Program-made: the position numbers and the translations under genes | The notes under the pieces: model-generated | What the model was told of the DNA's origin: nothing | What the model saw: the letters and a program-made list of their open reading frames with translations, nothing else | The model's database searches: none | In this document: positions 1 to 64,000 of the stretch, one piece after another | How the letters are laid out: each line of letters begins with the position of its first letter | Numbering within the stretch: position 1 is the first letter of the stretch | NCBI RefSeq assembly: GCF_004912275.1 | Contig: NZ_STGY01000025.1 | Span: 1 to 64,000, forward strand | Reading direction: 5' to 3' | DNA length: 64,000 nt | DNA from: Glycomyces buryatensis | Lineage (GTDB): Bacteria; Actinomycetota; Actinomycetes; Mycobacteriales; Micromonosporaceae

Positions 1-494
1 GTCGCTGCCCGTCTGAACCCCGCCCAACACCGGGACAGGGATGCCGGCAACGCCCGCCCGGCCATTCCCCCACCTCTCCATCGCTGCCGCTCGAAGCCCA
101 AGGAGCACGGGGCGGGAAGCTGGAGTGAGGGCCGGGCCGACTCCTTCCCGGCTATCGCCGCCCACACGCGAAAGGCGCGCTCCCCCTTGCAGCTCGACCC
201 ACCCCCGCCCTGAACGGAAGCGAGCGGACGGTAGTCGTCCGGTCGCAATGGGGCGGTCTTCGGGCCGTCCCGTTTCCCATGTCTTGGAACAAACATCGCG
301 AACTCATAACGATGGTCTTCCATTTCCACGTATGGCGTTTCCAAAACTCGTCCACCCGTGGAACGCTTTGCCCATTACTGCCGAGGGCGGTCCGCCAGGC
401 CCCCCCCGGAGCCCGCATCCACGTGAGGCAACGTTGCCCAATCCCTTCCCGATGCGAGGGCTTCCCTTGGCCGGAACCTTTGGAGGACATACAA
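1..494. other. Non-coding upstream region of the first binding-protein gene
   Basis: No reading frame here shows a recognisable protein or a convincing ribosome binding site; the open frames look like GC-driven shadows. The region ends with the ribosome binding site GGAGG (482-486) of the first binding-protein gene and carries the 18-bp motif at 295-312. The stretch 1-290 shows nothing I can name; it may hold the 3' side of an upstream gene outside the window. Confidence 0.5.
295..312 (+). promoter_or_regulatory. Candidate operator, copy 1 of 4 (11-nt direct repeat)
   Basis: The 18-mer ATCGCGAACTCATAACGA fits the shared pattern ATCRCGRRMWYATMACGA found once upstream of each of the four binding-protein genes. 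It reads as two half-sites, ATCRCGR and ATMACGA, whose starts are 11 nt apart, about one helical turn, as in tandem sites of OmpR/PhoB-type regulators. It lies 182 nt before the start codon at 495. The regulator is unknown. Confidence 0.5.
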
Positions 495-2213
495 ATGGCT
501 CTGACTCGTAGAGCTCTCGGCGGCATCACCATCGGCGGTTCGGCCGCGCTCACCCTCGCCGCCTGCGGCGGCAACCAGGGCGGCGGCGCGGACAACGACG
601 CCGAGCTCGTGTGGGCGGTTTCCTATGCATGGGAAGCCTGGTACATGACCACCACGACCGGCAACAACTCGGCCACCAACCAGGCCATGTCGGCGATGAC
701 CCCGGCGGGGAAGATCGGTTACGACTTCGACCCCGAGGGCAACATCTTCTACGACGACGCGATCTTCGCGGGCGCTCCGGAGCTCGTCAGCGAAGAGCCG
801 ATGACGCTCAAGTACACGCTGACCGAGGGCGCGCAGTGGTCGGACGGCAAGCCCGTCCGCGTGGAGGACTTCATCTTCTACTGGTACAGCATGTCCGGCA
901 ACAAGGACCACGCCAACCAGGAGCTGGCCATCCCCTCCTCGACCGACTGGGGCGCGAACGTAGCCAGCATCGAGCAGGCCGAGGACGGCACCATCGTGGT
1001 GACCTATGTCGACGGCTACATCGACCCCGAGTGGGCCTTCACCGGCGGCGTCCACGCGCCCAGTCACTACGCCGAGGAGAACGGCTTCGAGGACTGGCAG
1101 AACGACCCGGACGTCATGGGCGAGGCCATCAAGTGGTTCAACGAGAACCTGTGGACCGTCGTCACCGGCCCGTACAAGCCGAAGACCCTCGAGGACGGCA
1201 AGCCCGACGCGAAGCTGGGCGAGTACGTCAAGTACGAGATCAACGACAAGTACATGGGCTCGGTCAAGCCGACCATCAAGAACTTCACCACCAGGACGGT
1301 CGAGACCCTCGCGAACGAGGTCACCGAGCTGCGCCAGGGCAGCATCGTCGGCTGCTGGCCCAACGAGTTCCTCCTCGAAGAGCTGGAGAAGCTCGACGAG
1401 GCCGAGGAGTTCAAGTACGAGACCTATGCGGGCTCCACCTGGAGCCACCTCGACCTCAACTTCAAGAACGAGTTCCTGGCCGATCTCCCGCTGCGCCAGG
1501 CCGTCCTCACCGCGATCGACAACGTCGACCTGGCCGCCAAGATCTACCCGGGCACCGAGGTCCCCTGGAAGGGAAACCACTTCTTCAACGAGGGCGACGC
1601 CAACTACGTCGACTACATCGGTGAGACCACCCTCGGCTCCGGTGACATCGAGGCCGCCAATCAGATCCTCACCGACGCCGGCTACCAGGGCGTCGGCGAT
1701 GCGCTGAAGACCAAGGACGGCAAGGAGGTCACCTTCAACTTCCGCTACGCCGACGACTCAGAGCCCGCCAAGCTGATGGGCGAGCTGATCCAGTCCTACC
1801 TGGCCGGGATCGGCATCGACCTGGAGCTCAAGAGCTTCGCCACCGACGAGTTCGCGGCCGTGCTCTCCGAGGCCAAGTTCGACCTCATGAGCTTCGCCTG
1901 GGTCTCCGACCCCGCGTTCACCGTCGGCCCGGGCCAGTTCTTCGCGTCGGACTCCGGCTCGAACTACGGCAGCTACTCCAACCCCGAGGTCGACGAGGCC
2001 ATCACCAAGGTCCGCTCCACCTTCGACCTCGACGAGGCCGCCGACTTCGCCAACCAGGTCGGCGAGCTCGCCACCGCGGACGCCTACATGATCCCGCTGT
2101 ACCAGCGCCCGCTGTCGGTCATCTGGAACTCCAACCTCGTGGAGGGCGTGGAGGTCAACGGCAACAGCCAGTCCGGTCCCCTGTACAACGTCCGTGACTG
2201 GAAGCGTCCGTAA
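495..2213 (+). CDS. ABC transporter substrate-binding lipoprotein, family 5 (copy 1)
   Basis: A 572-residue extracytoplasmic solute-binding protein of the peptide/nickel-type SBP_bac_5 family. It should bind peptide-like ligands outside the membrane and pass them to the permeases encoded at 8569-10498. The start at 495 is chosen because GGAGG lies 8 nt upstream and the reading then opens with a signal sequence containing TRRALGG (twin-arginine-like) and the lipobox LAAC with Cys24. A Gly-rich linker follows and then the long family-5 domain, including the typical segment AQWSDGKPVRVEDFIFYW. Residues about 190-240 are almost identical at DNA level to copy 2, suggesting gene conversion. Ligand specificity cannot be read from sequence. 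Confidence 0.9.
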   Translation: MALTRRALGGITIGGSAALTLAACGGNQGGGADNDAELVWAVSYAWEAWYMTTTTGNNSATNQAMSAMTPAGKIGYDFDPEGNIFYDDAIFAGAPELVSEEPMTLKYTLTEGAQWSDGKPVRVEDFIFYWYSMSGNKDHANQELAIPSSTDWGANVASIEQAEDGTIVVTYVDGYIDPEWAFTGGVHAPSHYAEENGFEDWQNDPDVMGEAIKWFNENLWTVVTGPYKPKTLEDGKPDAKLGEYVKYEINDKYMGSVKPTIKNFTTRTVETLANEVTELRQGSIVGCWPNEFLLEELEKLDEAEEFKYETYAGSTWSHLDLNFKNEFLADLPLRQAVLTAIDNVDLAAKIYPGTEVPWKGNHFFNEGDANYVDYIGETTLGSGDIEAANQILTDAGYQGVGDALKTKDGKEVTFNFRYADDSEPAKLMGELIQSYLAGIGIDLELKSFATDEFAAVLSEAKFDLMSFAWVSDPAFTVGPGQFFASDSGSNYGSYSNPEVDEAITKVRSTFDLDEAADFANQVGELATADAYMIPLYQRPLSVIWNSNLVEGVEVNGNSQSGPLYNVRDWKRP

Positions 2214-2240
2214 AACAGCAGTCCACCAACTGAATTCCTT

Positions 2241-2269
2241 CGCAGGGCCGATGCCGCATCGGCCCTGCG
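2241..2269 (+). terminator. Hairpin after binding protein 1
   Basis: A 13-bp perfect stem (2241-2253 with 2257-2269) with a 3-nt loop lies 28 nt after the stop. No long T-run follows. The identical hairpin occurs after copy 2 at 4257-4285, so it was duplicated with the gene. It may end transcription or protect the 3' end of each binding-protein mRNA. Confidence 0.6.
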
Positions 2270-2290
2270 GCCTTTCCCATGCACTTCGAA

Positions 2291-2308
2291 ATCACGAAAT
2301 CATCACGA
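2291..2308 (+). promoter_or_regulatory. Candidate operator, copy 2 of 4
   Basis: ATCACGAAATCATCACGA is an exact direct repeat of ATCACGA spaced 11 nt start to start, the clearest of the four copies. TAAACT at 2310-2315 could be a -10 box just downstream, which would place the motif across the -35 position and leave a leader of about 165 nt. Confidence 0.5.
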
Positions 2309-2485
2309 ATAAACTCCAGTTAGGCCCGTGGCGGTATCGAATCACTCACCACTGTGAGAGTGTTTGTCGCAACACTGCCGAGGACAGGACCGAGCTTTCC
2401 CCACCCGCATCTTTCGGCCGCCCGGCATCGCCGCCGGCGCGCCCGCGGAAAAGCCCCTCGGCATGAACCTAAGAGGAGAACATTC

Positions 2486-4204
2486 ATGGCTCTGACTCGT
2501 AGAGCTCTCGGCGGCATCACCATCGGCGGCTCGGCCGCGCTCGCGCTGAGCGCCTGCTCGGACGACGAAGGCGGCTCCGGCAACGCCGAAGTGGTGTGGG
2601 CGATCGCCAACCCCTGGGAGGCGTGGTGCGAGACCACCAGCACCGGCAACAACTCGTCGGGCCACCAGGCCATGACACCGATGATCCCGATGGGCGGGGT
2701 CGGATACGACTTCACCCCCGACGGCGATGTGGTCTACGACGATGCGATCTTCGACGGCGCCCCCCAGCTGGTGAGCGAGGAGCCGATGGCGCTCCAGTAC
2801 ACCCTCAACCCCGACGCGCAGTGGTCGGACGGCAAGCCGGTCCGCGTGGAGGACTTCATCTTCCATTGGCACGCATTGTCGGGCAACCCCGAGCACGCCA
2901 ACCAGGATCTGGCCATCCCGGCCTCGATCGACTGGGGCTCCAATGTCGCCTCGATCGAGGAGCAGGAGGACGGCACCATCCTCGTGACCTACATCGACGG
3001 CTACATCGACCCCGAGTGGGCCTTCACCGGCGGCGTCTACCTGCCCAGCCACTACGCCGAGGAGAACGGCTTCGAGGACTGGCAGAACGACCCGGACGTC
3101 ATGGGCGAGGCCATCAAGTGGTTCAACGAGAACCTGTGGACCGTCGTCACCGGCGCGTACAAGCCGAAGACCCTCGAGGACGGCAAGCCCGACGCGAAGA
3201 TGGGCGAGTACATCAAGTACGAGATCAACGAGAACTACCAGGGCTCGGTCAAGCCGACCATCCAGAACCTGACCATCACGATGGTCCAGACACTGGAGAG
3301 CGAGGTCACCGAGCTGCGGCAGGGCACCATCGCCGGCTGCTGGCCCAACGAGTTCTTCACCGAGGAGTTCGACAAGCTCGACGAGCAAGAGGAGCTCACG
3401 TACGAGTTCTTCCCGGGATCGCAGTGGACCCACCTCGACTTCAACCTCAACAATGAGTTCCTCTCCGACGTCGCACTGCGCCAGGCCCTGTACACCGCGG
3501 TCGACCTCGCGGACATCGCCGAGAAGTCCTACCCCGGCACCGAGGTCTCCATGCGGGGCAGCCACTTCTTCAAGCGGGAGGCCCCCGACTTCGTCGACTA
3601 CATGGGCGAGCTCACCAAGCAGGGCACCGGTGACCTGGAGGAGGCCAGGCGCATCCTCGAAGAGGCCGGATACACCTGGAACGGCGAGGAAAAGCTCCTG
3701 ACCCCCGACGGCGCGCAGGTCGCCTTCAACTTCCGCTACGGCCAGGACAGCGAGCTGTCCACGCTGACCGCCGACCTGCTCCAGGCGTACTGGGCGGAGA
3801 TCGGCGTCGACCTGGAGCTCGTGAGCTACGCCGCCGCCGACTTCACCACGGTGCTCACCGGGTCCGAGTTCGACCTGATCAGCTTCGTGTGGTCGGGCGA
3901 CCCCGCGTTCACGGTCGGCCCGGGCCAGTTCTTCCAGTCGGAGTCGGGCTCGAACTTCGGCTCGTACTCCGACCCCGAGGTCGACGAGGCCATCCCGATG
4001 GTCCGCTCGACCTTCGACCTCGCCGAGGCCGCCGGTTACGCCAACGCGGTCGGCGAGCTCGTCGCGCCGCTCGCCTGGACCCTGCCGATGTTCGACCGGC
4101 CGCAGTCGGTCATCTACAACACCAACCTGATCACCGGGCCCGGTCCGAACGGCAACAGCCAATCCGGCCCGCTCTACAACGTTCGCGAGTGGACTCACGC
4201 CTAG
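2486..4204 (+). CDS. ABC transporter substrate-binding lipoprotein, family 5 (copy 2)
   Basis: A 572-residue paralogue of the preceding gene, exactly the same length, with the same TRRALGG signal region and a lipobox LSAC ending at Cys24. The start at 2486 follows AGGAG (2474-2478) at good spacing; the longer open frame upstream lies in the duplicated leader. It is predicted to be a lipid-anchored peptide-type receptor for the shared permease. Most of the protein has diverged from copy 1, but the segment encoded at about 2998-3275 is nearly identical to 1013-1290. Divergence in the ligand domain suggests a different substrate range; this is inference. Confidence 0.9.
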   Translation: MALTRRALGGITIGGSAALALSACSDDEGGSGNAEVVWAIANPWEAWCETTSTGNNSSGHQAMTPMIPMGGVGYDFTPDGDVVYDDAIFDGAPQLVSEEPMALQYTLNPDAQWSDGKPVRVEDFIFHWHALSGNPEHANQDLAIPASIDWGSNVASIEEQEDGTILVTYIDGYIDPEWAFTGGVYLPSHYAEENGFEDWQNDPDVMGEAIKWFNENLWTVVTGAYKPKTLEDGKPDAKMGEYIKYEINENYQGSVKPTIQNLTITMVQTLESEVTELRQGTIAGCWPNEFFTEEFDKLDEQEELTYEFFPGSQWTHLDFNLNNEFLSDVALRQALYTAVDLADIAEKSYPGTEVSMRGSHFFKREAPDFVDYMGELTKQGTGDLEEARRILEEAGYTWNGEEKLLTPDGAQVAFNFRYGQDSELSTLTADLLQAYWAEIGVDLELVSYAAADFTTVLTGSEFDLISFVWSGDPAFTVGPGQFFQSESGSNFGSYSDPEVDEAIPMVRSTFDLAEAAGYANAVGELVAPLAWTLPMFDRPQSVIYNTNLITGPGPNGNSQSGPLYNVREWTHA

Positions 4205-4256
4205 AGCCTGATTAAAAACCCCGGGACGAACGTCCTGGTCATTCACTGAATTCCTC

Positions 4257-4285
4257 CGCAGGGCCGATGCCGCATCGGCCCTGCG
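4257..4285 (+). terminator. Hairpin after binding protein 2
   Basis: The same 13-bp stem as at 2241-2269 (4257-4269 with 4273-4285, loop of 3 nt), here 52 nt after the stop codon. Together the two hairpins show that gene and terminator were duplicated as a unit. Confidence 0.6.
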
Positions 4286-4306
4286 GCCTATCCACGAGAC
4301 CGCAAT

Positions 4307-4324
4307 ATCACGGAATCATCACGA
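4307..4324 (+). promoter_or_regulatory. Candidate operator, copy 3 of 4
   Basis: ATCACGGAATCATCACGA, one base different from copy 2, 179 nt before the start codon at 4504. The near-constant distance in copies 1-3 (178-183 nt) fits the tandem origin of these genes. Confidence 0.5.
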
Positions 4325-4503
4325 ATAAACTCCAGTTAGGCCCGTGACAGTGTCAAACCGCTCACCGCTGTGACAGTGTTTGTCGCAACAGCGCCGAGGG
4401 CAAAACTGAAGCTTTCCCCACCCGCATCTTTCGGCCGCCCGGCATCGCCGTCGGTGCGCCCGCGGAAAAGCCCCTCGGCATGAACCCTAAGAGGAGAACA
4501 CTC

Positions 4504-6204
4504 ATGGCTTTGACGCGTAGAGCTCTCGGCGGCATCACCATCGGCGGCTCGGCCGCACTCACCCTCGCCGCCTGCGGCGGCAACGAGGGCGGCTCCGGCA
4601 ACGGTGCGGGCAAGGAAGAGATCACCTGGGCGGTCGCCTCGGGTTGGGCATCTTGGAACCTCAACACCAGCACGGGCTCCAACTCCTACCTTCAGCAGGC
4701 GTCGACCCCCATGAACCCGTCGGGTCAGACCGGCGGCGACTTCGACGGCAACGCCGAGTACCACTACGACGACGCCCTCTTCGCCTCCGAGCCCGAACTG
4801 GTCAGCGAAGAGCCGATGACGGTCAAGTACGTGCTGAACGAGAAAGCCCAGTGGTCCGACGGCAACCCCGTCCGCGTCGAGGACTTCATCTTCCACTGGT
4901 ACAGCGTCTCCGGCAACGAGGACCACGCCGACCAGGAGAAGGCCCTGCCGGCCTCCACCAACTGGGGCCCCAACGTCGCCGACATCGTGCAGCAGGACGA
5001 CGGCTCGATCCACGTGGTCTACATCGACGGCTACAGCGACCCCGAATGGCTGTTCTCCCCCTGCCTCTACCTCCCCAGCCACCTGGCCGACGCCAACGGC
5101 TTCGAAGGCTGGCAGGACGACCCGGCCGTCATGGGCGAGGCCATCGCCTGGTTCGAGGAGACGCCCCCCACCGTCGGCACCGGCCCGTACAAGCCCGTCG
5201 ACGCCAAAATGGGCGAGCACATCATCTACGAGATCAACGAGAACTACCAGGGCTCGATCAAGCCGACCATCAAGAAGGTCACGATGAAGGTCGTCGAGGG
5301 CACCGAGGCGATCGTGACCGCGATCCGCAACGGTGAGATCGACGGCGCCTGGCCGAGCGAGTTCTCCGAAGAGGAGAACTCGAAGATCGCCGAGGACCCG
5401 GCCATCAAGACCGAGGTCTACCCCGGCTCGATCTGGCTGCACATCGACTGCAACACCAAGGGCCTCCTGTCCGACGTCGAGCTGCGCAAGGCCGTCTTCA
5501 CCGCCATCGACTCGGCCGACATCGTCGCCAAGAACTACCCCGAGTCGGGCCTGGAGCCCAAGGGCAACCACTTCTTCGCCAACGCCTCCGAGTACTACGT
5601 GGACTACGTGACCCCGACCGGTCAGGGCACCGGCGACATCGCCGCCGCCACGGCGATCCTCGAGGCCGCCGGCTACACCGGGATCGGCGACGCGCTCATG
5701 ACACCGGAGGGCGAGGCCGTCAAGCTCACCTTCCGCTATGGCGAGGGCGACGCCACCCGCACCACCGCCGGCGAGCTCACCCAGGCCTACCTGGCCGAAC
5801 TCGGTATCGAGGTCGAGCTCAAGTCCATCGCCGACGGCGACCTCGGCCCGGTGCTCGCCGGCGCCGACTTCGACCTGATCATCTTCGGCTGGTCCGGCAA
5901 CGCCGCGTTCACCCTGGCGCCCAACCAGTACTTCCTGTCGACCTCTGAGTCCAACTACGGCAAGTACGAGAGCGCCGCCGCCGACGAGGCCATCGCGAAG
6001 GTCCGCTCGACCTTCGACATCGCCGAGGCCGCCGAGTTCACCAACGCGGTCGACGAGATCGTCGTCCCCGACGCGTACACCCTGCCGCTGTTCGACGAGC
6101 CGCAGACGTACTACGCCGTCTCCACCGTCCTGGAGGGCCCCGGCGCCAACGGCTACAGCCAGTCCGGTCCCATCTGGAACATCCGCGAGTGGAAGACCAT
6201 CTAG
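4504..6204 (+). CDS. ABC transporter substrate-binding lipoprotein, family 5 (copy 3)
   Basis: A 566-residue third paralogue with the same twin-arginine-like signal and lipobox LAAC (Cys24). The start at 4504 follows AGGAG; an in-frame ATG eight codons upstream (4480) lies before that site and is rejected. It lacks the segment KTLEDGKPD present in copies 1 and 2, so the protein is slightly shorter. The middle and C-terminal parts are clearly more diverged than between copies 1 and 2, so it is probably the older duplicate. Role as in the other copies: membrane-anchored receptor for the importer at 8.6-12.7 kb, ligand unknown. Confidence 0.9.
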   Translation: MALTRRALGGITIGGSAALTLAACGGNEGGSGNGAGKEEITWAVASGWASWNLNTSTGSNSYLQQASTPMNPSGQTGGDFDGNAEYHYDDALFASEPELVSEEPMTVKYVLNEKAQWSDGNPVRVEDFIFHWYSVSGNEDHADQEKALPASTNWGPNVADIVQQDDGSIHVVYIDGYSDPEWLFSPCLYLPSHLADANGFEGWQDDPAVMGEAIAWFEETPPTVGTGPYKPVDAKMGEHIIYEINENYQGSIKPTIKKVTMKVVEGTEAIVTAIRNGEIDGAWPSEFSEEENSKIAEDPAIKTEVYPGSIWLHIDCNTKGLLSDVELRKAVFTAIDSADIVAKNYPESGLEPKGNHFFANASEYYVDYVTPTGQGTGDIAAATAILEAAGYTGIGDALMTPEGEAVKLTFRYGEGDATRTTAGELTQAYLAELGIEVELKSIADGDLGPVLAGADFDLIIFGWSGNAAFTLAPNQYFLSTSESNYGKYESAAADEAIAKVRSTFDIAEAAEFTNAVDEIVVPDAYTLPLFDEPQTYYAVSTVLEGPGANGYSQSGPIWNIREWKTI

Positions 6205-6214
6205 TCCCCGAATG

Positions 6215-6250
6215 AGTCGAGCGGCGGGGCCAGGGCCCCGCCGCTCGACT
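6215..6250 (+). terminator. Strong hairpin after binding protein 3
   Basis: A 17-bp perfect inverted repeat (6215-6231 with 6234-6250) begins 11 nt after the stop codon, with G/C-rich arms and a tiny loop, followed by TTCATT. It probably separates the first three receptor genes from the fourth gene and the transporter. Confidence 0.7.
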
Positions 6251-6495
6251 TCATTGCGGAAGCAGCATTGGTCCGCTGGGCCGATCCCCTTCATCGCGGC
6301 AGAAGTAAAGCCCGCTCGGACGATCCCCAATCCGTAATCCGGGCGCCTTTCCACCCGCTTTTCGGTCGATTCGAGTCGGCCCGTCATTGCGACTTCATCT
6401 CACCGAAACGAATTCCCGGTCCCAGCGTCGCGTAGCGGGTTTTCCCTGGTGGACAACGGATTTTGAATAATCCCAAATCTATTCAGGGAATGAAT

Positions 6496-6513
6496 ATCAC
6501 GGGAATATAACGA
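6496..6513 (+). promoter_or_regulatory. Candidate operator, copy 4 of 4
   Basis: ATCACGGGAATATAACGA again fits ATCRCGRRMWYATMACGA, here only 106 nt before the start codon at 6620. Because the surrounding spacer is otherwise unrelated to the leaders of the other copies, conservation of this 18-mer points to a functional site and not just shared ancestry. Confidence 0.55.
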
Positions 6514-6619
6514 ACGAAGCTCATCTCTGGTTCGACTCTGCGAAAGTCGTGATTCCCGTGGAAGGCTGTAGTTCGCGTCACGCGGCCCCGCCGGTAGACG
6601 CCCACCCACGAGAGGAACC

Positions 6620-8362
6620 ATGAAGCGACACCTCAAGGCGTCCGCGGCTGCCGTCTCGGCCGCCGCGCTGGTACTCACCGCGGCCCTGGCCGGCTGCGGT
6701 CAGGACGCGACGGCCTCCGCCGGACTCGGCGACTGCACGACCGATCCGGTCGGCTGCAACGCGGGTGAGCGGATCGACGGCGGCGAGGTCACCTGGGCCG
6801 TCGACGGCTCGTGGGTCGGTTGGAACACCGTCAAGACCAGCGACAACAACGCCTACGTCACGCAGGCGCTCGTCGGCATGTGGCCCACCGCGGGCCAGTT
6901 CGGCCCCGACGGCAAGTGGGTCGTCAACGACGGCCTCTTCGCGGCCGATCCCGAGATCGTCTCGGAGAACCCCGTCCAGGTCAAGTACACCCTTCAGGAC
7001 GGCGCGAACTGGGGCGACGGCACCGACATCTCCATCGACGACTTCATCTACCACTGGTATGCCAACTCCGGCGACCAGGACCTGTGCGACGGCTGCACCC
7101 CGGCCTCCGACTCCTGGGGCTCCCAGGTCGAGTCCATCGAAGGCTCGGGCGACGACGTCACCATTACCTACAAGGACTCCTACCACTCCGCCGAGTGGCA
7201 GTACGAGGAAGTCCTCTCCGCCCCGGCCCACGTCGCCGAGGACGCTGATTTCGATTGGGAGTACGACGCGGCGGCCATGAAGGACTCCCAGGACTACTTC
7301 TCGGAGACCGTCCCGACCTGGACCACCGGTCCGTACCGGATCACCAAGGCCGTGGCCGGCGACTACGTCATGTACGAGCCCAACCCCGACTGGGCCGGCT
7401 CCGCCGAGGTCACGCTCGACAAGGTGACCTTCCGCGTCATGGAGGGCCTGGACTCGATCGTCACGGCACTGCGCAACGGCGAGATCGACGGCGCCTCCCC
7501 GGCCACCGTCGACGTCGAGACGATCACCCAGCTCGAAGGCGCCGACGACGTCTCCTACGCGATCGCCGGCGGCAATGGCTGGGAGCACATCGACCTCAAC
7601 GTCGAGAACGAGTTCTTGTCCGACCCGGTGCTGCGCACGGCCGTGCTGACCGCGATCGATGTCGAGAACATCATCGAACGCACCCACGCCTACGTGCAGT
7701 CCGACATCGAGCGCAAGCTCAACCCGTTGTTCCGCAACGACTCCGAGTACTTCCAGGACTTCCTCACCGTCACCGGCCAGGGCACGGGCGACATCGAACT
7801 GTCGGTCGGCCTGCTCACCGATGCCGGCTACGAGTGGGACGAGAACACCCGCCTCATCACGCCGGAGGGCGAGCGGGTCGAGCTGGACTACCGCTACACC
7901 CAGTCCAAGGAGTCCCGCGTGACCACCGCCGAGCTGGTGCAGGCCAACCTGTCCGGCCTCGGCATCAAGGTCAACCTCGTCCCGATCCCGGACGCGGACC
8001 TGGGAACGGTGCTCGGCGAACACGACTTCGACATGGTCAACTTCGGCTGGTCCCAGACCCCGACCTTCGTGAACTCCGTGAACCAGTACTGGAGTTCGGA
8101 CTCCGGTTCCAACTTCGGCCGGCTCGACGACGAGGAGCTGGACGGGATGATCGACCAGGTCTCCGGGACGCTGGACTTCGACGAGGCGGCCGAACTGGCC
8201 AATGTCGCGGTCAAACAGGTCGTGGCGGACGCCTACACACTGCCCCTCGTGGACACACCGGTCGCGGTCATGGTCTCCGATAGGTTGGTCAACGTCCGCG
8301 ACAATTGGGCTTCGCAGCAGCGGGCCGGGTACAACATCGCGGAATGGGGAGTGTCGGAGTGA
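6620..8362 (+). CDS. ABC transporter substrate-binding lipoprotein, family 5 (copy 4)
   Basis: A 580-residue, most divergent member of the receptor set. The start at 6620 follows GAGAGGA. The signal peptide is of the ordinary Sec lipoprotein type (KRHLK, hydrophobic stretch, LAGC with Cys26) and lacks the twin-arginine pair seen in copies 1-3. The mature protein has two short Cys pairs not present in the others (CTTDPVGC near residue 40 and CDGC near residue 155), which could form disulfides. It keeps the family pattern around ANWGDGTDISIDDFIYHWY. It is the receptor gene closest to the permeases and probably the ancestral partner of the transporter; that is inference. Confidence 0.88.
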   Translation: MKRHLKASAAAVSAAALVLTAALAGCGQDATASAGLGDCTTDPVGCNAGERIDGGEVTWAVDGSWVGWNTVKTSDNNAYVTQALVGMWPTAGQFGPDGKWVVNDGLFAADPEIVSENPVQVKYTLQDGANWGDGTDISIDDFIYHWYANSGDQDLCDGCTPASDSWGSQVESIEGSGDDVTITYKDSYHSAEWQYEEVLSAPAHVAEDADFDWEYDAAAMKDSQDYFSETVPTWTTGPYRITKAVAGDYVMYEPNPDWAGSAEVTLDKVTFRVMEGLDSIVTALRNGEIDGASPATVDVETITQLEGADDVSYAIAGGNGWEHIDLNVENEFLSDPVLRTAVLTAIDVENIIERTHAYVQSDIERKLNPLFRNDSEYFQDFLTVTGQGTGDIELSVGLLTDAGYEWDENTRLITPEGERVELDYRYTQSKESRVTTAELVQANLSGLGIKVNLVPIPDADLGTVLGEHDFDMVNFGWSQTPTFVNSVNQYWSSDSGSNFGRLDDEELDGMIDQVSGTLDFDEAAELANVAVKQVVADAYTLPLVDTPVAVMVSDRLVNVRDNWASQQRAGYNIAEWGVSE

Positions 8363-8479
8363 AGGCGCAAGCATCGCCTCCGAGACGGCCCCCGAACCCA
8401 GTAGAACGGGGTGGCACGGAGTGAGGTCGGGTAGCGGGGCAGGTCCCGCGCGCTCAGGCCGCGGCAAGAGGAGTAAGTA

Positions 8480-8584
8480 GTGAGTGATGACGGGCCATGC
8501 CCGTTGATGCATGAGGGCCGGCCGGCAGGCGAGCCGTTCCACCGCAAAGAAACCGTTAACGAGGCATTATGGTTGTATTCATAA
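8480..8584 (+). CDS. Possible small ORF overlapping the permease start
   Basis: A GTG at 8480 sits 6 nt behind a strong GAGGAG site (8468-8473), the same kind of site used by the receptor genes, and opens a 34-codon frame. Its stop codon (8582-8584) lies 16 nt inside the permease gene starting at 8569. The permease itself has only GAGG nearby. The peptide shows no recognisable motif. It may be a translational-coupling leader, or chance; only the ribosome binding site and the overlap support it. Confidence 0.3.
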   Translation: MSDDGPCPLMHEGRPAGEPFHRKETVNEALWLYS

Positions 8585-9594
8585 TCCGGCGCACCCTATT
8601 GATGATCCCGGTGCTGCTGGGTGCGACCCTCCTGTCCTTCATCCTGGTCGATCTTTCCAACGACCCGGTGGCGGAGCAGGTTTTCCAGATCCAGCAGTCC
8701 ACGGGCGAGGCCGTCCCCCAGTCGACCGTCGACGCCATCGAGTCGCAGCTGTACTACGACCGGTCCCTCCCCGAGCGATACTGGCTCTGGCTCACCGGCA
8801 TCGGCGAGACCAATGGCGACATCGGCCTGTTGCAGGGCGAGTGGGGCCCGTCGATCGAGGGCACCGCCGTCGATATCGGCTACGAGATCTCCACCAGGTT
8901 CTGGATCACTCTGAGGCTCGTCCTCTTCGCCACCGTCGCCTCGATCGGCATTGCCATTCTCTCGGGTGTGGTCAGCGCGGTCAAGCAGTATTCCAGGGTC
9001 GACTACTCCCTGACCTTCGTCGGCTTCCTCTTCCTGGCCATGCCCTCCTTCTGGCTCGGCTCACTGCTGAAGGAAGCGGCGGTCCAGGCCAATAAGGGGC
9101 TGGGGTCGACCGTCCTCCAGACGTACGGCTCGGGCACCACCGGTTTCCAGGGCACGGGTTGGGAGGTCTTCGTCGACTCCCTGCCCTACCTGGTGGTCCC
9201 GACCCTGGTGCTGACGCTGGCCGGATACGCGGCCATCTCCCGCTACCAGCGCGCCAGCATGCTCGAGGTCATGAACTCCGACTACGTGCGCCTGGCCCGC
9301 GCCAAGGGCGTCCGCAACGGCACCGTCATGCGGCGCCACGCCCTGCGGACCGCGCTCATCCCCGTCGCGACCTTCGCGCCGCTGAGCCTCGCCGGCGCGA
9401 TGGGCGGCGCGATCGTCACGGAGCGGATCTTCGGCTGGAGGGGCCTGGGGGCCTACTCCTACGACGCGATCCTGCACGGCGACTCCTTCGCCGTCATGGC
9501 ATACCTGCTCATCTCCGGGATCGTCGTCCTCATCGGCGTCCTGATCTCCGACCTCCTGTACGGCGTGCTCGACCCGAGGATTCGCTATGAGTAA
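8569..9594 (+). CDS. Peptide-type ABC transporter permease (DppB/OppB family)
   Basis: A 341-residue inner-membrane permease with an N-terminal membrane anchor (VVFIIRRTLLMIPVLLG), an extracellular segment, and several further hydrophobic helices. The cytoplasmic coupling loop is seen at YVRLARAKGVRNGTVMRRH, followed by ALRTALIPV, the usual DppB/OppB arrangement. It forms the channel with the next gene and receives substrate from the four upstream receptors. The 3' end overlaps the next gene by 8 nt, so the two are translationally coupled. Confidence 0.92.
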   Translation: MVVFIIRRTLLMIPVLLGATLLSFILVDLSNDPVAEQVFQIQQSTGEAVPQSTVDAIESQLYYDRSLPERYWLWLTGIGETNGDIGLLQGEWGPSIEGTAVDIGYEISTRFWITLRLVLFATVASIGIAILSGVVSAVKQYSRVDYSLTFVGFLFLAMPSFWLGSLLKEAAVQANKGLGSTVLQTYGSGTTGFQGTGWEVFVDSLPYLVVPTLVLTLAGYAAISRYQRASMLEVMNSDYVRLARAKGVRNGTVMRRHALRTALIPVATFAPLSLAGAMGGAIVTERIFGWRGLGAYSYDAILHGDSFAVMAYLLISGIVVLIGVLISDLLYGVLDPRIRYE

Positions 9595-10498
9595 CTTGCA
9601 CACCGCCATGCTTGAAGCGGAAGCCATCACGACCAAGGAACGCGGCCAGTGGTCGATGGTGATGACGCGGTTCTTCAGGCACCGCGCCGCCGTCATCAGC
9701 CTCGTGATCTTCGTCCTCATCGTGCTCTTCGCCTACATCGGGCCGTTCCTGTGGAAGTGGGACTACAAGATCCACTCCGAGATCCCCTCGTGGGTCGGAC
9801 CGAGCCTGGACCACCCGTTCGGCACGGACAAGGCCGGACGCGACATGCTCGGCGCGATGATGCAGGCGACCAAGCAGTCGATGAACGTCGCGCTCGTCGT
9901 GGCGGTCGGCTCGACCGTCATCGGCGCGCTCGTCGGCGCCTGCGCCGGGTTCTACCGCGGCTGGGTCGACTCGGTGCTCATGCGCATCGTCGACGTGCTG
10001 TTCGTGATCCCGTTCCTGGTCATCACGGCCGCCATCGCCGGTGCGATCGACGGTGGCGCGCAGTGGTACCACATGGCGTTCATCCTCGCGGTCTTCGGCT
10101 GGCTCTCCACCGCCCGCGCCGTGCGCGCCGAGGTGCTGAGCCTGCGCGAGAAGGAGTTCATCGAGGCCGCCAAGGCCGCCGGCGGCTCCGACTGGCACAT
10201 CATCACCAAGCACCTCATCCCGAACACGATGAGCGTCATCATCGTCTCGGCCACCCTCCAGATCGCCTTCGCGATCCTGTCGGAGACGACCCTGTCGTTC
10301 CTCGGGCTCGGCATCCAGAGCCCCGACACCTCGCTCGGCCTCCTCATCGAGGCCGCGGGCGCGTCGGCGTTCAACGAGCACTGGTACCTGTTCTACATTC
10401 CGGGTCTGATGATCATCCTGATCGCGCTCACCATCAACTTCATCGGTGACGGACTGCGAGATGCTCTCGACCCGCGGCAGACGATGGTGAGGCGTTAA
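9587..10498 (+). CDS. Peptide-type ABC transporter permease (DppC/OppC family)
   Basis: A 303-residue second permease. It starts at ATG 9587 inside the end of the first permease gene with GAGGA at 9576-9580. It has the OppC_N-like first helix ([19 protein letters not shown]), the loop motif [15 protein letters not shown] typical of this family, and the coupling loop [20 protein letters not shown]. It pairs with the DppB-type subunit; the ATPase gene follows after 3 nt. Confidence 0.92.
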
Positions 10499-10501
10499 CC
10501 G

Positions 10502-11683
10502 ATGGACCTGACAGTCAACGGCACCAGAGCGGACGGACAGTCCGGCAAGGGGCCCAAGGGAAACCTCGTCCTCGAGGTCAAGGACCTCAACGTGGCCTTC
10601 CCGACCGACGACGGGCTCGTGCACGCCGTCCGCGGCGTCTCGTACGACCTGCGCCGGGGCCAGAGCCTCGGCATCGTCGGCGAGTCCGGCTCGGGCAAGT
10701 CGGTCACCTCCATGGCCGTCATGGGCCTGCTCCCGAAGACCGCCCAGGTCTCGGGCTCGGCCAAGCTGGAGGGCGAGGAGCTCCTCGGCCTGAACGACGC
10801 CGCGCTCTCGAAGGTGCGCGGCAAGCGGATCTCGATGATCTTCCAGGACCCGCTGACCAGCCTCAACCCGGTGTACACCGTCGGGTTCCAACTGGCCGAG
10901 GCCATCCGGGTGCACTACCCGGACGTGAAAAAGGCCGAGGCCCGCACCCGCTCGATCGACCTGCTCGACATGGTCGGCATCCCGAACCCGCAGCAGCGGG
11001 TCGACGCCTACCCGCACGAGCTGTCGGGCGGTATGCGCCAGCGCGTGGTCATCGCCATCGCGATGGCCAACAACCCGGACGTCATCATCGCCGACGAGCC
11101 GACCACGGCCCTCGACGTGACCGTCCAGGCGCAGGTCCTGGAGGCGCTGGAGAAGGCCCGCGAGGAAGTCAACGCGGCCCTGATCCTCATCACGCACGAC
11201 CTCGGAGTCATCGCCGGGCACACCGACGACGTACTGGTCATGTACGCGGGCAAGCCGGTCGAGCAGGGCACGGTCGACGAGATCTTCTACGAGCCGCGCA
11301 TGCCCTACACGCTCGGCCTGATCGGCTCGCTGCCGCGCATGGACGAGGACCGGGGCCGCCGGCTCACGCCCGTCCACGGCACGCCGCCGTCAATGCTGCA
11401 CCTCCCGCCGGGCTGCCCGTTCCGGCCGCGTTGCCCGATGTCGCAGGACATCTGCTCCGAGGTCGAACCGGGGCTGGAGCCGGTCTCGGAGACCGGGCAC
11501 GTCTCGGCCTGCCACTTCGCCGACCAGTTGGAGGGCAAGCGGCCCATCGACGTGTTCACGTCGGATGCCTCTGACGCCGAGCTCGCGGCCGAGGTCGACG
11601 CCGAAGTCGAGGCGACCGAGACCGAGACCGAGACGGCCGAGACCGACACAGCGCAGTCCAACGACCCGCAGGAGGGCAAGTGA
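10502..11683 (+). CDS. Peptide-type ABC transporter ATP-binding protein (DppD/OppD family)
   Basis: A 393-residue cytoplasmic ATPase. Visible motifs in order are Walker [10 protein letters not shown]-loop [10 protein letters not shown], signature LSGGMRQRV, Walker [14 protein letters not shown], and the C-terminal oligopeptide-transporter domain with [15 protein letters not shown], whose cysteines bind an iron-sulfur cluster in relatives. The last about 45 residues are an extra acidic, Thr/Glu-rich tail (repeats of TETET type) not normal for the family. The stop overlaps the GTG of the next gene. Confidence 0.93.
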
Positions 11684-12723
11684 ACGCCATGCTCGACTCG
11701 CCGCAGGCGCAGCCGGTCCCGGTCATCGAGGGCCGCGACCTCGTCAAGGAATTCCCGGTGCGCTCCAAGGGGATCGTGCGGCGCAAGGTCGGCGCGATCC
11801 ACGCCGTCTCGGGCGTGAACCTGGAGATCGGCGCGAACGAGACGCTGGCCCTGGTCGGCGAGTCCGGCTGCGGCAAGTCCACGACCGCGCGGCTGATGAT
11901 GAACCTCATCCCACCGACCTCGGGCGAGGTGCTGTACGACGGGCGGGATCTGACCAGCCTGTCGCGCAAGCAGATGCGTCCGGTCAGGCGCGACATCCAG
12001 CTGGTCTTCCAGGACCCGATGGCGTCGCTCGACCCGCGCATGACGGTCTTCGAGATCATCGCCGAGCCGCTGCGGGTGCACGGCATGTTCAAGAACGGCG
12101 GCCGCGACCGGGTCAACAGCCTGATCGAGATCGTCGGACTGAACCCCGAGCACCGCAACCGCTACCCGCACGAGTTCTCCGGCGGCCAGCGCCAGCGCAT
12201 CGGCGTCGCCCGCGCGCTCGCGCTCCAGCCGCGGGTCCTCATGCTGGACGAGCCGGTGAGCGCCCTGGACGTGTCGATCCAGGCCGGCGTCATCAACCTG
12301 CTGGAGGACCTCCAGGACGAGTTGGGCCTGTCCTATCTGTTCGTGTCGCACGACCTCTCCGTGGTCCGCCACATCGCGGACAAGGTGTCGGTCATGTACC
12401 TGGGCAAGATCGTCGAGGAGGGCACCACGGACCAGCTCTTCGCCGGCCCGGCCCACCCGTACACGCAGGCGCTGATGTCGGCGATCCCGCTGCCGGACCC
12501 GCGAAAGGAGCGGACGCGCGAGCGCATCGTCCTCCAGGGCGATGTGCCGAGCCCGTCCAACCCGCCTTCGGGTTGCAGGTTCCGGACGCGCTGCCCGCTG
12601 TTCCAGACGCTCTCGGAGGGCCACCAGGCCAAGTGCATCGAGGTGGAGCCCCTGCTCCGCTCCGACCACGCGGGCCTGACCCGGGCGGCCTGCCACTACG
12701 CGGAGCCGAAGCAGCTGGTCTAG
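11680..12723 (+). CDS. Peptide-type ABC transporter ATP-binding protein (DppF/OppF family)
   Basis: A 347-residue partner ATPase. Motifs are Walker [11 protein letters not shown]-loop [11 protein letters not shown], signature [10 protein letters not shown], Walker [13 protein letters not shown], and the C-terminal [12 protein letters not shown] segment. The GTG at 11680 gives a 4-nt overlap with the previous gene and follows GGAGGG at short spacing; an ATG at 11689 is a possible alternative. It is the last gene of the importer operon. Confidence 0.92.
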
Positions 12724-12825
12724 TGATCGACGGCTTCAACTGAGGCCGTAGGAAAGCGAGCGACAGGGGCCGTCCAGCAAAGCTGTGGGGCGGCCCTTGC
12801 CGCGTCCTCCCGTAGAGTCCTGGAG

Positions 12826-13395
12826 ATGCCCAGACTCATCCTCCTCAACGGGGCCCCGGCGACCGGGAAGTCGACCCTCGCCGAGCGCTACCTGGCGGAC
12901 CACCCGATGGCGCTGAACCTCGACATCGACCGGCTCCGGCGATGGCTGGGCCGCTGGAAGGACGACCCGGGCGCGGCGGGCCTGCGGGCGAGGGCGATCG
13001 CCCTCGCCGGGGCGAGGGACCATCTGACCGCCGGATTCGACGTGGTGGTCCCGCAACTGCTGGGGCGAACGGAGTTCATCGAGCAGCTCGAGGCGACGGC
13101 GGCCGAGGCGGGCGCGCGGTTCCACGAGATCTACCTCGAGGATTCCGTCGAGAACGCGCTCCGGCGCTTCGCCGCCAGAACCGAGGCGGCCGCCGACCCC
13201 GTCCATGCCGACGCCCACGTCCTCCTCCCCGACGGCGAGGCCACCCTGCGGCGGATGCACGAGGCGGTCGAGGCCATGAAGGCGAAGCGCCCCCAGGCGA
13301 TCGGAGTCAAGACGATCCCGGGAGACGTGGAGCGGACGTACGCCGCCCTGCTGGACGCCGTAAATAGGGCGCACATTCAGGACCGCGAATGTTAG
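12826..13395 (+). CDS. P-loop kinase-like protein (AAA_33 / zeta-like)
   Basis: A 189-residue cytoplasmic protein with a Walker A motif GAPATGKST at residues 9-17, an aspartate-rich strand LNLDIDRLRRWLG about 25 residues later, and an Arg-rich lid region near residue 115. This is the layout of small nucleoside/antibiotic phosphotransferase-like P-loop kinases (AAA_33 family). TAGAGT at 12813-12818 lies 7 nt before the ATG and would give a leaderless message. The substrate is unknown; a zeta-type toxin is unlikely without an antitoxin beside it. Confidence 0.75.
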   Translation: MPRLILLNGAPATGKSTLAERYLADHPMALNLDIDRLRRWLGRWKDDPGAAGLRARAIALAGARDHLTAGFDVVVPQLLGRTEFIEQLEATAAEAGARFHEIYLEDSVENALRRFAARTEAAADPVHADAHVLLPDGEATLRRMHEAVEAMKAKRPQAIGVKTIPGDVERTYAALLDAVNRAHIQDREC

Positions 13396-13404
13396 CTTCG
13401 CGGA

Positions 13405-13809
13405 ATGACTATGCAATGGCAAGCCATCTCCGTGGACTGCGACGACCCTCGAACCCTCGGAGCCTGGTGGGCCGAGTTCCTCGGCTGGCGCATGACCTTC
13501 GAAAGCGACGAGGAGACGGTCCTCGAACCGCCGAAGGGCAGCCCCCAGGACGGCGTATCGCCCGACATCCTGTTCCTCAAGGTCCCCGAGGGGAAGTCGG
13601 TCAAGAACCGCCTGCACCTCGACCTGCGACCCCAGGACCAGGCCGCGGAAGTCGCCCGGGCCGAAGCGCTCGGAGCGACCAGAGTCGATATCGGCCAAGG
13701 CAATCCGACCTGGGAGGTCATGGCCGATCCGGCCGGGAACGAGTTCTGCATCCTGCGGGCCTTCACCGCCGCGGAACTGGCCGAGATCAACGGCGAAGAG
13801 GCGGCCTAG
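13405..13809 (+). CDS. VOC family (glyoxalase-like) protein
   Basis: A 134-residue protein resembling the Glyoxalase_6 type of vicinal-oxygen-chelate fold. Family landmarks are DCDDPRTLGAWWAEFLGW at the N-terminus, NRLHLDL in the middle and MADPAGNEFCIL near the end. It may bind a metal or a small ligand; the reaction is unknown. Its -10-like box TAGCTT (13393-13398) overlaps the stop codon of the kinase gene and lies inside the inverted repeat CCGCGAA-N7-TTCGCGG (13383-13403). Transcription is probably leaderless from the ATG at 13405. Confidence 0.8.
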   Translation: MTMQWQAISVDCDDPRTLGAWWAEFLGWRMTFESDEETVLEPPKGSPQDGVSPDILFLKVPEGKSVKNRLHLDLRPQDQAAEVARAEALGATRVDIGQGNPTWEVMADPAGNEFCILRAFTAAELAEINGEEAA

Positions 13810-13812
13810 CCG

Positions 13813-14694
13813 ATGGCGGTCGTGATGAACAGGCCCGAAATCGACGGGCTCGAGGAAGCCATTGTCGTGCTGCGGGAATGGCAGTACGACGGGGCCCCGA
13901 TGCAACTGCATCCAGGGGACCTGGGCTGGTTCTGGCGGTTCGGCGCGGCGGCGACCGCCGCGGCGGTCCGGACCTGGAGCCGGGACGGACGGGTGCTCGC
14001 CGTCGGATTGCTCGACGGGCCCGGGCTGCTGCGGATCACGTTCGCGCCGGACGCGATGCGGGACGAGGAGCTGGCCCGGGGCGTGGTCGAGGACGTGACC
14101 GAGCCCGAGCGCGGCGTCCTGAACGCCGGGAAGGCGAACATCGAGGCCCCGGCGGGCGCGCTCGTCCACAGTCTGCTGTCCGAGCGGGGCTGGAGAACCG
14201 ACGAGCCGTGGTCGCCCCTGCGCCGCGACCTCACCGAGCCGGTCGAGACCGCCCTGTTCGCGGACATGGGCTTGCGTATCGAGGTGGTCGGGCCGGAGCG
14301 AGTGGACGTGCGGACCGCCTTGCAGCGGGCCTCGTTCGACGGGTCGACGTTCACGGACGAGCGCTGGCACGCGATGGCGGCCGGGCCGGCCTACGCCGAC
14401 GCCCGCTGCCTGGTCGCTTACGACGACCGCGGCAACGGGGTGGCCACCGCGACGGTGTGGTCGGCCGGCGTGGGCCGGCCCGGGCTGCTCGAACCGGTTG
14501 GCGCGCATCGGGAGCATCGCGGTCACGGATACGGCAAGGCGATCACCGTCGCCGCGGCGGCCGCGCTTCGGGAACTGGGCGCTTCGAGCGCGGTGGTCTG
14601 CACGCCGAGCTCCAATGTCGCCGGAGTCGCCGCCTACAAGTCCGCCGGCTTCCAGCCACTCCCCGAAGTCCACGATAAATACAGGGACGCATAG
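13813..14694 (+). CDS. GNAT family N-acetyltransferase
   Basis: A 293-residue protein starting 3 nt after the VOC gene, so probably cotranscribed. The C-terminal half is a GNAT domain with the acetyl-CoA loop EHRGHGYGKAI near residue 240 and the following AVVCTPSSNVAGVAAYKSAGF segment typical of the last strands. The N-terminal half looks like a degenerate second GNAT domain. The substrate is unknown. The last 17 codons and 50 nt beyond the stop are repeated at 16199-16299, on the far side of an inserted ATPase gene. Confidence 0.8.
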   Translation: MAVVMNRPEIDGLEEAIVVLREWQYDGAPMQLHPGDLGWFWRFGAAATAAAVRTWSRDGRVLAVGLLDGPGLLRITFAPDAMRDEELARGVVEDVTEPERGVLNAGKANIEAPAGALVHSLLSERGWRTDEPWSPLRRDLTEPVETALFADMGLRIEVVGPERVDVRTALQRASFDGSTFTDERWHAMAAGPAYADARCLVAYDDRGNGVATATVWSAGVGRPGLLEPVGAHREHRGHGYGKAITVAAAAALRELGASSAVVCTPSSNVAGVAAYKSAGFQPLPEVHDKYRDA

Positions 14695-14744
14695 GTGGTG
14701 TCCGGCGATGCCGAACGGTCTGGCTTAGGGACCTTGGTCCCTGA
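14644..14744 (+). repeat. 101-bp direct repeat, copy 1 (functional GNAT 3' end)
   Basis: This segment covers the last 17 codons including the stop of the GNAT gene plus 50 nt of downstream DNA, ending in the small hairpin AGGGACC-TT-GGTCCCT. It matches 16199-16299 with three mismatches (at 14655, 14658 and 14706). The two copies flank 14745-16198, which contains the DUF4143 ATPase gene. Confidence 0.92.
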
Positions 14745-14931
14745 GGAGAACCGCGAATCATCACTGCCAGGTCCGCCGCACGGTGTACCCATGCCTTGAT
14801 CTCGGTACTACACCATCGACTCCGGGCCGACTCGATTTAACCGGAAAACCAACACTGAATGTATCAGGAAAACGTCACTCTACACACCGGAATTTTATCA
14901 ATTCCCTAGTCATCACGTGTAAGATACGCTC

Positions 14932-16179
14932 ATGGAGCCTCATCGACCATACATCGACCGCATCATCGACCCGATCCTGCTCGAGCTCTTCGCCACACTG
15001 CCCGCGTTGATGCTGACCGGTCCACGTGCGACGGGCAAGACCACCACGGCCGCTCGTCTGGCTGAATCAGTGCTGCGATTCGACAAGCGCGAGCAGGCGG
15101 CCGTGTTCGAAGCGGACCCCGATGCCGCACTGGCGAGCTTCCCGGAACCGATCCTCATCGATGAGTGGCAGCTGGTTCCGAACGTGCTCGGTGCCGTCAA
15201 GCGCGCCGTCGATGCCGACCATCGCCCAGGACGATTCATCCTCACCGGGTCGAGCCGGGATCAGCTCGACTCCCAGATGTGGCCTGGCACTGGGCGAATC
15301 GTGCAGAAGTCCATGACGGGGCTGACCCGGCGCGAAATCGAGGGTGATCCAACGAGAGTGCCGTTCATCGACCGTGTTGCGGCCGAAGGCCACAAAGCAG
15401 TCGCCCCGTCTCCAACTGACCTCGGCTTGGCTGACTACCTTGACCTCGCGCTGAGCGGTGGTTTCCCCGAGCCCCTGTCATACCCTCCAGGGTTGGCCCG
15501 CGACGACTGGTTCGCCAGCTATATCAACCAACTCGTGACCCGTGACGCGCAAGGACTCGACGGGCACCGCGACCCTGTCAGGCTGCGGCGGTTCTTCACC
15601 GTGCTGGCGCTAACCAGCGCGGGGATCGTCACCGATAAGACGCTTTACGACAAGGCCGAGGTCAACCGAGCGACCGCCGTTGCCTACCAGCAACTCTTGG
15701 AAGCGCTCTTCATCCTTTACCGTGTACCCGCTTGGAGTACGAACCGTCTTAAACGACTCACTAAGGCTCCCAAGCGGTACCTGGCCGATCCGGCGTTGCT
15801 TTGTTCCGCTGCCGGCCTTGACCGCATCGGGATCATGCGCGATGCCGACTTGCTCGGACGGGTCATCGACACGTTTGTCACGGCTCAGTTGCGCGGCGAA
15901 GTGGCCGCCTGCCGTACTCGGCCGGAGTTCTTCCATCTCCGGCAGGAGGACGGCGCCCATGAAGTCGACCTCGTCATCGAGCTGGCCGACCAGCGTGTGA
16001 TCGCGGTGGAGATCAAGGCGGATTCCACTCCGACCCGCAAGGCGGCCAGGCATCTAATATGGATGCGTGACGCCCTCGGAGACCAGTTCGCACACGGTTT
16101 GCTCCTGCACACCGGCCCGATGGCGACTCAAATGGATGAGCGAATCACCGCCGCACCGATCAGTGCCATCTGGAGGTGA
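14932..16179 (+). CDS. AAA ATPase with DUF4143 domain (cassette gene)
   Basis: A 415-residue protein of the AAA_14/DUF4143 family, common in mobile and strain-variable DNA, biochemical role unsettled. Walker A is GPRATGKTT at residues 30-38, the Walker B-like strand is PILIDEWQ near residue 75, and sensor-like ILTGSSR follows. The C-terminal DUF4143 part contains EVDLVIEL and IAVEIKAD, the D...ExK pattern of nuclease-fold domains. TAAGAT at 14920-14925 lies 6 nt before the ATG, so it likely has its own leaderless promoter. Base composition upstream (14820-14930) is lower in G/C than the neighbours. Flanking 101-bp repeats mark it as an insertion. Confidence 0.85.
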   Translation: MEPHRPYIDRIIDPILLELFATLPALMLTGPRATGKTTTAARLAESVLRFDKREQAAVFEADPDAALASFPEPILIDEWQLVPNVLGAVKRAVDADHRPGRFILTGSSRDQLDSQMWPGTGRIVQKSMTGLTRREIEGDPTRVPFIDRVAAEGHKAVAPSPTDLGLADYLDLALSGGFPEPLSYPPGLARDDWFASYINQLVTRDAQGLDGHRDPVRLRRFFTVLALTSAGIVTDKTLYDKAEVNRATAVAYQQLLEALFILYRVPAWSTNRLKRLTKAPKRYLADPALLCSAAGLDRIGIMRDADLLGRVIDTFVTAQLRGEVAACRTRPEFFHLRQEDGAHEVDLVIELADQRVIAVEIKADSTPTRKAARHLIWMRDALGDQFAHGLLLHTGPMATQMDERITAAPISAIWR

Positions 16180-16198
16180 AGGATGACGCGGTAGGTCG

Positions 16199-16299
16199 GC
16201 CGGCTTCCATCCGCTCCCCGAAGTCCACGATAAATACAGGGACGCATAGGTGGTGTCCGGTGATGCCGAACGGTCTGGCTTAGGGACCTTGGTCCCTGA
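16199..16299 (+). repeat. 101-bp direct repeat, copy 2 (GNAT 3'-end remnant)
   Basis: Second copy of 14644-14744, offset 1555 nt. It still encodes the GNAT tail AGFHPLPEVHDKYRDA followed by its stop, but no upstream part of that gene is present, so it is a remnant. It begins 19 nt after the stop of the ATPase gene and ends 111 nt before tRNA-Leu. Confidence 0.92.
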
Positions 16300-16304
16300 T
16301 TTCT

Positions 16305-16324
16305 TCTGTCGGGTACCCGACAGA
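16305..16324. repeat. 20-bp perfect palindrome
   Basis: TCTGTCGGGTACCCGACAGA is an uninterrupted palindrome directly after the 101-bp repeat and about 85 nt before tRNA-Leu. It could be a recombination or protein-binding site linked to the adjacent insertion, or a regulatory site for the tRNA. Nothing else in the sequence decides between these. Confidence 0.6.
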
Positions 16325-16410
16325 TTCCGTTCCCGTACCCAGCGTGTCACATTGGGCGACTTCAAGATCCCCATTGGTCCGAGAATTTCGCTAGCGTGTT
16401 CCGGGTACGG

Positions 16411-16493
16411 GCCCGAGTGGTGAAATCTGGTAGACACAGTCGGCTTAAAACCGGCCGTCATAAGGCATGCGGGTTCAAATCCCGTCTCGGGCA
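16411..16493 (+). tRNA. tRNA-Leu (anticodon UAA)
   Basis: An 83-nt class II tRNA. The acceptor arms GCCCGAG and CTCGGGC pair perfectly and are followed by discriminator A at 16493; CCA is not encoded. The anticodon arm is GTCGG-CTTAAAA-CCGGC with anticodon TAA at 16446-16448. A long variable arm and the T-loop GTTCAAATC follow. It reads UUA, the rare leucine codon in GC-rich actinobacteria (the bldA type in Streptomyces), so it could affect expression of UUA-containing genes. Confidence 0.95.
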
Positions 16494-16880
16494 CAGGTTC
16501 CGATCCCCATGGATCTCCGTGCCGGTCGGTGAGGTCCCTTCCGTGATCGCCCCTCGTCCCCCGTTCGTGTTCCCTCCCTGTCCTTTCCGAGATTCCATGC
16601 CTGCTCAATGCCGCGATCAATGCTCCACTCTGTGCACTCGTCCGCCGGTTTCCGGCCCGTCCGGCGCTCCTGCGGACGTCCGCACATCCCATGTATCTGT
16701 AAGCCTTGCTGCGTGAATCCGCAGGTTGACTAAGCAAGGCGGTCATGCTATCCAAGGACCTGAGCGTTGATACCATTCTGTCGAACCTGGCGGTCTGGGG
16801 ACCCGTTTCCCAACCGCCACAATGACTTTGCCAAGATCCAGGTATCGCGAAGTCGGTAAGCCCGTGTCGTGAGGATGGCG
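16494..16880. promoter_or_regulatory. Spacer with candidate promoter for the conservon operon
   Basis: No gene is visible between tRNA-Leu and cvnA. TTGACT at 16726-16731 and TATCCA at 16749-16754, 17 nt apart, are the best promoter-like pair. An 8-bp inverted repeat (GCCTTGCT 16703-16710 with AGCAAGGC 16733-16740) overlaps the -35 box and could be an operator. The leader would be about 120 nt. The rest of the spacer shows nothing notable. Confidence 0.35.
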
Positions 16881-19160
16881 ATGCCCGAACAAACTCGGAC
16901 CACTACCCAGACATACCAAGCAGAATGGCCCCCACACCAGACCGGCAGCAATTCCAGTAACGCCCCAAGCCACACCCCCAATCGCGCCCCGGGTTCGACC
17001 CAGGGCGGCGACTCCGCGGCGGAGCTCCGGCCCCGCCTGATGCGGCTGGCGCTCCTGCCGGTCGTCGCTGTCGCCGTCATAGGCGCCGGGGTCACGGTCT
17101 TCTTCTCCCTGGCCCCCACCGCCCCTTCCTGGGGCCCGCTCGCCGTGTTCGGCTCCTCTGTGGTCCTCGTCGTGGTCATCGGATACTTCGCGGTGCACAA
17201 CGCGGGCAAGATCGATGACGACCTGGGCCGCAAGGTATCCGGCATTCGCAGGTCGACGACCGAGACCCACTACAAGGTCTGGCAGATCATCGACGACCTG
17301 CAGCGGGGCCTGCCGCCGGACCAGCGACGGTTCATCCCCATGCCGTCCGGCGCGGACGCCGCGGGAGGCTCCGGCTCGTCCGACTCCACGGAGACGGCCC
17401 TGCGCCGCCTCGGCGTAGCCGCCCGCGAACTTCGCGCCGCGGCCGAGGCGATCGCCTCGCGCTCGTTCCCCGCCCAGGCCCCGGCAGCGGCGACCCAGAA
17501 CGGGCAATCCCGGCCGCCGACCGCGCTTCCGGCCGGTCCCGCCATGCCCGCCGGCGCGAACGGGGTGAGCGCCTCGATCGGATCGGAGCCCGGCGCGCCC
17601 GCCGATATCGCCGGCAAGGTCCCCAATCCGGCCCCCACCCTCCCGAACCTCGATGAGCCGCGCGTCGGCATCTTCGTCAACCGGGCCCGCCGGCTCCAGA
17701 CCCTCGCCCACCGCGAGATCGTGGAGTTGGACGAGCTCGAGCGCCAGGTCGAGGACCCCGCACTCCTGAAGGCGCTCTTCTCCATCGACCACCTGGCGAC
17801 CCGCGTGCGACGCCACGCCGAGAACCTCGCGGTCCTCGGTGGCGGCCCCTCGCACCGCCAGTGGTCGCGTCCGGTCAACCTCTACGAGGCGCTGCGCTCC
17901 TCGATCGCCGAGGTCGAGCAGTACGCCCGGGTGAAGCTGGTGCGGCCCATCGAGGGCACGATCCAGGGGCACGCGGTCGCGGACTTCGTCCACCTCGTGG
18001 CGGAGCTCATCGAGAACGCCACCATGTTCTCCGAACCGAACACCCAGGTCCTCATTCGCGCCTCCCGGGTCCGCTCCGGTCTCGCCGTCGAGGTCGAGGA
18101 CCGCGGCCTCGGAATGGGCCAGGAGGAACGCGAGCACTACAACCGGATGCTGTCCTCGCCCGAGACGATCGACTTCGACGAGCTGCTGGCGGACGGCCGC
18201 ATCGGCCTGTACGTGGTCTCGATGCTGGCCCGCCGCCACGGACTGACCGTCCAGTTGCAGTCCAATATCTACGGCGGCACACAGGCCGTCGTGGTCATCG
18301 GGCCCGACGTGCTCGGCGACAGCGTGAAGATCGACGCGACGGAGGACGAGGGCGAGTCGGCCCGGAGTGCTCATTCGGGTGACCCCAAGGAGATCCCGCT
18401 CGAACCGCCGCGGCCGCGAGGCACCGAGTCGACCCCGGCTCCGGTCCAGACCCAGCCGCCGGTCGCGGCTCCCGAGCCGGACCCGACTACTACGCCCGTC
18501 CGCCGGCCGGCCGGCCCGGCCACGCAGGTGCCGTCGGTCCAGCTGGGCCAGCCGCCGAGGAGCGCGCCGCCCGGGCAGCACGCCACCCGGCCGAGGCCGA
18601 TGGCCGGGAGCGGCCACGGGCCTTCGAACGGCTTCGCCCCGGGCAACACCGGCGCGATCCCCGTCCCTCGCCCGGGCCCCGAACCCGGCGCGCCGCCCGG
18701 GCCGATCGCCCCGATAGCTCCCTCGCCGACGCCGCCGGCCCTGACCGCCGGTCCGCCGACCGAGGAGTTCGACGCCTTCGCCGAGGACTTCGACCCCTTC
18801 GGAGCCTCCCCGCCGCCGGGCGCCCACAGCGCGCCGGAGCATCCCGACTACTGGTCCGGGGACCGGTCCAGTGACCGGTCCGCGGAGCAATACCCCGACC
18901 AATACTTCGACCGACCACCCGAGTCCAGACCCGAGGCCAGACCCGACGACCGTCCCCCGCTTCCCAAGCGGACCCGCCAGGCCCACCTGGCGCCGCAGCT
19001 GCGGGACGAGGCCCAGAGCCGCGTCACCTCGGAGGTCGGCCACGACCCCGGCCTGATGTCGGCCTTCCGGAAGGGCCGCACCAGAGGCGACACCCCCGAA
19101 GACCAGACGATTCCCGAAATCGAAAGTTCCGTAACTCCGAACAACGACGAGGAGGCCTGA
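16881..19160 (+). CDS. cvnA: Conservon sensor histidine kinase-like protein CvnA
   Basis: A 759-residue membrane protein. GAGG at 16871-16874 favours ATG 16881; in-frame GTG 16869 and ATG 16875 are alternatives. A polar N-terminal tail is followed by two membrane helices at about residues 55-100. A coiled segment follows, then the HATPase region with FVHLVAELIENATMFSEPN (N-box) and VEDRGLGM (G1 box). The phosphoacceptor region ending in SIDHLATRVRRHAENLAVLGG has a histidine in HLATRVRRH. The C-terminal 250 residues are Pro-rich and disordered. In Streptomyces, CvnA works with the roadblock, DUF742 and GTPase proteins as a eukaryote-like G-protein sensing complex; the same gene order follows here. 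Confidence 0.9.
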   Translation: MPEQTRTTTQTYQAEWPPHQTGSNSSNAPSHTPNRAPGSTQGGDSAAELRPRLMRLALLPVVAVAVIGAGVTVFFSLAPTAPSWGPLAVFGSSVVLVVVIGYFAVHNAGKIDDDLGRKVSGIRRSTTETHYKVWQIIDDLQRGLPPDQRRFIPMPSGADAAGGSGSSDSTETALRRLGVAARELRAAAEAIASRSFPAQAPAAATQNGQSRPPTALPAGPAMPAGANGVSASIGSEPGAPADIAGKVPNPAPTLPNLDEPRVGIFVNRARRLQTLAHREIVELDELERQVEDPALLKALFSIDHLATRVRRHAENLAVLGGGPSHRQWSRPVNLYEALRSSIAEVEQYARVKLVRPIEGTIQGHAVADFVHLVAELIENATMFSEPNTQVLIRASRVRSGLAVEVEDRGLGMGQEEREHYNRMLSSPETIDFDELLADGRIGLYVVSMLARRHGLTVQLQSNIYGGTQAVVVIGPDVLGDSVKIDATEDEGESARSAHSGDPKEIPLEPPRPRGTESTPAPVQTQPPVAAPEPDPTTTPVRRPAGPATQVPSVQLGQPPRSAPPGQHATRPRPMAGSGHGPSNGFAPGNTGAIPVPRPGPEPGAPPGPIAPIAPSPTPPALTAGPPTEEFDAFAEDFDPFGASPPPGAHSAPEHPDYWSGDRSSDRSAEQYPDQYFDRPPESRPEARPDDRPPLPKRTRQAHLAPQLRDEAQSRVTSEVGHDPGLMSAFRKGRTRGDTPEDQTIPEIESSVTPNNDEEA

Positions 19161-19609
19161 TGGCAGGCGATGAAGCAGCGTCACCGGCATCCGATCTAGG
19201 TTGGTTGCTCGCGAGCCTGGTCAAGAAGGTTCCGCACGCCCGCAGCGCGCTCTTGCTCTCGGCTGACGGCATCAAGAAAGCCTACAGTGGACTCGACATC
19301 GACCAGGCCGACCAGCTCGCCGCGATCGCCTCGGGCATGTTCTCCCTGGCGCGCAGCGCCGGAGCGCAGTTCGGCGCGAACCCGGGAGTCCGACAGGTCA
19401 TAGCCGAGCTGGACGACACGCTCCTGTTCGTCTCCACCGCCGGATCCGGCGCGGTGCTGGCCGTCGCGGCCAGCCGCGACGCCGACCCCGGACTGGTCGG
19501 CTTCGAGATGTCGATCCTGGTCAAGAGCGTGCGGCCCGTCCTGGAGACGCCCATGCGCAGCCCAGCGGCCGCCAGCGGGGCGGTAACCGCCAACGATGCG
19601 GTGGGCTGA
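19160..19609 (+). CDS. cvnB: Roadblock/LC7 domain protein CvnB
   Basis: A 149-residue roadblock/LC7 protein; the start shares one base with the cvnA stop (TGATG), indicating translational coupling. The domain covers LGWLLASLVKKVPHARSALLLSADG to the end of the strand-helix pattern near residue 125. In conservons this protein binds both the kinase-like CvnA and the GTPase CvnD, like roadblock proteins that regulate MglA-type GTPases. No enzymatic motifs are expected or seen. Confidence 0.92.
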   Translation: MAGDEAASPASDLGWLLASLVKKVPHARSALLLSADGIKKAYSGLDIDQADQLAAIASGMFSLARSAGAQFGANPGVRQVIAELDDTLLFVSTAGSGAVLAVAASRDADPGLVGFEMSILVKSVRPVLETPMRSPAAASGAVTANDAVG

Positions 19610-19980
19610 TGGCCGACTACGAGGAACGCCCGCTGCTCGACGATGACGCCGGACCCCTGATCCGGCCGTACATGGCCAGCGGTGGGCGCACCACGCCATC
19701 GGCGTCGCTCGACCTGCTCACGCTCGTCTGGGGCACCGGCCGCGTGGCACTATCGCATGTGGAGCCAGAGCACGCCGAAGTGCTCCTGCTCTGCAAGGAT
19801 CCGATCTCGGTGGCGGAGATATCGGCGCACATGCGGTTGCCCGCGATGGTCATCAAGGTCCTGGTGTCAGATCTCCTCGAGCGCGGCGCCGTGGCCGCCC
19901 TGTCGCCGGACCCCTCCGCAGACACCACCAACACAACTGTATTGGAGGCACTCCTCAATGGCCTACAACGGCGACTTTGA
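19609..19980 (+). CDS. cvnC: DUF742 protein CvnC
   Basis: A 123-residue DUF742 protein, again starting with a TGATG overlap. It shows the family opening LIRPYMASGGRT, then a winged-helix-like C-terminal part (ISVAEISAHMRLPAMVIKVLVSDLLERG), so it may bind DNA or protein. It is the third member of the cvnABCD set. Its 3' end overlaps the GTPase gene by 23 nt. Confidence 0.92.
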   Translation: MADYEERPLLDDDAGPLIRPYMASGGRTTPSASLDLLTLVWGTGRVALSHVEPEHAEVLLLCKDPISVAEISAHMRLPAMVIKVLVSDLLERGAVAALSPDPSADTTNTTVLEALLNGLQRRL

Positions 19981-20557
19981 GGCGGCCGAACCCCGGTCGC
20001 AGGGACTGCCCACCGCGCTCAAACTCCTTGTCGCGGGCGGCTTCGGCGCCGGTAAGACGACCTTCGTCGGAGCGGTCTCCGAGATCGAACCGCTCAGCAC
20101 CGAGGAGACGATCACCACCGCCTCCATCGGCACCGACGACCTGACCGGAGTGGGGGACAAGCGGACCACCACCGTCGCCCTCGACTTCGGACGGATCACC
20201 ATCGATTCGCAGTACATCCTGTACCTGTTCGGCACCCCTGGACAGGACCGGTTCTGGTACATGTGGAACGAGCTGTCCGAAGGCGCGTTCGGTGCGGTCG
20301 TCCTGGCCGACACCCGCCGACTCGAAGACTGCTTCCCCTCCCTGGACTTCTTCGAGCGGCGCGGCACCCCGTTCATCGTGGCGGTCAACGAGTTCGAAGG
20401 CGGCCACGACTACGGGCCCGAGGAGGTCCGAGCCGCGCTCGACCTCCCGCCCGGCGTCCCCATCGTCGGCTGCGACGCCCGCGATCCCCGGTCCGCCACC
20501 ATGGTTCTGGTCACGCTGACCAAACACCTGATCTCGGCCGCATCCGCGACCGTTTAA
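19958..20557 (+). CDS. cvnD: Conservon GTPase CvnD
   Basis: A 199-residue small GTPase. The start ATG 19958 lies within cvnC behind TTGGAGG (19942-19948); longer upstream reading is inside cvnC. Visible motifs are the P-loop GGFGAGKTT near residue 28, TTVALDFG and FGTPGQDRFWYMW (switch II region, with the Gln-Asp-Arg-Phe signature), and AVNEF in place of the canonical NKxD base-specificity motif, as is normal in this bacterial family. It is the output switch of the conservon. The last part of the gene (20491-20530) is imperfectly repeated after the stop. Confidence 0.92.
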   Translation: MAYNGDFEAAEPRSQGLPTALKLLVAGGFGAGKTTFVGAVSEIEPLSTEETITTASIGTDDLTGVGDKRTTTVALDFGRITIDSQYILYLFGTPGQDRFWYMWNELSEGAFGAVVLADTRRLEDCFPSLDFFERRGTPFIVAVNEFEGGHDYGPEEVRAALDLPPGVPIVGCDARDPRSATMVLVTLTKHLISAASATV

Positions 20558-20597
20558 GTCCGCCACCTGGTTCTGGTCACGCTGGCCGAACACCCTG
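20558..20597 (+). repeat. Tandem remnant of the cvnD 3' end
   Basis: The 40 nt directly after the cvnD stop repeat 20491-20530 of the gene (GTCCGCCACC, then TGGTTCTGGTCACGCTG and CCGAACACC against CCAAACACC) with a few changes. This is a partial duplication of the gene's 3' portion filling most of the spacer before the GAF gene. Confidence 0.8.
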
Positions 20598-20614
20598 CTA
20601 ATAAGGAGAGCACG

Positions 20615-21178
20615 ATGACCGATCTCGGAACCGAATTCCGCCTCACCATCACCCCGGACGACCCGGACGGCTCCAAGCGCGCCGCCCGCCTGGTCGCCCT
20701 CGGCGCCCTTCCCGAGGCCGTCCCCGAATACGACGACGTTGCGAAGCAGATCATCGAGATGACCGGCGCCACCTGGGCCGGAGTGAACTTCGTCGGCGAA
20801 GAGCAGAACCAGTTCTTCCCCGGCATCGCCGGCCCCGGCACCGAATCCGTCGACGGCGCCGACCCCGAGATCGGGCGCGAGATGCCCGGCAACGCCGGCT
20901 ACTGCGTGCACGTCGTCGCCCGCGAGAAGGCCATGGCGCTGAACAATGTCATGGACTACTCGCGGTTCGCCACGAACCCGGTGGTCGACGCCCTCGGCAT
21001 CCGCTCCTACATCGGAGCGCCCCTGGTCGACCAGGAAGGCGCCACCATCGGCACGGTCTGGGCCATCGACAACAAGACGCACTCGTGGACCCAGGAGGAC
21101 GTCGACCGCATGAAGGGCATGGCCGCCAAGGTCATGCGGAGGATCATCGAACGCAATGCGGAGCGCCACGCCCAGTAG
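20615..21178 (+). CDS. GAF domain protein
   Basis: A 187-residue protein consisting of one GAF domain, about residues 35-175, with the family pattern CVHVVAREKAMALNNVMDYSRFATNPVV and IRSYIGAPLVDQEGATIGTVWAID. It starts behind AAGGAG. A GAF protein at the end of a conservon operon fits a ligand- or redox-sensing accessory role, but the ligand is unknown. A terminator follows. Confidence 0.85.
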   Translation: MTDLGTEFRLTITPDDPDGSKRAARLVALGALPEAVPEYDDVAKQIIEMTGATWAGVNFVGEEQNQFFPGIAGPGTESVDGADPEIGREMPGNAGYCVHVVAREKAMALNNVMDYSRFATNPVVDALGIRSYIGAPLVDQEGATIGTVWAIDNKTHSWTQEDVDRMKGMAAKVMRRIIERNAERHAQ

Positions 21179-21204
21179 GCGCTAGATCGCGGCAAGACCT
21201 ATGG

Positions 21205-21232
21205 AGCGGAGGCGGCGACAGTCGCCTCCGCT
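21205..21232 (+). terminator. Terminator of the conservon operon
   Basis: A 10-bp stem AGCGGAGGCG / CGCCTCCGCT (21205-21214 with 21223-21232) with an 8-nt loop, 26 nt after the GAF stop codon. It marks the operon end. Confidence 0.6.
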
Positions 21233-21369
21233 TCGCCGTCGCCTGGCCGTTATCGCGCTTTTGTGAACTCGTTATGCTCCATTGACGCCGAGGCAATCGT
21301 CCCATGATTGGATCACGATGGGAGGCCTCGTGGTCCGCCCATCTCCTATCGAAACCCCCCGGGAGCGCG

Positions 21370-23091
21370 ATGTTCAGTACGAAGAAGCGACGGTACCTAG
21401 CCGCGGCCTCGGCCGCCGCGCTCGCCGTCACCACCCTCACCGTCGGCGCCTGGTCGGCGAACGCCGGTTCCAATGGCCACGGTCGCGAGATCGACCTGCA
21501 ACTGCTGGCGCTCAACGACTTCCACGGCAATATGGAAGCCGGTTCGGGCCTCACCCACCCCGTCGACGGCACGGACGTCCCGGCCGGCGGCGCCGAATAC
21601 CTGGCCACCCACCTCGAGGAGGCCCGCGAGGGCGAGCGGTACTCGACCACCGTCGCGGCCGGCGACCTCATCGGCGCCAGCCCCTTCATGTCGGCCGTCT
21701 TCAACGACGAGCCCACCATCGAGGGCCTCAACGCGATGGGCGTCGAGGTCTCCTCGGTCGGCAACCACGAGTTCGACGACGGCTACGAGGAACTCCAGCG
21801 CATCATCGACGGCGACGAGGACTTCGAAGGCGCCGACTTCCCCTACCTGGGCGCCAATGTGGTGGACGAGGAGACCGGCGAGCCGGTCCTCGACCCCTAC
21901 TGGGTCAAGGACTTCGGCAAGGGCGTAAAGGTCGGCTTCATCGGCATGACCCTGGAGGGCACCGGCGACATCGTCTCCAAGGCCGGCATCGAGGGCCTGG
22001 ACTTCCTGGACGAGGTCGAGACCGCCGACAAGTACGCCGAGGAGCTGAAGTCCCAGGGCGTCAACTCGATCGTGGTGCTGCTGCACGAGGGCGGTACCCC
22101 GGTCGAAGAGGACACCGGGCACGAGTGCGAGTCGCTTGACGGCTCCGGCGTCGGCATGTCCGGCCCCATCGTCGACATCGCCGAGACCGTGTCCCCCCAG
22201 ATCGACATGCTCATCACCGGGCACACCCACCAGGAGTACGTCTGCTCCGTGCCCGACCCGGCCGGCCAGCCCCGCATGGTCACCTCGGCCTCCTCCTACG
22301 GGCGCGTCTTCACCGAGATCGACGCGACCTACGACCGGCGCACCAAGGACATCATCCGCTCCTCGGTCACCGGTTCGAACACCGTCGTCACCCGCGACGT
22401 CGACCCCGATGAGACCCAGGGCGACATCATCGCCGAGTACTCCGAACTGGCCGACGAGGTCGGCGCCCGCGAGGTCGGCTACATCGCCGAGGACATCAAG
22501 CGCGGCGCGACGCGGGCCGAGGAGTTCCCGCTGGGGAGCCTCATCGCCGACGCGCAACTGGCCCGCACCGCGGGCGAGGACGTCGGCGGGGCCGAGATCG
22601 CGTTCATGAACCCCGGCGGCGTCAGGGCCGACCTGCTCTACGACGAGGGCGACCCCGGCGTGCTCACCTACGCCGAGGTCTTCACGGTGCAGCCGTTCGC
22701 GAACTACCTGGTGACGGTCGATCTGACCGGCGCCCAGATCCTGACCGTGCTCCAGCAGCAGCTGCCGAGCGACGACCGCGCGACGACGCTGTTCCTCCAG
22801 GTATCGGAGGGCTTCACCTACACCTGGGACACCAGCCAGAGCGGCACCGACCAGATCGTGGCCGACTCGCTGGAGCTCAATGGGGAGCCGATCGTGGCCG
22901 ACCAGACCTACCGGGTCACGATGAACTCGTTCCTGGCCGACGGCGGCGACTCGTTCCACGCCTTCGCCGAGGGCCAGAACCGGCTCTTCGGCGAGATCGA
23001 CGTGGACGCCCTGGAAGCGTGGCTGGCGGAGAACTCGTCGGCCGACGCCCCGGTCAGCGCCCCTGAGCTGGGTCGCGTCAACGTCATCTAA
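21370..23091 (+). CDS. Secreted 5'-nucleotidase / metallophosphoesterase
   Basis: A 573-residue exported enzyme. The start ATG 21370 follows GGGAG and gives a signal peptide (KKRRYLAAASAAALAVTTLTV, cleavage near AGSNG). The calcineurin-like metal site is seen in LNDFHGN, GDLIGASP, GNHEFDDG and GHTHQEY. The C-terminal 5'-nucleotidase substrate domain includes NPGGVRADL and YRVTMNSFLADGGDSF. It should dephosphorylate extracellular nucleotides to scavenge phosphate and nucleosides. No C-terminal cell-wall anchor is present, so it is probably released. Confidence 0.92.
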   Translation: MFSTKKRRYLAAASAAALAVTTLTVGAWSANAGSNGHGREIDLQLLALNDFHGNMEAGSGLTHPVDGTDVPAGGAEYLATHLEEAREGERYSTTVAAGDLIGASPFMSAVFNDEPTIEGLNAMGVEVSSVGNHEFDDGYEELQRIIDGDEDFEGADFPYLGANVVDEETGEPVLDPYWVKDFGKGVKVGFIGMTLEGTGDIVSKAGIEGLDFLDEVETADKYAEELKSQGVNSIVVLLHEGGTPVEEDTGHECESLDGSGVGMSGPIVDIAETVSPQIDMLITGHTHQEYVCSVPDPAGQPRMVTSASSYGRVFTEIDATYDRRTKDIIRSSVTGSNTVVTRDVDPDETQGDIIAEYSELADEVGAREVGYIAEDIKRGATRAEEFPLGSLIADAQLARTAGEDVGGAEIAFMNPGGVRADLLYDEGDPGVLTYAEVFTVQPFANYLVTVDLTGAQILTVLQQQLPSDDRATTLFLQVSEGFTYTWDTSQSGTDQIVADSLELNGEPIVADQTYRVTMNSFLADGGDSFHAFAEGQNRLFGEIDVDALEAWLAENSSADAPVSAPELGRVNVI

Positions 23092-23108
23092 CAGTCTCAA
23101 CAGGATCG

Positions 23109-23146
23109 CGTCACCGGCGGGAGACCCAGGTCTCCCGCCGGTGACG
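23109..23146 (+). terminator. Strong hairpin after the nucleotidase gene
   Basis: An 18-bp perfect stem (23109-23126 with 23129-23146) with a 2-nt loop starts 17 nt after the stop codon and is followed by TATATAGG. Confidence 0.75.
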
Positions 23147-23203
23147 TATATAGGCGACGACCGGATAGGCTTGAGTCGCCCTGACATTACGGAGGACGTC
23201 ACA

Positions 23204-24025
23204 ATGGGAATGCAGAGCAACAACTCATCCCTCAGAAACATGATGAAGAGCCAGTACCGCGAGCAGCAGAGCATGGGCGCGGCATATGGCCAGTACGGGC
23301 AGATGACGCAGGCCCCGCGGGTCGAGGCCATGCGCATCGACGATGTCATCGTCCGCACCGCGGCGCTCGTCGGCGCGACCTTCGTGGCCGCGATGGTCAC
23401 CTACTCGATGGTGGCCAACGGCATCGCCACTGGCGACCAGGCCGCGATCAGCACCGCGATGACGCTCGGCATGGTCGGCATGTTCATCGGCCTCGGCGTC
23501 ATCATCTTCTCGATGTTCAAGCCGATCACGAATCCGATCGTGGCGTTCGTGTACGCGGGCGGACAGGGACTCCTGCTCGGCGGCGTCAGCGCGATCTTCG
23601 AGCAGCAGTACCCCGGTATCGTCGTCAACGCCCTGGTCGGGACCGTCATGGTCTTCGGCGGGATGCTGGCGCTGTACAAGTTCCGCATCCTCAAGAACTC
23701 GCCGATGTTCGCCAAGGTCATGATCGGTGCCGGCTTCGGCATCTTCGGTCTGATGATGGTCAACCTCGGCGCGTCCATGTTCGGCATGAACCTGGGCCTG
23801 TTCGCCGGACCGACCGGCGACGTCTCGACTCTCCAGTGGATCATCGCCATCGGCATCACCCTGTGGGCGGCGTTCTCGTTCATCCTCGACTTCGACATGA
23901 TCGAGCAGTCGGCCGCGGCCGGCGCCCCCAAGAAGTACGCCTGGGCCGGGGCCTTCGGCCTCACCGCCGGGCTCATCTTCCTGTACTGGAACCTGCTGCG
24001 CCTGCTGAGCTACTTCCAGCGTTAA
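23204..24025 (+). CDS. BAX inhibitor-1/YccA-type membrane protein
   Basis: A 273-residue integral membrane protein with seven hydrophobic segments after a polar N-terminus (MKSQYREQQSMGAAYGQYG). The family core is recognisable at PNPIVAFVYAGGQGLLLGG-like sequence and at AFSFILDFDMIEQSAAAGAPKKYAW. Start 23204 follows GGAGG at 8 nt; the longer frame begins inside the preceding terminator and is rejected. Relatives are proposed Ca2+/H+ leak channels; the function in actinobacteria is unknown. Confidence 0.9.
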   Translation: MGMQSNNSSLRNMMKSQYREQQSMGAAYGQYGQMTQAPRVEAMRIDDVIVRTAALVGATFVAAMVTYSMVANGIATGDQAAISTAMTLGMVGMFIGLGVIIFSMFKPITNPIVAFVYAGGQGLLLGGVSAIFEQQYPGIVVNALVGTVMVFGGMLALYKFRILKNSPMFAKVMIGAGFGIFGLMMVNLGASMFGMNLGLFAGPTGDVSTLQWIIAIGITLWAAFSFILDFDMIEQSAAAGAPKKYAWAGAFGLTAGLIFLYWNLLRLLSYFQR

Positions 24026-24033
24026 GCAAGGCA

Positions 24034-24354
24034 ATGACAGCACCGCAAGCGGTGACGTTGGAGCGGGCGATCGGGCGCGTCGTAGAAGGCACGCGCCACT
24101 GGTCGCCCGCTCGCTGGTCTTCGGGCGGCAAGGCCGAGGCGATGCACGAACTCGTCCAGACCCTGGCCGACCTGTGCGCCGAGGCCGAGGGCGAACCGAG
24201 ACGCGAGGTCCCCCGCCTCCCCAACGACCTCCACCTCCCCGAGCAGCTCCAGGTCATAGGCCTGGACCTCCTCGACGTGGCCGACCGCCTCACGCCGTCC
24301 CAGACGGCAGCGGCCCACACGGCCATAGAGAAGGCCCGCACGGTCTTGTTCTAG
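24034..24354 (+). CDS. Hypothetical protein, 106 aa
   Basis: A small protein starting 8 nt after the BAX-inhibitor gene, with AAGG ahead of the ATG at 24034. It is soluble and helical in appearance (HELVQTLADLCAEAEG, LLDVADRLTPSQTAAAHTAIEKA) with no known motif. Codon use matches its neighbours. Its 3' end overlaps the convergent higA gene by 4 nt. Confidence 0.55.
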   Translation: MTAPQAVTLERAIGRVVEGTRHWSPARWSSGGKAEAMHELVQTLADLCAEAEGEPRREVPRLPNDLHLPEQLQVIGLDLLDVADRLTPSQTAAAHTAIEKARTVLF

Positions 24355-24668
24355 GCGATCCGGATGACGTCGCCGTCCTCGAAGAAGATCGACTGAGACA
24401 GGTGGCCGCCGAGCGCCTCCGCATAGCGAGCTAGGGTCTCCTGCCCGGAGATGCTGCCCTTCTCGATCTGGGAGACCCGTCCTTTCGTGACGCCCATTCG
24501 GTCGGCGATCTGTAGCTGGGTCAGACCGCGTGCACGCCGGAGCTCGGCAAGCCTGAATCCCTGTGCCTCGGCCAAGATGCGTCGCTTGCCTTCTTCGAAC
24601 GCCGCTGCTCCTCCTGCGCGTTCGATGGCCTCGCTGCGGATATCGCTCCAGCGAACGTAACCTTTCAT
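24351..24668 (-). CDS. higA: XRE-family antitoxin HigA
   Basis: A 105-residue antitoxin with a helix-turn-helix at about residues 50-75 (LTQLQIADRMGVTKGRVSQIEKG) and a short N-terminal helical part. It should neutralise the toxin encoded just upstream and repress the shared promoter. Its start overlaps the toxin stop by 4 nt (ATGA). The toxin-first order is typical of HigBA. Confidence 0.9.
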   Translation of the reverse strand: MKGYVRWSDIRSEAIERAGGAAAFEEGKRRILAEAQGFRLAELRRARGLTQLQIADRMGVTKGRVSQIEKGSISGQETLARYAEALGGHLSQSIFFEDGDVIRIA

Positions 24669-25027
24669 CGGCTTTCCTCCTCGGCTCGTCGGTCTGTTAG
24701 GTACCGGTCATATCGCTGTTCTGCCAGGGGAACGGCTTCCTTGTACCACTGGTTCCACTTTCCCGCCTTGTTGCCAGCGACAAGCAGAACGCTGCATCGC
24801 CACGGGTCGAAGGCGAACAGGATCCGATTCGAACCTGACCGTAGCTCTTTGAGGTTCGGCAACTTGGACCCTTTCAGCGTGTCGACCGTGGGTCGGCTTA
24901 GGTGAGGGCCGTGCTCGACCAGCAGGTCGATCGTCTGATCGATTCGCGTACGAGCCTTGTCGTCAAGTCCGTCGAGCCACTCTTGCACCTCGTCGAAGAT
25001 GAAAATGTCCCACTGCTTCTCAGGCAT
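24665..25027 (-). CDS. higB: RelE/HigB-type toxin
   Basis: A 120-residue toxin of the Gp49-like HigB family, expected to cleave mRNA on the ribosome. Landmarks are IFDEVQEWLDGLDDKARTRI at the start, LKGSKLPNLKELRSGSNRILFAFDP in the middle and GNKAGKWNQWYKEAVPLAEQRYDRYL at the end, with the basic and aromatic residues expected. TATAAT on the minus strand at 25047-25042 overlaps the stop codon of the FUSC gene and is the probable promoter, leaving a leader of under 15 nt. Confidence 0.88.
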   Translation of the reverse strand: MPEKQWDIFIFDEVQEWLDGLDDKARTRIDQTIDLLVEHGPHLSRPTVDTLKGSKLPNLKELRSGSNRILFAFDPWRCSVLLVAGNKAGKWNQWYKEAVPLAEQRYDRYLTDRRAEEESR

Positions 25028-25046
25028 GCAATGAGTTTAGGAAATA

Positions 25047-27164
25047 TTATACCTGAATTCTGGGAGGCGCGTCGGATGGCGTGTCGTCGCCGTCCCAGCC
25101 GGCCATGAGCAGCGACGCGTCGTTCAGGGCCTCGACGAGGTTGTCCGATTCCCAGCGCAGCACGCTTCTTCTGGTTCGCGTGGACGAATCCCCTTCGGCC
25201 AGTTGGCGGTCGAGCTTCCGGGCCGCCGCCTCCAGGTCGACCTTCCGGGGCGGCTTCTGGCCCCGGGCCAGGGCCGCGAGGCGCAGGTATGACCCGTCGA
25301 CCGCGTCGGCGAAGGCGTCCACTCCCGGCAGGCCCGCCGTGTCGCTCTGCTCCCGGCCGATCGTCGCGTTGACGGCCACCAGGGCGCGCGCGGCCCGCGA
25401 GAGCGCCGCCTCGGCCCCCAAAGCATCGTCCGAGAGCGGGCCGGGACCGGCCACCGGTTCGGCCTTGGCCTGGTCGGCGGCCGTGTTCAGGGCGGCGCGC
25501 TTGGCGCGGACCTCGTCGATGGACGCGTGGATGGTCTTGCGGTCGTAGTCGACCGGGTGGGCTTGGCGGTCCAGGGCCAGGCGCGCGTAGTCGCGGTAGG
25601 AGTCGACCAGGTCGCCCAGGAGATCGCCGAGGCGGCGCGTCTGCCAGGTCGGCACCAGCACGTAGAAGCCGATCGACAGCGACGCGCCGACCGCCGTGCA
25701 CACGCCCCGGTCGACGGCTGCGACCACCGGGTTCTCGCCCGAGAGGTCGATCTGGAACACCGTGAACCCGGCGACGGCGGCCGCGAACAGCAGCATCGAG
25801 ACCGGCCGCATCAGGTACGCCACGAGCGCGCAGCCGAGGACGACCAGGCTCAGCAGCAGCGCCGTCTGCGGGATGAGCAGGGCCAAGAGCGAGGCGATGA
25901 CGACGCCGCCGAAGGTGCCGATGCCTCGGGTCACGCCGCGGGTGAGCGTCCCGGCGAAGTCGGCCTGGAGGACCAGCCACGCGGTCAACGGGATCCAGTA
26001 GCCGTGGTCGGTCGGCCAGGCGAGGCCGATGGCCATCGCGGCGGCGACGACGGCGGCGCGCCGCGCGGAGTGGTGGACGATCGGGTCGCCGGGGCGCAGG
26101 CGTCCGCGCAGCCGCCCCAGCGCTTCGCGGGTCTTGCCGGTGGCGTGGGCCAGGGCGGGGTCGGAGACGATCTCGTCGCCCCCGCCGGTGATGCGCGAGG
26201 CGAAGGAGCCGGTGTCGTGGAGCGTGCGCAGGAGTCCGGCGATCTCGGAGGGGATGGTGCCGGTGGAGGTCGCGACGGGATTGTTGGCGAGGTCGTCGAG
26301 GAGGACGTCCCAGTCGAGGGCGGCGGGGCGGCGAGTGGTGATCTCGGCGGCGAAGTGGCGCAGCAGCCGCGCGGTCAGCAGCAGCGCCTCCGAGTAGAAC
26401 GCGACGGTGTCCCGGTCCTGGGCGTCGGCGCGGGCCCGGGCGGAGGCGACGCGGCCGATGGCGGCCGAGACGGCGTAGATCTGGCCGCGCGCCTCGAGGA
26501 TCGCGGCGGGCAGGGCGCGGCGCCGGTCCAGCTCGCGGGCGGCCTCGACGAGGGTCTCGGTGCGGTAGGGGGCGAGGGGGTCGGCGGCGAGCTCTTCGGC
26601 CTCGACGGCCAGCGCCGTCCAGGCCCCGGCGAGGGTCTCGCGGTCGGCGGCCCACCGGTAGTAGGGCGGCAGGAGCGCCATGATCGCCTGCACGGCCCCG
26701 CCGGCGACGACCGCGCCCGCGGCCAGCCACGGGGAGGTGTGGGCGGTGAGGTGTTCGGCGAGGAAGAACATGATGCCCGAGACGGTCAGCGTGATGCCGA
26801 TGGCCTGGGTGATCGAGCCGATGAAGGTGAGGGCGAAGGCGTAGGCGGCGGAGGCGGCGACGAGCACCGGCGGCGAGTCGATGGCGCCGAGGAGGACGCC
26901 GCCGGCGCCGGCGACGCCGATGAGGAGCGGGGTGACCGGTCCGGTGCGGGAGTCGGGGGTGAGTAGGCCGACGCCGCCGAGCCAGGCGCCCATGATGGCG
27001 GCCTGCGCCCAGCCGGGGTTCCCGATGCTCTGGGTGGCGATCAGGGCGATCGCGATGCCGCAGGCGGCGCGCACGGCGAGGACGGGCGCGACCTCGCCTC
27101 CGTTCCAGGAACGCAGGTCTCGGCCGACCCGTTCGAACGATTCCCTCACGCCCGGGTTGAGCAC
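25047..27164 (-). CDS. FUSC family membrane protein
   Basis: A 705-residue inner-membrane protein with two blocks of hydrophobic helices (residues about 30-165 and 365-490), each followed by a cytoplasmic helical region, the layout of the FUSC / aromatic acid exporter (YccS/AaeB) family. The motif HSARRAAVVAAAMAIGLAWPTDHGYW precedes the second block. The start is GTG 27164 (LNPGVRESFERV); no strong ribosome binding site is seen. Substrate unknown. The stop codon provides part of the higBA promoter. Confidence 0.85.
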   Translation of the reverse strand: MLNPGVRESFERVGRDLRSWNGGEVAPVLAVRAACGIAIALIATQSIGNPGWAQAAIMGAWLGGVGLLTPDSRTGPVTPLLIGVAGAGGVLLGAIDSPPVLVAASAAYAFALTFIGSITQAIGITLTVSGIMFFLAEHLTAHTSPWLAAGAVVAGGAVQAIMALLPPYYRWAADRETLAGAWTALAVEAEELAADPLAPYRTETLVEAARELDRRRALPAAILEARGQIYAVSAAIGRVASARARADAQDRDTVAFYSEALLLTARLLRHFAAEITTRRPAALDWDVLLDDLANNPVATSTGTIPSEIAGLLRTLHDTGSFASRITGGGDEIVSDPALAHATGKTREALGRLRGRLRPGDPIVHHSARRAAVVAAAMAIGLAWPTDHGYWIPLTAWLVLQADFAGTLTRGVTRGIGTFGGVVIASLLALLIPQTALLLSLVVLGCALVAYLMRPVSMLLFAAAVAGFTVFQIDLSGENPVVAAVDRGVCTAVGASLSIGFYVLVPTWQTRRLGDLLGDLVDSYRDYARLALDRQAHPVDYDRKTIHASIDEVRAKRAALNTAADQAKAEPVAGPGPLSDDALGAEAALSRAARALVAVNATIGREQSDTAGLPGVDAFADAVDGSYLRLAALARGQKPPRKVDLEAAARKLDRQLAEGDSSTRTRRSVLRWESDNLVEALNDASLLMAGWDGDDTPSDAPPRIQV

Positions 27165-27173
27165 GCCATGAGC

Positions 27174-27340
27174 TTAGGGCCTGTGCCGTGGATCCGGGCG
27201 GTCGCTATCCAGTCCATTTGTTCGCTCGCTGCGTTGTCGGGCTCCCAGATCCAACACCGGGATCTGGGAGCCCTTCCGCCTTGCGAGCGAGCAAATGGCC
27301 TCGGATATCGCCTCTCCCGGATCCACGGCACAGGCCCTAA
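27174..27340. mobile_element. 167-bp palindromic MITE-like element
   Basis: The ends are perfect 25-bp inverted repeats (27174-27198 and 27316-27340). Inside, CCATTTGTTCGCTCGC (27214-27229) pairs with 27283-27298 with one mismatch, and a perfect 14-bp stem (27239-27252 with 27260-27273) closes the centre. The whole element can fold into one long hairpin. Terminal GGGCC is flanked on both sides by TA, which fits a TA target duplication as in IS630/Tc1-type elements. No coding capacity. It may also act as a two-way terminator between FUSC and guaA. Confidence 0.7.
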
Positions 27341-27372
27341 CCGCGCCTACCAGTGTGAGGTCGGCCTCCGGC

Positions 27373-27378
27373 TACGCT
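27373..27378 (+). promoter_or_regulatory. -10 box for leaderless guaA
   Basis: TACGCT lies 6 nt before the guaA ATG, so transcription should begin at or next to the start codon. No Shine-Dalgarno sequence is present, which agrees with a leaderless message. Confidence 0.5.
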
Positions 27379-27384
27379 GGTGGC

Positions 27385-28929
27385 ATGCAACAACCGGTGC
27401 TGGTGGTCGACTTCGGGGCCCAATACGCGCAGCTCATCGCCCGTCGGGTCCGTGAGGCCCATGTCTATTCGGAGATCGTGCCCTCCGACATGTCCGCGAG
27501 CGAGATGCTCGCGAAGGATCCGGCCGCGATCATCCTGTCCGGCGGCCCCTCCTCGGTGTACGCCGAGGGCGCGCCGCAGGTGGACGAGGCCCTGTTCCAG
27601 GCCGGCGTGCCGGTGCTGGGGATCTGCTACGGATTCCAGGCGATGGCCAAGGCCCTGGGCGGCACGGTCGCCAAGACGGGCCTGTCGGAGTACGGCGGGA
27701 CCGAGCTCGACGTGGTGCGTGCTGGGACCCTGCTCGCGGGCCTGCCGGAGCGGCAGTCGGTGTGGATGAGCCACGGCGACTCGGTCACCGAGGCCCCCGA
27801 GGGCTTCGAGGTGGTCGCCCGCACCGCCGGCGCGCCGGTGGCGGCGTTCGAGAACCTCGACTCCCGCCTCGCGGGTGTCCAGTACCACCCGGAGGTCGCC
27901 CACACGCCGCACGGCCAGGCGATCATCCGGCACTTCCTGCACGACATCGCCGGGATCGGGCCGTCGTGGACGAACACGGCGATCATCGACGAGCAGGTCG
28001 CATCGATCCGCGAGCAGGTCGGCGACAAGCAGGTGCTGTGCGCGCTGTCGGGCGGGGTCGACTCCTCGGTCGCGGCCGCGCTGGTGCACCGGGCCGTCGG
28101 CGACCAGCTGACGTGCGTGTTCGTCGACCACGGGCTGCTGCGGGCCGGCGAGGCCGAGCAGGTCGAGAAGGACTACGCGCAGCTGACCGGCATCGACGTG
28201 CGCTGCGTGGACGCCTCGGACCAGTTCCTGACCGCCCTGAAGGGCGTGGCGGACCCCGAGGAGAAGCGCAAGATCATCGGCCGCGAATTCATCCGCGTCT
28301 TCGAGGCCTCCGCGCGCGACATCGCCGCCGAGAAGGACATCGAGTTCCTGGTCCAGGGCACGCTCTACCCGGACGTGGTCGAGTCCGGCGGCGGCACCGG
28401 CACCGCGAACATCAAGAGCCACCACAATGTCGGCGGGCTCCCCGACGACCTTCAGTTCGCGCTCATCGAGCCGCTGCGGGCCCTGTTCAAGGACGAGGTC
28501 CGCGCGATCGGCATCGAGCTGGGCCTGCCCGAGGCGATGGTGTGGCGCCAGCCGTTCCCGGGCCCGGGTCTGGGCATCCGCATCGTCGGCGAAGTCACCC
28601 GCGAGCGTCTCGACCTGCTGCGCGCGGCCGACGCGATCGCCCGCGCCGAACTGACCGCCGCCGGACTCGACCGTTCGGTGTGGCAGTTCCCGGTGGTGCT
28701 GCTCGCCGAGGTCCGCTCGGTCGGCGTCCAGGGCGACGGCCGCACCTACGGCCACCCGGTCGTGCTGCGCCCGGTGACCAGCGAGGACGCCATGACCGCG
28801 GACTGGTCGCGGCTGCCGTACGAGCTGCTGGCGAAGATCTCCACCCGCATCACCAACGAGGTGCCGGAGATCAACCGGGTCGTGCTCGACATCACCTCGA
28901 AGCCGCCGGGCACGATCGAGTGGGAATAG
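27385..28929 (+). CDS. guaA: GMP synthase (glutamine-hydrolysing)
   Basis: A 514-residue enzyme converting XMP to GMP with glutamine and ATP in purine synthesis. The N-terminal class I amidotransferase domain shows the nucleophile motif GICYGFQ and the His-Glu pair in VQYHPEV. The ATP-pyrophosphatase P-loop is LSGGVDSSV at about residue 221. The C-terminal dimerisation domain ends with the canonical PPGTIEWE. Start ATG 27385 is used because homologues begin [20 protein letters not shown]. Confidence 0.97.
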
Positions 28930-29033
28930 TCCACGCCGCTACGCGTCGTGCCTCACAAGCACCGCTGACGCTGTACACAGGTCCGGCTCGCAAGCTTCGC
29001 CGGGAAGGCCAACCAAGGTCGTACAGTTGAGGG

Positions 29034-29951
29034 ATGCAATTCCGGATAGCTGCGTACGGGGAGGTACGTGACGAGAAGGGCCGGCTCCTTCTGACCAGGC
29101 GGCAGCGCTCAGGGCGCGAAGCGGGGCCTTGGCATCTCCCAGGCGGACTCATCGACCACGGGGAACCTCCCAAACGGGCCGCCGCGCGGCTGGTCAAAGA
29201 ACACACCGGCTACGACGTGACCATCGCCGAGCCGCGCGAAGCGGTCGCCGTGGCCAGGCGCGGCACCCACACCAACGCGATCATCTATGCGGCGGCCGCC
29301 GTCGGCGAGCCCGATCCCGGGTTCGACGGCGACACCGCCGAATGGGTCGAGCCGACCCGGGCGGCGGCCGAATCCCACTCGCCGTTCGTCTCGGCGTGCC
29401 TGCGACTGGCCGACGACCGGCTGGCCGGGCGCGTCGACAAGACCCCGACCGAGCTGCGTCCCGTTCCCCCGGCGAAGGCCAAGAAGGGGCGCCGCAGGAG
29501 GGGACAGCGCTTCGGCGCCTACGGCGTGGTCTCCGACCATGACGGGCGGATCCTGCTGGCGCGCATCTCGGACGGCTATCCCGGCGCCGGCACCTGGCAC
29601 CTGCCCGGCGGCGGCGTCGACTTCGGCGAATCGCCGCGCGCGGCGGTCTTCCGCGAGATCTACGAGGAGACCGGCCAGGACGCCCGCGTTGGCGACCTGT
29701 TGAACGTGACCTCGTTCCGCCATCGCCGCGCGATCGGCCCCGAGGGTTATCCGCTCGACTGGCACGGGGTGCGGGCGATCTACTCCGCCACCGTCCCCGA
29801 TCCCTCCGCGGCGCAGGTGGTCGAGGCCGCCGGCGGCTCGACCAGCGAGTCCCGCTGGTTCGCCGCGGACGCCCTCGCGGACCTGCCGCTGTCGGCGGCC
29901 GTCGAGGACGCCCTCGAAGTCGTCGACCTCGAAAAACTGGCGGCCACCTGA
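29034..29951 (+). CDS. Double Nudix-domain protein, first box degenerate
   Basis: A 305-residue protein with two Nudix domains joined by a basic linker ([12 protein letters not shown] near residue 155). The second domain has an intact Nudix box, [20 protein letters not shown] followed by TG. The first has the spacing but reads RLVKEHTG where REUxEExG is needed, so two catalytic glutamates are lost and it is probably a regulatory or substrate-binding pseudo-domain. It should hydrolyse a nucleoside-diphosphate-linked compound; the substrate is unknown. TACAGT (29022-29027) ends 6 nt before the ATG, suggesting a leaderless mRNA. Confidence 0.87.
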
Positions 29952-29953
29952 GG

Positions 29954-29999
29954 GATCGCCGATCGGGGGAGGTTCGCACCTCCTCCACAATCGGCGATC
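29954..29999. terminator. Bidirectional hairpin between Nudix and psd genes
   Basis: Outer arms GATCGCCGAT and ATCGGCGATC (29954-29963 with 29990-29999) enclose an inner GGAGGT/ACCTCC stem. The two flanking genes converge here, so it can serve both. Confidence 0.6.
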
Positions 30000-30005
30000 A
30001 CCCGG

Positions 30006-31256
30006 CTAACGCCAGCGTGCGATGACCGTCTCCCCTGCCCGCACCGGCTCGCCCGGGGCGATCGAGGCATCGGCGGCACCGGCCGGCAGGTAGATGTCGG
30101 TGCGCGAACCGAACCTGATGAGTCCGTAGCGCTCGCCCTTGGCCAGGGCCGCACCCACCTTGGTGCGGTTGACGATCCGCCGCAGTACCGCGCCGGTCCG
30201 CTGGGCCACCACGACGCGGCCGCGGGGCGTGTTCAGCACCGTGTAGCAGGCCGCATTGTGCTCGGCCTCGGGCGCGGACACCTTCGCGTAGCCGCCCCGC
30301 TCGGTGAACACGTCGGCCACTTCACCGGCGACGGGGGAGCGGTTGATGTGGACGTCCCACAGCGACAGGTAGACCGAGATGCGCAGCCATTCGGAACCGG
30401 CGGTGCCGGTCGCCGCGCCGAAGCGCTCGTCCACGACCGTTTCGACGGCCATGATGCGGCCGTCGGAGGCGGCCAGGACCGCCTCGGGCTCGTCGTCCTC
30501 GACGCGCAGGTCGGACTGGCGCACCGGGTCGCGGAAGAACGCCGCGACCGGGAGCGCGGCCGCCGCCGGGAGCATCCACGCCTTCGACTTCGGCCGGATC
30601 TTCTTTGCCGCCAGGGCGGTCCCCAGGAGCAGGCCGCCGGCGATGATCCCGTTGGAGTCGACGTGGACACCCGGGGTCAGGGCCACCGACGAGGCCCGCC
30701 AAGCGGGAGCGAGGTCCGTGGCCGGGGCGATCGCCCGAGCCTGGCCGTCGTGCTCGGAGGCCGAGCCGATGCGGAGTTTGTGGATGCGCAGCGGCGGGAA
30801 GGACCGGACGATCAGGTCCGTGCCGATGCCGTAGTCGGCGACGAGTTCGGCGATCTCCTCGCGCGCGGGCGCGGTGAGCGTGGCGGCGAAGGACAGCACC
30901 CCGCCGGGCAGGACCTTTTCGCGCAGCGTCTCGATGTCGGCGATGAACGCCTCCGCCTCGACCGTGACCGGTTCGGCGAGCATGACCTCTTCGACCGCTT
31001 CGGCTTCGGCCAGGTCGGCGACGGCGGTGACGTTCCCGGCGGTCCAGGAACCCTCGGCCTCCAGCGCCGAACGTAGGTCCTCAATGGATGTGCGGTCGCA
31101 CACGACAGTCAGGTGATCGGAGGGCATGAGCGCCTCCATCGCCGCCGTCAGCACCGGGTTTCCCCAGGCAGCGCCCAAGACCAGACCGGTCTTGGGGCCC
31201 CTCCGGCGAGCGAATTCGTCGGTGATGCCGCGAGCGGCGGCTTTCGAGATCGGCAT
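30006..31256 (-). CDS. psd: Phosphatidylserine decarboxylase with extra N-terminal domain
   Basis: A 416-residue protein. The C-terminal about 220 residues are a phosphatidylserine decarboxylase-type region: a hydrophobic N-terminal hairpin (IIAGGLLLGTALAAK, AAAALPVAAFF), then FRDP, ISVYLSLWDVHINRSPVAG, and RFGSRTDIYLP, where GS is the self-cleavage site that makes the pyruvoyl group. The N-terminal about 185 residues look like a class I methyltransferase-type fold (GLVLGAAWGNPVLTAAMEAL, AEAFIADIETLREKVLPGG), not part of ordinary Psd. It should make phosphatidylethanolamine at the membrane. TATAGT lies 7 nt before the ATG at 31256; the longer frame upstream is not used. A pssA neighbour is not visible. 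Confidence 0.8.
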   Translation of the reverse strand: MPISKAAARGITDEFARRRGPKTGLVLGAAWGNPVLTAAMEALMPSDHLTVVCDRTSIEDLRSALEAEGSWTAGNVTAVADLAEAEAVEEVMLAEPVTVEAEAFIADIETLREKVLPGGVLSFAATLTAPAREEIAELVADYGIGTDLIVRSFPPLRIHKLRIGSASEHDGQARAIAPATDLAPAWRASSVALTPGVHVDSNGIIAGGLLLGTALAAKKIRPKSKAWMLPAAAALPVAAFFRDPVRQSDLRVEDDEPEAVLAASDGRIMAVETVVDERFGAATGTAGSEWLRISVYLSLWDVHINRSPVAGEVADVFTERGGYAKVSAPEAEHNAACYTVLNTPRGRVVVAQRTGAVLRRIVNRTKVGAALAKGERYGLIRFGSRTDIYLPAGAADASIAPGEPVRAGETVIARWR

Positions 31257-31538
31257 ATTCCAGACTATAGAGCGCCCGGTCTGCGGGGCGGGCGCCGCCG
31301 CAGGCGGGTCGCCCGGCGGGAGCGGAATTGAACGCGGACGAGGCGGCACCTGATGGCAGAGTTTCGCCTGCGACAAGAGTTCCGAATCGCGACTTGCGCC
31401 CCGATTTGGCATCGTCCTTTCGGCGCGTTCCAAACATCATTCGTATGAGCGCCCGCGCCCGCCTCCCCAGTGTCCTCGTTTCCCAAGGTGTCGGGCAATC
31501 CCCCGCCCGACACCACCGCTTCAGGAGGACCGACCACG

Positions 31539-32666
31539 ATGACACGACACTTGCGACTCGCACCCCTGTTGGCGCTCATGGCTTTCGCGCTGGCGCTACT
31601 GGCCCCCGCCGGGGCCGCGCTCGCACAGGATGAGGCACCCGTCAGCGGCGACATCCAGATCGCCGAAGGGCTCAATCTGCACGGGAAGCTCGACGGGAAG
31701 CGATTCGACGTGTGGGCCAACGTCCTCAGCCTCAAGCCGCACGACGGCGGCGAGGCGCTCGGGGTCTACTGCATCGACATCCGCACCGCGCTGGACACCG
31801 ACAGCCCCTACGCCGAGGGCGACTGGGAGAGCGCCGAGGTCGCGAACCTCGAACAGGTCCGCTGGGTCCTGTTCAACGGCCACCCCAATGTCGCCGCCGG
31901 CGACCTGCTCGCCGAGTCAGGCGCCGAAGTGGACGGCGGCTGGGAGTCGGCCGACACCGCCCGGGTCGCCTATGTCGCGACCCAGGCCGCCGTCTGGCAC
32001 TTCACCGACGGATTCGAACTCGACGCCGACGAGCCAGTCATCGACGGCACGGACGCCCAGAACGAGGCCGTCGCCGCCGTCTACAAGCACCTGACCGCCG
32101 ACGCCGAGCGCCTGCCCGACCCGTCCGAGCTCTACGTCGACCTCGAAGGCGAGGAGGAGGCCGCCTACGCCGACGGCCGCTTCGGGCCGTACACGCTGCG
32201 CTCCACCGCCGGACCGGTGGAGCTGTCCGCCGAGGGCGGCAGGCTCGTCGACGCCGAGGGCAACGAGGTCGACACCCTCGAGGACGGCGAGCAGTTCCAC
32301 ATCGAACTCGACGACGACTCGGACGGCATCACCATCACCGGGCACGCCTCGTACGACCTGCCGGTGGGCCGGGTGTTCCTGGCCACCACCGACGAATCGC
32401 TCTCGGGCGACGCGCTCAACCCGATGACGTCCGGGGCGTCGCAGAAGCTGATCCTGGCCGAGGCCAGGGAGGCCGACATCCCGGCCGAATGGGCCTTCGC
32501 CCTGGAGATGCCCGAGAACGGGCAGCCGACCGAAGCAGAGGCGGCGCCGAAGCTGCCGTCGACCGGTTCGAGCCTGACCATCGCGTTCGCCGCCGGACTG
32601 GCGATGCTGGTGGGCGGCATGACGGTCCTGGCATTCGCCCGCCGCGGCAGGACGCTCGAACACTGA
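31539..32666 (+). CDS. LPXTG surface protein with thioester (TQXA) domain, copy 1
   Basis: A 375-residue cell-wall-anchored protein. AGGAGG (31523-31528) precedes ATG 31539, giving a clear signal peptide ending ALAQD. A thioester domain follows: Cys78 in YCIDIR and Gln149 in TQAAVWHFTDG are the pair that form an internal Cys-Gln thioester in surface adhesins and pilus tips. A beta-rich region leads to the sorting signal LPSTG (residues 339-343), a hydrophobic helix and a basic tail. It should be attached to peptidoglycan by a sortase and may covalently bind host or neighbour surfaces. No sortase gene is in the window. Confidence 0.88.
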   Translation: MTRHLRLAPLLALMAFALALLAPAGAALAQDEAPVSGDIQIAEGLNLHGKLDGKRFDVWANVLSLKPHDGGEALGVYCIDIRTALDTDSPYAEGDWESAEVANLEQVRWVLFNGHPNVAAGDLLAESGAEVDGGWESADTARVAYVATQAAVWHFTDGFELDADEPVIDGTDAQNEAVAAVYKHLTADAERLPDPSELYVDLEGEEEAAYADGRFGPYTLRSTAGPVELSAEGGRLVDAEGNEVDTLEDGEQFHIELDDDSDGITITGHASYDLPVGRVFLATTDESLSGDALNPMTSGASQKLILAEAREADIPAEWAFALEMPENGQPTEAEAAPKLPSTGSSLTIAFAAGLAMLVGGMTVLAFARRGRTLEH

Positions 32667-33107
32667 CCTGCCGATGCGGGGCGGATAGGTGCTCACAGCG
32701 GATTCCCAGGTCCGCCCCGCTGCCGCCGGAGAGTTCCGAACGACTCGATCCCGTTCGGGCCCGGGCCCTCTCCGGCGGCTCTTAAGCCACAATCCAGCGC
32801 ATGGTGAAGCCGGGGGCCGAAAGGCCCCCGGCGCTTCTGCATGCCCCGGGCCTTTTTCGTCCGTGCACTTGCACCACACGCGCATCCACCCGTCACCGAT
32901 GCCTGTCCTGATTGGCCGCCGATGCCGAATCGTTATGGTGTTGCGTCTCATGGGTGCTGACCTGTTACCTTGCCGCGCAATCGAAGTCCCTGGTTGGGGC
33001 GATTCTGCCGGGTTTGGGGGGCCTAGTGCAACCGGCAGGTGGTCGCTAACGTGTCGTATGCAGAATCAATGCGTCAATCCCTCGGAAAACATAAGGGACT
33101 TCAACTG
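32667..33107. other. Spacer between the two surface-protein genes
   Basis: No gene is supported. It holds two strong hairpins: 12-bp stem 32722-32733 with 32768-32779, and GCCGGGGGCC-GAAA-GGCCCCCGGC (32809-32832) with a GNRA-type loop, then a T-run at 32852-32856. The remaining 200 nt before the second surface-protein gene presumably carry its promoter; I see no convincing -35/-10 pair. Confidence 0.6.
32809..32856 (+). terminator. Terminator after surface protein 1
   Basis: A 10-bp G/C stem with a GAAA loop (32809-32818 with 32823-32832), followed 19 nt later by a run of T. A second 12-bp stem lies just upstream at 32722-32779. Confidence 0.6.
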
Positions 33108-34289
33108 ATGATGAACAAAGCCCTCAAAGGGTCATTGGCCGCTGCCGCAGGCATCGCGCTCAGCCTCACCGGCGTCGGCGCCGCCTTCGCGCAGGACGAG
33201 GCGCCCGAAGACACCGCTCCGGTGGCCTCCGGCACCGTCGATTCCAGCCAGGACGGCGTCGGCCTCAACGGCATGCTCGGCGAAGAAGAGGAGAACGTCT
33301 GGGCGAACCTCCTCCAACTGCACCTGAGCGAAGAAGACACCCGCCTGGTCTACTGCATCCAGATCAGCGAGCCGCTCCAGGACGGCAACGTGTACGAGGA
33401 GCGCCCCTGGGAGGAAATCCCGGTCGAGGACCTCCCCCTCGTGCTCGGCGTCCTCACCTCCGGCTACACCGGCGACAATGCCGGCACCCTCCTCGAAGAG
33501 GCCGGCGTCGCCGGCGACAACGAGGACTACGACGGCTACTCGTGGGACCAGATCGCCTACGCGGGCACCCAGGCCGCCATCTGGCACCTGACCGACGGCT
33601 GGGAGATCAACGCCGACGACCCCACCGTGGGTGAAGCGGCCGCCGACGGCGCCGTTCTGGCCGTCCAGGAATACCTGCTCACCGAAACCGAACCGGTGGA
33701 CGAGCCCGACTTCACTCCCGAGTTCGAGGTCGACAGCACCGAAGCCACCGTCGACGGCACCACCGCCGGCCCGTTCACGATCGGCACCAACCTCGGCCCG
33801 ATCGGGTTCACCCAGCCCGAGGGCGCGACCATCGTCGACGAGAACGGCGAAGAGGTCACCGAGTTCACCGACGACCAGACCGTCTACGTCGAGTTCGCCG
33901 ACGAGGTCTCCACCACCGTGAGCGTCCTGACCGACACGGTCACCTGGACCACCCCGATGGGCCGCGTCTTCGTGCCGACCTCGACCCCCGCCGCCGAGTT
34001 CGTGCCGCAGGCCGACACCGGCGCCGAGGACATCGACGGCCAGCGCGTCATCCTCGCGGAGGAGCACTCCGAGGAGATCTCGGCCGAGCTCGAATTCAGC
34101 ATCACGGTCGAAGAGGCTCCGTCCTCCGAAACCCCCCAGGCCACGCTGCCCACGACCGGTACCAGCCTGACCGCCGTTGCCGGAATCGGTGGCGCGGTGC
34201 TGGTCGCCGGTGTGGTCGCGCTGGTGCTCATGCGCCGCCGCGCCGCCACCGCCGGTGCCGACTGGGGCGATGACACCGAAGAGAAGTAG
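33108..34289 (+). CDS. LPXTG surface protein with thioester (TQXA) domain, copy 2
   Basis: A 393-residue paralogue of the preceding surface protein. It has a signal peptide ending AFAQD, a thioester domain with Cys83 (VYCIQIS) and Gln155 (GTQAAIWHLTDGW), an acidic beta-rich stalk, the sorting motif LPTTG (347-351), a membrane helix and a tail starting RRR. The two proteins share architecture and the mature-end sequence QDEAP but differ over most of their length, so the duplication is old. Start is ATG 33108 or 33111 behind AAGGGA. Both are very acidic. Confidence 0.88.
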   Translation: MMNKALKGSLAAAAGIALSLTGVGAAFAQDEAPEDTAPVASGTVDSSQDGVGLNGMLGEEEENVWANLLQLHLSEEDTRLVYCIQISEPLQDGNVYEERPWEEIPVEDLPLVLGVLTSGYTGDNAGTLLEEAGVAGDNEDYDGYSWDQIAYAGTQAAIWHLTDGWEINADDPTVGEAAADGAVLAVQEYLLTETEPVDEPDFTPEFEVDSTEATVDGTTAGPFTIGTNLGPIGFTQPEGATIVDENGEEVTEFTDDQTVYVEFADEVSTTVSVLTDTVTWTTPMGRVFVPTSTPAAEFVPQADTGAEDIDGQRVILAEEHSEEISAELEFSITVEEAPSSETPQATLPTTGTSLTAVAGIGGAVLVAGVVALVLMRRRAATAGADWGDDTEEK

Positions 34290-34346
34290 TCCGAAAGCCG
34301 CGTGCCCGGCACCGCCTGGGCACCGGCACGGAAACTGAGAGAACGA

Positions 34347-34381
34347 CCACACGCCCGCCGACTCAGTCGGCGGGCGTGTGG
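34347..34381 (+). terminator. Terminator after surface protein 2
   Basis: A 17-bp perfect inverted repeat (34347-34363 with 34365-34381), 58 nt after the stop codon. It ends one base before the -10-like box of the following leader ORF. Confidence 0.75.
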
Positions 34382-34387
34382 CATACT
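34382..34387 (+). promoter_or_regulatory. -10 box of the aromatic leader transcript
   Basis: CATACT (first base off consensus) lies 7 nt before the GTG of the leader ORF at 34395, the same distance as in other leaderless genes of this window. Confidence 0.45.
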
Positions 34388-34394
34388 TGGCGAC

Positions 34395-34451
34395 GTGAAC
34401 TTGAACGCGCGATTTTACTTTTACTACGGCACGGATCGTCCGAAGCCGTAG
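34395..34451 (+). CDS. Phe/Tyr-rich leader peptide (attenuator)
   Basis: An 18-codon ORF starting GTG reads MNLNARFYFYYGTDRPKP. The run F-Y-F-Y-Y (codons at 34413-34427) is what a ribosome-mediated attenuator sensing charged tRNA-Phe and tRNA-Tyr would contain. It ends 24 nt before a terminator hairpin with a T-run that stands in front of chorismate mutase, the enzyme at the branch to phenylalanine and tyrosine. Segments CTACGGC (34424-34430) and GCCGTAG (34445-34451) can pair. GTAGGTC (34448-34454) can instead pair with GACCTAC (34467-34473), giving mutually exclusive folds. Confidence 0.75.
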   Translation: MNLNARFYFYYGTDRPKP

Positions 34452-34475
34452 GTCGCGCTGAACACTGACCTACTG

Positions 34476-34502
34476 CCCCGGGCGAGTCGCCCGGGGTTTT
34501 TT
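34476..34502 (+). terminator. Attenuator terminator before chorismate mutase
   Basis: A 9-bp stem CCCCGGGCG / CGCCCGGGG (34476-34484 with 34488-34496), 3-nt loop, followed directly by six T (34497-34502). This is the most canonical intrinsic terminator in the window, and it lies inside a leader and not after a gene. Read-through should depend on translation of the leader peptide. Confidence 0.8.
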
Positions 34503-34559
34503 CACGCCCAGGGCCTGGACCCGGACTCTTGATCCGAACACTCTGAAGGAGAAGCCCTG

Positions 34560-34829
34560 ATGTCAAGCACGACCGCCGCCCAGACCGGCACCGACGAGCT
34601 CAACGAACTGCGCTCTGAGATCGATGAACTCGATGCCGAGATCGTCCGACTGTGGCAGCGCCGCGCCGAGGTCTCCAAACAGGTGGGACAGATCCGCATG
34701 GCCAACGGCGGCACCCGCCTAGTCCTCGACCGCGAGCGCGCCATCCTCGACAAGTACCGCACCGCCCTGGGCGAGGACGGCACCCAGATCGCCATGTTGA
34801 TTCTGCGAGCGGGCCGAGGTCCGCTATAG
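34560..34829 (+). CDS. Chorismate mutase (AroQ class)
   Basis: An 89-residue, all-helical AroQ-type chorismate mutase that converts chorismate to prephenate for phenylalanine and tyrosine. The family pattern LRSEIDELDAEIVRLWQRRAEVSKQVGQIR contains the first-helix Arg, and LVLDRERAILDKYR the second-helix Arg and Glu. It starts behind AAGGAG (34546-34551). It matches the small secretion-signal-free type that works with DAHP synthase in actinobacteria. Expression is probably controlled by the leader peptide and terminator at 34395-34502. Confidence 0.88.
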   Translation: MSSTTAAQTGTDELNELRSEIDELDAEIVRLWQRRAEVSKQVGQIRMANGGTRLVLDRERAILDKYRTALGEDGTQIAMLILRAGRGPL

Positions 34830-34890
34830 GAGGTCGAGTCCGTTCCGGTCGGGCAGGGCCGTGGGCCCGACCCGCCCAGACGGCCGCTGT

Positions 34891-34923
34891 GCCTCGGACC
34901 GTGTCAGGGGTCCGAGGCATAAT
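34891..34923 (+). terminator. Terminator of chorismate mutase with pcrA -10 box
   Basis: A 10-bp stem (34891-34900 with 34909-34918) closes the chorismate mutase unit. CATAAT at 34918-34923 begins on the last base of the stem and lies 9 nt before the pcrA start codon, so terminator and promoter abut. Confidence 0.55.
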
Positions 34924-34932
34924 TGACTTCCT

Positions 34933-37185
34933 ATGAATGACGCTTCCCAGGCCCTGCTGGCCGGCCTCAACGAACCGCAACGTCAAGCCGCTGAGCACGC
35001 CGGATCCCCGCTGCTCATCGTCGCGGGAGCGGGCTCGGGCAAGACCCGCGTCCTCACCCACCGCATCGCCCACCTGCTGTCCGCGCGCGGCGTGCACCCC
35101 GGCGAGATCCTGGCGATCACCTTCACCAACAAGGCCGCCGCCGAGATGCGCGAGCGCGTCGACGCCCTCGTCGGGCCCCGCTCGCGCGCCATGTGGGTCT
35201 CCACCTTCCACTCCGCGTGCCTGCGCATCCTGCGCCGCGAGGCCCACCGGCTGGGCTGGAAGTCGAACTTCACGATCTACGACACCGACGACGCCCGTCG
35301 CCTGCTCACCCAGATCGTCAAGGAGCTCGGGCTCGACTCCAAGAAGAACTCGCCGCGCTGGTTCGCCGCCGAGATCTCCCGGTTCAAGAACGAGCTCATC
35401 GGCCCCGAGCAGGCCGCCGACGCCGCCGACGACGCCAAGTCCCGGCTCATCGCCGACGTCTACTCCCAGTACACCGAGCGCCTGCGCCTGGCCGCCGCCG
35501 TCGACTTCGACGACATCATCGGCACCACCGGCCACCTGCTCCGGACCTTCCCCGAGGTGGCCGAGTCGTACCGGCTGCGGTTCCGCCACGTCATGGTCGA
35601 CGAGTACCAGGACACCAACCACGCCCAGTACGTGCTCATCCGCGAGCTCGTCGGCACCGGCGACAATGCCGCGGAGCTGTGCGTCGTCGGCGACGCCGAC
35701 CAGTCCATCTACGCCTTCCGCGGTGCCACGATCCGCAATATCGTGGAGTTCGAGCGCGACTACCCCGATGCCAAGACGATCCTGCTGGAGCAGAACTACC
35801 GCTCCACCCAGACGATCCTGGACGCGGCCAACAACGTCATCCGCAACAACTCCGAGCGCGGCCGCGAGAAGAAGCTGTGGAGCGACGTCGGCGACGGCCC
35901 GCGGATCCTCGGCCACACCGGCGACAACGAGCACGATGAGGCCGCCTGGGTCGCGAACCGCGTCGACGCGCTCGTGGACGAGTCGCAGACGAGCTTCGGC
36001 GACGTCGCGATCTTCTACCGCACCAACGCCCAGTCGCGGGCCTTCGAGGAAGTGTTCGTGCGCCGCGGCATCCCGTACAAGGTCGTCGGCGGCGTTCGCT
36101 TCTACGAGCGCAAGGAGGTGCGCGACATGCTCGCCTACCTCAAGCTCACCGTCAACGGCGACGACACCGTCTCGGCGATGCGGGTCGTCAATGTCCCCAA
36201 GCGGGGCGTCGGCGACCGGGCCGTGGCCGAGATCGAGGCGCTCGCCGCGCGCGAGCGGATCTCCTTCGCGGCCGCGCTGCATCGCGCCGACGAGGCCCCC
36301 GGGGTGTCCTCGCGGGCGCGGGGCGGCATCAAGCAGTTCTGCGAGATCATCGACGCCGCAACGGAACTGGCGCTCACCGCCCCGCCCGAGGAAGTGCTCG
36401 ACAAGCTCATCGCCGACACCGGCTACCTGGAGGGGCTCGAGCAGTCCACCGACCCGAGGGACGAGGGCCGGGTCGAAAACCTGCAGGAACTGGTGGCCGT
36501 CTCCCATGAATTCACCGAGCAGGTGGTGCGTGGGGAAGTGGACGCGGCCGACGACGACGAACCGGACGCGGCGGCCGACGTGGCCTCGTTCCTGGAACAC
36601 GTCGCACTGGTCTCCGATGCCGACTCGATCCCCGACCCGGAGTCCGAGGAGGGCGGGCAGGTCACGCTGATGACGCTGCACACCGCGAAGGGCCTCGAAT
36701 TCGACACGGTCTTCCTGACCGGCATGGACGACGGACTGTTCCCGCATGAGCGGTCGATGTCGAAGCCGACCGAACTGGAGGAGGAACGACGACTGGCCTA
36801 TGTGGGCCTGACGCGGGCCCGCAAGCACCTGCACCTGACCCGGGCCGGGACGCGGAACATCTTCGGGCAGCCGGAGTTCTATGCGGCGAGCCGGTTCCTG
36901 TCGGAGATTCCCTCCGGCCTGATCGAATGGAGCGAGTCGGCCCCGCCGCCATCCAGAGTCGTCAAAACGGGGAAGACGCCGTCGTTCGGCCAACCGATCA
37001 CGATGCGCAACCCGGCCGACGTGCCGTCACTGGAAGTCGGAGACCGGATCACCCACGACAAGTGGGGCCTGGGTCGAGTCGTGGAGCTCAAGGGCTCGGG
37101 CCCGAGGGCTCAGGCGCGCATCGACTTCGGAGACGGAGAACCGAAGTGGGTCATCCTCAGGCTGGCACCGGTGAGCAAACTCTAG
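34933..37185 (+). CDS. pcrA: ATP-dependent DNA helicase PcrA/UvrD
   Basis: A 750-residue superfamily 1 helicase for repair and removal of proteins from DNA. Motifs in order are Q-motif LNEPQRQAAEH, Walker A AGAGSGKTR, motif Ia TFTNKAAAEMRER, motif II VDEYQDTNHAQY, motif III GDADQSIYAFRGA, motif IV LEQNYRST, motif V TLHTAKGLEFDTVF, motif VI EERRLAYVGLTRARKHL. The C-terminal DRITHDKWGLGRVV begins the Tudor-like domain that contacts RNA polymerase. The length is normal. The start has no Shine-Dalgarno and a -10 box 9 nt upstream. Confidence 0.96.
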   Translation: MNDASQALLAGLNEPQRQAAEHAGSPLLIVAGAGSGKTRVLTHRIAHLLSARGVHPGEILAITFTNKAAAEMRERVDALVGPRSRAMWVSTFHSACLRILRREAHRLGWKSNFTIYDTDDARRLLTQIVKELGLDSKKNSPRWFAAEISRFKNELIGPEQAADAADDAKSRLIADVYSQYTERLRLAAAVDFDDIIGTTGHLLRTFPEVAESYRLRFRHVMVDEYQDTNHAQYVLIRELVGTGDNAAELCVVGDADQSIYAFRGATIRNIVEFERDYPDAKTILLEQNYRSTQTILDAANNVIRNNSERGREKKLWSDVGDGPRILGHTGDNEHDEAAWVANRVDALVDESQTSFGDVAIFYRTNAQSRAFEEVFVRRGIPYKVVGGVRFYERKEVRDMLAYLKLTVNGDDTVSAMRVVNVPKRGVGDRAVAEIEALAARERISFAAALHRADEAPGVSSRARGGIKQFCEIIDAATELALTAPPEEVLDKLIADTGYLEGLEQSTDPRDEGRVENLQELVAVSHEFTEQVVRGEVDAADDDEPDAAADVASFLEHVALVSDADSIPDPESEEGGQVTLMTLHTAKGLEFDTVFLTGMDDGLFPHERSMSKPTELEEERRLAYVGLTRARKHLHLTRAGTRNIFGQPEFYAASRFLSEIPSGLIEWSESAPPPSRVVKTGKTPSFGQPITMRNPADVPSLEVGDRITHDKWGLGRVVELKGSGPRAQARIDFGDGEPKWVILRLAPVSKL

Positions 37186-37208
37186 GGGGGGTCCGCAACC
37201 ACCCCCTA
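37183..37208. terminator. Convergent terminator of pcrA and the M23 gene
   Basis: TAGGGGG (37183-37189) pairs with CCCCCTA (37202-37208). The stem includes the stop codons of both convergent genes, so a very compact sequence serves both. Confidence 0.55.
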
Positions 37209-38000
37209 ACCGAGGCTGAGGCCGGCCTCGTCCAGGTAGCCCAGGGGCTCCACCGGTTCGCCGTCGACGTGGACCTCGAAGTGGACGTGGGAGCCGAACG
37301 AGAAACCCGTATTGCCCGCGTTCGCGATCTGGTCGCCCATGTCGACCCAGTCGCCTTCGGACACATTGATCTCGGAGTTGTGCGCGTAGTAGGTCTCGAC
37401 CCCGTCGCCGTGGTCGATGATCACCAGGTTCCCAAAGCCCGACTCCCAGCCCGCGTGCTTCACCGTGCCCGGGTAGACCGTGTACACCGGCGTGCCGGTC
37501 TCGGCCGCGAAGTCGATGCCGTTGTGGTTGCGGCCCCAGCGCTGGCCGAACAGCGAGGTGATGTTCACCGAGTCGAGCGGCGCCGTCCATTCGACCTGCG
37601 CGGCCTGCGGCGTCACCGGCGAGGTCCGCTCCTCTTCCTCGGCCGTCTCCTGCTCGGCCGTGGCCTCGGCGCCGGGCTCGCCCGGGGTGGCCGCTTCACT
37701 CGTCGCCTGTTCGCTCTCCTCGGGCGTCTCGGCCTCCGCGGCCAGCGCCGCGATGTCCGCGACCGCCTGCGAGGCGGCCGGGTCGGGCTCGCCCGAGGGC
37801 ATTCCCGCGGCGGTCGCCAGGGCGACGATGGACGCTCCGGTGACGGCGCTGCCCACCACTGCGGTGTAGCGGCGCTGCGTCCCCGAAAGAATCGGCGTGA
37901 GTTCGGCGGCCCACGAGGCGCGGTGCTGGCCTCGTGTTCGGTGCGGCCGGGCGGCGTGGCGCCTAACGGTAACGGCGCCTTCCAGTCCGGTATCGGACAT
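37206..38000 (-). CDS. M23 family peptidase, membrane-anchored
   Basis: A 264-residue cell-wall hydrolase. A basic N-terminus is followed by one membrane helix (about residues 46-66), an acidic Ala/Glu-rich linker, and the LytM/M23 domain with metal ligands in HNGIDFA and HVHFEVH. The domain also has the typical TPVYTVYPGTVKHAGW and GNLVIIDHGDGVETYYAH. It should cleave peptidoglycan cross-bridges outside the membrane. The minus-strand TACAGT at 38083-38078 is a likely -10 box, leaving a leader of about 70 nt ending in CGGAGG. Confidence 0.9.
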   Translation of the reverse strand: MSDTGLEGAVTVRRHAARPHRTRGQHRASWAAELTPILSGTQRRYTAVVGSAVTGASIVALATAAGMPSGEPDPAASQAVADIAALAAEAETPEESEQATSEAATPGEPGAEATAEQETAEEEERTSPVTPQAAQVEWTAPLDSVNITSLFGQRWGRNHNGIDFAAETGTPVYTVYPGTVKHAGWESGFGNLVIIDHGDGVETYYAHNSEINVSEGDWVDMGDQIANAGNTGFSFGSHVHFEVHVDGEPVEPLGYLDEAGLSLG

Positions 38001-38200
38001 CTATCCTCCGGGTCCGTGGCTGCGCTCTCCGACGCGGGCGTGAATCACGCCGGGGCCGTGAGCTTGGCAACCGGACCACTGTAAAGCCGAGCGGGCCTAG
38101 CACGCGAGATTCGTCACGACGCGGCGTGTCGCACCGCTTGGCCCGGACCGACCATCCCGCGCCGTCAGGGGCTGTACTCCGGCGCCGTGCCGGGCCGCTC

Positions 38201-39193
38201 CTATGCGCCCGAGAGCTGCGCCTGCGACTCGGTGAAGATCCGCACGACCTCCGGGCGGACCTCGGCCCGCTCGGACAGCTTGCGGGCCCACGGGATCCGG
38301 ATGGTCTCCGCTTCGCCGTCGACCACCACGACGTAGTCGCCGCCGTGGGCGTCGAGCCCGGTCATGCTCGCCTCGGTCGCCTCCGGCCGGTCCCCGGCTC
38401 CCTGGCACATCACGAGCGTGTCCGAGGCGTGGTCGGTGTTCATGTGCTTGCAGATCGCCGCGATCACGTCGTCGGAGAACGGGTTCTCGTTCATCTTGTC
38501 CGCCAAGGCCTTCAGTACCTCGCCATTGTAGTCGTACGCGAGCAGGATCTCCTCGATGACGCGGAGCCGGTCGGCCTCCTCCAATGCGACGGCGTCGAGG
38601 CGGGCCCGGTAGTCGTCCTTGAAGCGCTTCGGGCTGTCGATGCCGTCGAAGGAGTAGAAGCCGGCGCCGGCGTCGTCCAGGTCGTAGTTCTGCCTGGCGG
38701 CCTTGCCGAAAGCCTGTCCGCCGGACAGGTCGCCCAGGTATCGGGTGTAGGAGTGCGCGATGTAGCCGCCGGCCCAGTCGTTCGCCACGGCGCTGATGCG
38801 TTCGGCGTAGCGGAGGGTGGCGTCCAGCGGTTCGATCCGCTCGCGCCAGTCCGGTCCGATGAGGAATTCCAGGTCGGCCTCGATCGCCCCGCGGCGCGCC
38901 AGCTCATCGAACACGAACGCCCCGGCGACATCGTCACCGCGCCACCGCTCGGCGGCGGTCTCGATAGCGTCGTAGATGAAGTACTGCTGGGCGTGCCACT
39001 CGGTGTAGTCGTCCAGGCTGAGCGAACCGTCGAAGAGCCGGTCGAACACGCCGGGGACGCGGTCGGCGGCCTCCGCGGCGGTCGGGTCGAGGCCCTGGTG
39101 GCGGGACCAGCTGGCCTCGCGAATGCGGGCGGAGAACGCGGTGGCCTCCTCGCCGGCCCCGACTTCGTTCGGGGCGGTGGGGTTCGCGGTCAT
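38201..39193 (-). CDS. hmuO: Heme oxygenase with C-terminal DUF2470 domain
   Basis: A 330-residue protein. The first about 215 residues form a biliverdin-producing heme oxygenase: the ligand-helix region FSARIREASWSRHQGL and the distal-helix signature YLGDLSGGQAFGKAA are clear. The last about 90 residues are a DUF2470 (pyridoxamine-oxidase-like, heme-binding HugZ-type) module, seen at ICKHMNTDHASDTLVMC. It should break down heme to release iron. AGGAGG precedes ATG 39193; the longer upstream frame is rejected. A possible iron-regulator box lies just upstream. Confidence 0.9.
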   Translation of the reverse strand: MTANPTAPNEVGAGEEATAFSARIREASWSRHQGLDPTAAEAADRVPGVFDRLFDGSLSLDDYTEWHAQQYFIYDAIETAAERWRGDDVAGAFVFDELARRGAIEADLEFLIGPDWRERIEPLDATLRYAERISAVANDWAGGYIAHSYTRYLGDLSGGQAFGKAARQNYDLDDAGAGFYSFDGIDSPKRFKDDYRARLDAVALEEADRLRVIEEILLAYDYNGEVLKALADKMNENPFSDDVIAAICKHMNTDHASDTLVMCQGAGDRPEATEASMTGLDAHGGDYVVVVDGEAETIRIPWARKLSERAEVRPEVVRIFTESQAQLSGA

Positions 39194-39227
39194 GGACGTC
39201 CTCCTGGGTCGAGCAAGAAACTTACTC

Positions 39228-39252
39228 ATTATGTAAGGCGACCCTAACTTAC
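39228..39252 (-). promoter_or_regulatory. Candidate iron-regulated promoter of heme oxygenase
   Basis: On the minus strand CATAAT (39233-39228) is a good -10 box. Immediately upstream, 39233-39252 (GTAAGGCGACCCTAACTTAC on the plus strand) has inverted GTAAG/CTTAC ends and a TTAGGG core reminiscent of DtxR/IdeR boxes, though it matches only about half of the 19-bp consensus. Repression by iron is plausible for heme oxygenase; the site assignment is tentative. Confidence 0.35.
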
Positions 39253-39472
39253 TACAATCGGGGCGGACACGGGTAGTGACCGCCCGACCCGTAGGAAAGT
39301 CCCGCGCGGGCATCGGCGACAATGGTGTGAAGTCGCACCCACCTGTGCGACTGAATCAGAAAAGCCCCGAGATTCACGGTCCCAGGACTTCCCAAGTGAG
39401 GGGAGCCTGTGGCACCATGGGCTCATCTGGTCCCCTTGACGACAGACGAACTCGCACCTCACGGGAGGCCTC
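39253..39472 (+). other. Structured leader ahead of the repeat-peptide gene
   Basis: No gene. Several short stems can form: AGTCGCAC (39331-39338) with GTGCGACT (39345-39352), and TGAATC (39352-39357) with GATTCA (39371-39376). It might be a regulated 5' leader. I could not match it to c-di-AMP, c-di-GMP, cobalamin or SAM riboswitch consensus. Confidence 0.3.
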
Positions 39473-39703
39473 GTGAAACCGGTCAGACTTCTAAAGAGAC
39501 TCACCGCACTGTTCGCGGCAGGGCTCATCGCGTTCGGCATCGTTGCCGCCACTTCGTCCGCAGCCTCCGCCGGCAACTCCGCCGATGTCGGTTCCGGCGC
39601 ACCGTCGAACTCCGCGGACGTCGGCTCGATCGACACGCTGGACAACTCCGCCGATGTCGGTTCCGTCGTTGCCGCGCTGGGGAACTCCGCCGACGTCGGC
39701 TGA
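39473..39703 (+). CDS. Small secreted peptide with NSADVG repeats
   Basis: A 76-residue precursor starting GTG behind GGGAGG. A signal peptide (KPVRLLKRLTALFAAGLIAF, cleavage after ASA near residue 33) leaves about 43 residues that contain the hexapeptide NSADVG four times, three followed by S, separated by short variable spacers. No Cys, no anchor motif, no known domain. The repeats are also near-identical at DNA level (AACTCCGCCGATGTCGG) and a fifth GCCGATGTCG occurs just after the stop. It may be a signal, matrix or toxin-like peptide; function unknown. The GGDEF-EAL gene follows after 28 nt. Confidence 0.65.
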   Translation: MKPVRLLKRLTALFAAGLIAFGIVAATSSAASAGNSADVGSGAPSNSADVGSIDTLDNSADVGSVVAALGNSADVG

Positions 39704-39731
39704 GCTCAAGCCGATGTCGTACTGAACCAGA

Positions 39732-42254
39732 GTGCCTGTGAACCGCGACCAGTACCCCTTCCTGTTCCGGGCGCTTCCGTGGACGCTCACTACGGCACTC
39801 CTCGCGGTCGACGCCGTTCTGCTGGTCTCCTTCGCACCACCGCCTGATTATCCGATCCTCCAGGCGGTCCTTCTCGTCGCCTGCTTCGTGGTCGCCCAGA
39901 ACCTCTTGGTCCAGCAGCATGTGCGGGGACTGCGGATCGCCTTCAACCTGGCGGACATTCCGCTCATCCTCGCACTGTTCTATCTCGACCCCTTCTGGGT
40001 CGTGACCGTTCGGCTGGTTTCGGCGCTCATCTACTACGCCGGCCGCTACCTGCGCAGCAGGGACGCCGGGATCATGAAGCCGCTGTTCAACATCGGGATG
40101 TCGATATTCGGCGCGACCACCGCGGTCCTGGTCGTCCAATACACCGGGATCGGCAGCGCCAACGACCCCCGCACCTGGGCCGTCCTGGTACTGGCCATCG
40201 TCGTGACCGGGTTCGCCGCCACGACCCTCGTCTCGCTGCTCATGCTCATCCTCGGCGGCTGGAGCAGCGTCATCAAGGCATGGGTGGGATTCGTACTCAC
40301 CCTGGTCGGCCCCATCATGGCCGCCTGCGTCGGCCTGATCTTCCTGATCCTGCTCGAAGCCACCCCCTGGTCCGGCATTCCCATCGTGTTCCTGCTCCTC
40401 ACGATGGTCTTCCTGGCCAGCAGCTACATGACGCTGCGCCGCCAGAGGCACATCCTGACCGAGCTGAACACCTTCACCCAACTCGTCGCCGACTCCGTGC
40501 GCTCGAACCGCCTCATCGACGCCACCCTCGGGCGCCTGCGCGAGATCCTGGCCGCCGAGTCCGCCACCGTCTGGGTGCCCGCCGGAGGCCGCTACCCCGA
40601 GGTCCGACTGACCTCCACGGTCGACGACGTGGGACTCACCGATCTCGACCCCGTTCCCGAAGAACTGCAGCGCAACGTCATCGAGAGCAAGGAACCGCTG
40701 CTCATCGGCCTTCGGCACGGCACCTCCAAGCAACGCGACCAACTCGAAGCCACCGGACTGCGCGGCGCCATGCTGGTTCCGCTGCGCAGCGGCGACGACG
40801 TGTACGGCTGCCTCTCGGTCGCCGACCGCATCGGCGGCGAGCTCTCCTACTTCCAACCGGTCGACCTGCAACTGCTGCAGACCGTCGCCGCCCACGTCAG
40901 CACCGCCGTCGAGAACTCCAGACTGGTCGACCAACTCCGCTACGACGCCTACCACGACCCGCTCACCGGCCTGCCCAGCCGCCGCCGCTCCCTCGAAGCG
41001 CTCCAAGAGGCCCTGTCCATCACCGTGCCCGGCGAGGTCGTCGCCGTGCTCATGTTCGATGTGGACTCACTCCACGAGATCAACGACGCGCTCGGCCACG
41101 AAGCCGGCGACGCCGCCCTCATCGAGTTCTCCCACCGCCTCACCGAGCACGCCCCCGACGCCTCCTTCATCGGCCGCATCGACTCCGACGAGTTCATCCT
41201 CCAGACCCGCCTGCCCTCCTCCGACGAGGCCACCGACACCGCCCGGCGCCTCCGCGCCGCCCTCCAAGGCCCCTTCGAATACACGGGGGTCGCGGTCGAC
41301 CTGTCCGCCGCCGTCGGCGTCGTCACCCACCCCGACTTCGCCACCGACGCCGATGAACTCCTCCAGCGCGCCGACACCGCCACCCGCGGCGCCAAGGACG
41401 CCACCGACGGCGTCCTGGCCTACCACTCCGGCCTCGAATCCGAGAGCCTGCGCCGCGTCGGCCTCGCCGCCGACCTGCGCCGCGCCCTCGACCGCGACGA
41501 ACTCGAAGTCCACTTCCAGCCCAAGGTCGAACTCGAAAGCGGTGCCGTCGCCGGGGCCGAGGCCCTGGTGCGCTGGCCGCATCCGACGTTCGGGCCCGTC
41601 CCGCCCGGGGAGCTCATCGCGATCGCCGGCTCGACCGGCCAGCTCGGGCAGCTCACCGACCAGGTCCTGGAGGAGGCGCTGAAGCGCTCCGCCGAATGGG
41701 CCGGCCCGGACGGTCCGCTCCCGATGGCGGTGAACCTCTCGCCGCGCACCCTCGCCGACGGCGGCTTCCCCGCCCGGGTGGCCGAGGTGCTGGGGCGGCA
41801 CGGCGTCCCCGCCGCGCGGCTGACGTTCGAGATCACCGAGGACGACGTGGTCGCCGACGGCTCCCGCCTCATCCCCGTGCTCGACCGCCTCCACGAGATG
41901 GGCGTGCGCCTGTCGGTCGACGACTTCGGCACCGGCTACTCCTCGCTGGGATACCTGCGGCGCCTGCCGGTGCAGGAGATCAAGATCGACCTCAGCTTCG
42001 TGCAGGGCATGGCCACCGACGCCGACGACCGCGCGATCGTGGCCGCCGTGCTCGGTCTGGCCCGGCACTTCGCCATCGACGTGGTCGCCGAGGGCATCGA
42101 GTCCCACCGGACCCTGGAGGAGCTGCGCGCGATGGAGTGCGAGATCGGCCAGGGCTACTACTTCTCCCGCCCGCTCCCGCCGGACCGCTTCCGGACCTGG
42201 CTGGAGACACAGGGCGACGGTGGCGCCGGCGGGACCCGGCTGAGGGCCGTCTGA
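39732..42254 (+). CDS. Membrane GAF-GGDEF-EAL protein (c-di-GMP phosphodiesterase)
   Basis: An 840-residue protein. About eight membrane helices (residues 15-235) form an uncharacterised sensor. A GAF domain follows (about 245-395), then GGDEF (about 400-565) and EAL (about 580-825). The GGDEF active site reads DSDEF, so cyclase activity is probably lost. The EAL domain keeps AEALVRW, NLSPR, FEITED, DDFGTGYSSLGYL, IKIDLSF, VVAEGIES and QGYYFSRPL and should be an active c-di-GMP phosphodiesterase. The start is GTG 39732 without a clear ribosome binding site. It may be cotranscribed with the small repeat peptide. Confidence 0.9.
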   Translation: MPVNRDQYPFLFRALPWTLTTALLAVDAVLLVSFAPPPDYPILQAVLLVACFVVAQNLLVQQHVRGLRIAFNLADIPLILALFYLDPFWVVTVRLVSALIYYAGRYLRSRDAGIMKPLFNIGMSIFGATTAVLVVQYTGIGSANDPRTWAVLVLAIVVTGFAATTLVSLLMLILGGWSSVIKAWVGFVLTLVGPIMAACVGLIFLILLEATPWSGIPIVFLLLTMVFLASSYMTLRRQRHILTELNTFTQLVADSVRSNRLIDATLGRLREILAAESATVWVPAGGRYPEVRLTSTVDDVGLTDLDPVPEELQRNVIESKEPLLIGLRHGTSKQRDQLEATGLRGAMLVPLRSGDDVYGCLSVADRIGGELSYFQPVDLQLLQTVAAHVSTAVENSRLVDQLRYDAYHDPLTGLPSRRRSLEALQEALSITVPGEVVAVLMFDVDSLHEINDALGHEAGDAALIEFSHRLTEHAPDASFIGRIDSDEFILQTRLPSSDEATDTARRLRAALQGPFEYTGVAVDLSAAVGVVTHPDFATDADELLQRADTATRGAKDATDGVLAYHSGLESESLRRVGLAADLRRALDRDELEVHFQPKVELESGAVAGAEALVRWPHPTFGPVPPGELIAIAGSTGQLGQLTDQVLEEALKRSAEWAGPDGPLPMAVNLSPRTLADGGFPARVAEVLGRHGVPAARLTFEITEDDVVADGSRLIPVLDRLHEMGVRLSVDDFGTGYSSLGYLRRLPVQEIKIDLSFVQGMATDADDRAIVAAVLGLARHFAIDVVAEGIESHRTLEELRAMECEIGQGYYFSRPLPPDRFRTWLETQGDGGAGGTRLRAV

Positions 42255-42424
42255 GCCGGCCGGGATACCACTGCGGCGGCGCTGCGGTGCCCCGAACCGA
42301 CTCGTAAACGTGGTGTCTTCGAGTCGCTTCGCACCCCGGTGTGGCCTGAGCCGCAAGGCTGGGCCCGCTTCGGCACCTGCGCCCACATCATGTAGTCTTG
42401 TCAAGGCCGCGTGAGAGCGCGAGC

Positions 42425-42497
42425 GCCCCAATAGCTCAGTCGGTAGAGCGTCTCCATGGTAAGGAGAAGGTCAACGGTTCGATTCCGTTTTGGGGCT
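42425..42497 (+). tRNA. tRNA-Thr (anticodon GGU)
   Basis: A 73-nt tRNA: acceptor GCCCCAA with TTGGGGC, discriminator T at 42497, D-arm GCTCAGTCGGTAGAGC, anticodon arm TCTCC-ATGGTAA-GGAGA with anticodon GGT at 42458-42460, and T-loop GGTTCGATTCC. CCA is not encoded. It reads ACC/ACU. Confidence 0.95.
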
Positions 42498-42564
42498 CTG
42501 AAGTACTGTTGTGTCAGTGCTTTGACTGCCATCAACAGTTTCTTCTCGATGGCAGTGGGCGCAC

Positions 42565-42636
42565 GGCGGTGTAGCTCAGTGGTAGAGCAAACGACTCATA
42601 ATCGTTGTGTCGGCAGTTCGATCCTGCCCATCGCTA
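42565..42636 (+). tRNA. tRNA-Met (anticodon CAU)
   Basis: A 72-nt tRNA. The acceptor GGCGGTG pairs with CATCGCT with two G-T wobbles. The anticodon arm is AACGA-CTCATAA-TCGTT with CAT at 42597-42599, and the T-arm GGCAG-TTCGATC-CTGCC is perfect. The D-arm GCTCAGTGGTAGAGC and lack of the initiator features fit elongator tRNA-Met. The Thr-Met pair before rpmG is a conserved actinobacterial arrangement. Confidence 0.93.
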
Positions 42637-42738
42637 CTTTTGTCCAGCGTCGACTACCGAGCTAGGCTAGTCGACGCTTTTGTTTTGTACCAGTAGACGA
42701 CGAGCCGCCAGGCTCGTCCTTAGAGGAAGGCACTCATC

Positions 42739-42906
42739 GTGGCCAAGGCTACTGACGTTCGCCCCAAGATCACCATGGCGTGCGTGGAGTGCAAAGAGCG
42801 CAACTACATCACGAAGAAGAACCGGCGGAACCACCCCGACCGGCTCGAGCTCAAGAAGTACTGCCCGCGCTGCCGGACCTCGCGTCTCCACAAAGAGACC
42901 CGCTAG
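42739..42906 (+). CDS. rpmG: Ribosomal protein L33
   Basis: A 55-residue L33 of the zinc-ribbon type with two CxxC knuckles, CVEC and CPRC, between the basic segments [20 protein letters not shown] and [13 protein letters not shown] start at 42739 behind GAGGAAGG. The position after tRNA-Thr and tRNA-Met and before two MaoC genes equals the rpmG2 locus of mycobacteria. Confidence 0.95.
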
Positions 42907-42925
42907 TCCCTGGCAAGCTCCCGGG

Positions 42926-43324
42926 ATGCTCAACACTTCGTATGTGGGCCGCTCTCTGCCGGCGACCGAACCGGTGGCGATCAGCGCCGACTCGGTCTCA
43001 CGCTTCGCGCACGCGCTCGGTTTGAGCGACACCGCGGCGGTTCCGCCTACCTACTTGATCTCCCTCACCCTGCCCGCCGCGGACCCGCTCATCGCGGATC
43101 CCGAGTTCGGGCTCGACTGGTCGAAGGTGCTCCACCGCGACCAGCGTTTCGTCTACCACCGCGAACTCCGCGCCGGCGACGAAGTCTCTTGCGTACCCAC
43201 GGTCGAGTCGATCAAGACCGTCGCGGGTAGCGATCTGCTCAGCCTGCGCACCGAGGTCCGCAGCTCAGGCGAGACCGTCGCCGAGGTCTGGACGACCCTG
43301 TTCGTGGCAGGGGATGCGGCATGA
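42926..43324 (+). CDS. hadA: MaoC-like dehydratase subunit HadA
   Basis: A 132-residue hotdog-fold protein of the FAS1-like / MaoC N-terminal type, the non-catalytic substrate-binding partner in (3R)-hydroxyacyl-ACP dehydratases. It begins VGRSLPATEPVAISADSVSRFAHALG and contains VLHRDQRFVYHRELRAGDEVSC. ATG 42926 is preceded by a weak site 20 nt after rpmG. In mycobacteria HadA pairs with HadB in elongation of long fatty acids; no mycolate genes are visible here, so a general fatty-acid role is likely. Confidence 0.82.
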   Translation: MLNTSYVGRSLPATEPVAISADSVSRFAHALGLSDTAAVPPTYLISLTLPAADPLIADPEFGLDWSKVLHRDQRFVYHRELRAGDEVSCVPTVESIKTVAGSDLLSLRTEVRSSGETVAEVWTTLFVAGDAA

Positions 43325-43743
43325 GCGACTTCACCGAATTCGAGGCCGGCCAGGTCGTGTTCGCCACGTCCTTCCCGGTGAGCCGCGAAGATCTGGTCGC
43401 CTATGCCGACGCCTCCGGCGATCACAACCCGATCCACCTGGACGAGGCCGCCGCGAAGGCGGCCGGGCTCCCGGACGTCATCGCCCACGGCATGTTCACC
43501 ATGGGCCTGGTCTCCCGCGCCGTCCTCGAATGGCTCGATGCCTCGGGACGTGATGCGAACCTCACCGACTTCTCGGCGAAATTCGCCAAGCCCGTCGTAG
43601 TGCCGGCCGGCGTCACCGTGAACGTCGACGTCGAGGCCAAGGTCCGCAAGTCGGACGCGGACTCGGTGGAGTTGACCATCTCGGTGCGCTCGGGAGCGGA
43701 CAAGGTCCTCGCCCCGGCCCGCGCCACGTTCACCCTGCGTTGA
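43321..43743 (+). CDS. hadB: MaoC-like dehydratase subunit HadB
   Basis: A 140-residue MaoC protein, overlapping hadA by 4 nt (ATGA). It carries the hydratase-2 motif YADASGDHNPIHLDEAAAKAAG with the catalytic Asp and His, followed by VIAHGMFTMGL. It should dehydrate (3R)-hydroxyacyl-ACP as a heterodimer with the previous protein. No hadC follows. Confidence 0.85.
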   Translation: MSDFTEFEAGQVVFATSFPVSREDLVAYADASGDHNPIHLDEAAAKAAGLPDVIAHGMFTMGLVSRAVLEWLDASGRDANLTDFSAKFAKPVVVPAGVTVNVDVEAKVRKSDADSVELTISVRSGADKVLAPARATFTLR

Positions 43744-43760
43744 CCGAACGCCGCGCGCCC

Positions 43761-43956
43761 GAACATGAACGGGAGCGTCCCGGCAAATCGGACACCTGGG
43801 GACCCCCGACACGGCGACGCTTGCGAGTCGTGAATTGGCACAGCAAACGTACAACGTACGCGTCGGTTGTGACGCCTGGTTGCAGGTGGCGTGCGGGTTG
43901 ACCGGGACGCGAACGTGAACGGAGGGTCCGGGCAAATCGGACGTCCGGAGGTCCCC
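43761..43956 (+). repeat. Pair of about 47-bp direct repeats
   Basis: 43761-43808 and 43911-43956 share GAACrTGAACG, then GCAAATCGGAC and GGTCCCCC-like ends with several mismatches, 150 nt apart. The spacer contains the short direct repeat AACGTACAACGTAC (43846-43859). It lies between hadB and the convergent dehydrogenase gene, where other actinobacteria have trpT-secE-nusG. It may be a decayed insertion footprint. Confidence 0.6.
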
Positions 43957-43994
43957 CCGTTTCGAGGCTACGCGGCGGCTATGACAGGCGCGCC

Positions 43995-44843
43995 CTACTC
44001 GTAGCTGAAGAAGCCCTTGCCGCTCTTGCGGCCCAGCTCTCCCGATGCGGCCATTCGCCGCAGCAGGGCGGGCGGGAAGAACTGCGGGTCGGCGGTGTCC
44101 TCGTAGATGTTCTCGGTGGCGTGCGTGATCACGTCGATGCCCGTCAGGTCGGCCGTCGCCAAGGGACCCATCGGATGACCGAATCCCAGCTTGCACGCCG
44201 TGTCGAGATCCTCGGCCGAGATCACGCCGTCCTCGACCAATCGCGCGGCCTCGTTCACCAGCGCGCAGATGAGCCGCGTCGTCGCGAAGCCGGCCACGTC
44301 CCGGTTCACCACCACGCACGTCTTGCCGACACTCTCGGCGAACTCTCGCGCCGCCGCCAGCGCCTCGTCGCCGGTGTGCCGCCCGCGCACCAGTTCGCAC
44401 AGCTGCATCATCGGCACGGGGGAGAAGAAGTGCGTCCCGACCACCCGCTCCGGATGGGTTGCGGCGGCGGCGATCTCGGTGATGGGGATGGCGGACGTAT
44501 TGGTCGCCAGGACCGTCTCGGGGCCGCAGACCTCGCTCAGGCGCCCGAACACCTCCCGCTTGATCGGCAGCCGCTCGAAGACCGCCTCGACCACGAGGTC
44601 GGCCCCGCCCGCCGCGTCGATGTCGGTGGTCGAGGAGATGCGCTCCAGACCGGCCTCTGCTTCGGACTCACCGACTTTGCCCTTGGAGACGAACTTGTCG
44701 AGCGAGGCGCCGATCGCCGTCCTCGCGCGCTCGAGGGCCCGCGGATCCGAGTCGATCAGCGTCACCTGCCAGCCCCCGACCCCCGCCACCTGGGCGATCC
44801 CCGACCCCATGAGCCCTGACCCGATTACCGCAACGTGCGCCAT
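43995..44843 (-). CDS. 3-hydroxybutyryl-CoA / 3-hydroxyacyl-CoA dehydrogenase
   Basis: A 282-residue NAD-dependent dehydrogenase. The Rossmann motif is GSGLMGSGIAQV, with the acidic residue at the end of strand 2 (LIDSD). The catalytic region THFFSPVPMMQLCELV follows, then the C-terminal domain with VNRDVAGFATTRLI and GFGHPMGPLATADLTGIDV. It interconverts 3-hydroxyacyl-CoA and 3-ketoacyl-CoA in butanoate or fatty-acid metabolism. It is divergent from the cobalamin adenosyltransferase gene with only 25 nt between. Confidence 0.92.
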   Translation of the reverse strand: MAHVAVIGSGLMGSGIAQVAGVGGWQVTLIDSDPRALERARTAIGASLDKFVSKGKVGESEAEAGLERISSTTDIDAAGGADLVVEAVFERLPIKREVFGRLSEVCGPETVLATNTSAIPITEIAAAATHPERVVGTHFFSPVPMMQLCELVRGRHTGDEALAAAREFAESVGKTCVVVNRDVAGFATTRLICALVNEAARLVEDGVISAEDLDTACKLGFGHPMGPLATADLTGIDVITHATENIYEDTADPQFFPPALLRRMAASGELGRKSGKGFFSYE

Positions 44844-44868
44844 GGGCCGAGGCTATATGGTCAGGGGT

Positions 44869-45450
44869 ATGGCGGTCAATCTCACCAGGATCTACACCAA
44901 AACCGGCGACGACGGCACTACCGGACTCTCGGACTTCTCACGGGTGCCCAAGACGCACCCCCGACTGGCCGCCTACGGCGACGTGGACGAGCTGAACGCG
45001 GCGATCGGTGCGGCCCTGGCGCTGCACCGCGGCGAGATCGGCGAGCACATGACCGAGGCGCTGCTCGCCATCCAGAACGATCTGTTCGATGTGGGGGCCG
45101 ACCTCTCGACCCCGGTCGCACCGGATCCGAAGTATCCGCCGCTGCGCATCGACGGGAGCTACACCGAGCGCCTCGAAGGCTGGATCGACGAGTTCAACGC
45201 GGACCTGGAGTCGCTGCGATCCTTCATCCTTCGCGGCGGCAACCCGGGCGCGGCGCTGCTGCACCAGGCGTGCACCGTCGCCCGCCGCGCCGAGCGATCG
45301 GTGTGGACGCTCCTGGAGGCCGAGCCGGACGTGACGCATCGCGAGCCGGTCACGTATCTCAACCGGCTCTCCGATCTGCTGTTCGTGTTGGCGCGCACGG
45401 CAAACGGTGGTGCTGATGTGCTGTGGGAGCCCAAGAAGTCACAGGAGTGA
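44869..45450 (+). CDS. PduO-type cob(I)alamin adenosyltransferase
   Basis: A 193-residue enzyme making adenosylcobalamin from cob(I)alamin and ATP. The N-terminal ATP-binding motif IYTKTGDDGTTGLSDFSRV, the LAAYGDVDELNAAIG segment and the C-terminal RRAERSVW, TYLNRLSDLLFVLAR are all present. ATG 44869 is chosen from homology. The 25-nt divergent spacer contains CTATATGG, which offers -10-like boxes to both genes about 10 nt from each start. Confidence 0.92.
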   Translation: MAVNLTRIYTKTGDDGTTGLSDFSRVPKTHPRLAAYGDVDELNAAIGAALALHRGEIGEHMTEALLAIQNDLFDVGADLSTPVAPDPKYPPLRIDGSYTERLEGWIDEFNADLESLRSFILRGGNPGAALLHQACTVARRAERSVWTLLEAEPDVTHREPVTYLNRLSDLLFVLARTANGGADVLWEPKKSQE

Positions 45451-45509
45451 CGGGTGGGGCTGAAGTGAAAGTACGGGCTCGCGTTGCCGAATCGTTACAG
45501 CTCAGAGCA

Positions 45510-45547
45510 TGTTATCGCTTGACCTGACCGGTAACACTGGCAAAGAT
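45510..45547 (+). promoter_or_regulatory. Promoter and operator of the sugar importer
   Basis: TTGACC (45519-45524) and AAAGAT (45542-45547) are 17 nt apart. The -35 box lies between the inverted arms TGTTATCG (45510-45517) and CGGTAACA (45529-45536), one mismatch, 11-nt spacer, a LacI/GntR-type operator layout. It would control the receptor gene at 45594. No such regulator is encoded nearby. Confidence 0.45.
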
Positions 45548-45593
45548 GAATGCAAACTCCTCACATTTCTGTCGAGACTGAAAGGCATTCCCC

Positions 45594-46586
45594 GTGCTCA
45601 AGAAAGCCCTTGCCGGCATTGGCGCCGGCGTACTCCTCCTGAGTCTTGCCGCCTGTGGATCAGATGACAGCGGCCAAGGCGGATCCGGCGGATCCGGCGA
45701 CGAAGGCCTGCTCATCGGCTTCGCCCAGGTCGGTGCCGAGTCCGCTTGGCGCACCGCGAACTCCGACTCCGTGCAAGCGGCGGCCGAGGCCGCCGGCCAC
45801 GAGCTGAAGTTCGTCGACGGCCAGCAGGACCAGGAAAAGCAGATCACGGCGGTCCGCGACTTCATCGCCCAGCAGGTGGACGTCATCGTCCTGGCACCGG
45901 TGGTCGAGACCGGCTGGACCGATGTGCTCGAAGAAGCCGACGCGGCCGGCATCCCCGTGGTCCTGGCCGACCGCGGCGTCGACGCCGCCGACGAGGACCT
46001 CTACGTCACCCGTCTCGGCTCTGACTTCGCCGAAGAGGGCCGCAAGGCCGGCGCCTGGGCCGCCGAGACGTTCGCAGACACCGGCGCCGCCGTCCTCGAA
46101 CTCGAGGGCACGGTCGGCTCGGCTCCGGCCAACGACCGCGCCTCGGGCTTCCGCGAGGCGGCCGACGAGGCCGGCCTCGAGTACGAGGTGCTCGAGACCC
46201 AGTCCGGCGACTTCACCGCCGAGGGCGGCAAGAGCGTCATGGAGACCTTCATCGAGAAGTACGACGTCAAGAACGACGTCGACCTGCTCTACGCCCACAA
46301 CGACGAGATGGGCCTCGGCGCCATCCAGGCCCTCGAAGAGAACGGCATCGTGCCGGGCGTGGACGTCCAGATCATCATCGTCGACGGCTCCAAGGCCGGC
46401 TTCGAGGCCGGTGTCGCGGGCAAGCTCAACTACATCGTTGAGTGCAACCCGGCCTTCGGCGAGCAGCTGATGGAGGTCGTCGAATCCGTCGATGCCGGCG
46501 ACGAGCAGGAGAAGTTCACCCCCGTCGAAGAGGGCGTCTTCGGCCCCGACGACTTCGAGGCTGAGCTTCCGAACCGCCAGTTCTAG
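45594..46586 (+). CDS. ytfQ: Sugar ABC transporter substrate-binding lipoprotein (YtfQ family)
   Basis: A 330-residue lipoprotein, GTG start behind AAAGG, lipobox LAAC with Cys21 and a Gly/Ser linker. It is close to E. coli YtfQ: GFAQVGAESAWRTANSDSV, VDGQQDQEKQITAVRDF, VIVLAPVVETGW, LELEGTVGSAPANDR and SGDFTAEGGKSVMETF follow the same pattern. YtfQ binds galactofuranose; the same ligand class is likely here. It is separated from the ATPase gene by a strong hairpin, probably to keep the receptor in excess. Confidence 0.92.
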   Translation: MLKKALAGIGAGVLLLSLAACGSDDSGQGGSGGSGDEGLLIGFAQVGAESAWRTANSDSVQAAAEAAGHELKFVDGQQDQEKQITAVRDFIAQQVDVIVLAPVVETGWTDVLEEADAAGIPVVLADRGVDAADEDLYVTRLGSDFAEEGRKAGAWAAETFADTGAAVLELEGTVGSAPANDRASGFREAADEAGLEYEVLETQSGDFTAEGGKSVMETFIEKYDVKNDVDLLYAHNDEMGLGAIQALEENGIVPGVDVQIIIVDGSKAGFEAGVAGKLNYIVECNPAFGEQLMEVVESVDAGDEQEKFTPVEEGVFGPDDFEAELPNRQF

Positions 46587-46624
46587 ACCCTGGTTCGGCC
46601 CAAGGCCGCACTGATGGACCGCCC

Positions 46625-46668
46625 GGAGTCCGGCAGGTGGATCTGCCTTGATCCACCTGCCGGACTCC
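46625..46668 (+). terminator. Intra-operon hairpin between ytfQ and ytfR
   Basis: A 19-bp perfect stem (46625-46643 with 46650-46668) with a 6-nt loop and no T-run. Inside a transporter operon such a structure typically causes partial termination or protects the receptor mRNA 3' end. Confidence 0.7.
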
Positions 46669-46739
46669 CGGTCCCAGTCCGGGCGGCGGCTCACCCATCT
46701 AGCCCCAGAGTGCAACCACCACAGTGAAGGTCAGAATCA

Positions 46740-48260
46740 ATGTCCGACGAGCCGATCGTCCAGATGACCGGCATCACGAAGGACTTCACCGGCGTCCGCG
46801 CCCTCGATGGCGTCGACTTCACCCTCAGGCCTGGCGAGATCCACGCCGTCATGGGGGAGAACGGCGCCGGGAAGTCCACGTTGATCAAGGTCCTGACGGG
46901 CGTCCATACACCGGACGCCGGCCAGATCCGCCTCGACGGCCGCCCCGTCAGGTTCAATAGCCCGAAGGCCGCCCAGGCCGGGGGCATCTCCACGGTCTAC
47001 CAAGAGGTCAACCTCACCGAGAACCTGTCGGTGGCCGAGAACCTCTTCGCCGGGCGCGAGCCGCGACTGGGCCCGTTCATCAACTTCCGCGCCATGCGGC
47101 GCCGGGCCCGGGCCCTGTTGGAGGACATCGGGATCGACCTGAACGTCGCCGCGCCGCTGGGGTCCTATTCGATCGCCATGCAGCAGCTGGTCGCGATCGC
47201 CCGCGCCGTCGACATCAAGGCGAAGGTCCTCATCCTCGATGAACCCACCTCCTCGCTCGACCGCGACGAGGTCGCCGTCCTGCTGCGCGTCATGCGCCGC
47301 CTCGCCGAGAACGGCACCGCGATGGTGTTCATCTCCCACTTCCTCGACCAGGTCTATGAGATCTCGGACCGGATGACGGTGCTGCGCAACGGCACCCTCG
47401 TCGGCGAGTGGGAGAGCGCCGCCCTGCCCGAGTCGGACCTGATCGGGCACATGCTCGGTCGCGAGGCCGCCACGCTGGAGCAGATCGAGCGCCAGGCGGG
47501 GGAGCACAAGCCCGACCGGGGCGAGCCGATCGTCTCGGCGAAGGGACTGGGCCGCAAGGGCTCCATCGCCCCGTACGACCTGGAAGTCCACGCCGGCGAG
47601 GTGGTCGGCCTGGCCGGACTGCTCGGCTCAGGCCGGACCGAGACGGTGCGGCTCATCGCCGGCGCCGACCGGCACGACTCGGGCACGCTCGCCTTCGAGG
47701 GCAAGAGCGTCGGTTCCCACAACCCGCGCACCGCCGCCCTCCGCGGCATCGCGTTCTGCCCGGAGAACCGCAAGACCGAAGGGCTCGTCGGGGACCTGAC
47801 CGTCGCCGAGAACATGATCCTGGCGATGCAGGCCTCCAAGGGCTGGGCCCGGACCGTTCCCCCGGCGCAGCGGTCCCGCCTCGTCGCCGAGTTCATCGAG
47901 AAGCTCGACATCCGCCCGGCCAACCCCGACCTGCCGGTCAAGAACCTCTCCGGCGGCAACCAGCAGAAGGTGCTGCTGGCCCGCTGGATGCTCATCGAGC
48001 CGAAGCTGCTCATCCTGGACGAGCCGACCCGCGGCATCGACGTCGGCGCGAAGGCCGACATCCAGCGCCTCGTCACCGAGCTCTCCGGGGACGGCATGGC
48101 CGTCCTGTTCGTCTCCGCCGAACTCGACGAGGTCACCCGACTGTCCGACCGGATCGCGGTCCTGCGCGACCGCGAACTCATCGCCACCCTCGAGACTGAG
48201 GCCGACATGACCAGCGAGAAGATCGTGGACACCATCGTCGCGAAGGGCGGTGACCAATGA
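46740..48260 (+). CDS. ytfR: Sugar ABC transporter ATPase (two ABC domains, YtfR family)
   Basis: A 506-residue ATPase with two nucleotide-binding domains in one chain. The first has Walker A GENGAGKST, YQEVNL, and DEPTSSLD. The second has the usual degenerate P-loop GLLGSGRTE, signature LSGGNQQKVLLARW and Walker B LLILDEPTRGIDVGAK. This is the monosaccharide-importer type. The stop overlaps the next start by 4 nt. Confidence 0.94.
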   Translation: MSDEPIVQMTGITKDFTGVRALDGVDFTLRPGEIHAVMGENGAGKSTLIKVLTGVHTPDAGQIRLDGRPVRFNSPKAAQAGGISTVYQEVNLTENLSVAENLFAGREPRLGPFINFRAMRRRARALLEDIGIDLNVAAPLGSYSIAMQQLVAIARAVDIKAKVLILDEPTSSLDRDEVAVLLRVMRRLAENGTAMVFISHFLDQVYEISDRMTVLRNGTLVGEWESAALPESDLIGHMLGREAATLEQIERQAGEHKPDRGEPIVSAKGLGRKGSIAPYDLEVHAGEVVGLAGLLGSGRTETVRLIAGADRHDSGTLAFEGKSVGSHNPRTAALRGIAFCPENRKTEGLVGDLTVAENMILAMQASKGWARTVPPAQRSRLVAEFIEKLDIRPANPDLPVKNLSGGNQQKVLLARWMLIEPKLLILDEPTRGIDVGAKADIQRLVTELSGDGMAVLFVSAELDEVTRLSDRIAVLRDRELIATLETEADMTSEKIVDTIVAKGGDQ

Positions 48261-49366
48261 GCGCCCTCCTCGACCGGTCCAAATCGGCGGCACGCGCGGC
48301 GTGGGCGCACCAGTACTTCAGGCGCCTGATCTGGCCCCTCGGCGTGCTGCTGGTGCTCATCGTCGTCAATATCGCGGTCACCGGCTTCGACTTCATCATC
48401 CCGAGCGTCCATGACGGACGTCTCGGCGGCGCGTTCGTCAATATCCTCCGGCGAAGCGCCCCGCTGCTGCTCATCGCGCTGGGCATGACGCTCGTCATCG
48501 CCACCAAGGGCATCGACCTGTCCGTCGGCGCGGTCTACGCGATCGGCGCGGCCATCGCCTGCCAATGGATCATCGGCCGCGACCAGATGAGCCTCGGCGT
48601 CGTCTTCGTCGCGGTCGCGATCGCGATCGCCGTGGCCGCCGCGATCGGCGCCTGGAACGGTCTCATGGTGGCGAACTTCGGCATCCAGCCGATCGTCGCG
48701 ACCCTCATCCTCATGATCGCCGGGCGCGGTATCGCCCAGCTCATCACGGGCGGCCAGATCCCCTCGGTGTCCGACGAGACCCCGTTCGTGGAGCTCGGTC
48801 GCGGTGCGGTGCTGACGATCCCGGTGCCGATCATCATCGCCGGGGTGGTCCTGGCCGCGCTCGCGCTGCTGACGCGGACGACCGCGCTGGGCATGCTGCT
48901 CGAATCCGTCGGCGGCAATCCCGAGGCCTCGCGCCTGGCCGGTATCCGCTCCAAGTCGATCACCGTCCTCGTCTACCTCGTGTGCGGCCTGTGCGCCGGT
49001 CTCGCCGGGCTCATCGGCGCGGCCAACCTCGGCAGCGCCGACGCCAACAACGGCGGCCTGTGGATCGAACTGGACGCGATCCTCGCGGTCGTCATCGGCG
49101 GCACCGCCCTCCTGGGCGGCCGGTTCTTCCTGCTGGGCACCACCATCGGCGTGGCCATCATCGGCACCCTCGAAGTCACCATCATCAACATCGGGCTCTC
49201 CAGCCAGTGGCAGTTCACCGCCAAGGCCATCGTGGTCCTCGTCGTGGCGCTGCTCCAGAGCCCCGAATTCCGGGCCTGGGTCGCCAAGCCGTTGCGCGGC
49301 AAGCGCCCCGGCGGCGCCCCGTCGGCGAAGGCCGAGTCCACCGGAGAGGAAGCCCTCGTCAAATGA
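48257..49366 (+). CDS. ytfT: Sugar ABC transporter permease (YtfT family)
   Basis: A 369-residue permease with about eight to ten membrane segments and the family motif ATKGIDLSVGAVYAIGAAIAC, plus the coupling loop GGNPEASRLAGIRSKSI. It forms a heterodimeric channel with the next permease. The C-terminal about 25 residues are a polar tail. ATGA overlaps at both ends show tight coupling. Confidence 0.92.
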   Translation: MSALLDRSKSAARAAWAHQYFRRLIWPLGVLLVLIVVNIAVTGFDFIIPSVHDGRLGGAFVNILRRSAPLLLIALGMTLVIATKGIDLSVGAVYAIGAAIACQWIIGRDQMSLGVVFVAVAIAIAVAAAIGAWNGLMVANFGIQPIVATLILMIAGRGIAQLITGGQIPSVSDETPFVELGRGAVLTIPVPIIIAGVVLAALALLTRTTALGMLLESVGGNPEASRLAGIRSKSITVLVYLVCGLCAGLAGLIGAANLGSADANNGGLWIELDAILAVVIGGTALLGGRFFLLGTTIGVAIIGTLEVTIINIGLSSQWQFTAKAIVVLVVALLQSPEFRAWVAKPLRGKRPGGAPSAKAESTGEEALVK

Positions 49367-50388
49367 GCACCGACACGCTGACCGAGCGCCCCGCGCGCTC
49401 GACCCTCTTCGACGGCCTCAGCCGTTACATTCCCATCGGCGCGACCGTCGCGCTGCTGGTCGTCATGTACCTCGTCGGTACCGGCAACTACCGCAACTTC
49501 GGCGAGCCGCAGGTGGTCGCCAACCTGTTCGTCAACAACGCCGCGCTGCTCATCATCGCCGTCGGCATGACCTTCGTGATCCTGTCGGGCGGCATCGACC
49601 TGTCCGTCGGCTCGGTCATGGCGTTCTCGGCGATGTCCTGCGCCTGGCTCACCGTCGAGGCCGGGATTCCGGCCGAGACGGCCGTGGCGATGGTGCTGGT
49701 CCTGGGGACCGTCTCGGGCGCGGCGACCGGCGCGGTCATCCACTACTTCAACGTGCAGCCGTTCATCGCGACGCTGGCCGGCCTGTTCCTCTACCGGGGC
49801 CTGACGCTCCAGATCTCCGATCGGGACGTCGCCATTCGCGACAACGCGTTCTTCGACTGGGGCATGGAGCGGACCGAATTCGGGAACGTGCGCGACGGCG
49901 GCTTCAGCCTCCCGAACATCGTGTTCATCGCCGGCGCCGTCGTGCTCATCGCCTTCGTGGTGCTGCACTACACCCGGTTCGGGCGCGGCGTTTACGCCGT
50001 CGGCGGCTCCGAGCAGTCCGCGCTGCTCATGGGGCTTCCGGTGGCGCGCACCAAGGTCGGCGTCTATGCCGTCAGCGGTTTCTGCGCCGCGCTGGGCGGG
50101 GTCGTGGCCGCGTTCTCCACCAAGAGCGCCGACCCGCTCGGCGGGCTCGGGCTCGAACTCGACGCGATCGCCGCGGTCGTCGTCGGCGGGGCCCTGCTCA
50201 CCGGCGGCGCCGGCTTCGTCCTCGGGACCGTCGCCGGCGTCATGGTCATGGGCATGCTGTCCACGATCATCTCGTTCGACGGCCGGTTCTCCTCCTGGTG
50301 GGCCCGCATCATCGTCGGCATCCTGCTGCTGGCGTTCATCCTGCTCCAGCGGGTCCTGGCCCGCTCGGGAGAGAAGCGCAAAACCTGA
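49363..50388 (+). CDS. yjfF: Sugar ABC transporter permease (YjfF family)
   Basis: A 341-residue second permease, starting in a 4-nt overlap. It shows ILSGGIDLSVGSVMAFSAM and the loop YAVGGSEQSALLMGLPVARTK. The order receptor-ATPase-permease-permease is that of E. coli ytfQRT-yjfF. A terminator follows at 50414-50447. Confidence 0.92.
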   Translation: MSTDTLTERPARSTLFDGLSRYIPIGATVALLVVMYLVGTGNYRNFGEPQVVANLFVNNAALLIIAVGMTFVILSGGIDLSVGSVMAFSAMSCAWLTVEAGIPAETAVAMVLVLGTVSGAATGAVIHYFNVQPFIATLAGLFLYRGLTLQISDRDVAIRDNAFFDWGMERTEFGNVRDGGFSLPNIVFIAGAVVLIAFVVLHYTRFGRGVYAVGGSEQSALLMGLPVARTKVGVYAVSGFCAALGGVVAAFSTKSADPLGGLGLELDAIAAVVVGGALLTGGAGFVLGTVAGVMVMGMLSTIISFDGRFSSWWARIIVGILLLAFILLQRVLARSGEKRKT

Positions 50389-50413
50389 TTCCAGACCTGC
50401 TCCCGGGCTCGGG

Positions 50414-50447
50414 CGAGGGCCGTCGACCTATCGGTCGGCGGCCCTCG
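50414..50447 (+). terminator. Terminator of the sugar importer operon
   Basis: A 15-bp stem (50414-50428 with 50433-50447, one G-T type mismatch) and a TATC loop, 25 nt after the stop codon. Confidence 0.65.
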
Positions 50448-50459
50448 TCGTATACGGGG

Positions 50460-50499
50460 TTGGCAGAGCCTTGCGACAAGATGTAGTATCTCTACTACA
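50460..50499 (+). promoter_or_regulatory. Promoter with 7-4-7 palindromic operator for the ABC-2 exporter
   Basis: TTGGCA (50460-50465) and TAGTAT (50484-50489) are separated by 18 nt. The perfect inverted repeat TGTAGTA-TCTC-TACTACA (50482-50499) covers the -10 box, so a bound repressor would block transcription. The HTH protein encoded at the end of the operon (52304) is the obvious candidate. Confidence 0.55.
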
Positions 50500-50525
50500 A
50501 ATCATTGAAGGACTACCACGGAGAC

Positions 50526-51445
<920 letters not shown>

Positions 51446-51449
<4 letters not shown>

Positions 51450-52297
51450 ACACCACCGCACACTCCTACCGGACCGGCCTGAAGCGGGCCCTGATCGAGA
51501 CCCGCAACACCCTGACGTCCCCGAGCGACCTCATGGGCATGCTCCTGCCGATGCTCATCTGCGTCGCCGTGCTGTACTTCCTGCGCGGCGTCGACATCGA
51601 GGGCGCACCGATATCGCTGGGGGCGATGAACATGCCGAGCCTCATCGGCATGAACATCGTCTTCGGCGGGATCGTCACCATGGTCAGCGCACTGGTGATG
51701 GACCGCGTCAGCGGGACGCTCCTGCGCGCCAAATCGATGCCCGGCGGCATGACCGGCTACCTCATCGGACATCTGGGGTCGACGGCGATGTTCCTGTCGT
51801 TCACCACCCTCGTCCTGCTGGTCGTCGGCCTGCCGCTGTTCGACGGGCTGGAGTTCGCCACCCCCGACCGGTGGCTGCTGTTCCTGGCGGTCCTGGCGAT
51901 CGGCCTGGTGGCGGTCCTGCCGCTCGGCGCCGTCCTCGGCTCCCTCATCAACGACTTGAAGAACATGAGCCTGGTGATATTCCCGGTCATTGCGTCCGTG
52001 GCGGTCTCGGGAATCTTCTACAAGATCACCGCGCTGCCCGAATGGCTGCAATGGATCGGGCAGGCGCTGCCGATGTACTGGATGGGCCTGGGGATGCGCC
52101 AGGCGCTGCTGCCGGACTCGATGGCGGCGGTGGAGATCGGCGGCGAGTGGCGGACCCTTACGATGTTCGCCGTGCTCGCATTGTGGGCCGTGATCTCGAT
52201 GGCTCTGGCGCCCAGGCTGCTGCGGCGGATGTCGCGGCGCGAGTCGGGCTCGGCCGTCGCGGCGCGGCGGCAGCTGGTGCAGCAGCAATGGGGGTAG
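51446..52297 (+). CDS. ABC-2 type exporter permease
   Basis: A 283-residue permease with six membrane helices in the ABC-2 pattern: an N-terminal cytoplasmic helix, VVGLPLFDGLEF after the third to fourth segments, and the conserved GSLINDLKNMSLVIFPVIASVAVSGIFY with a late helix. It forms the exporter with the preceding ATPase. Confidence 0.88.
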
Positions 52298-52303
52298 GTC
52301 GCG

Positions 52304-52531
52304 ATGGCCGACGACGTCGTCTATAACCGGATCGCGATGCTGCGCGCCGAACGCGGCATCTCGAGACGGCAGCTGGCCGACGCCCTCGGCGTCCACTACC
52401 AGACCGTCGGCTACCTGGAGCGGGGCGAATACTCGCCGAGCCTCCACCTGGCGCTCAAGATCGCCGAATACTTCGAGGTGAGCGTCGAAGTCGTGTTCTC
52501 CACCAAGCCCTTCCCGCGCATCGGAGTCTGA
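52304..52531 (+). CDS. Small XRE-family HTH regulator
   Basis: A 75-residue protein made of a helix-turn-helix (LRAERGISRRQLADALGVHYQTVGYLERG) and a short C-terminal helix and strand. It follows the exporter permease by 6 nt. Proteins of this size and type commonly sit in operons with membrane proteins and repress them. It probably binds the palindrome at 50482-50499. Confidence 0.88.
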   Translation: MADDVVYNRIAMLRAERGISRRQLADALGVHYQTVGYLERGEYSPSLHLALKIAEYFEVSVEVVFSTKPFPRIGV

Positions 52532-52547
52532 CTCTCCGGGAAGGCGG

Positions 52548-52612
52548 GCCCTGCGGCCCGGCACTGAAGCGGCCACAACACCACCTGCCGCGTGCCGGGC
52601 CGTAGGGCTTTT
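52548..52612 (+). terminator. Terminator of the exporter operon
   Basis: Arms 52548-52564 and 52592-52608 (17 bp, one or two mismatches) with a 27-nt loop, then four T. It resembles a canonical intrinsic terminator with a large loop. Confidence 0.6.
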
Positions 52613-52694
52613 GTTCACTTCATCGTCACCGCCGTGTCGGGCTCGCCTGCGACCGTAAGGGCGTATCGCCGATCCCACCCCACTGGAGACCGAT

Positions 52695-54200
52695 GTGAAC
52701 ATCGACCGACGCAAACTCCTCGCGGCAGGCGCCGGCGGCGCCCTCTCTCTGGCCGTGCCGGGCATCTCGTTCGCCTCCTCGCGGCCGCAGCTGACCCACG
52801 GCATTCAGGCCGGAGACGTCACCGCCGACTCGGCGGTGGTGTGGACGCGCGCCGACCGGGCGGGCGAGATGATCGTGGAGGTCGCCGACCGCCCCGACTT
52901 CAATGGCGCCCGGACGATCCGGGGCCCGCGCCTGAACGAGCGGCACGACTTCACCGGGAAGGTCCGCGTCAAGGGACTGGAGCCGGGCAGCGTCGTGCAC
53001 TACCGCGTCCGCGCCGAGGGCGAGCGTTCCTCGCAGGACCTGACCGGTTCGTTCACCACCGCTCCCGATGCGCCGCAGGACATTCGCTTCCAATGGTCGG
53101 GCGACCTGGCCGGGCAGGGCTGGGGCATCAACCCCGACCAGGGCGGCTACCGGATCTTCCAGACGATGGCCGAGACGCAGCCGGACTTCTTCATCTGCTC
53201 GGGCGACTTCAACTACGCCGACGGACCGCTCACCGACACCGTGACGCTTCCCGACGGGACCACGTGGCGCAATACCGTCACCGAGGAGAAGCGCAAGGTC
53301 GCCGAGACCTTGGACGAGTACCGGGGCCAGTACAAGTACAACCTCATCGACGACAACCTCCGCGCCTACCTCGCGAACGTGCCGATGATCAACCAGTGGG
53401 ACGACCACGAGGTCGTCAACAACTGGTACCCCGGCGAGATCCTGGACCTGCCCGCCTACACCGAGAAGAACGTCGACGTCCTCGCCACCCGCGCCCGCCA
53501 GGCCTTCGGGGAGTACACCCCGTCCTCTCTGGACTGCGACGGCGAGGGCAGGATCTACCGCCGGATCGCCTACGGGCCGCTGCTGGACGTGTTCGTGCTC
53601 GACATGCGCACCTTCAAGGACGCCAACGACGCGAACGGCGAGCCGACCGGCCAGATCCTCGGCCAGACCCAGCTGTCCTGGCTCAAACGGGAACTGAGGC
53701 GGTCGAAGGCGACCTGGAAGGTCATCGCCGCCGACCTGCCGATCGGCCTCATCGTCCCCGACGGCAGCGCCGCCCAGGAAGGCATCGCCCAAGGCGAGGA
53801 CGGGTCCCCGCTCGGCCGCGAAGCCGAGATCGCCGACCTGCTCTCCTACGCGAAGCGCAAGGGCGTCAAGAACATGGTGTGGCTGACCGCCGACGTCCAC
53901 TACACCGCCGCCCACCACTACAGCCCCGACCGCGCGGCCTTCGGGGACTTCGACCCGTTCTGGGAGTTCGTCTCCGGCCCGCTGAACGCGGGCGGCTTCG
54001 GCCCCAACAAACTCGACGGCACCTTCGGCCCTGAAGCGGTCTTCGTCAAGGCCCCGCCGACGGCCAACACGTCCCCGGCCGGCGGCTACCAGTTCTACGG
54101 CGAGGTCAATATCGACGCCGAAACCGAGGCCTTCGAGGTCTCCCTCAATGACCTCGACGGCAATACCCTCTTCACCCAGACCATCGAACCGGCCGCCTGA
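52695..54200 (+). CDS. phoD: Alkaline phosphatase D (PhoD)
   Basis: A 501-residue exported phosphatase. A twin-arginine signal (NIDRRKLLAAGAGG) opens the protein, GTG start behind GGAG. The N-terminal Ig-like domain (HGIQAGDVTADSAVVWTRAD) precedes the PhoD catalytic domain with SGDFNYADGP, QWDDHEVVNNW and WLTADVHYTAAHHYSPDRA, the metal-binding residues of the Fe/Ca enzyme. It releases phosphate from esters outside the cell under phosphate limitation; no Pho box was identified upstream. Confidence 0.93.
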   Translation: MNIDRRKLLAAGAGGALSLAVPGISFASSRPQLTHGIQAGDVTADSAVVWTRADRAGEMIVEVADRPDFNGARTIRGPRLNERHDFTGKVRVKGLEPGSVVHYRVRAEGERSSQDLTGSFTTAPDAPQDIRFQWSGDLAGQGWGINPDQGGYRIFQTMAETQPDFFICSGDFNYADGPLTDTVTLPDGTTWRNTVTEEKRKVAETLDEYRGQYKYNLIDDNLRAYLANVPMINQWDDHEVVNNWYPGEILDLPAYTEKNVDVLATRARQAFGEYTPSSLDCDGEGRIYRRIAYGPLLDVFVLDMRTFKDANDANGEPTGQILGQTQLSWLKRELRRSKATWKVIAADLPIGLIVPDGSAAQEGIAQGEDGSPLGREAEIADLLSYAKRKGVKNMVWLTADVHYTAAHHYSPDRAAFGDFDPFWEFVSGPLNAGGFGPNKLDGTFGPEAVFVKAPPTANTSPAGGYQFYGEVNIDAETEAFEVSLNDLDGNTLFTQTIEPAA

Positions 54201-54205
54201 GACGC

Positions 54206-54236
54206 CGAAGGGCGGGGCCAGCGGCCCCGCCCTTCG
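54206..54236. terminator. Convergent terminator, phoD and serine hydrolase
   Basis: A 14-bp perfect stem (54206-54219 with 54223-54236), loop AGC, between the two converging genes. Confidence 0.7.
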
Positions 54237-54249
54237 TTCATTCAGGTGG

Positions 54250-55488
54250 TCACGGCAGGAACGGCAGCTCGGTCGCCGGCGCGTCGAACGTGCGCGAGTC
54301 CGGCTGCGCCGCATCGAGGTCGATGCCGCACAGGGCCGCCGCGAGGAGGCCTTCGAGGGCGTCGGCCAGCGCCGCGGGATCGTCGTGGCCGAGCTGGTCG
54401 TCGACGTTCCAGGTGACGGTGATCTGATGCTGCCCGTCGACGGAGTGGAGCGAGTAGGTCTGGTGGCCGAGGCCGCCGCCCGTGTGCCCGATCCACGGGT
54501 CGTCCGCGGTGCAGCCGCCCATCTGCAGCAGGCCGAGCCCGTAGTCGAAACCGGCCTCGGTCTCGAAGAACTCGGTGGCCTCGGCGAACTCCGCCTCGTT
54601 CAGGATCTCGCCGTCGACGTAGGCGCCGTAGAAGTCGTTCACGTCCTCCATGGTGGAGATGACGCCGCCGGCGGCCCACATCTGACTGTTCGACAGCCTC
54701 GTCGTGTCGAACAGCGGATCGGCGGCCTCGCCGGTCGTCACGTAAGGCACCGGGTTCGGGCCCCGGATGCCCGAGGACTGCGGCTTCGGGAAGTACGAGT
54801 CGTCCATGCCGGCCGGTTCGAAGACGCGGTCCTCGAGTTCGACGGCGAGGCCGTTCCCGGTGAGCTCCTCGATCAGCAGGCCCAGGGCCATGTACCCGGT
54901 GTTCGAATACGACCAGTCGGTGCCCGGCTCGAACAGCAGCGGGTCGACCGTGGAGAGCTCGATCAGCTCCTCGGCGCCGTAGTAGTCCTGGTAGTGGTCG
55001 TACACATCGGACATGTCGCCCTCGAGCAGCGACGCGTACAGGTACGTGAAGTAGTCGTGCAGGCCGCCGGTGTGGTTCATGACCTGGCGGATCGACGGCT
55101 CGTCCTGGTAGGGCAGCAGCCCGGGCAGGTAGTCGGAGACGGTCCGGTCGAGATCGACCTCGCCCTCGGTCTGCAGTTGGAGCAGCACCGAGGACACCAT
55201 CGTCTTGGTGAGACTGGCGATCCGGACCCGGTCGTCCGTCTCGACATAGGCGCCGGGAGCCTCGATCGAGCGGGGGCCGAGCGCGCCCGACCAGTCCTCG
55301 CCCTCGGAGCGGACCTCGGTGAGCACCGAGTAGCCGGTGATCTCATGGAACTCGTCGAGCTTCTCCTGCACCAGGGCCTGGTCGAATGGTTCGGCGGAGG
55401 TGTCTGTCGTGGTCTGTGCGGAGGCGGCGGCGGGCAGCGCGATGAGGCTGAACGCCAGCGCACCCGCTATCGGGAGGTGTTTGCGCAT
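54250..55488 (-). CDS. Secreted serine hydrolase (beta-lactamase/DD-peptidase family)
   Basis: A 412-residue exported enzyme of the class C beta-lactamase-related family. The signal peptide ends near ASAQ. Catalytic motifs are SLTK (Ser92-Lys95), YSN (Tyr194-Asn196) and HTGG near residue 340, the three boxes of DD-carboxypeptidases and esterases of this group. It could trim peptidoglycan stems or hydrolyse esters; resistance to beta-lactams cannot be inferred. TAGGCT on the minus strand (55500-55495) lies 6 nt before the ATG, implying a leaderless mRNA. Confidence 0.88.
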   Translation of the reverse strand: MRKHLPIAGALAFSLIALPAAASAQTTTDTSAEPFDQALVQEKLDEFHEITGYSVLTEVRSEGEDWSGALGPRSIEAPGAYVETDDRVRIASLTKTMVSSVLLQLQTEGEVDLDRTVSDYLPGLLPYQDEPSIRQVMNHTGGLHDYFTYLYASLLEGDMSDVYDHYQDYYGAEELIELSTVDPLLFEPGTDWSYSNTGYMALGLLIEELTGNGLAVELEDRVFEPAGMDDSYFPKPQSSGIRGPNPVPYVTTGEAADPLFDTTRLSNSQMWAAGGVISTMEDVNDFYGAYVDGEILNEAEFAEATEFFETEAGFDYGLGLLQMGGCTADDPWIGHTGGGLGHQTYSLHSVDGQHQITVTWNVDDQLGHDDPAALADALEGLLAAALCGIDLDAAQPDSRTFDAPATELPFLP

Positions 55489-55556
55489 ACCGAAAGCCTA
55501 GGGGCGCAAGGTATCGACAACTACCGCTAAAAGAACGAAATTCGCTATACGCCCAA

Positions 55557-55576
55557 CGGAGGAGCCGTCTCCTCCG
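55557..55576. terminator. Short hairpin left of the VapBC cassette
   Basis: CGGAGGAG-CCGT-CTCCTCCG (55557-55576), 8-bp perfect stem, 7 nt before the left direct repeat. It may be part of the ancestral region downstream of the DUF2550 gene. Confidence 0.5.
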
Positions 55577-55582
55577 CGAGGG

Positions 55583-55618
55583 GGACCTACTCGGGCCCGG
55601 TGCGATACAAGGCCGCCC
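55583..55618 (-). repeat. 36-bp direct repeat, left copy (DUF2550 3'-end remnant)
   Basis: Matches 56368-56403 at 33 of 36 positions. Read on the minus strand it still encodes AALYRTGPE and a stop, a variant of the DUF2550 tail AAFYRTGSE-stop, but no upstream gene is attached. The two copies enclose the VapBC genes. Confidence 0.85.
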
Positions 55619-55648
55619 TCGATCATCCAGGTCCGTTGCGACGCCACG

Positions 55649-55669
55649 ATGCCATACGTATGGCATAAT
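55649..55669 (+). promoter_or_regulatory. vapBC promoter with 18-bp palindromic operator
   Basis: ATGCCATACGTATGGCAT (55649-55666) is a perfect palindrome. CATAAT (55664-55669) overlaps its right end and lies 6 nt before the vapB ATG. The layout fits autorepression by the VapB-VapC complex on a leaderless promoter. Confidence 0.65.
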
Positions 55670-55675
55670 AGTGAC

Positions 55676-55900
55676 ATGTTCAAAACGACGGTCTACTTGA
55701 CCGGTGATGAGAAGGAAGGGATCCGCAGCGGCGCGGCGGAGCGAGGCGTGTCCGAGGCCGAGCTGATACGCCAGTTCATCGATGCCGGACTGGCATCGGC
55801 CACGCCGCAATGGGACCAGCTTCCGGTGATCAGCAGCCCTGAGCTCGCCGCGATCGATGACGAAGAGGACTTCCTTCGCTCGAACGGCTTCGATCGGTGA
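55676..55900 (+). CDS. vapB: Ribbon-helix-helix antitoxin VapB
   Basis: A 74-residue antitoxin. The N-terminal ribbon-helix-helix (FKTTVYLTGDEKEGIRSGAA, then GVSEAELIRQFIDAGL) binds DNA, and the acidic C-terminal tail (PELAAIDDEEDFLRSNGFDR) should wrap the toxin. The stop overlaps the vapC GTG by 4 nt. ATG 55676 is chosen because the upstream in-frame ATG lies within the operator. Confidence 0.88.
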   Translation: MFKTTVYLTGDEKEGIRSGAAERGVSEAELIRQFIDAGLASATPQWDQLPVISSPELAAIDDEEDFLRSNGFDR

Positions 55901-56319
55901 TCATCTGCGACACGAACTGCCTCATCAGCTTGGTAAACGACCAGGATCCGCATCATGAGGCGGTGCGCGAGATCGCGGCCGCGCAATCCCGTCCGTTGGT
56001 CGTGAGTCCGTTGGTGCTCGCCGAGTTCGACTACTTGGTGCGCAAACTCGTTAGCGGGCAGGCGGTTCGCGCCATCTTGTCCCGCCTGCTGCAAGGCCGC
56101 ATGATCGAAGTGGCGGCCATGAACCACACCGACCTGCTCACGGCCTTCAGGCTTGATGGCAAGTATGCCGCGTTGGATCTCGGCCTCACCGACGCGACTG
56201 TGGTCGTGCTGGCTTACCGGTATAGGACCGTCGACCTGCTTACTCGCGATGAACGTGATTTCCGGCCGATCACGCCGCTTCAGGGAGGGGCGTTCCGTCT
56301 GCTTCCCAGCGACCGCTGA
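55897..56319 (+). CDS. vapC: PIN-domain ribonuclease toxin VapC
   Basis: A 140-residue PIN nuclease. The acidic metal site is visible at Asp5 (ICDTNCL), Glu43 (LVLAEFDYLV), the Asp residues of LDLGLTDATVVVLAYR near 97-103, and RDERDF near 118. VapC toxins cut tRNA or rRNA. It forms a complete module with VapB. Flanking direct repeats show it as a discrete insertion. Confidence 0.9.
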   Translation: MIICDTNCLISLVNDQDPHHEAVREIAAAQSRPLVVSPLVLAEFDYLVRKLVSGQAVRAILSRLLQGRMIEVAAMNHTDLLTAFRLDGKYAALDLGLTDATVVVLAYRYRTVDLLTRDERDFRPITPLQGGAFRLLPSDR

Positions 56320-56367
56320 ACTAGAGCGGATTCGTGGATGCTCCGGGCGCGGGCGCCTCGGCTAAGT

Positions 56368-56403
56368 GGACCTACTCGGACCCGGTGCGATAAAAAGCCG
56401 CCC
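56368..56403 (-). repeat. 36-bp direct repeat, right copy (functional DUF2550 3' end)
   Basis: Contains the last codons and stop of the DUF2550 gene. Its partner at 55583-55618 lies 785 nt away across the VapBC cassette, which occupies 55619-56367. Confidence 0.85.
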
Positions 56404-56812
56404 CGGGTGGAGCGGCTTCGAGCCAGGAGAGAAAACCGTTCGCGGCGGACTTGGTCATTGCCAACTCCACCTCACCACCGGAATGCTTACAGCGGATGAT
56501 CTCCACCTCCGGCGGGAAGATCTGCGCCTCGGCACCGGCCGGGTCTCGCTTGTCCGCGACATGGAGATCGGTGCGCGAGAGCGTATAGCGCGGACCCAAC
56601 GCGAGGGAGAACATGCGGTACCAGCGGAGCGTGTCCTGCCGGTACACCGCGAAACCCGGGGCCCAGCCGCGGCCCTCCATGCGACGGGAGAGCCTGGCGG
56701 CCATCGCCACCGTCCCCATTCGCGACAAGAGGGAACGGCGCACGTAGGTCAGCACGAGGAACACCGCGACGGACGCCACCAGCGCGGCGGCGACGAGCAG
56801 TGCCTTGACCAT
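56372..56812 (-). CDS. DUF2550 family protein
   Basis: A 146-residue protein with one N-terminal membrane helix (KALLVAAALVASVAVFLVLTYV) and a cytoplasmic DUF2550 domain (WYRMFSLALGPRYTLSRTDL, PEVEIIRCKHSGGEVELAM). It follows atpC by 3 nt, the standard actinobacterial order. Function unknown. Its 3' end was the site where the VapBC cassette came to rest. Confidence 0.9.
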   Translation of the reverse strand: MVKALLVAAALVASVAVFLVLTYVRRSLLSRMGTVAMAARLSRRMEGRGWAPGFAVYRQDTLRWYRMFSLALGPRYTLSRTDLHVADKRDPAGAEAQIFPPEVEIIRCKHSGGEVELAMTKSAANGFLSWLEAAPPGAAFYRTGSE

Positions 56813-56815
56813 GGC

Positions 56816-57097
56816 TTAAGCCGCGGTCGGCGCGACCGCCTCGGCGGTCTCAGCGAGGATGGTGACGCCATCGGGGGTCACCGAGAGGAAACCGCCCTCG
56901 ATGTTCCAGGCGAGCTCCGGGCCTTCGATCGGCTGCACCCGGACCTGGCTGTCGATGCGAAGCTCGCCCAGCATCGGCTGGTGGCCGGCAAGGACACCCA
57001 GCTCGCCTTCGGTGGTCCGAGCGTAGACGGCGGACGCGTCACCGGACCACACCTTCGATTCGACGGCGACGACTTCGACGTTCAGTTGCTTGGCCAC
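56816..57097 (-). CDS. atpC: ATP synthase epsilon subunit
   Basis: A 93-residue epsilon subunit with the N-terminal beta-sandwich (AKQLNVEVVAVESKVWSGDASAV, GELGVLAGHQPMLGEL, GGFLSVTPDGVTILAETAE). GTG 57097 follows AAGGAG; the ATG five codons upstream would place that site inside the gene. The C-terminal helical domain is essentially absent, as in several actinobacteria. The gene is not preceded by atpD: crp lies upstream with a terminator between, so it has its own promoter. Confidence 0.93.
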   Translation of the reverse strand: MAKQLNVEVVAVESKVWSGDASAVYARTTEGELGVLAGHQPMLGELRIDSQVRVQPIEGPELAWNIEGGFLSVTPDGVTILAETAEAVAPTAA

Positions 57098-57133
57098 AAC
57101 GCTCCTTACCAAACTCCGAGGATGGTTACGGGA

Positions 57134-57162
57134 AGTCTAGACGGCCGAGGCCCGAACGTCGA
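57134..57162 (-). promoter_or_regulatory. Candidate promoter of atpC-DUF2550
   Basis: Minus-strand TCGACG (57162-57157) and TAGACT (57139-57134) are 17 nt apart, 36 nt before the atpC start. A separate promoter would be needed because the crp terminator lies upstream. Confidence 0.4.
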
Positions 57163-57210
57163 ATCGGCCACTCACGGCCGCAGGCAAGATCACTGCCGGT
57201 CCAAAGCGAA

Positions 57211-57236
57211 CGGCCCCCGGTCGAAACCGGGGGCCG
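57211..57236 (-). terminator. Terminator of crp
   Basis: An 11-bp G/C stem (57211-57221 with 57226-57236) with loop CGAA, 20 nt after the crp stop codon. Confidence 0.7.
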
Positions 57237-57255
57237 AACGACGAACCGAATAGCG

Positions 57256-57933
57256 CTACACGCGGGCGCGGCGCGCCAGGCGCTCCGGGTCCATGATGAT
57301 GACGCTCTTGCCGTCCAGGCGCAGCCAACCGCGCCCGGCGAAATCGGCCAGGGCCTTGTTGACCGTCTCGCGGGAGGCGCCGACGAGCTGCGCCAGCTCC
57401 TCCTGGGTCAGGTCGTGCGTCACGCGCAGGACGCCGCCGTCACGCGTGCCGAAACGGCTCGCCATGTGCAGCAGGGCCTTCGCGACGCGACCGGGCACGT
57501 CCGTGAAGATCAGGTCGGCCATCGAGTCGTTGGTGCGACGCAGGCGACGCGCGATCACGCGCAGCAGCTGCTCGGCGATCTCGGGCCGGTTCGCCAGCCA
57601 AGGACGCAGCGCCGTCTTGGACAGCCGGGCCAGACGGGTGTCGGTCAGCGCGGTGGCGGTGGCGGTGCGGGGACCGGGGTCGAACAGCGCCAGTTCACCG
57701 ACCATGTCGGACGGGCCCATGACCGCGATCAGGTTCTGACGACCGTCGGCACTGCGGCGCCCGAGCTTCACCTTCCCGGACATGACGATGTACAGACTGT
57801 CACCCGGCTCGTTCTCGGTGAAGACGGTCTGGCCCTTGTTGACGTCGATGTACTCCATCTCTTTGATGAGTGACTCGACCGCTTCGGGGTCCACCCCCTT
57901 GAACAGGGCGGCCCTGGCCAATACATCTTCCAT
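57256..57933 (-). CDS. crp: Crp/Fnr family transcriptional regulator
   Basis: A 225-residue cAMP-receptor-like regulator. The cyclic-nucleotide fold is seen at [24 protein letters not shown] and the ligand-pocket segment [18 protein letters not shown]. The winged helix at [23 protein letters not shown] contacts DNA. Length and motifs equal those of mycobacterial Crp. The longer frame before ATG 57933 is probably untranslated. It is likely a global carbon/stress regulator. Confidence 0.93.
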
Positions 57934-58316
57934 GTCCGTTCGCACCTTTCTTCGACGCACCGCTAGTGCAAGTCCTGAGTCTATGCCTGTTGTCCGCATA
58001 GCGGGAGCAAGACCCCCGTAAATCCGCATGCGCACCGACGACGCCGTATTCGGCATTCGTATCCGAATGCCGCGATCCCCGAAGCCTCCGAGTATCACAG
58101 CGTGAACATGAACTCACGCGATGAGCAGGGGATTCACCCGGAATTGCACTCGCTGTCGGCAGTGCCCGCTACAGCCTACCGCTAATGTGACGTCTCGCCC
58201 AACGGCCGCACGCGGCAACGGCGCTGGCAGGCGTGCTGCGGACGGTCGGTTGTGCGCGTCGTTACGCGGAGGAGGGCGCTGGCAGGCGTGCTTCGGTCGT
58301 GCGGCTGTGCGCGCCG
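57934..58316. other. Spacer between crp and marP
   Basis: No gene is supported. The right part (58220-58316) consists of a tandem repeat derived from the marP 3' end. The left part should contain the crp promoter; I see no convincing box. A short inverted repeat CATTCG-TATC-CGAATG (58055-58070) lies about 125 nt before the crp start and might be an operator. Confidence 0.5.
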
Positions 58317-58329
58317 TTACGTGCAGGAG
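58220..58329 (-). repeat. 55-bp tandem repeat at the marP 3' end
   Basis: 58220-58274 and 58275-58329 are adjacent copies differing at about eight positions. The right copy contains the last four codons and stop of marP; the left copy still carries an equivalent stop (58262-58264) but is untranslated. Thus the gene end was duplicated in tandem. Confidence 0.8.
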
Positions 58330-59513
58330 CCGGTGTCGACCGCTCCGGAGGCGGTCAGGCCTTCGTCGAGCACGGGCTGGGTTTCGGCCATCGTCAATGC
58401 GTATCCGGTGTCGGGATCGTCCACTGCGGCCGCGAAGATCACGCCGAGGACTTCGCCGTCGGGGTTGAGGAGCGGGCCGCCGGAGTTGCCGCCGATGATG
58501 CGGGCATAGAGCTGGTAGACCTCGCGGGTGACATTGCCGGATTCGTAGATGTCGGGGCCGGTGACCACACGCGCTTCTCTGACGCGGGCGGCGGTCGGGG
58601 TGTAGGGGCCGCCGCCGGGGTAGCCGAGGACGATCGCGTCGTCGCCGGAGGCGGCCACGTCGTCGGCGATCGAAATCGTGGGGGCGTCGAGGCCGGGCAC
58701 GGAAAGGATCGCCAGGTCCTTTTCGGGTTCGAAGACGATGACCTCGGCGGGGAGGAGGCGACCGTCGGATTCGACCTCGACCTCCTCGGTGCCGGCGACG
58801 ACGTGGGCATTGGTGGCGACGAGGTCGTCCGCGTAGACGAAGCTGGAGCCCTCGATCTGGCGGTCGCACTGCGGGGCCCATCCGTGCACCTTGAGCACCG
58901 ACGCCTCGGAGCCGGTCACGACCGCGGAGGCGGCCAGTTCGGCGTCGGGCGGTTCGACCTCGCGGACCTGGGTCGGGTCGAGACCTGAGAACACGTCGGG
59001 GATCTCGGAGGTCGCGAGGGAGTCGCGCATGGAGTCGTAGACGCCGCGGACGGCCTCGGGCATGTTCTCGTCGATGGTGACGACGAGGCTGGAGTTGCGC
59101 ACGGCGGCGGCGACGGCCGGCATCGCCGAGCTGGCGAGCGGCGCAGCGGCCATCCAGGTGACGAGGAGGACGGCGGCGACCGAGACGACCGGTCCGGCGA
59201 GCTGGTCGAGTTTGCGGGACCCGCGGCGTTTGACCTTGCGGCGCAGCTTGTATCCGACCGCGGTCATGGCGGCCTGCCCGCCGAGGGCGAGTCCGAAGAC
59301 GACGATGAGGGCGGCGACGAGTTTCGCGAGCGGGTCGGTGTAGAAGTCGGCCGCGAACGGCGCGAGCTGGACGCCGATGAGGGCGCCGCCGAGGAAGCCG
59401 AGGAACGTCGCGGCGGAGATGAGGAAGCCCTGCCGGTAGCCGTGAATGGCGAACAGCAGGGCGAGCACGACGATGATGACGTCGACCATGATGCCGGCGT
59501 CCGTCGGTTCCAT
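58317..59513 (-). CDS. marP: Membrane serine protease MarP
   Basis: A 398-residue protease. Four N-terminal membrane helices of CvpA type precede a periplasmic chymotrypsin-like domain with His237 (TNAHVVAG), Asp266 (EKDLAIL) and Ser344 (GGNSGGPL). Cys216 and Cys397 can form the disulfide known from mycobacterial MarP, whose numbering is almost identical. MarP protects against acid and oxidative stress by processing a peptidoglycan hydrolase. AGGAGG precedes the ATG. Confidence 0.95.
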   Translation of the reverse strand: MEPTDAGIMVDVIIVVLALLFAIHGYRQGFLISAATFLGFLGGALIGVQLAPFAADFYTDPLAKLVAALIVVFGLALGGQAAMTAVGYKLRRKVKRRGSRKLDQLAGPVVSVAAVLLVTWMAAAPLASSAMPAVAAAVRNSSLVVTIDENMPEAVRGVYDSMRDSLATSEIPDVFSGLDPTQVREVEPPDAELAASAVVTGSEASVLKVHGWAPQCDRQIEGSSFVYADDLVATNAHVVAGTEEVEVESDGRLLPAEVIVFEPEKDLAILSVPGLDAPTISIADDVAASGDDAIVLGYPGGGPYTPTAARVREARVVTGPDIYESGNVTREVYQLYARIIGGNSGGPLLNPDGEVLGVIFAAAVDDPDTGYALTMAETQPVLDEGLTASGAVDTGSCT

Positions 59514-59555
59514 CGTCTTTCCTCCTCGCAGAGCGGGGTTTTCGGAGCCGGGGAC

Positions 59556-60260
59556 TCAGAGCCCTTCGAGTTCCATCATTCGGCCAGTGTCCCACGGCCG
59601 CGACCAGCCGCCCAATTCCAGCAGCCACGACAGGATCCCCGCCGTGAAGCCCCAGATGAGCGGGACGCCGGGGACGGAGAAGCCGGGGCCGGTGCGACCA
59701 GAGGGGTAGAGCGTCGACCCCCGGTTGGCCGGGTCGGCCAGGTCGGTGAGGGCGACCAGGTGGGCGGCCGCGACTTCTTCGCCGGGCGCTGGGCTGACCG
59801 GGTGCGGCTCGCGCCACCAGGCCAGGACCGGGGTGACCGCGAAACCGGAAACCGGAATCCACAGTGGCGGGAGGGTGATGCCGATGTCGACGCTGGCGGG
59901 GTCGACGGCGAGCTCCTCGGCGGCCTCGCGCAGGGCCGTGGCGGCGGCGTCGGCGTCGCCCGGATCGGCTGCGCCGCCGGGGAAGGCGACCTCGCCGGGG
60001 TGGTGGCGCAGGGTCGCGCCGCGCTGCTGGAGCAGCACGCGCGGTCCGCCCGAACCGGCGGGAGCGCCGGCATTGGTGTCCGAGTCGTCGCCCGCGTCGG
60101 TGAGCAGCACCAGGACGCTGGCGGTGCGCGCCCGGCCGGGGGAGTGCAGTCGCAGCCGGTCCGAGGCGACGCGCGGCACCTGCGGGCGATCGGCCTGCTG
60201 GGCGGCGTCCATGAGCGAACCCCACCAGCGCGGGTGGTCGTCGGTCGCTTGGTAGGTCAC
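59556..60260 (-). CDS. CoA pyrophosphatase-type Nudix hydrolase
   Basis: A 234-residue Nudix enzyme. It has the CoA-pyrophosphatase signature VLLQQRGATLRHHPGEVAFP followed by GG and the Nudix box ending LREAAEEL, in which the first Glu is replaced by Asp (GDADAAA). The expected reaction splits CoA to phosphopantetheine and 3',5'-ADP. The GTG start overlaps the upstream tlpA-like gene by 4 nt. The position between the thioredoxin-like gene and marP matches mycobacteria. Confidence 0.88.
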   Translation of the reverse strand: MTYQATDDHPRWWGSLMDAAQQADRPQVPRVASDRLRLHSPGRARTASVLVLLTDAGDDSDTNAGAPAGSGGPRVLLQQRGATLRHHPGEVAFPGGAADPGDADAAATALREAAEELAVDPASVDIGITLPPLWIPVSGFAVTPVLAWWREPHPVSPAPGEEVAAAHLVALTDLADPANRGSTLYPSGRTGPGFSVPGVPLIWGFTAGILSWLLELGGWSRPWDTGRMMELEGL

Positions 60261-60865
60261 GTCAGCTCCAGGCCGAAGGCGGACTCGGCGTCGGCGGCGA
60301 GGGAGTCGGCGGTGATGCCCGGTTCGGTGATGAGTTTCTCGACCGTCCCGTCGGGGGCGACGAACGCGACGCCGGGCAGCGCGGGCACGCCGAGCCCGGT
60401 CCGGATCGTCTCGTCGGCGTCGAACACCGACGGGTAGGTCATGGCGAACTCGGAGGCGAACCAGCGGCCCGCCTCGGCGGTGTCGGCGGTGTCGACGCCG
60501 AGCACACCGACCTGGTCTCCGTATTCGGAGAAGAACGCCTCGACCTCCGGCGCCTCGGCCGCGCACGGCTGGCACCAGCTGGCCCACAGCACCACGATCA
60601 TCGGACGGGCGCCGTCCGTGCCGACCGCCGTGGCCACATCGTCGCCGAGGCAGGGCAGTTCGAGCGAGCCGATGCCCTCGATCGGGACCGCGCCGGCGGT
60701 GCAGGCCACCGCCCAGTCGGCCTCGCCGGCGCCGTCGTCAGGAGAGGCGGCCTCGCCGTCGGGTTCCTCACCGCTGCAAGCGGACAAGAAGAGGAGGCCG
60801 GCCGCGGCGCAGGCCAGTGCGCGACTCAACGTGCCGCCGCGCATCGCAGTGCTGCCGCGCATCAT
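60257..60865 (-). CDS. TlpA-like thioredoxin lipoprotein
   Basis: A 202-residue exported thioredoxin-fold protein with a lipobox LSAC (Cys30 from the first Met) and the redox motif WASWCQPC; the cis-proline loop is ALPGV. An extra pair of cysteines (VACTAG, LPCLG) lies in the N-terminal part. It should act in disulfide reduction or cytochrome maturation outside the membrane. It overlaps nth by 4 nt. Confidence 0.88.
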
Positions 60866-61659
60866 AGGGCCGCCCCGGATTTAGGGCTCGTGCCGGCCGA
60901 TTCGTCGGTCGGAGTTATTCCCGCCAGCTTTATGAGCTCCTCGATATTGTCGCCGCGCAGCAGCGAGGCCGCCTCGGCCGGGTCCGTCGGGCCCTCGCCG
61001 AACGACGGGCACTGGGCGGCGAGCGTGCACGCCCCGCACGCGGGCTTGCGGGCGATGCACACCCGGCGGCCGTGGAAGATGATCCGGTGCGAGAACATCG
61101 TCCACTCGCGATGCTCGATGAGCTTCTGGAGCTGGAACTCCAGCTTCACCGGGTCCTTGCCGGAGACCAGGCCGAGCCGGTTCGTCAGGCGGATCATGTG
61201 GGTGTCGACGGTGATGCCGGGGACGCCGAACGCGTTGCCGCGGATGACGTTCGCTGTCTTGCGGCCGATCCCGGGAAGCTTCACCAGCTCCTCCATCGAC
61301 TTCGGCAGCGTTCCGCCGTGGTGGGCGGCCAGGGCCTTGCCCAAGCCGATGATGGACTTGGCCTTATTGCGGTAGAAACCGGTCGGGCGGATGATCGCCT
61401 CGACGTCCTCGGGGTTCGCCTCCGCGTAATCCTCCGCCGAGCGGTACTTCGCGAACAGAGCCGGAGTGGTCAGGTTGACCCGCACGTCCGTGCACTGGGC
61501 CGACAGGATCGTCGCCACCGCCAGTTCGAGCGGATTCGCATAGTCCAGCTCGCACTTCGCATCCGGATGGGCTGCGGCCAGCAGTCGGTCGATGACGCGG
61601 GCGCGGCGCTTCTTGGCCAGCTCGCTCTCGGTTCCATTGCGTGCGTCGGCGGCGGTCAC
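60862..61659 (-). CDS. nth: Endonuclease III
   Basis: A 265-residue base-excision repair glycosylase/lyase for oxidised pyrimidines. The helix-hairpin-helix [12 protein letters not shown] with the catalytic Lys, the catalytic Asp in VDTHMIRL, and the 4Fe-4S ligands [17 protein letters not shown] (spacing 6-2-5) are all intact. It heads the nth-tlpA-nudix-marP operon. Confidence 0.96.
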
Positions 61660-61705
61660 CCGGCAATCCTACGCGGACCTCCGGAAAACGCCGACGCGAT
61701 GCGGC

Positions 61706-62854
61706 TCACCGCGGACCGGACGAGGCAGCGGCGCCCGGACGGTGCCGCCTCCGGCCGCGCAGCAGCAGCGCCGCCGCGCCCAGCAGCGCCCCGCCCGCCG
61801 TCGACATCACGGCCGAAAGGCCCACCGACGGCGGCTCCGACCCTGCCGCGACCTGCTGCGGTTCGGGCAACTGCCCGATATCGGCCGCGAGCGCCGCGCC
61901 CGCGTCAACCAGGCCCGCACCCAGGGCCGAGTCGCCGCCGCGGGCGGTCTCGGTCAGCAGCAGCCGCACCTGTGCGGCGCTCAGCTTCGGATGCTCCGCC
62001 CGCACCAGCGCCGCCGCCCCCGACACGATCGCCGACGCGAACGACGTTCCCGTCACCTGCTTGTGCCCGCCCCCGGCCGCCGGAACCGCCAGGTCCGCGC
62101 CCGGCGCCGCCAGATCCGTCTCCGAACCCGTCACCGCCGTCGGCCAGCGCTCACCGGTGCGGTCCGAACCAGTCACCGCCAGCACATTGTCGATGCGCGC
62201 GGGGAACCAGACCGGCTCCTCCGCCCCGTCCCGGCGCTGATTGCCCGTGCACGCCACCACCAGCACGTCATGCCGGGCCGCATAGTCGATCGCGTCGGCG
62301 AACGCCCGCGAGTCGTAATGGCCGCCCAACGACAGATTGATGACGTCGGCGCCGTTGTCCACCGCCCACTCCACGGCTTGACCGACCATCGCTGAATCGT
62401 GGTAGCGGTTCTCGTCGTCCAGCACCCGCACCGGCAGGATCTTCGCACCCGGCGCGACCCCCGGATGCCCCGACGACGCCCGCCCCGCGATGAGCCCGGC
62501 CACCGCCGTGCCGTGGCCGACCGGGTCGGCCTGAGCGAACGCCCGCTCATAGGCGGGACTCGGATCCGAGCCCAGGGCCAGCAGGCGCGGTTCCTCCCCG
62601 GCGTCGGTGTCGACGTAGCTGCGGCCCGGCAGGACCGCCCCGTCCAAGTCGGGGTGACCGGCGTCCACACCGGAGTCGATCACAGCGACCGTCACCCCCG
62701 AACCGGTCGACGTCCGCCACGCCTCCTGCGCGCCGATCGCGGCCAAATGCCACGCCGGCGGGGCAGCCGCCAGCGCCGCGGGCGCGTTCAGCAAGAGCGC
62801 CAACAGTGTCGAGCAAATCCACGCGATGATCCAGCGTGCGCAGCGGTCCCTCAT
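61706..62854 (-). CDS. Mycosin-like S8 subtilisin protease
   Basis: A 382-residue membrane-anchored protease. A signal peptide leads to a subtilisin domain with Asp60 (VIDSGVDAGHPDL), His114 (GHGTAVAGLI), oxyanion Asn (ACTGN) and Ser271 (TGTSFASAIVSG). A Pro-containing linker, one C-terminal membrane helix and an Arg-rich tail follow, the mycosin (MycP) layout. Mycosins belong to type VII secretion, but no ESX core genes are visible in this window. Confidence 0.9.
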   Translation of the reverse strand: MRDRCARWIIAWICSTLLALLLNAPAALAAAPPAWHLAAIGAQEAWRTSTGSGVTVAVIDSGVDAGHPDLDGAVLPGRSYVDTDAGEEPRLLALGSDPSPAYERAFAQADPVGHGTAVAGLIAGRASSGHPGVAPGAKILPVRVLDDENRYHDSAMVGQAVEWAVDNGADVINLSLGGHYDSRAFADAIDYAARHDVLVVACTGNQRRDGAEEPVWFPARIDNVLAVTGSDRTGERWPTAVTGSETDLAAPGADLAVPAAGGGHKQVTGTSFASAIVSGAAALVRAEHPKLSAAQVRLLLTETARGGDSALGAGLVDAGAALAADIGQLPEPQQVAAGSEPPSVGLSAVMSTAGGALLGAAALLLRGRRRHRPGAAASSGPR

Positions 62855-63043
62855 GAGAACGGGATCGTTACACAGCGCAGCCGCCCGGGCGGGTGAATGA
62901 CACGCGCTCGTCTTTATGAATTCGTTATTTTCAGCCTACTGACGGAAACTTGACAATGCCCTCGCGTTACGGTGACGATCGCGAGGGAACGCCGCGTTCA
63001 CTCGACGCTGCCCCATCGCTGACCGGTAGGGGGGAAGGGCTGA

Positions 63044-64000
63044 ATGGAATCGATGTGGGAACCGAGTAACGAGATCGAGCACCGCCTGAGAGAGGCCCTG
63101 CGCGCCGACGACCAGGACGGGTACTTCCGAATACTCTCCCAGATCGAACTCGTGCTTCCACTGTCCTATGAGGATTCAGCGGGCCTGGGCGGCGCCGACA
63201 CGTGGGCCACCTGGACCACCGACGACCGGACGCACATCCTCGCCTTCACCTCCGAGAGCGCCCTCGGCCAGTGCCTTCGCGACAACGCCGGCGCCTCCCG
63301 CCGCGTCGGCTTCGCGACCCTCGCCGAATCCTGGCCCGACGAAGAGTGGTGGCTCGCGGTCAACCCCGGCCTCCCCATCGAGGGCTACCTCCCCGCCTGG
63401 TTCGTCTCCCAAGTCGCCCAAGGCATGACGACCGTCCCGGCCGAGCCCGAACCCGAGGCCGACCACTACGGCACCGACCAGACCTTCGCCACGCTGGCCC
63501 AGTCCGACCCGTTCGCGAACCCGATGGCACCCGCCGCTCCGGCCCGCGAGGGCAGCTTCATGCCCCCGGCCCCGCCGGTCCCCGAGGTCCCGCCCGCGCC
63601 GCGCCGCTCCAAGGACTTGAACAACACGACCGGCCAGCAGTCCACCATCGCCGGTACGACTTCGGCGGGACTGCCGCTGCGCCAGCCGCCGCAGGTCGAG
63701 AGCGAACTGGCCGCCGAGGCCGACGGCCTCGCGACGCCGCCCGTGTCCCCGCCCGCCGCGCCGCACGGCGACGGCTTCGCCCCGCAGTCCGCGCCGCAGG
63801 ACGGCTTCGCCGACCAGCGTTTCGCCTCGCCGCCGACCGGTGACCAGCGTTTCGCTTCGCCGCCGCCCGCCAACGGTTTCAGTGACCAGCGCTTCGCCTC
63901 GCCGCCGCCCAGCGATGGCTTCAGCGACCAGCGCTTCGCCTCACCGCCGCTCGAGAACCGTCCGCCCGAGCAGGGCTTCTCGGGCCAGAGCTTCGCCTCG
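63044..64000 (+). CDS. SseB-domain protein with C-terminal repeats (cut by window end)
   Basis: A frame open from ATG 63044 (behind GGGGAAGGG) to the window end, 319 codons seen. Residues about 5-130 resemble the SseB N-terminal domain: a helical start (NEIEHRLREALRADDQDGYF), THILAFTSESALGQCL, and ELPLW-type strands with GLPIEGYLP. A Pro-rich linker follows. From about residue 245 a repeat of the type G-F-x-D-Q-R-F-A-S-P-P recurs at least four times up to the edge. Such proteins occur near type VII secretion genes in actinobacteria. The C-terminus is unknown. Confidence 0.75.
   Translation, partial: MESMWEPSNEIEHRLREALRADDQDGYFRILSQIELVLPLSYEDSAGLGGADTWATWTTDDRTHILAFTSESALGQCLRDNAGASRRVGFATLAESWPDEEWWLAVNPGLPIEGYLPAWFVSQVAQGMTTVPAEPEPEADHYGTDQTFATLAQSDPFANPMAPAAPAREGSFMPPAPPVPEVPPAPRRSKDLNNTTGQQSTIAGTTSAGLPLRQPPQVESELAAEADGLATPPVSPPAAPHGDGFAPQSAPQDGFADQRFASPPTGDQRFASPPPANGFSDQRFASPPPSDGFSDQRFASPPLENRPPEQGFSGQSFAS

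Follow-up and report, generated by a model that had tools for sequence, protein, structure and literature searches.

Organization of the region upstream of the chorismate mutase gene

The stretch of DNA analyzed here, referred to as the window, comprises 64,000 nucleotides of Glycomyces buryatensis, whose genome of 5.8 Mb is assembled in 87 contigs. On its forward strand it carries (34560-34829, with an ATG at 34560) the gene of a chorismate mutase of 89 amino acids, which is of the AroQ class and of the actinobacterial intracellular type: The protein matches PF01817 (3.3e-12), scores over the cut-off of the NCBIfam models PRK07857.1 and TIGR01808.1, and has its closest solved structures in the Rv0948c type (2.1e-21). 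The most similar chorismate mutases come from Glycomyces at 14 of 16 named loci. A pcrA/uvrD gene (34933) lies 3′ of the mutase gene, and two genes for thioester-domain LPXTG proteins lie 5′ of the leader.

Positions 34382-34559 hold, all on the forward strand, a -10 box, a leaderless ORF of 18 codons, a pause hairpin with a competing antiterminator, and a six-T terminator, which is followed by the chorismate mutase gene. The -10 element CATACT (34382-34387) is located 7 nt 5′ of the leader GTG, from which a leaderless transcript is predicted. A scan for sigma-70 promoters of the E. coli kind finds no promoter in 34280-34940; hence, there is no consensus -35 element. A near-perfect palindrome (34347-34381) directly upstream of the -10 box occupies the -35 position; it can also be seen by eye, with changed stem letters, in 14 named Glycomyces loci and may terminate the gene before it. 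The leader ORF (34395-34451; MNLNARFYFYYGTDRPKP*) runs from GTG (34395-34397) to TAG (34449-34451), encodes 18 residues, and contains the regulatory codons TTT TAC TTT TAC TAC (34413-34427) for Phe-Tyr-Phe-Tyr-Tyr, residues that correspond to the end products of the chorismate mutase. In the predicted pause hairpin, strand 1a (GCGCGAU, 34407-34413) pairs with 34452-34458 and strand 1b (CUACGGC, 34424-34430), which overlaps the last Tyr codon, pairs with 34445-34451; strand 2 (GCCGUAGGUCGCGC, 34445-34458) contains the leader stop and the inner 5′ arm of the antiterminator. This inner arm (GUAGGUC, 34448-34454) pairs with GACCUAC (34467-34473), and the outer 5′ arm (UCGUCCG, 34436-34442) pairs with 34479-34485, that is, with the 5′ arm of the terminator and the first base of its loop. 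The 3′ side of the antiterminator (34467-34485) thus comprises GACCUAC, the positions shared with the terminator (34475, 34476, and 34479-34484), and one loop base. The intrinsic terminator (34475-34502) has a stem 34475-34484/34488-34497, composed of a core (34476-34484/34488-34496) and the extra pair 34475-34497, a loop AGU, and six T at 34497-34502; a terminator scan of 34280-34940 returns this as its single site, with 0.4 expected from shuffles. The motif AAGGAG (34546-34551) is the probable ribosome binding site of the chorismate mutase gene. Sequence, folds, and terminator scan thereby confirm the components that the original prediction had named, namely a leaderless F-Y-F-Y-Y ORF, mutually exclusive stems, and a six-T terminator before chorismate mutase, and its statement that the upstream pairing partners overlap aromatic codons and the leader stop is borne out for the Tyr codons and the stop.

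A chance ORF was set aside as an explanation. Since Phe and Tyr make up 5.7% of the codons in the 34 long ORFs of high GC3 in the window, five such residues in a row are expected by chance with a frequency of ~6e-7 per position. Short ORFs with at least four F/Y within six residues occur twice on both strands of the window, and one of the two is the leader. The codon TTT accounts for 6 of 489 Phe codons (1.2%) in the 34 long ORFs and for both Phe codons of the leader.

The length of 18 codons, which the original prediction gave, is correct for the window but not general: Compared to the 21 other Glycomyces genomes, the window alone carries a 1-nt insertion after the aromatic run (34443-34451), which shifts the stop from TGA at 34459-34461 (21-22 codons) to TAG at 34449 (18 codons), leaves the aromatic run unaffected, and is either real or an assembly error. 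Under the assumed footprint, either stop would bring the ribosome over the inner arm of the antiterminator.

Predicted competition between the RNA folds

In the absence of a ribosome, the leader RNA (110 nt) is predicted to fold into the pause hairpin and the terminator at -47.6 kcal/mol, compared to a mean of -32.7 kcal/mol for shuffled sequences (z -4.85; 0 of 200 as low). A stalled ribosome was mimicked by omission of the RNA as far as 13 nt past the first nucleotide of the A-site codon. When the codon in the A site is Phe-1, Tyr-1, Phe-2, or Tyr-2, the RNA up to the terminator loop forms one hairpin (-25.2 kcal/mol), in which UCGUCCG..GC..GUAGGUCG pairs with UGACCUAC..GC..CGGGCGA; this antiterminator occupies 8 of the 10 bases of the terminator 5′ arm together with one base of the loop. 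For an A site on Tyr-3, five outer antiterminator pairs remain (-21.8 kcal/mol), and with the ribosome at the stop codon the terminator alone is left in the fold. At equilibrium, folding of the complete leader with a ribosome stalled on it still yields the terminator, alongside the inner antiterminator helix; for the A site on Tyr-2, this state is computed at -31.8 kcal/mol versus -25.2 kcal/mol for the antiterminator. Because the terminator forms at equilibrium despite the stalled ribosome, antitermination would have to be kinetic, which we infer to depend on the order of folding. Such a dependence on folding order is usual for attenuators.

The energy of the antiterminator was further compared with that of shuffled spacers. 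The window reaches z -3.1 (1 of 200 shuffles as low), and among 76 leaders of several families the mean is -2.4, with 60 below -1.64 and 16 missing this threshold (L040 at -0.1). At least five bases of the 5′ side of the hairpin pair upstream in 75 of the 76 leaders, a value that shuffles attain nearly as well; in 68 of the 76, more terminator-arm bases pair upstream than in the mean of the shuffles. In reading these counts, it has to be considered that the 76 rows are related and therefore not independent, that they include the doubtful leaders L056, L101, and L114, which were excluded from the codon count only, and that the hairpin chosen by the script is over-long or lies downstream in some rows, all of which were counted: 19 of 76 hairpins span at least 38 nt, and wrong hairpins were chosen, for example, in L033, L045, L058, L064, L089, and L122 as well as in L049, where it is shorter.

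Occurrence and covariation of the leader among relatives

For the distribution of the leader, upstream regions (460 nt) of 105 chorismate mutase genes of the class were collected via the mutase protein alone and subjected to a strict test that requires the hexamer [TC]ANNNT 6-7 nt before an ATG or GTG and at least three F/Y/W within seven residues; the duplicates L071, L080, and L085 were left out of these counts as well as of those on antiterminator energies and leader residues, and matches to second mutase copies (L127-L130, L132) out of the 105 regions. A leaderless aromatic leader is present in 77 of the 105 regions and missing by this test in 28. It occurs in 22 of 22 Glycomyces genomes (the source genome and 21 others), in all 14 genomes from other genera of the family, in 18 of 24 genomes from other families of the order, in 9 of 14 further f8 genomes, in 9 of 11 regions of the Streptomyces-like f31 genomes, and in 5 of 20 regions from other orders. 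Some of the 77 positives may be due to chance, above all those from other orders and L056; three of the six negatives of the order (L045, L119, L120) possess the aromatic ORF and lack the hexamer. Block-shuffled regions of 370 nt, as opposed to 460 nt for the real ones, yield a leader in 6 of 2280 cases. Of the 196 genomes sampled from the class, 125 have no match to this chorismate mutase. The aromatic run reads exactly FYFYY in 19 of the 22 Glycomyces genomes and FYLYY, FYFFY, and FYFYG in one each. The comparison of relatives for a conserved aromatic run, which the original prediction had proposed as a check, thus left its interpretation standing. Simpler forms of the leader, FFYGYR and FTYG, are found in other families and in another order, and f8 genomes have a hairpin without a T run. 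In the f8 genus g35, the regions upstream of the mutase in L085 and L087 are devoid of an aromatic leader and share the stretch GGTCTGTTTCACGGTGAA ... GTTCTGACACGAGGAGATGAATG, which may be a different regulatory element.

The position of the start codon was compared in the set of 76 leaders: 73 have a [TC]ANNNT hexamer 6 nt (41) or 7 nt (32) before an in-frame ATG or GTG, as selected by a script among in-frame starts and distances of 5-9 nt, compared to a background of 123 hexamers at 6-7 nt before any of 4767 ATG/GTG in the same loci. Within the Glycomyces runs, TTT accounts for 42 of 44 Phe codons, and codon positions 1, 2, and 3 are conserved alike (0.99, 0.99, and 1.00); leaders of other lineages mix TTT and TTC. 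As a rare codon is retained and third positions are conserved, it seems that the nucleotides, and not the peptide alone, are under selection.

The helices were evaluated in an alignment of 35 family leaders (A1), whose members are non-independent samples, and the outer arm was also evaluated with anchors on sequence in place of this alignment. The antiterminator is paired in 95.8% of its cells (~95% for the inner arm), versus 25-42% in slid controls and 92.4% in shuffled alignments, and 11 of its cells are changed on both sides, compared to a shuffled mean of 2.6 and a value that 0 of 500 shuffles reach. Of five measures of antiterminator covariation, two are weak: The number of pairs changed on both sides (2) is matched by 54 of 500 shuffles, and that of further pair types (10) by 37 of 500. 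For the outer arm, the 16 distinct, sequence-anchored arm pairs are paired to 87% versus 76% when the arms are reassigned (none of 5000 reassignments as high); it reads UCGUCCG/CGGGCGA in Glycomyces and GAGUCCG/CGGGCUC in many other genera. At its outermost position, 8 of the 22 Glycomyces rows have C-A and one has A-A, and the arm is interrupted by an internal mismatch in L036, L038, and L040. Pause hairpin and terminator together are paired to 96.9% (shuffled 95.5%), with 5 pairs changed on both sides, a number that 1 of 500 shuffles reaches; the helix of strand 1a is paired in 95.4% of cells, and that of strand 1b in 99.2%, with two pairs changed on both sides. The eight core pairs of the terminator are present in 35 of 35 leaders; in 12 rows, the innermost aligned pair is open. 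Judged from these aligned sequences, the predicted leader helices are preserved and show some compensatory changes, among them those in the outer arm.

A covariance model built from this alignment finds a match at E <= 0.01 in 119 of 121 family genomes, 118 of them at 4.5e-9 or better; the remaining match (G266, 0.0086) may be due to chance, and the two genomes without a match are 69% and 77% complete. The FFYGYR form is distant from the model. Among 200 genomes of the order, the model has matches in 92, many of them weak and some located away from the mutase. For all 53 best-match loci that were fetched (52 from the family, one from another family), a chorismate mutase gene lies directly downstream. 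Of 15 weaker matches that were fetched, L257 precedes a chorismate mutase gene, L256 and L258 precede a type I DAHP synthase gene (L258: PF00793, 7.7e-77), eight (L249-L255, L262) precede a threonyl-tRNA synthetase-like gene, a reading that was checked for one of the eight genes (PF00587, 2.3e-31), and four look like chance. The eight loci before the synthetase-like gene show leaders with ACG ACG ACG, a run that encodes Thr in one frame, together with a hairpin.

Comparison of the leaders across the pathway suggests that their codons follow the enzyme. Including 23 regions fetched via the covariance model, two of which stem from genomes already included, 97 of 114 chorismate mutase upstream regions have a leader: 94 of these contain Phe and Tyr only, one contains Phe only, and two also contain Trp. 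Upstream of type I DAHP synthase, a leaderless aromatic leader is present in 13 of 30 loci of the order, examined out of 65 places listed (L265-L272, L279, L282, L284, L287, L290; e.g., MQQRFYFWYGYRPGSPRRLVALH and MRFWYGYFRPPGADRVAERGVPR); all 13 have Trp in the seven-residue core, 12 combine Phe, Tyr, and Trp, and one has Tyr and Trp only. The leader therefore tends to list the amino acids to whose synthesis the enzyme contributes. No leader was found upstream of class II DAHP synthase (21), prephenate dehydratase (21), and pheS (20) of the source genome and its relatives (0 of 62 regions; three F/Y in six residues, 500 nt), although part of each 500-nt region lies inside the gene, most of all for pheS, because it was measured upstream of the Pfam domain. 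The source genome itself has a class II DAHP synthase without an aromatic leader and no type I DAHP synthase homologue at 1e-60.

Proposed mechanism, alternatives, and relation to known systems

The locus bears the hallmarks of an attenuator: a short ORF with a codon run for the end products of the pathway; an apparent intrinsic terminator between this ORF and the structural gene; and, according to prediction and covariation, an antiterminator that takes up the terminator 5′ arm and cannot form while a ribosome sits on the stop codon, the pause hairpin being the alternative fold. Conservation, compensatory changes, and competing folds support the interpretation as a Phe/Tyr attenuator, and we consider it very probable that the element is a ribosome-mediated transcription attenuator that senses charged tRNA-Phe and tRNA-Tyr and thereby controls chorismate mutase. 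From the elements, their conservation and covariation, and the competing folds, as read from sequence and predicted, we infer start site, termination, stalling, effector amino acids, and ribosome footprint as follows: Transcription would begin at the leader's own GTG (predicted at 34395). With ample Phe and Tyr, the ribosome would reach the stop codon and cover both antiterminator 5′ arms (34436-34442 and 34448-34454), which would leave the terminator (34475-34502) free to form and to end transcription. Under a shortage of either amino acid, the translating ribosome would stall on TTT TAC TTT TAC TAC and mask the first strand of the pause hairpin. Strand 2, thereby released, would pair with GACCUAC and the terminator 5′ arm; the terminator would then come too late, and transcription would continue into the mutase gene. 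Without a ribosome, the pause hairpin would form and the terminator would win.

The same architecture can be read in other ways. A uORF before whiB7/wblC senses general slowing of translation according to the portion of PMC13236596 at hand, and the leader might likewise respond to slowed translation, for instance by antibiotics, instead of Phe/Tyr supply: A ribosome stalled anywhere in the run yields the antiterminator, and TTT, rare in the long ORFs and dominant in the Glycomyces runs, would slow it. We regard this as unlikely, given that the residues track the enzyme (F/Y at chorismate mutase, F/Y/W at type I DAHP synthase) and that other lineages mix TTT and TTC. Even less credit is due to stalling by a nascent arrest peptide (e.g., FFYGYRSPVPV) rather than by uncharged tRNA. 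Similarity does extend past the aromatic run within several families, but this tail coincides with the pause hairpin, varies by lineage (RPSRRSSR, SPAAVGRA, YRSPVPV, RPAGCHGRAA), and is conserved in Glycomyces at third positions (0.91) as it is at first and second positions (0.89, 0.89). The least probable reading is a constitutive terminator that ends a short transcript without regulated antitermination and with an incidental ORF: While the terminator does form at equilibrium in every computed state, neither the covarying antiterminator arm nor the aromatic run at a fixed distance behind the -10 box would have a reason to exist.

If attenuation by Phe and Tyr is the correct reading, the leaders might belong to a larger actinomycete network of aromatic attenuation, with a branch-specific codon code, in which mutase leaders read Phe and Tyr and type I DAHP synthase leaders read Phe, Tyr, and Trp, and with a mutase attenuator that sets the dosage of the DAHP synthase partner; we put this forward tentatively, with somewhat less than even confidence. 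The accessible portion of PMC4281200 reports that the chorismate mutase of M. tuberculosis is poorly active unless complexed with DAHP synthase; if this kind of mutase depends on the complex, the attenuator would set the dosage of a partner and would thereby govern both the flux at the branch point and the control of the first enzyme of the pathway.

With respect to catalogued elements, a search of the window with Rfam 15 returned only three tRNAs and no leader match at gathering score, and six loci of relatives gave none over gathering score and 8 matches below it; a T-box or another Rfam 15 family was set aside on this basis. Five leader peptides tried against Pfam and NCBIfam had no match. 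The survey of Seliverstov et al. 2005 describes trp, ilvB, and leu leaders of Actinobacteria and, in the passages accessible to us, no conserved RNA structures before phenylalanine/tyrosine operons (PMC1262725), and a reannotation of S. lividans lists, in its accessible part, 8 leader peptides, none of them for Phe or Tyr (PMC8079986). Among the best-ranked literature matches, in the portions at hand, we found no actinobacterial chorismate mutase leader (including PMC4833913, PMC13236596, and PMC2965389). Four leader peptide strings likewise retrieved no related report from the literature. A comparative paper by Lopatovskaya and co-workers, reportedly of 2010, could already contain the element. 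As far as could be seen, the sequences thus point to an uncatalogued and widely conserved Phe/Tyr attenuator before chorismate mutase. The question of the original prediction whether the element is catalogued is answered in part: The accessible sources and Rfam 15 do not hold it, but a Phe-Tyr-Phe leader, AroR, is known before aroF according to the available part of its description. The original study of the AroR attenuator is said to be that of Neshat et al. 2014. The element would fill a gap, as the 2005 survey had none for Phe/Tyr operons in its accessible passages and AroR alone has been added since among the literature found. One gene with an attenuator would be shared by the whole family, many other families of the order, and Streptomyces-like genomes; the composition of the leader makes its amino-acid specificity directly testable, and the engineering of aromatic precursors in antibiotic producers is a possible use.

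The known trp, ilvB, and leu leaders of Actinobacteria, as far as the accessible text describes them, resemble the element in being short ORFs with regulatory codons, several of them leaderless and several with terminators, and differ in that they address other amino acids. The pheL-pheA attenuator combines a Phe-rich leader and an ordinary 5′ UTR with a bifunctional chorismate mutase-prephenate dehydratase. It shares with the Glycomyces element a Phe leader peptide that controls a chorismate mutase activity, but the enzyme is bifunctional and the leader is translated from an ordinary 5′ UTR, and no Rfam leader family matches the Glycomyces element over its gathering score. The portion of PMC11802643 at hand names pheL-pheA of Escherichia coli and describes the AroR leader (Phe-Tyr-Phe) before aroF, a DAHP synthase gene of Corynebacterium glutamicum, the transcription of which is raised under Phe limitation and does not respond to Tyr. 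By these partial descriptions, to which the comparison is confined, AroR is likewise actinobacterial and likewise places a Phe-Tyr-Phe leader peptide in the aromatic pathway; membership in the AroR type was nevertheless rejected, as AroR precedes DAHP synthase whereas the Glycomyces element precedes chorismate mutase.
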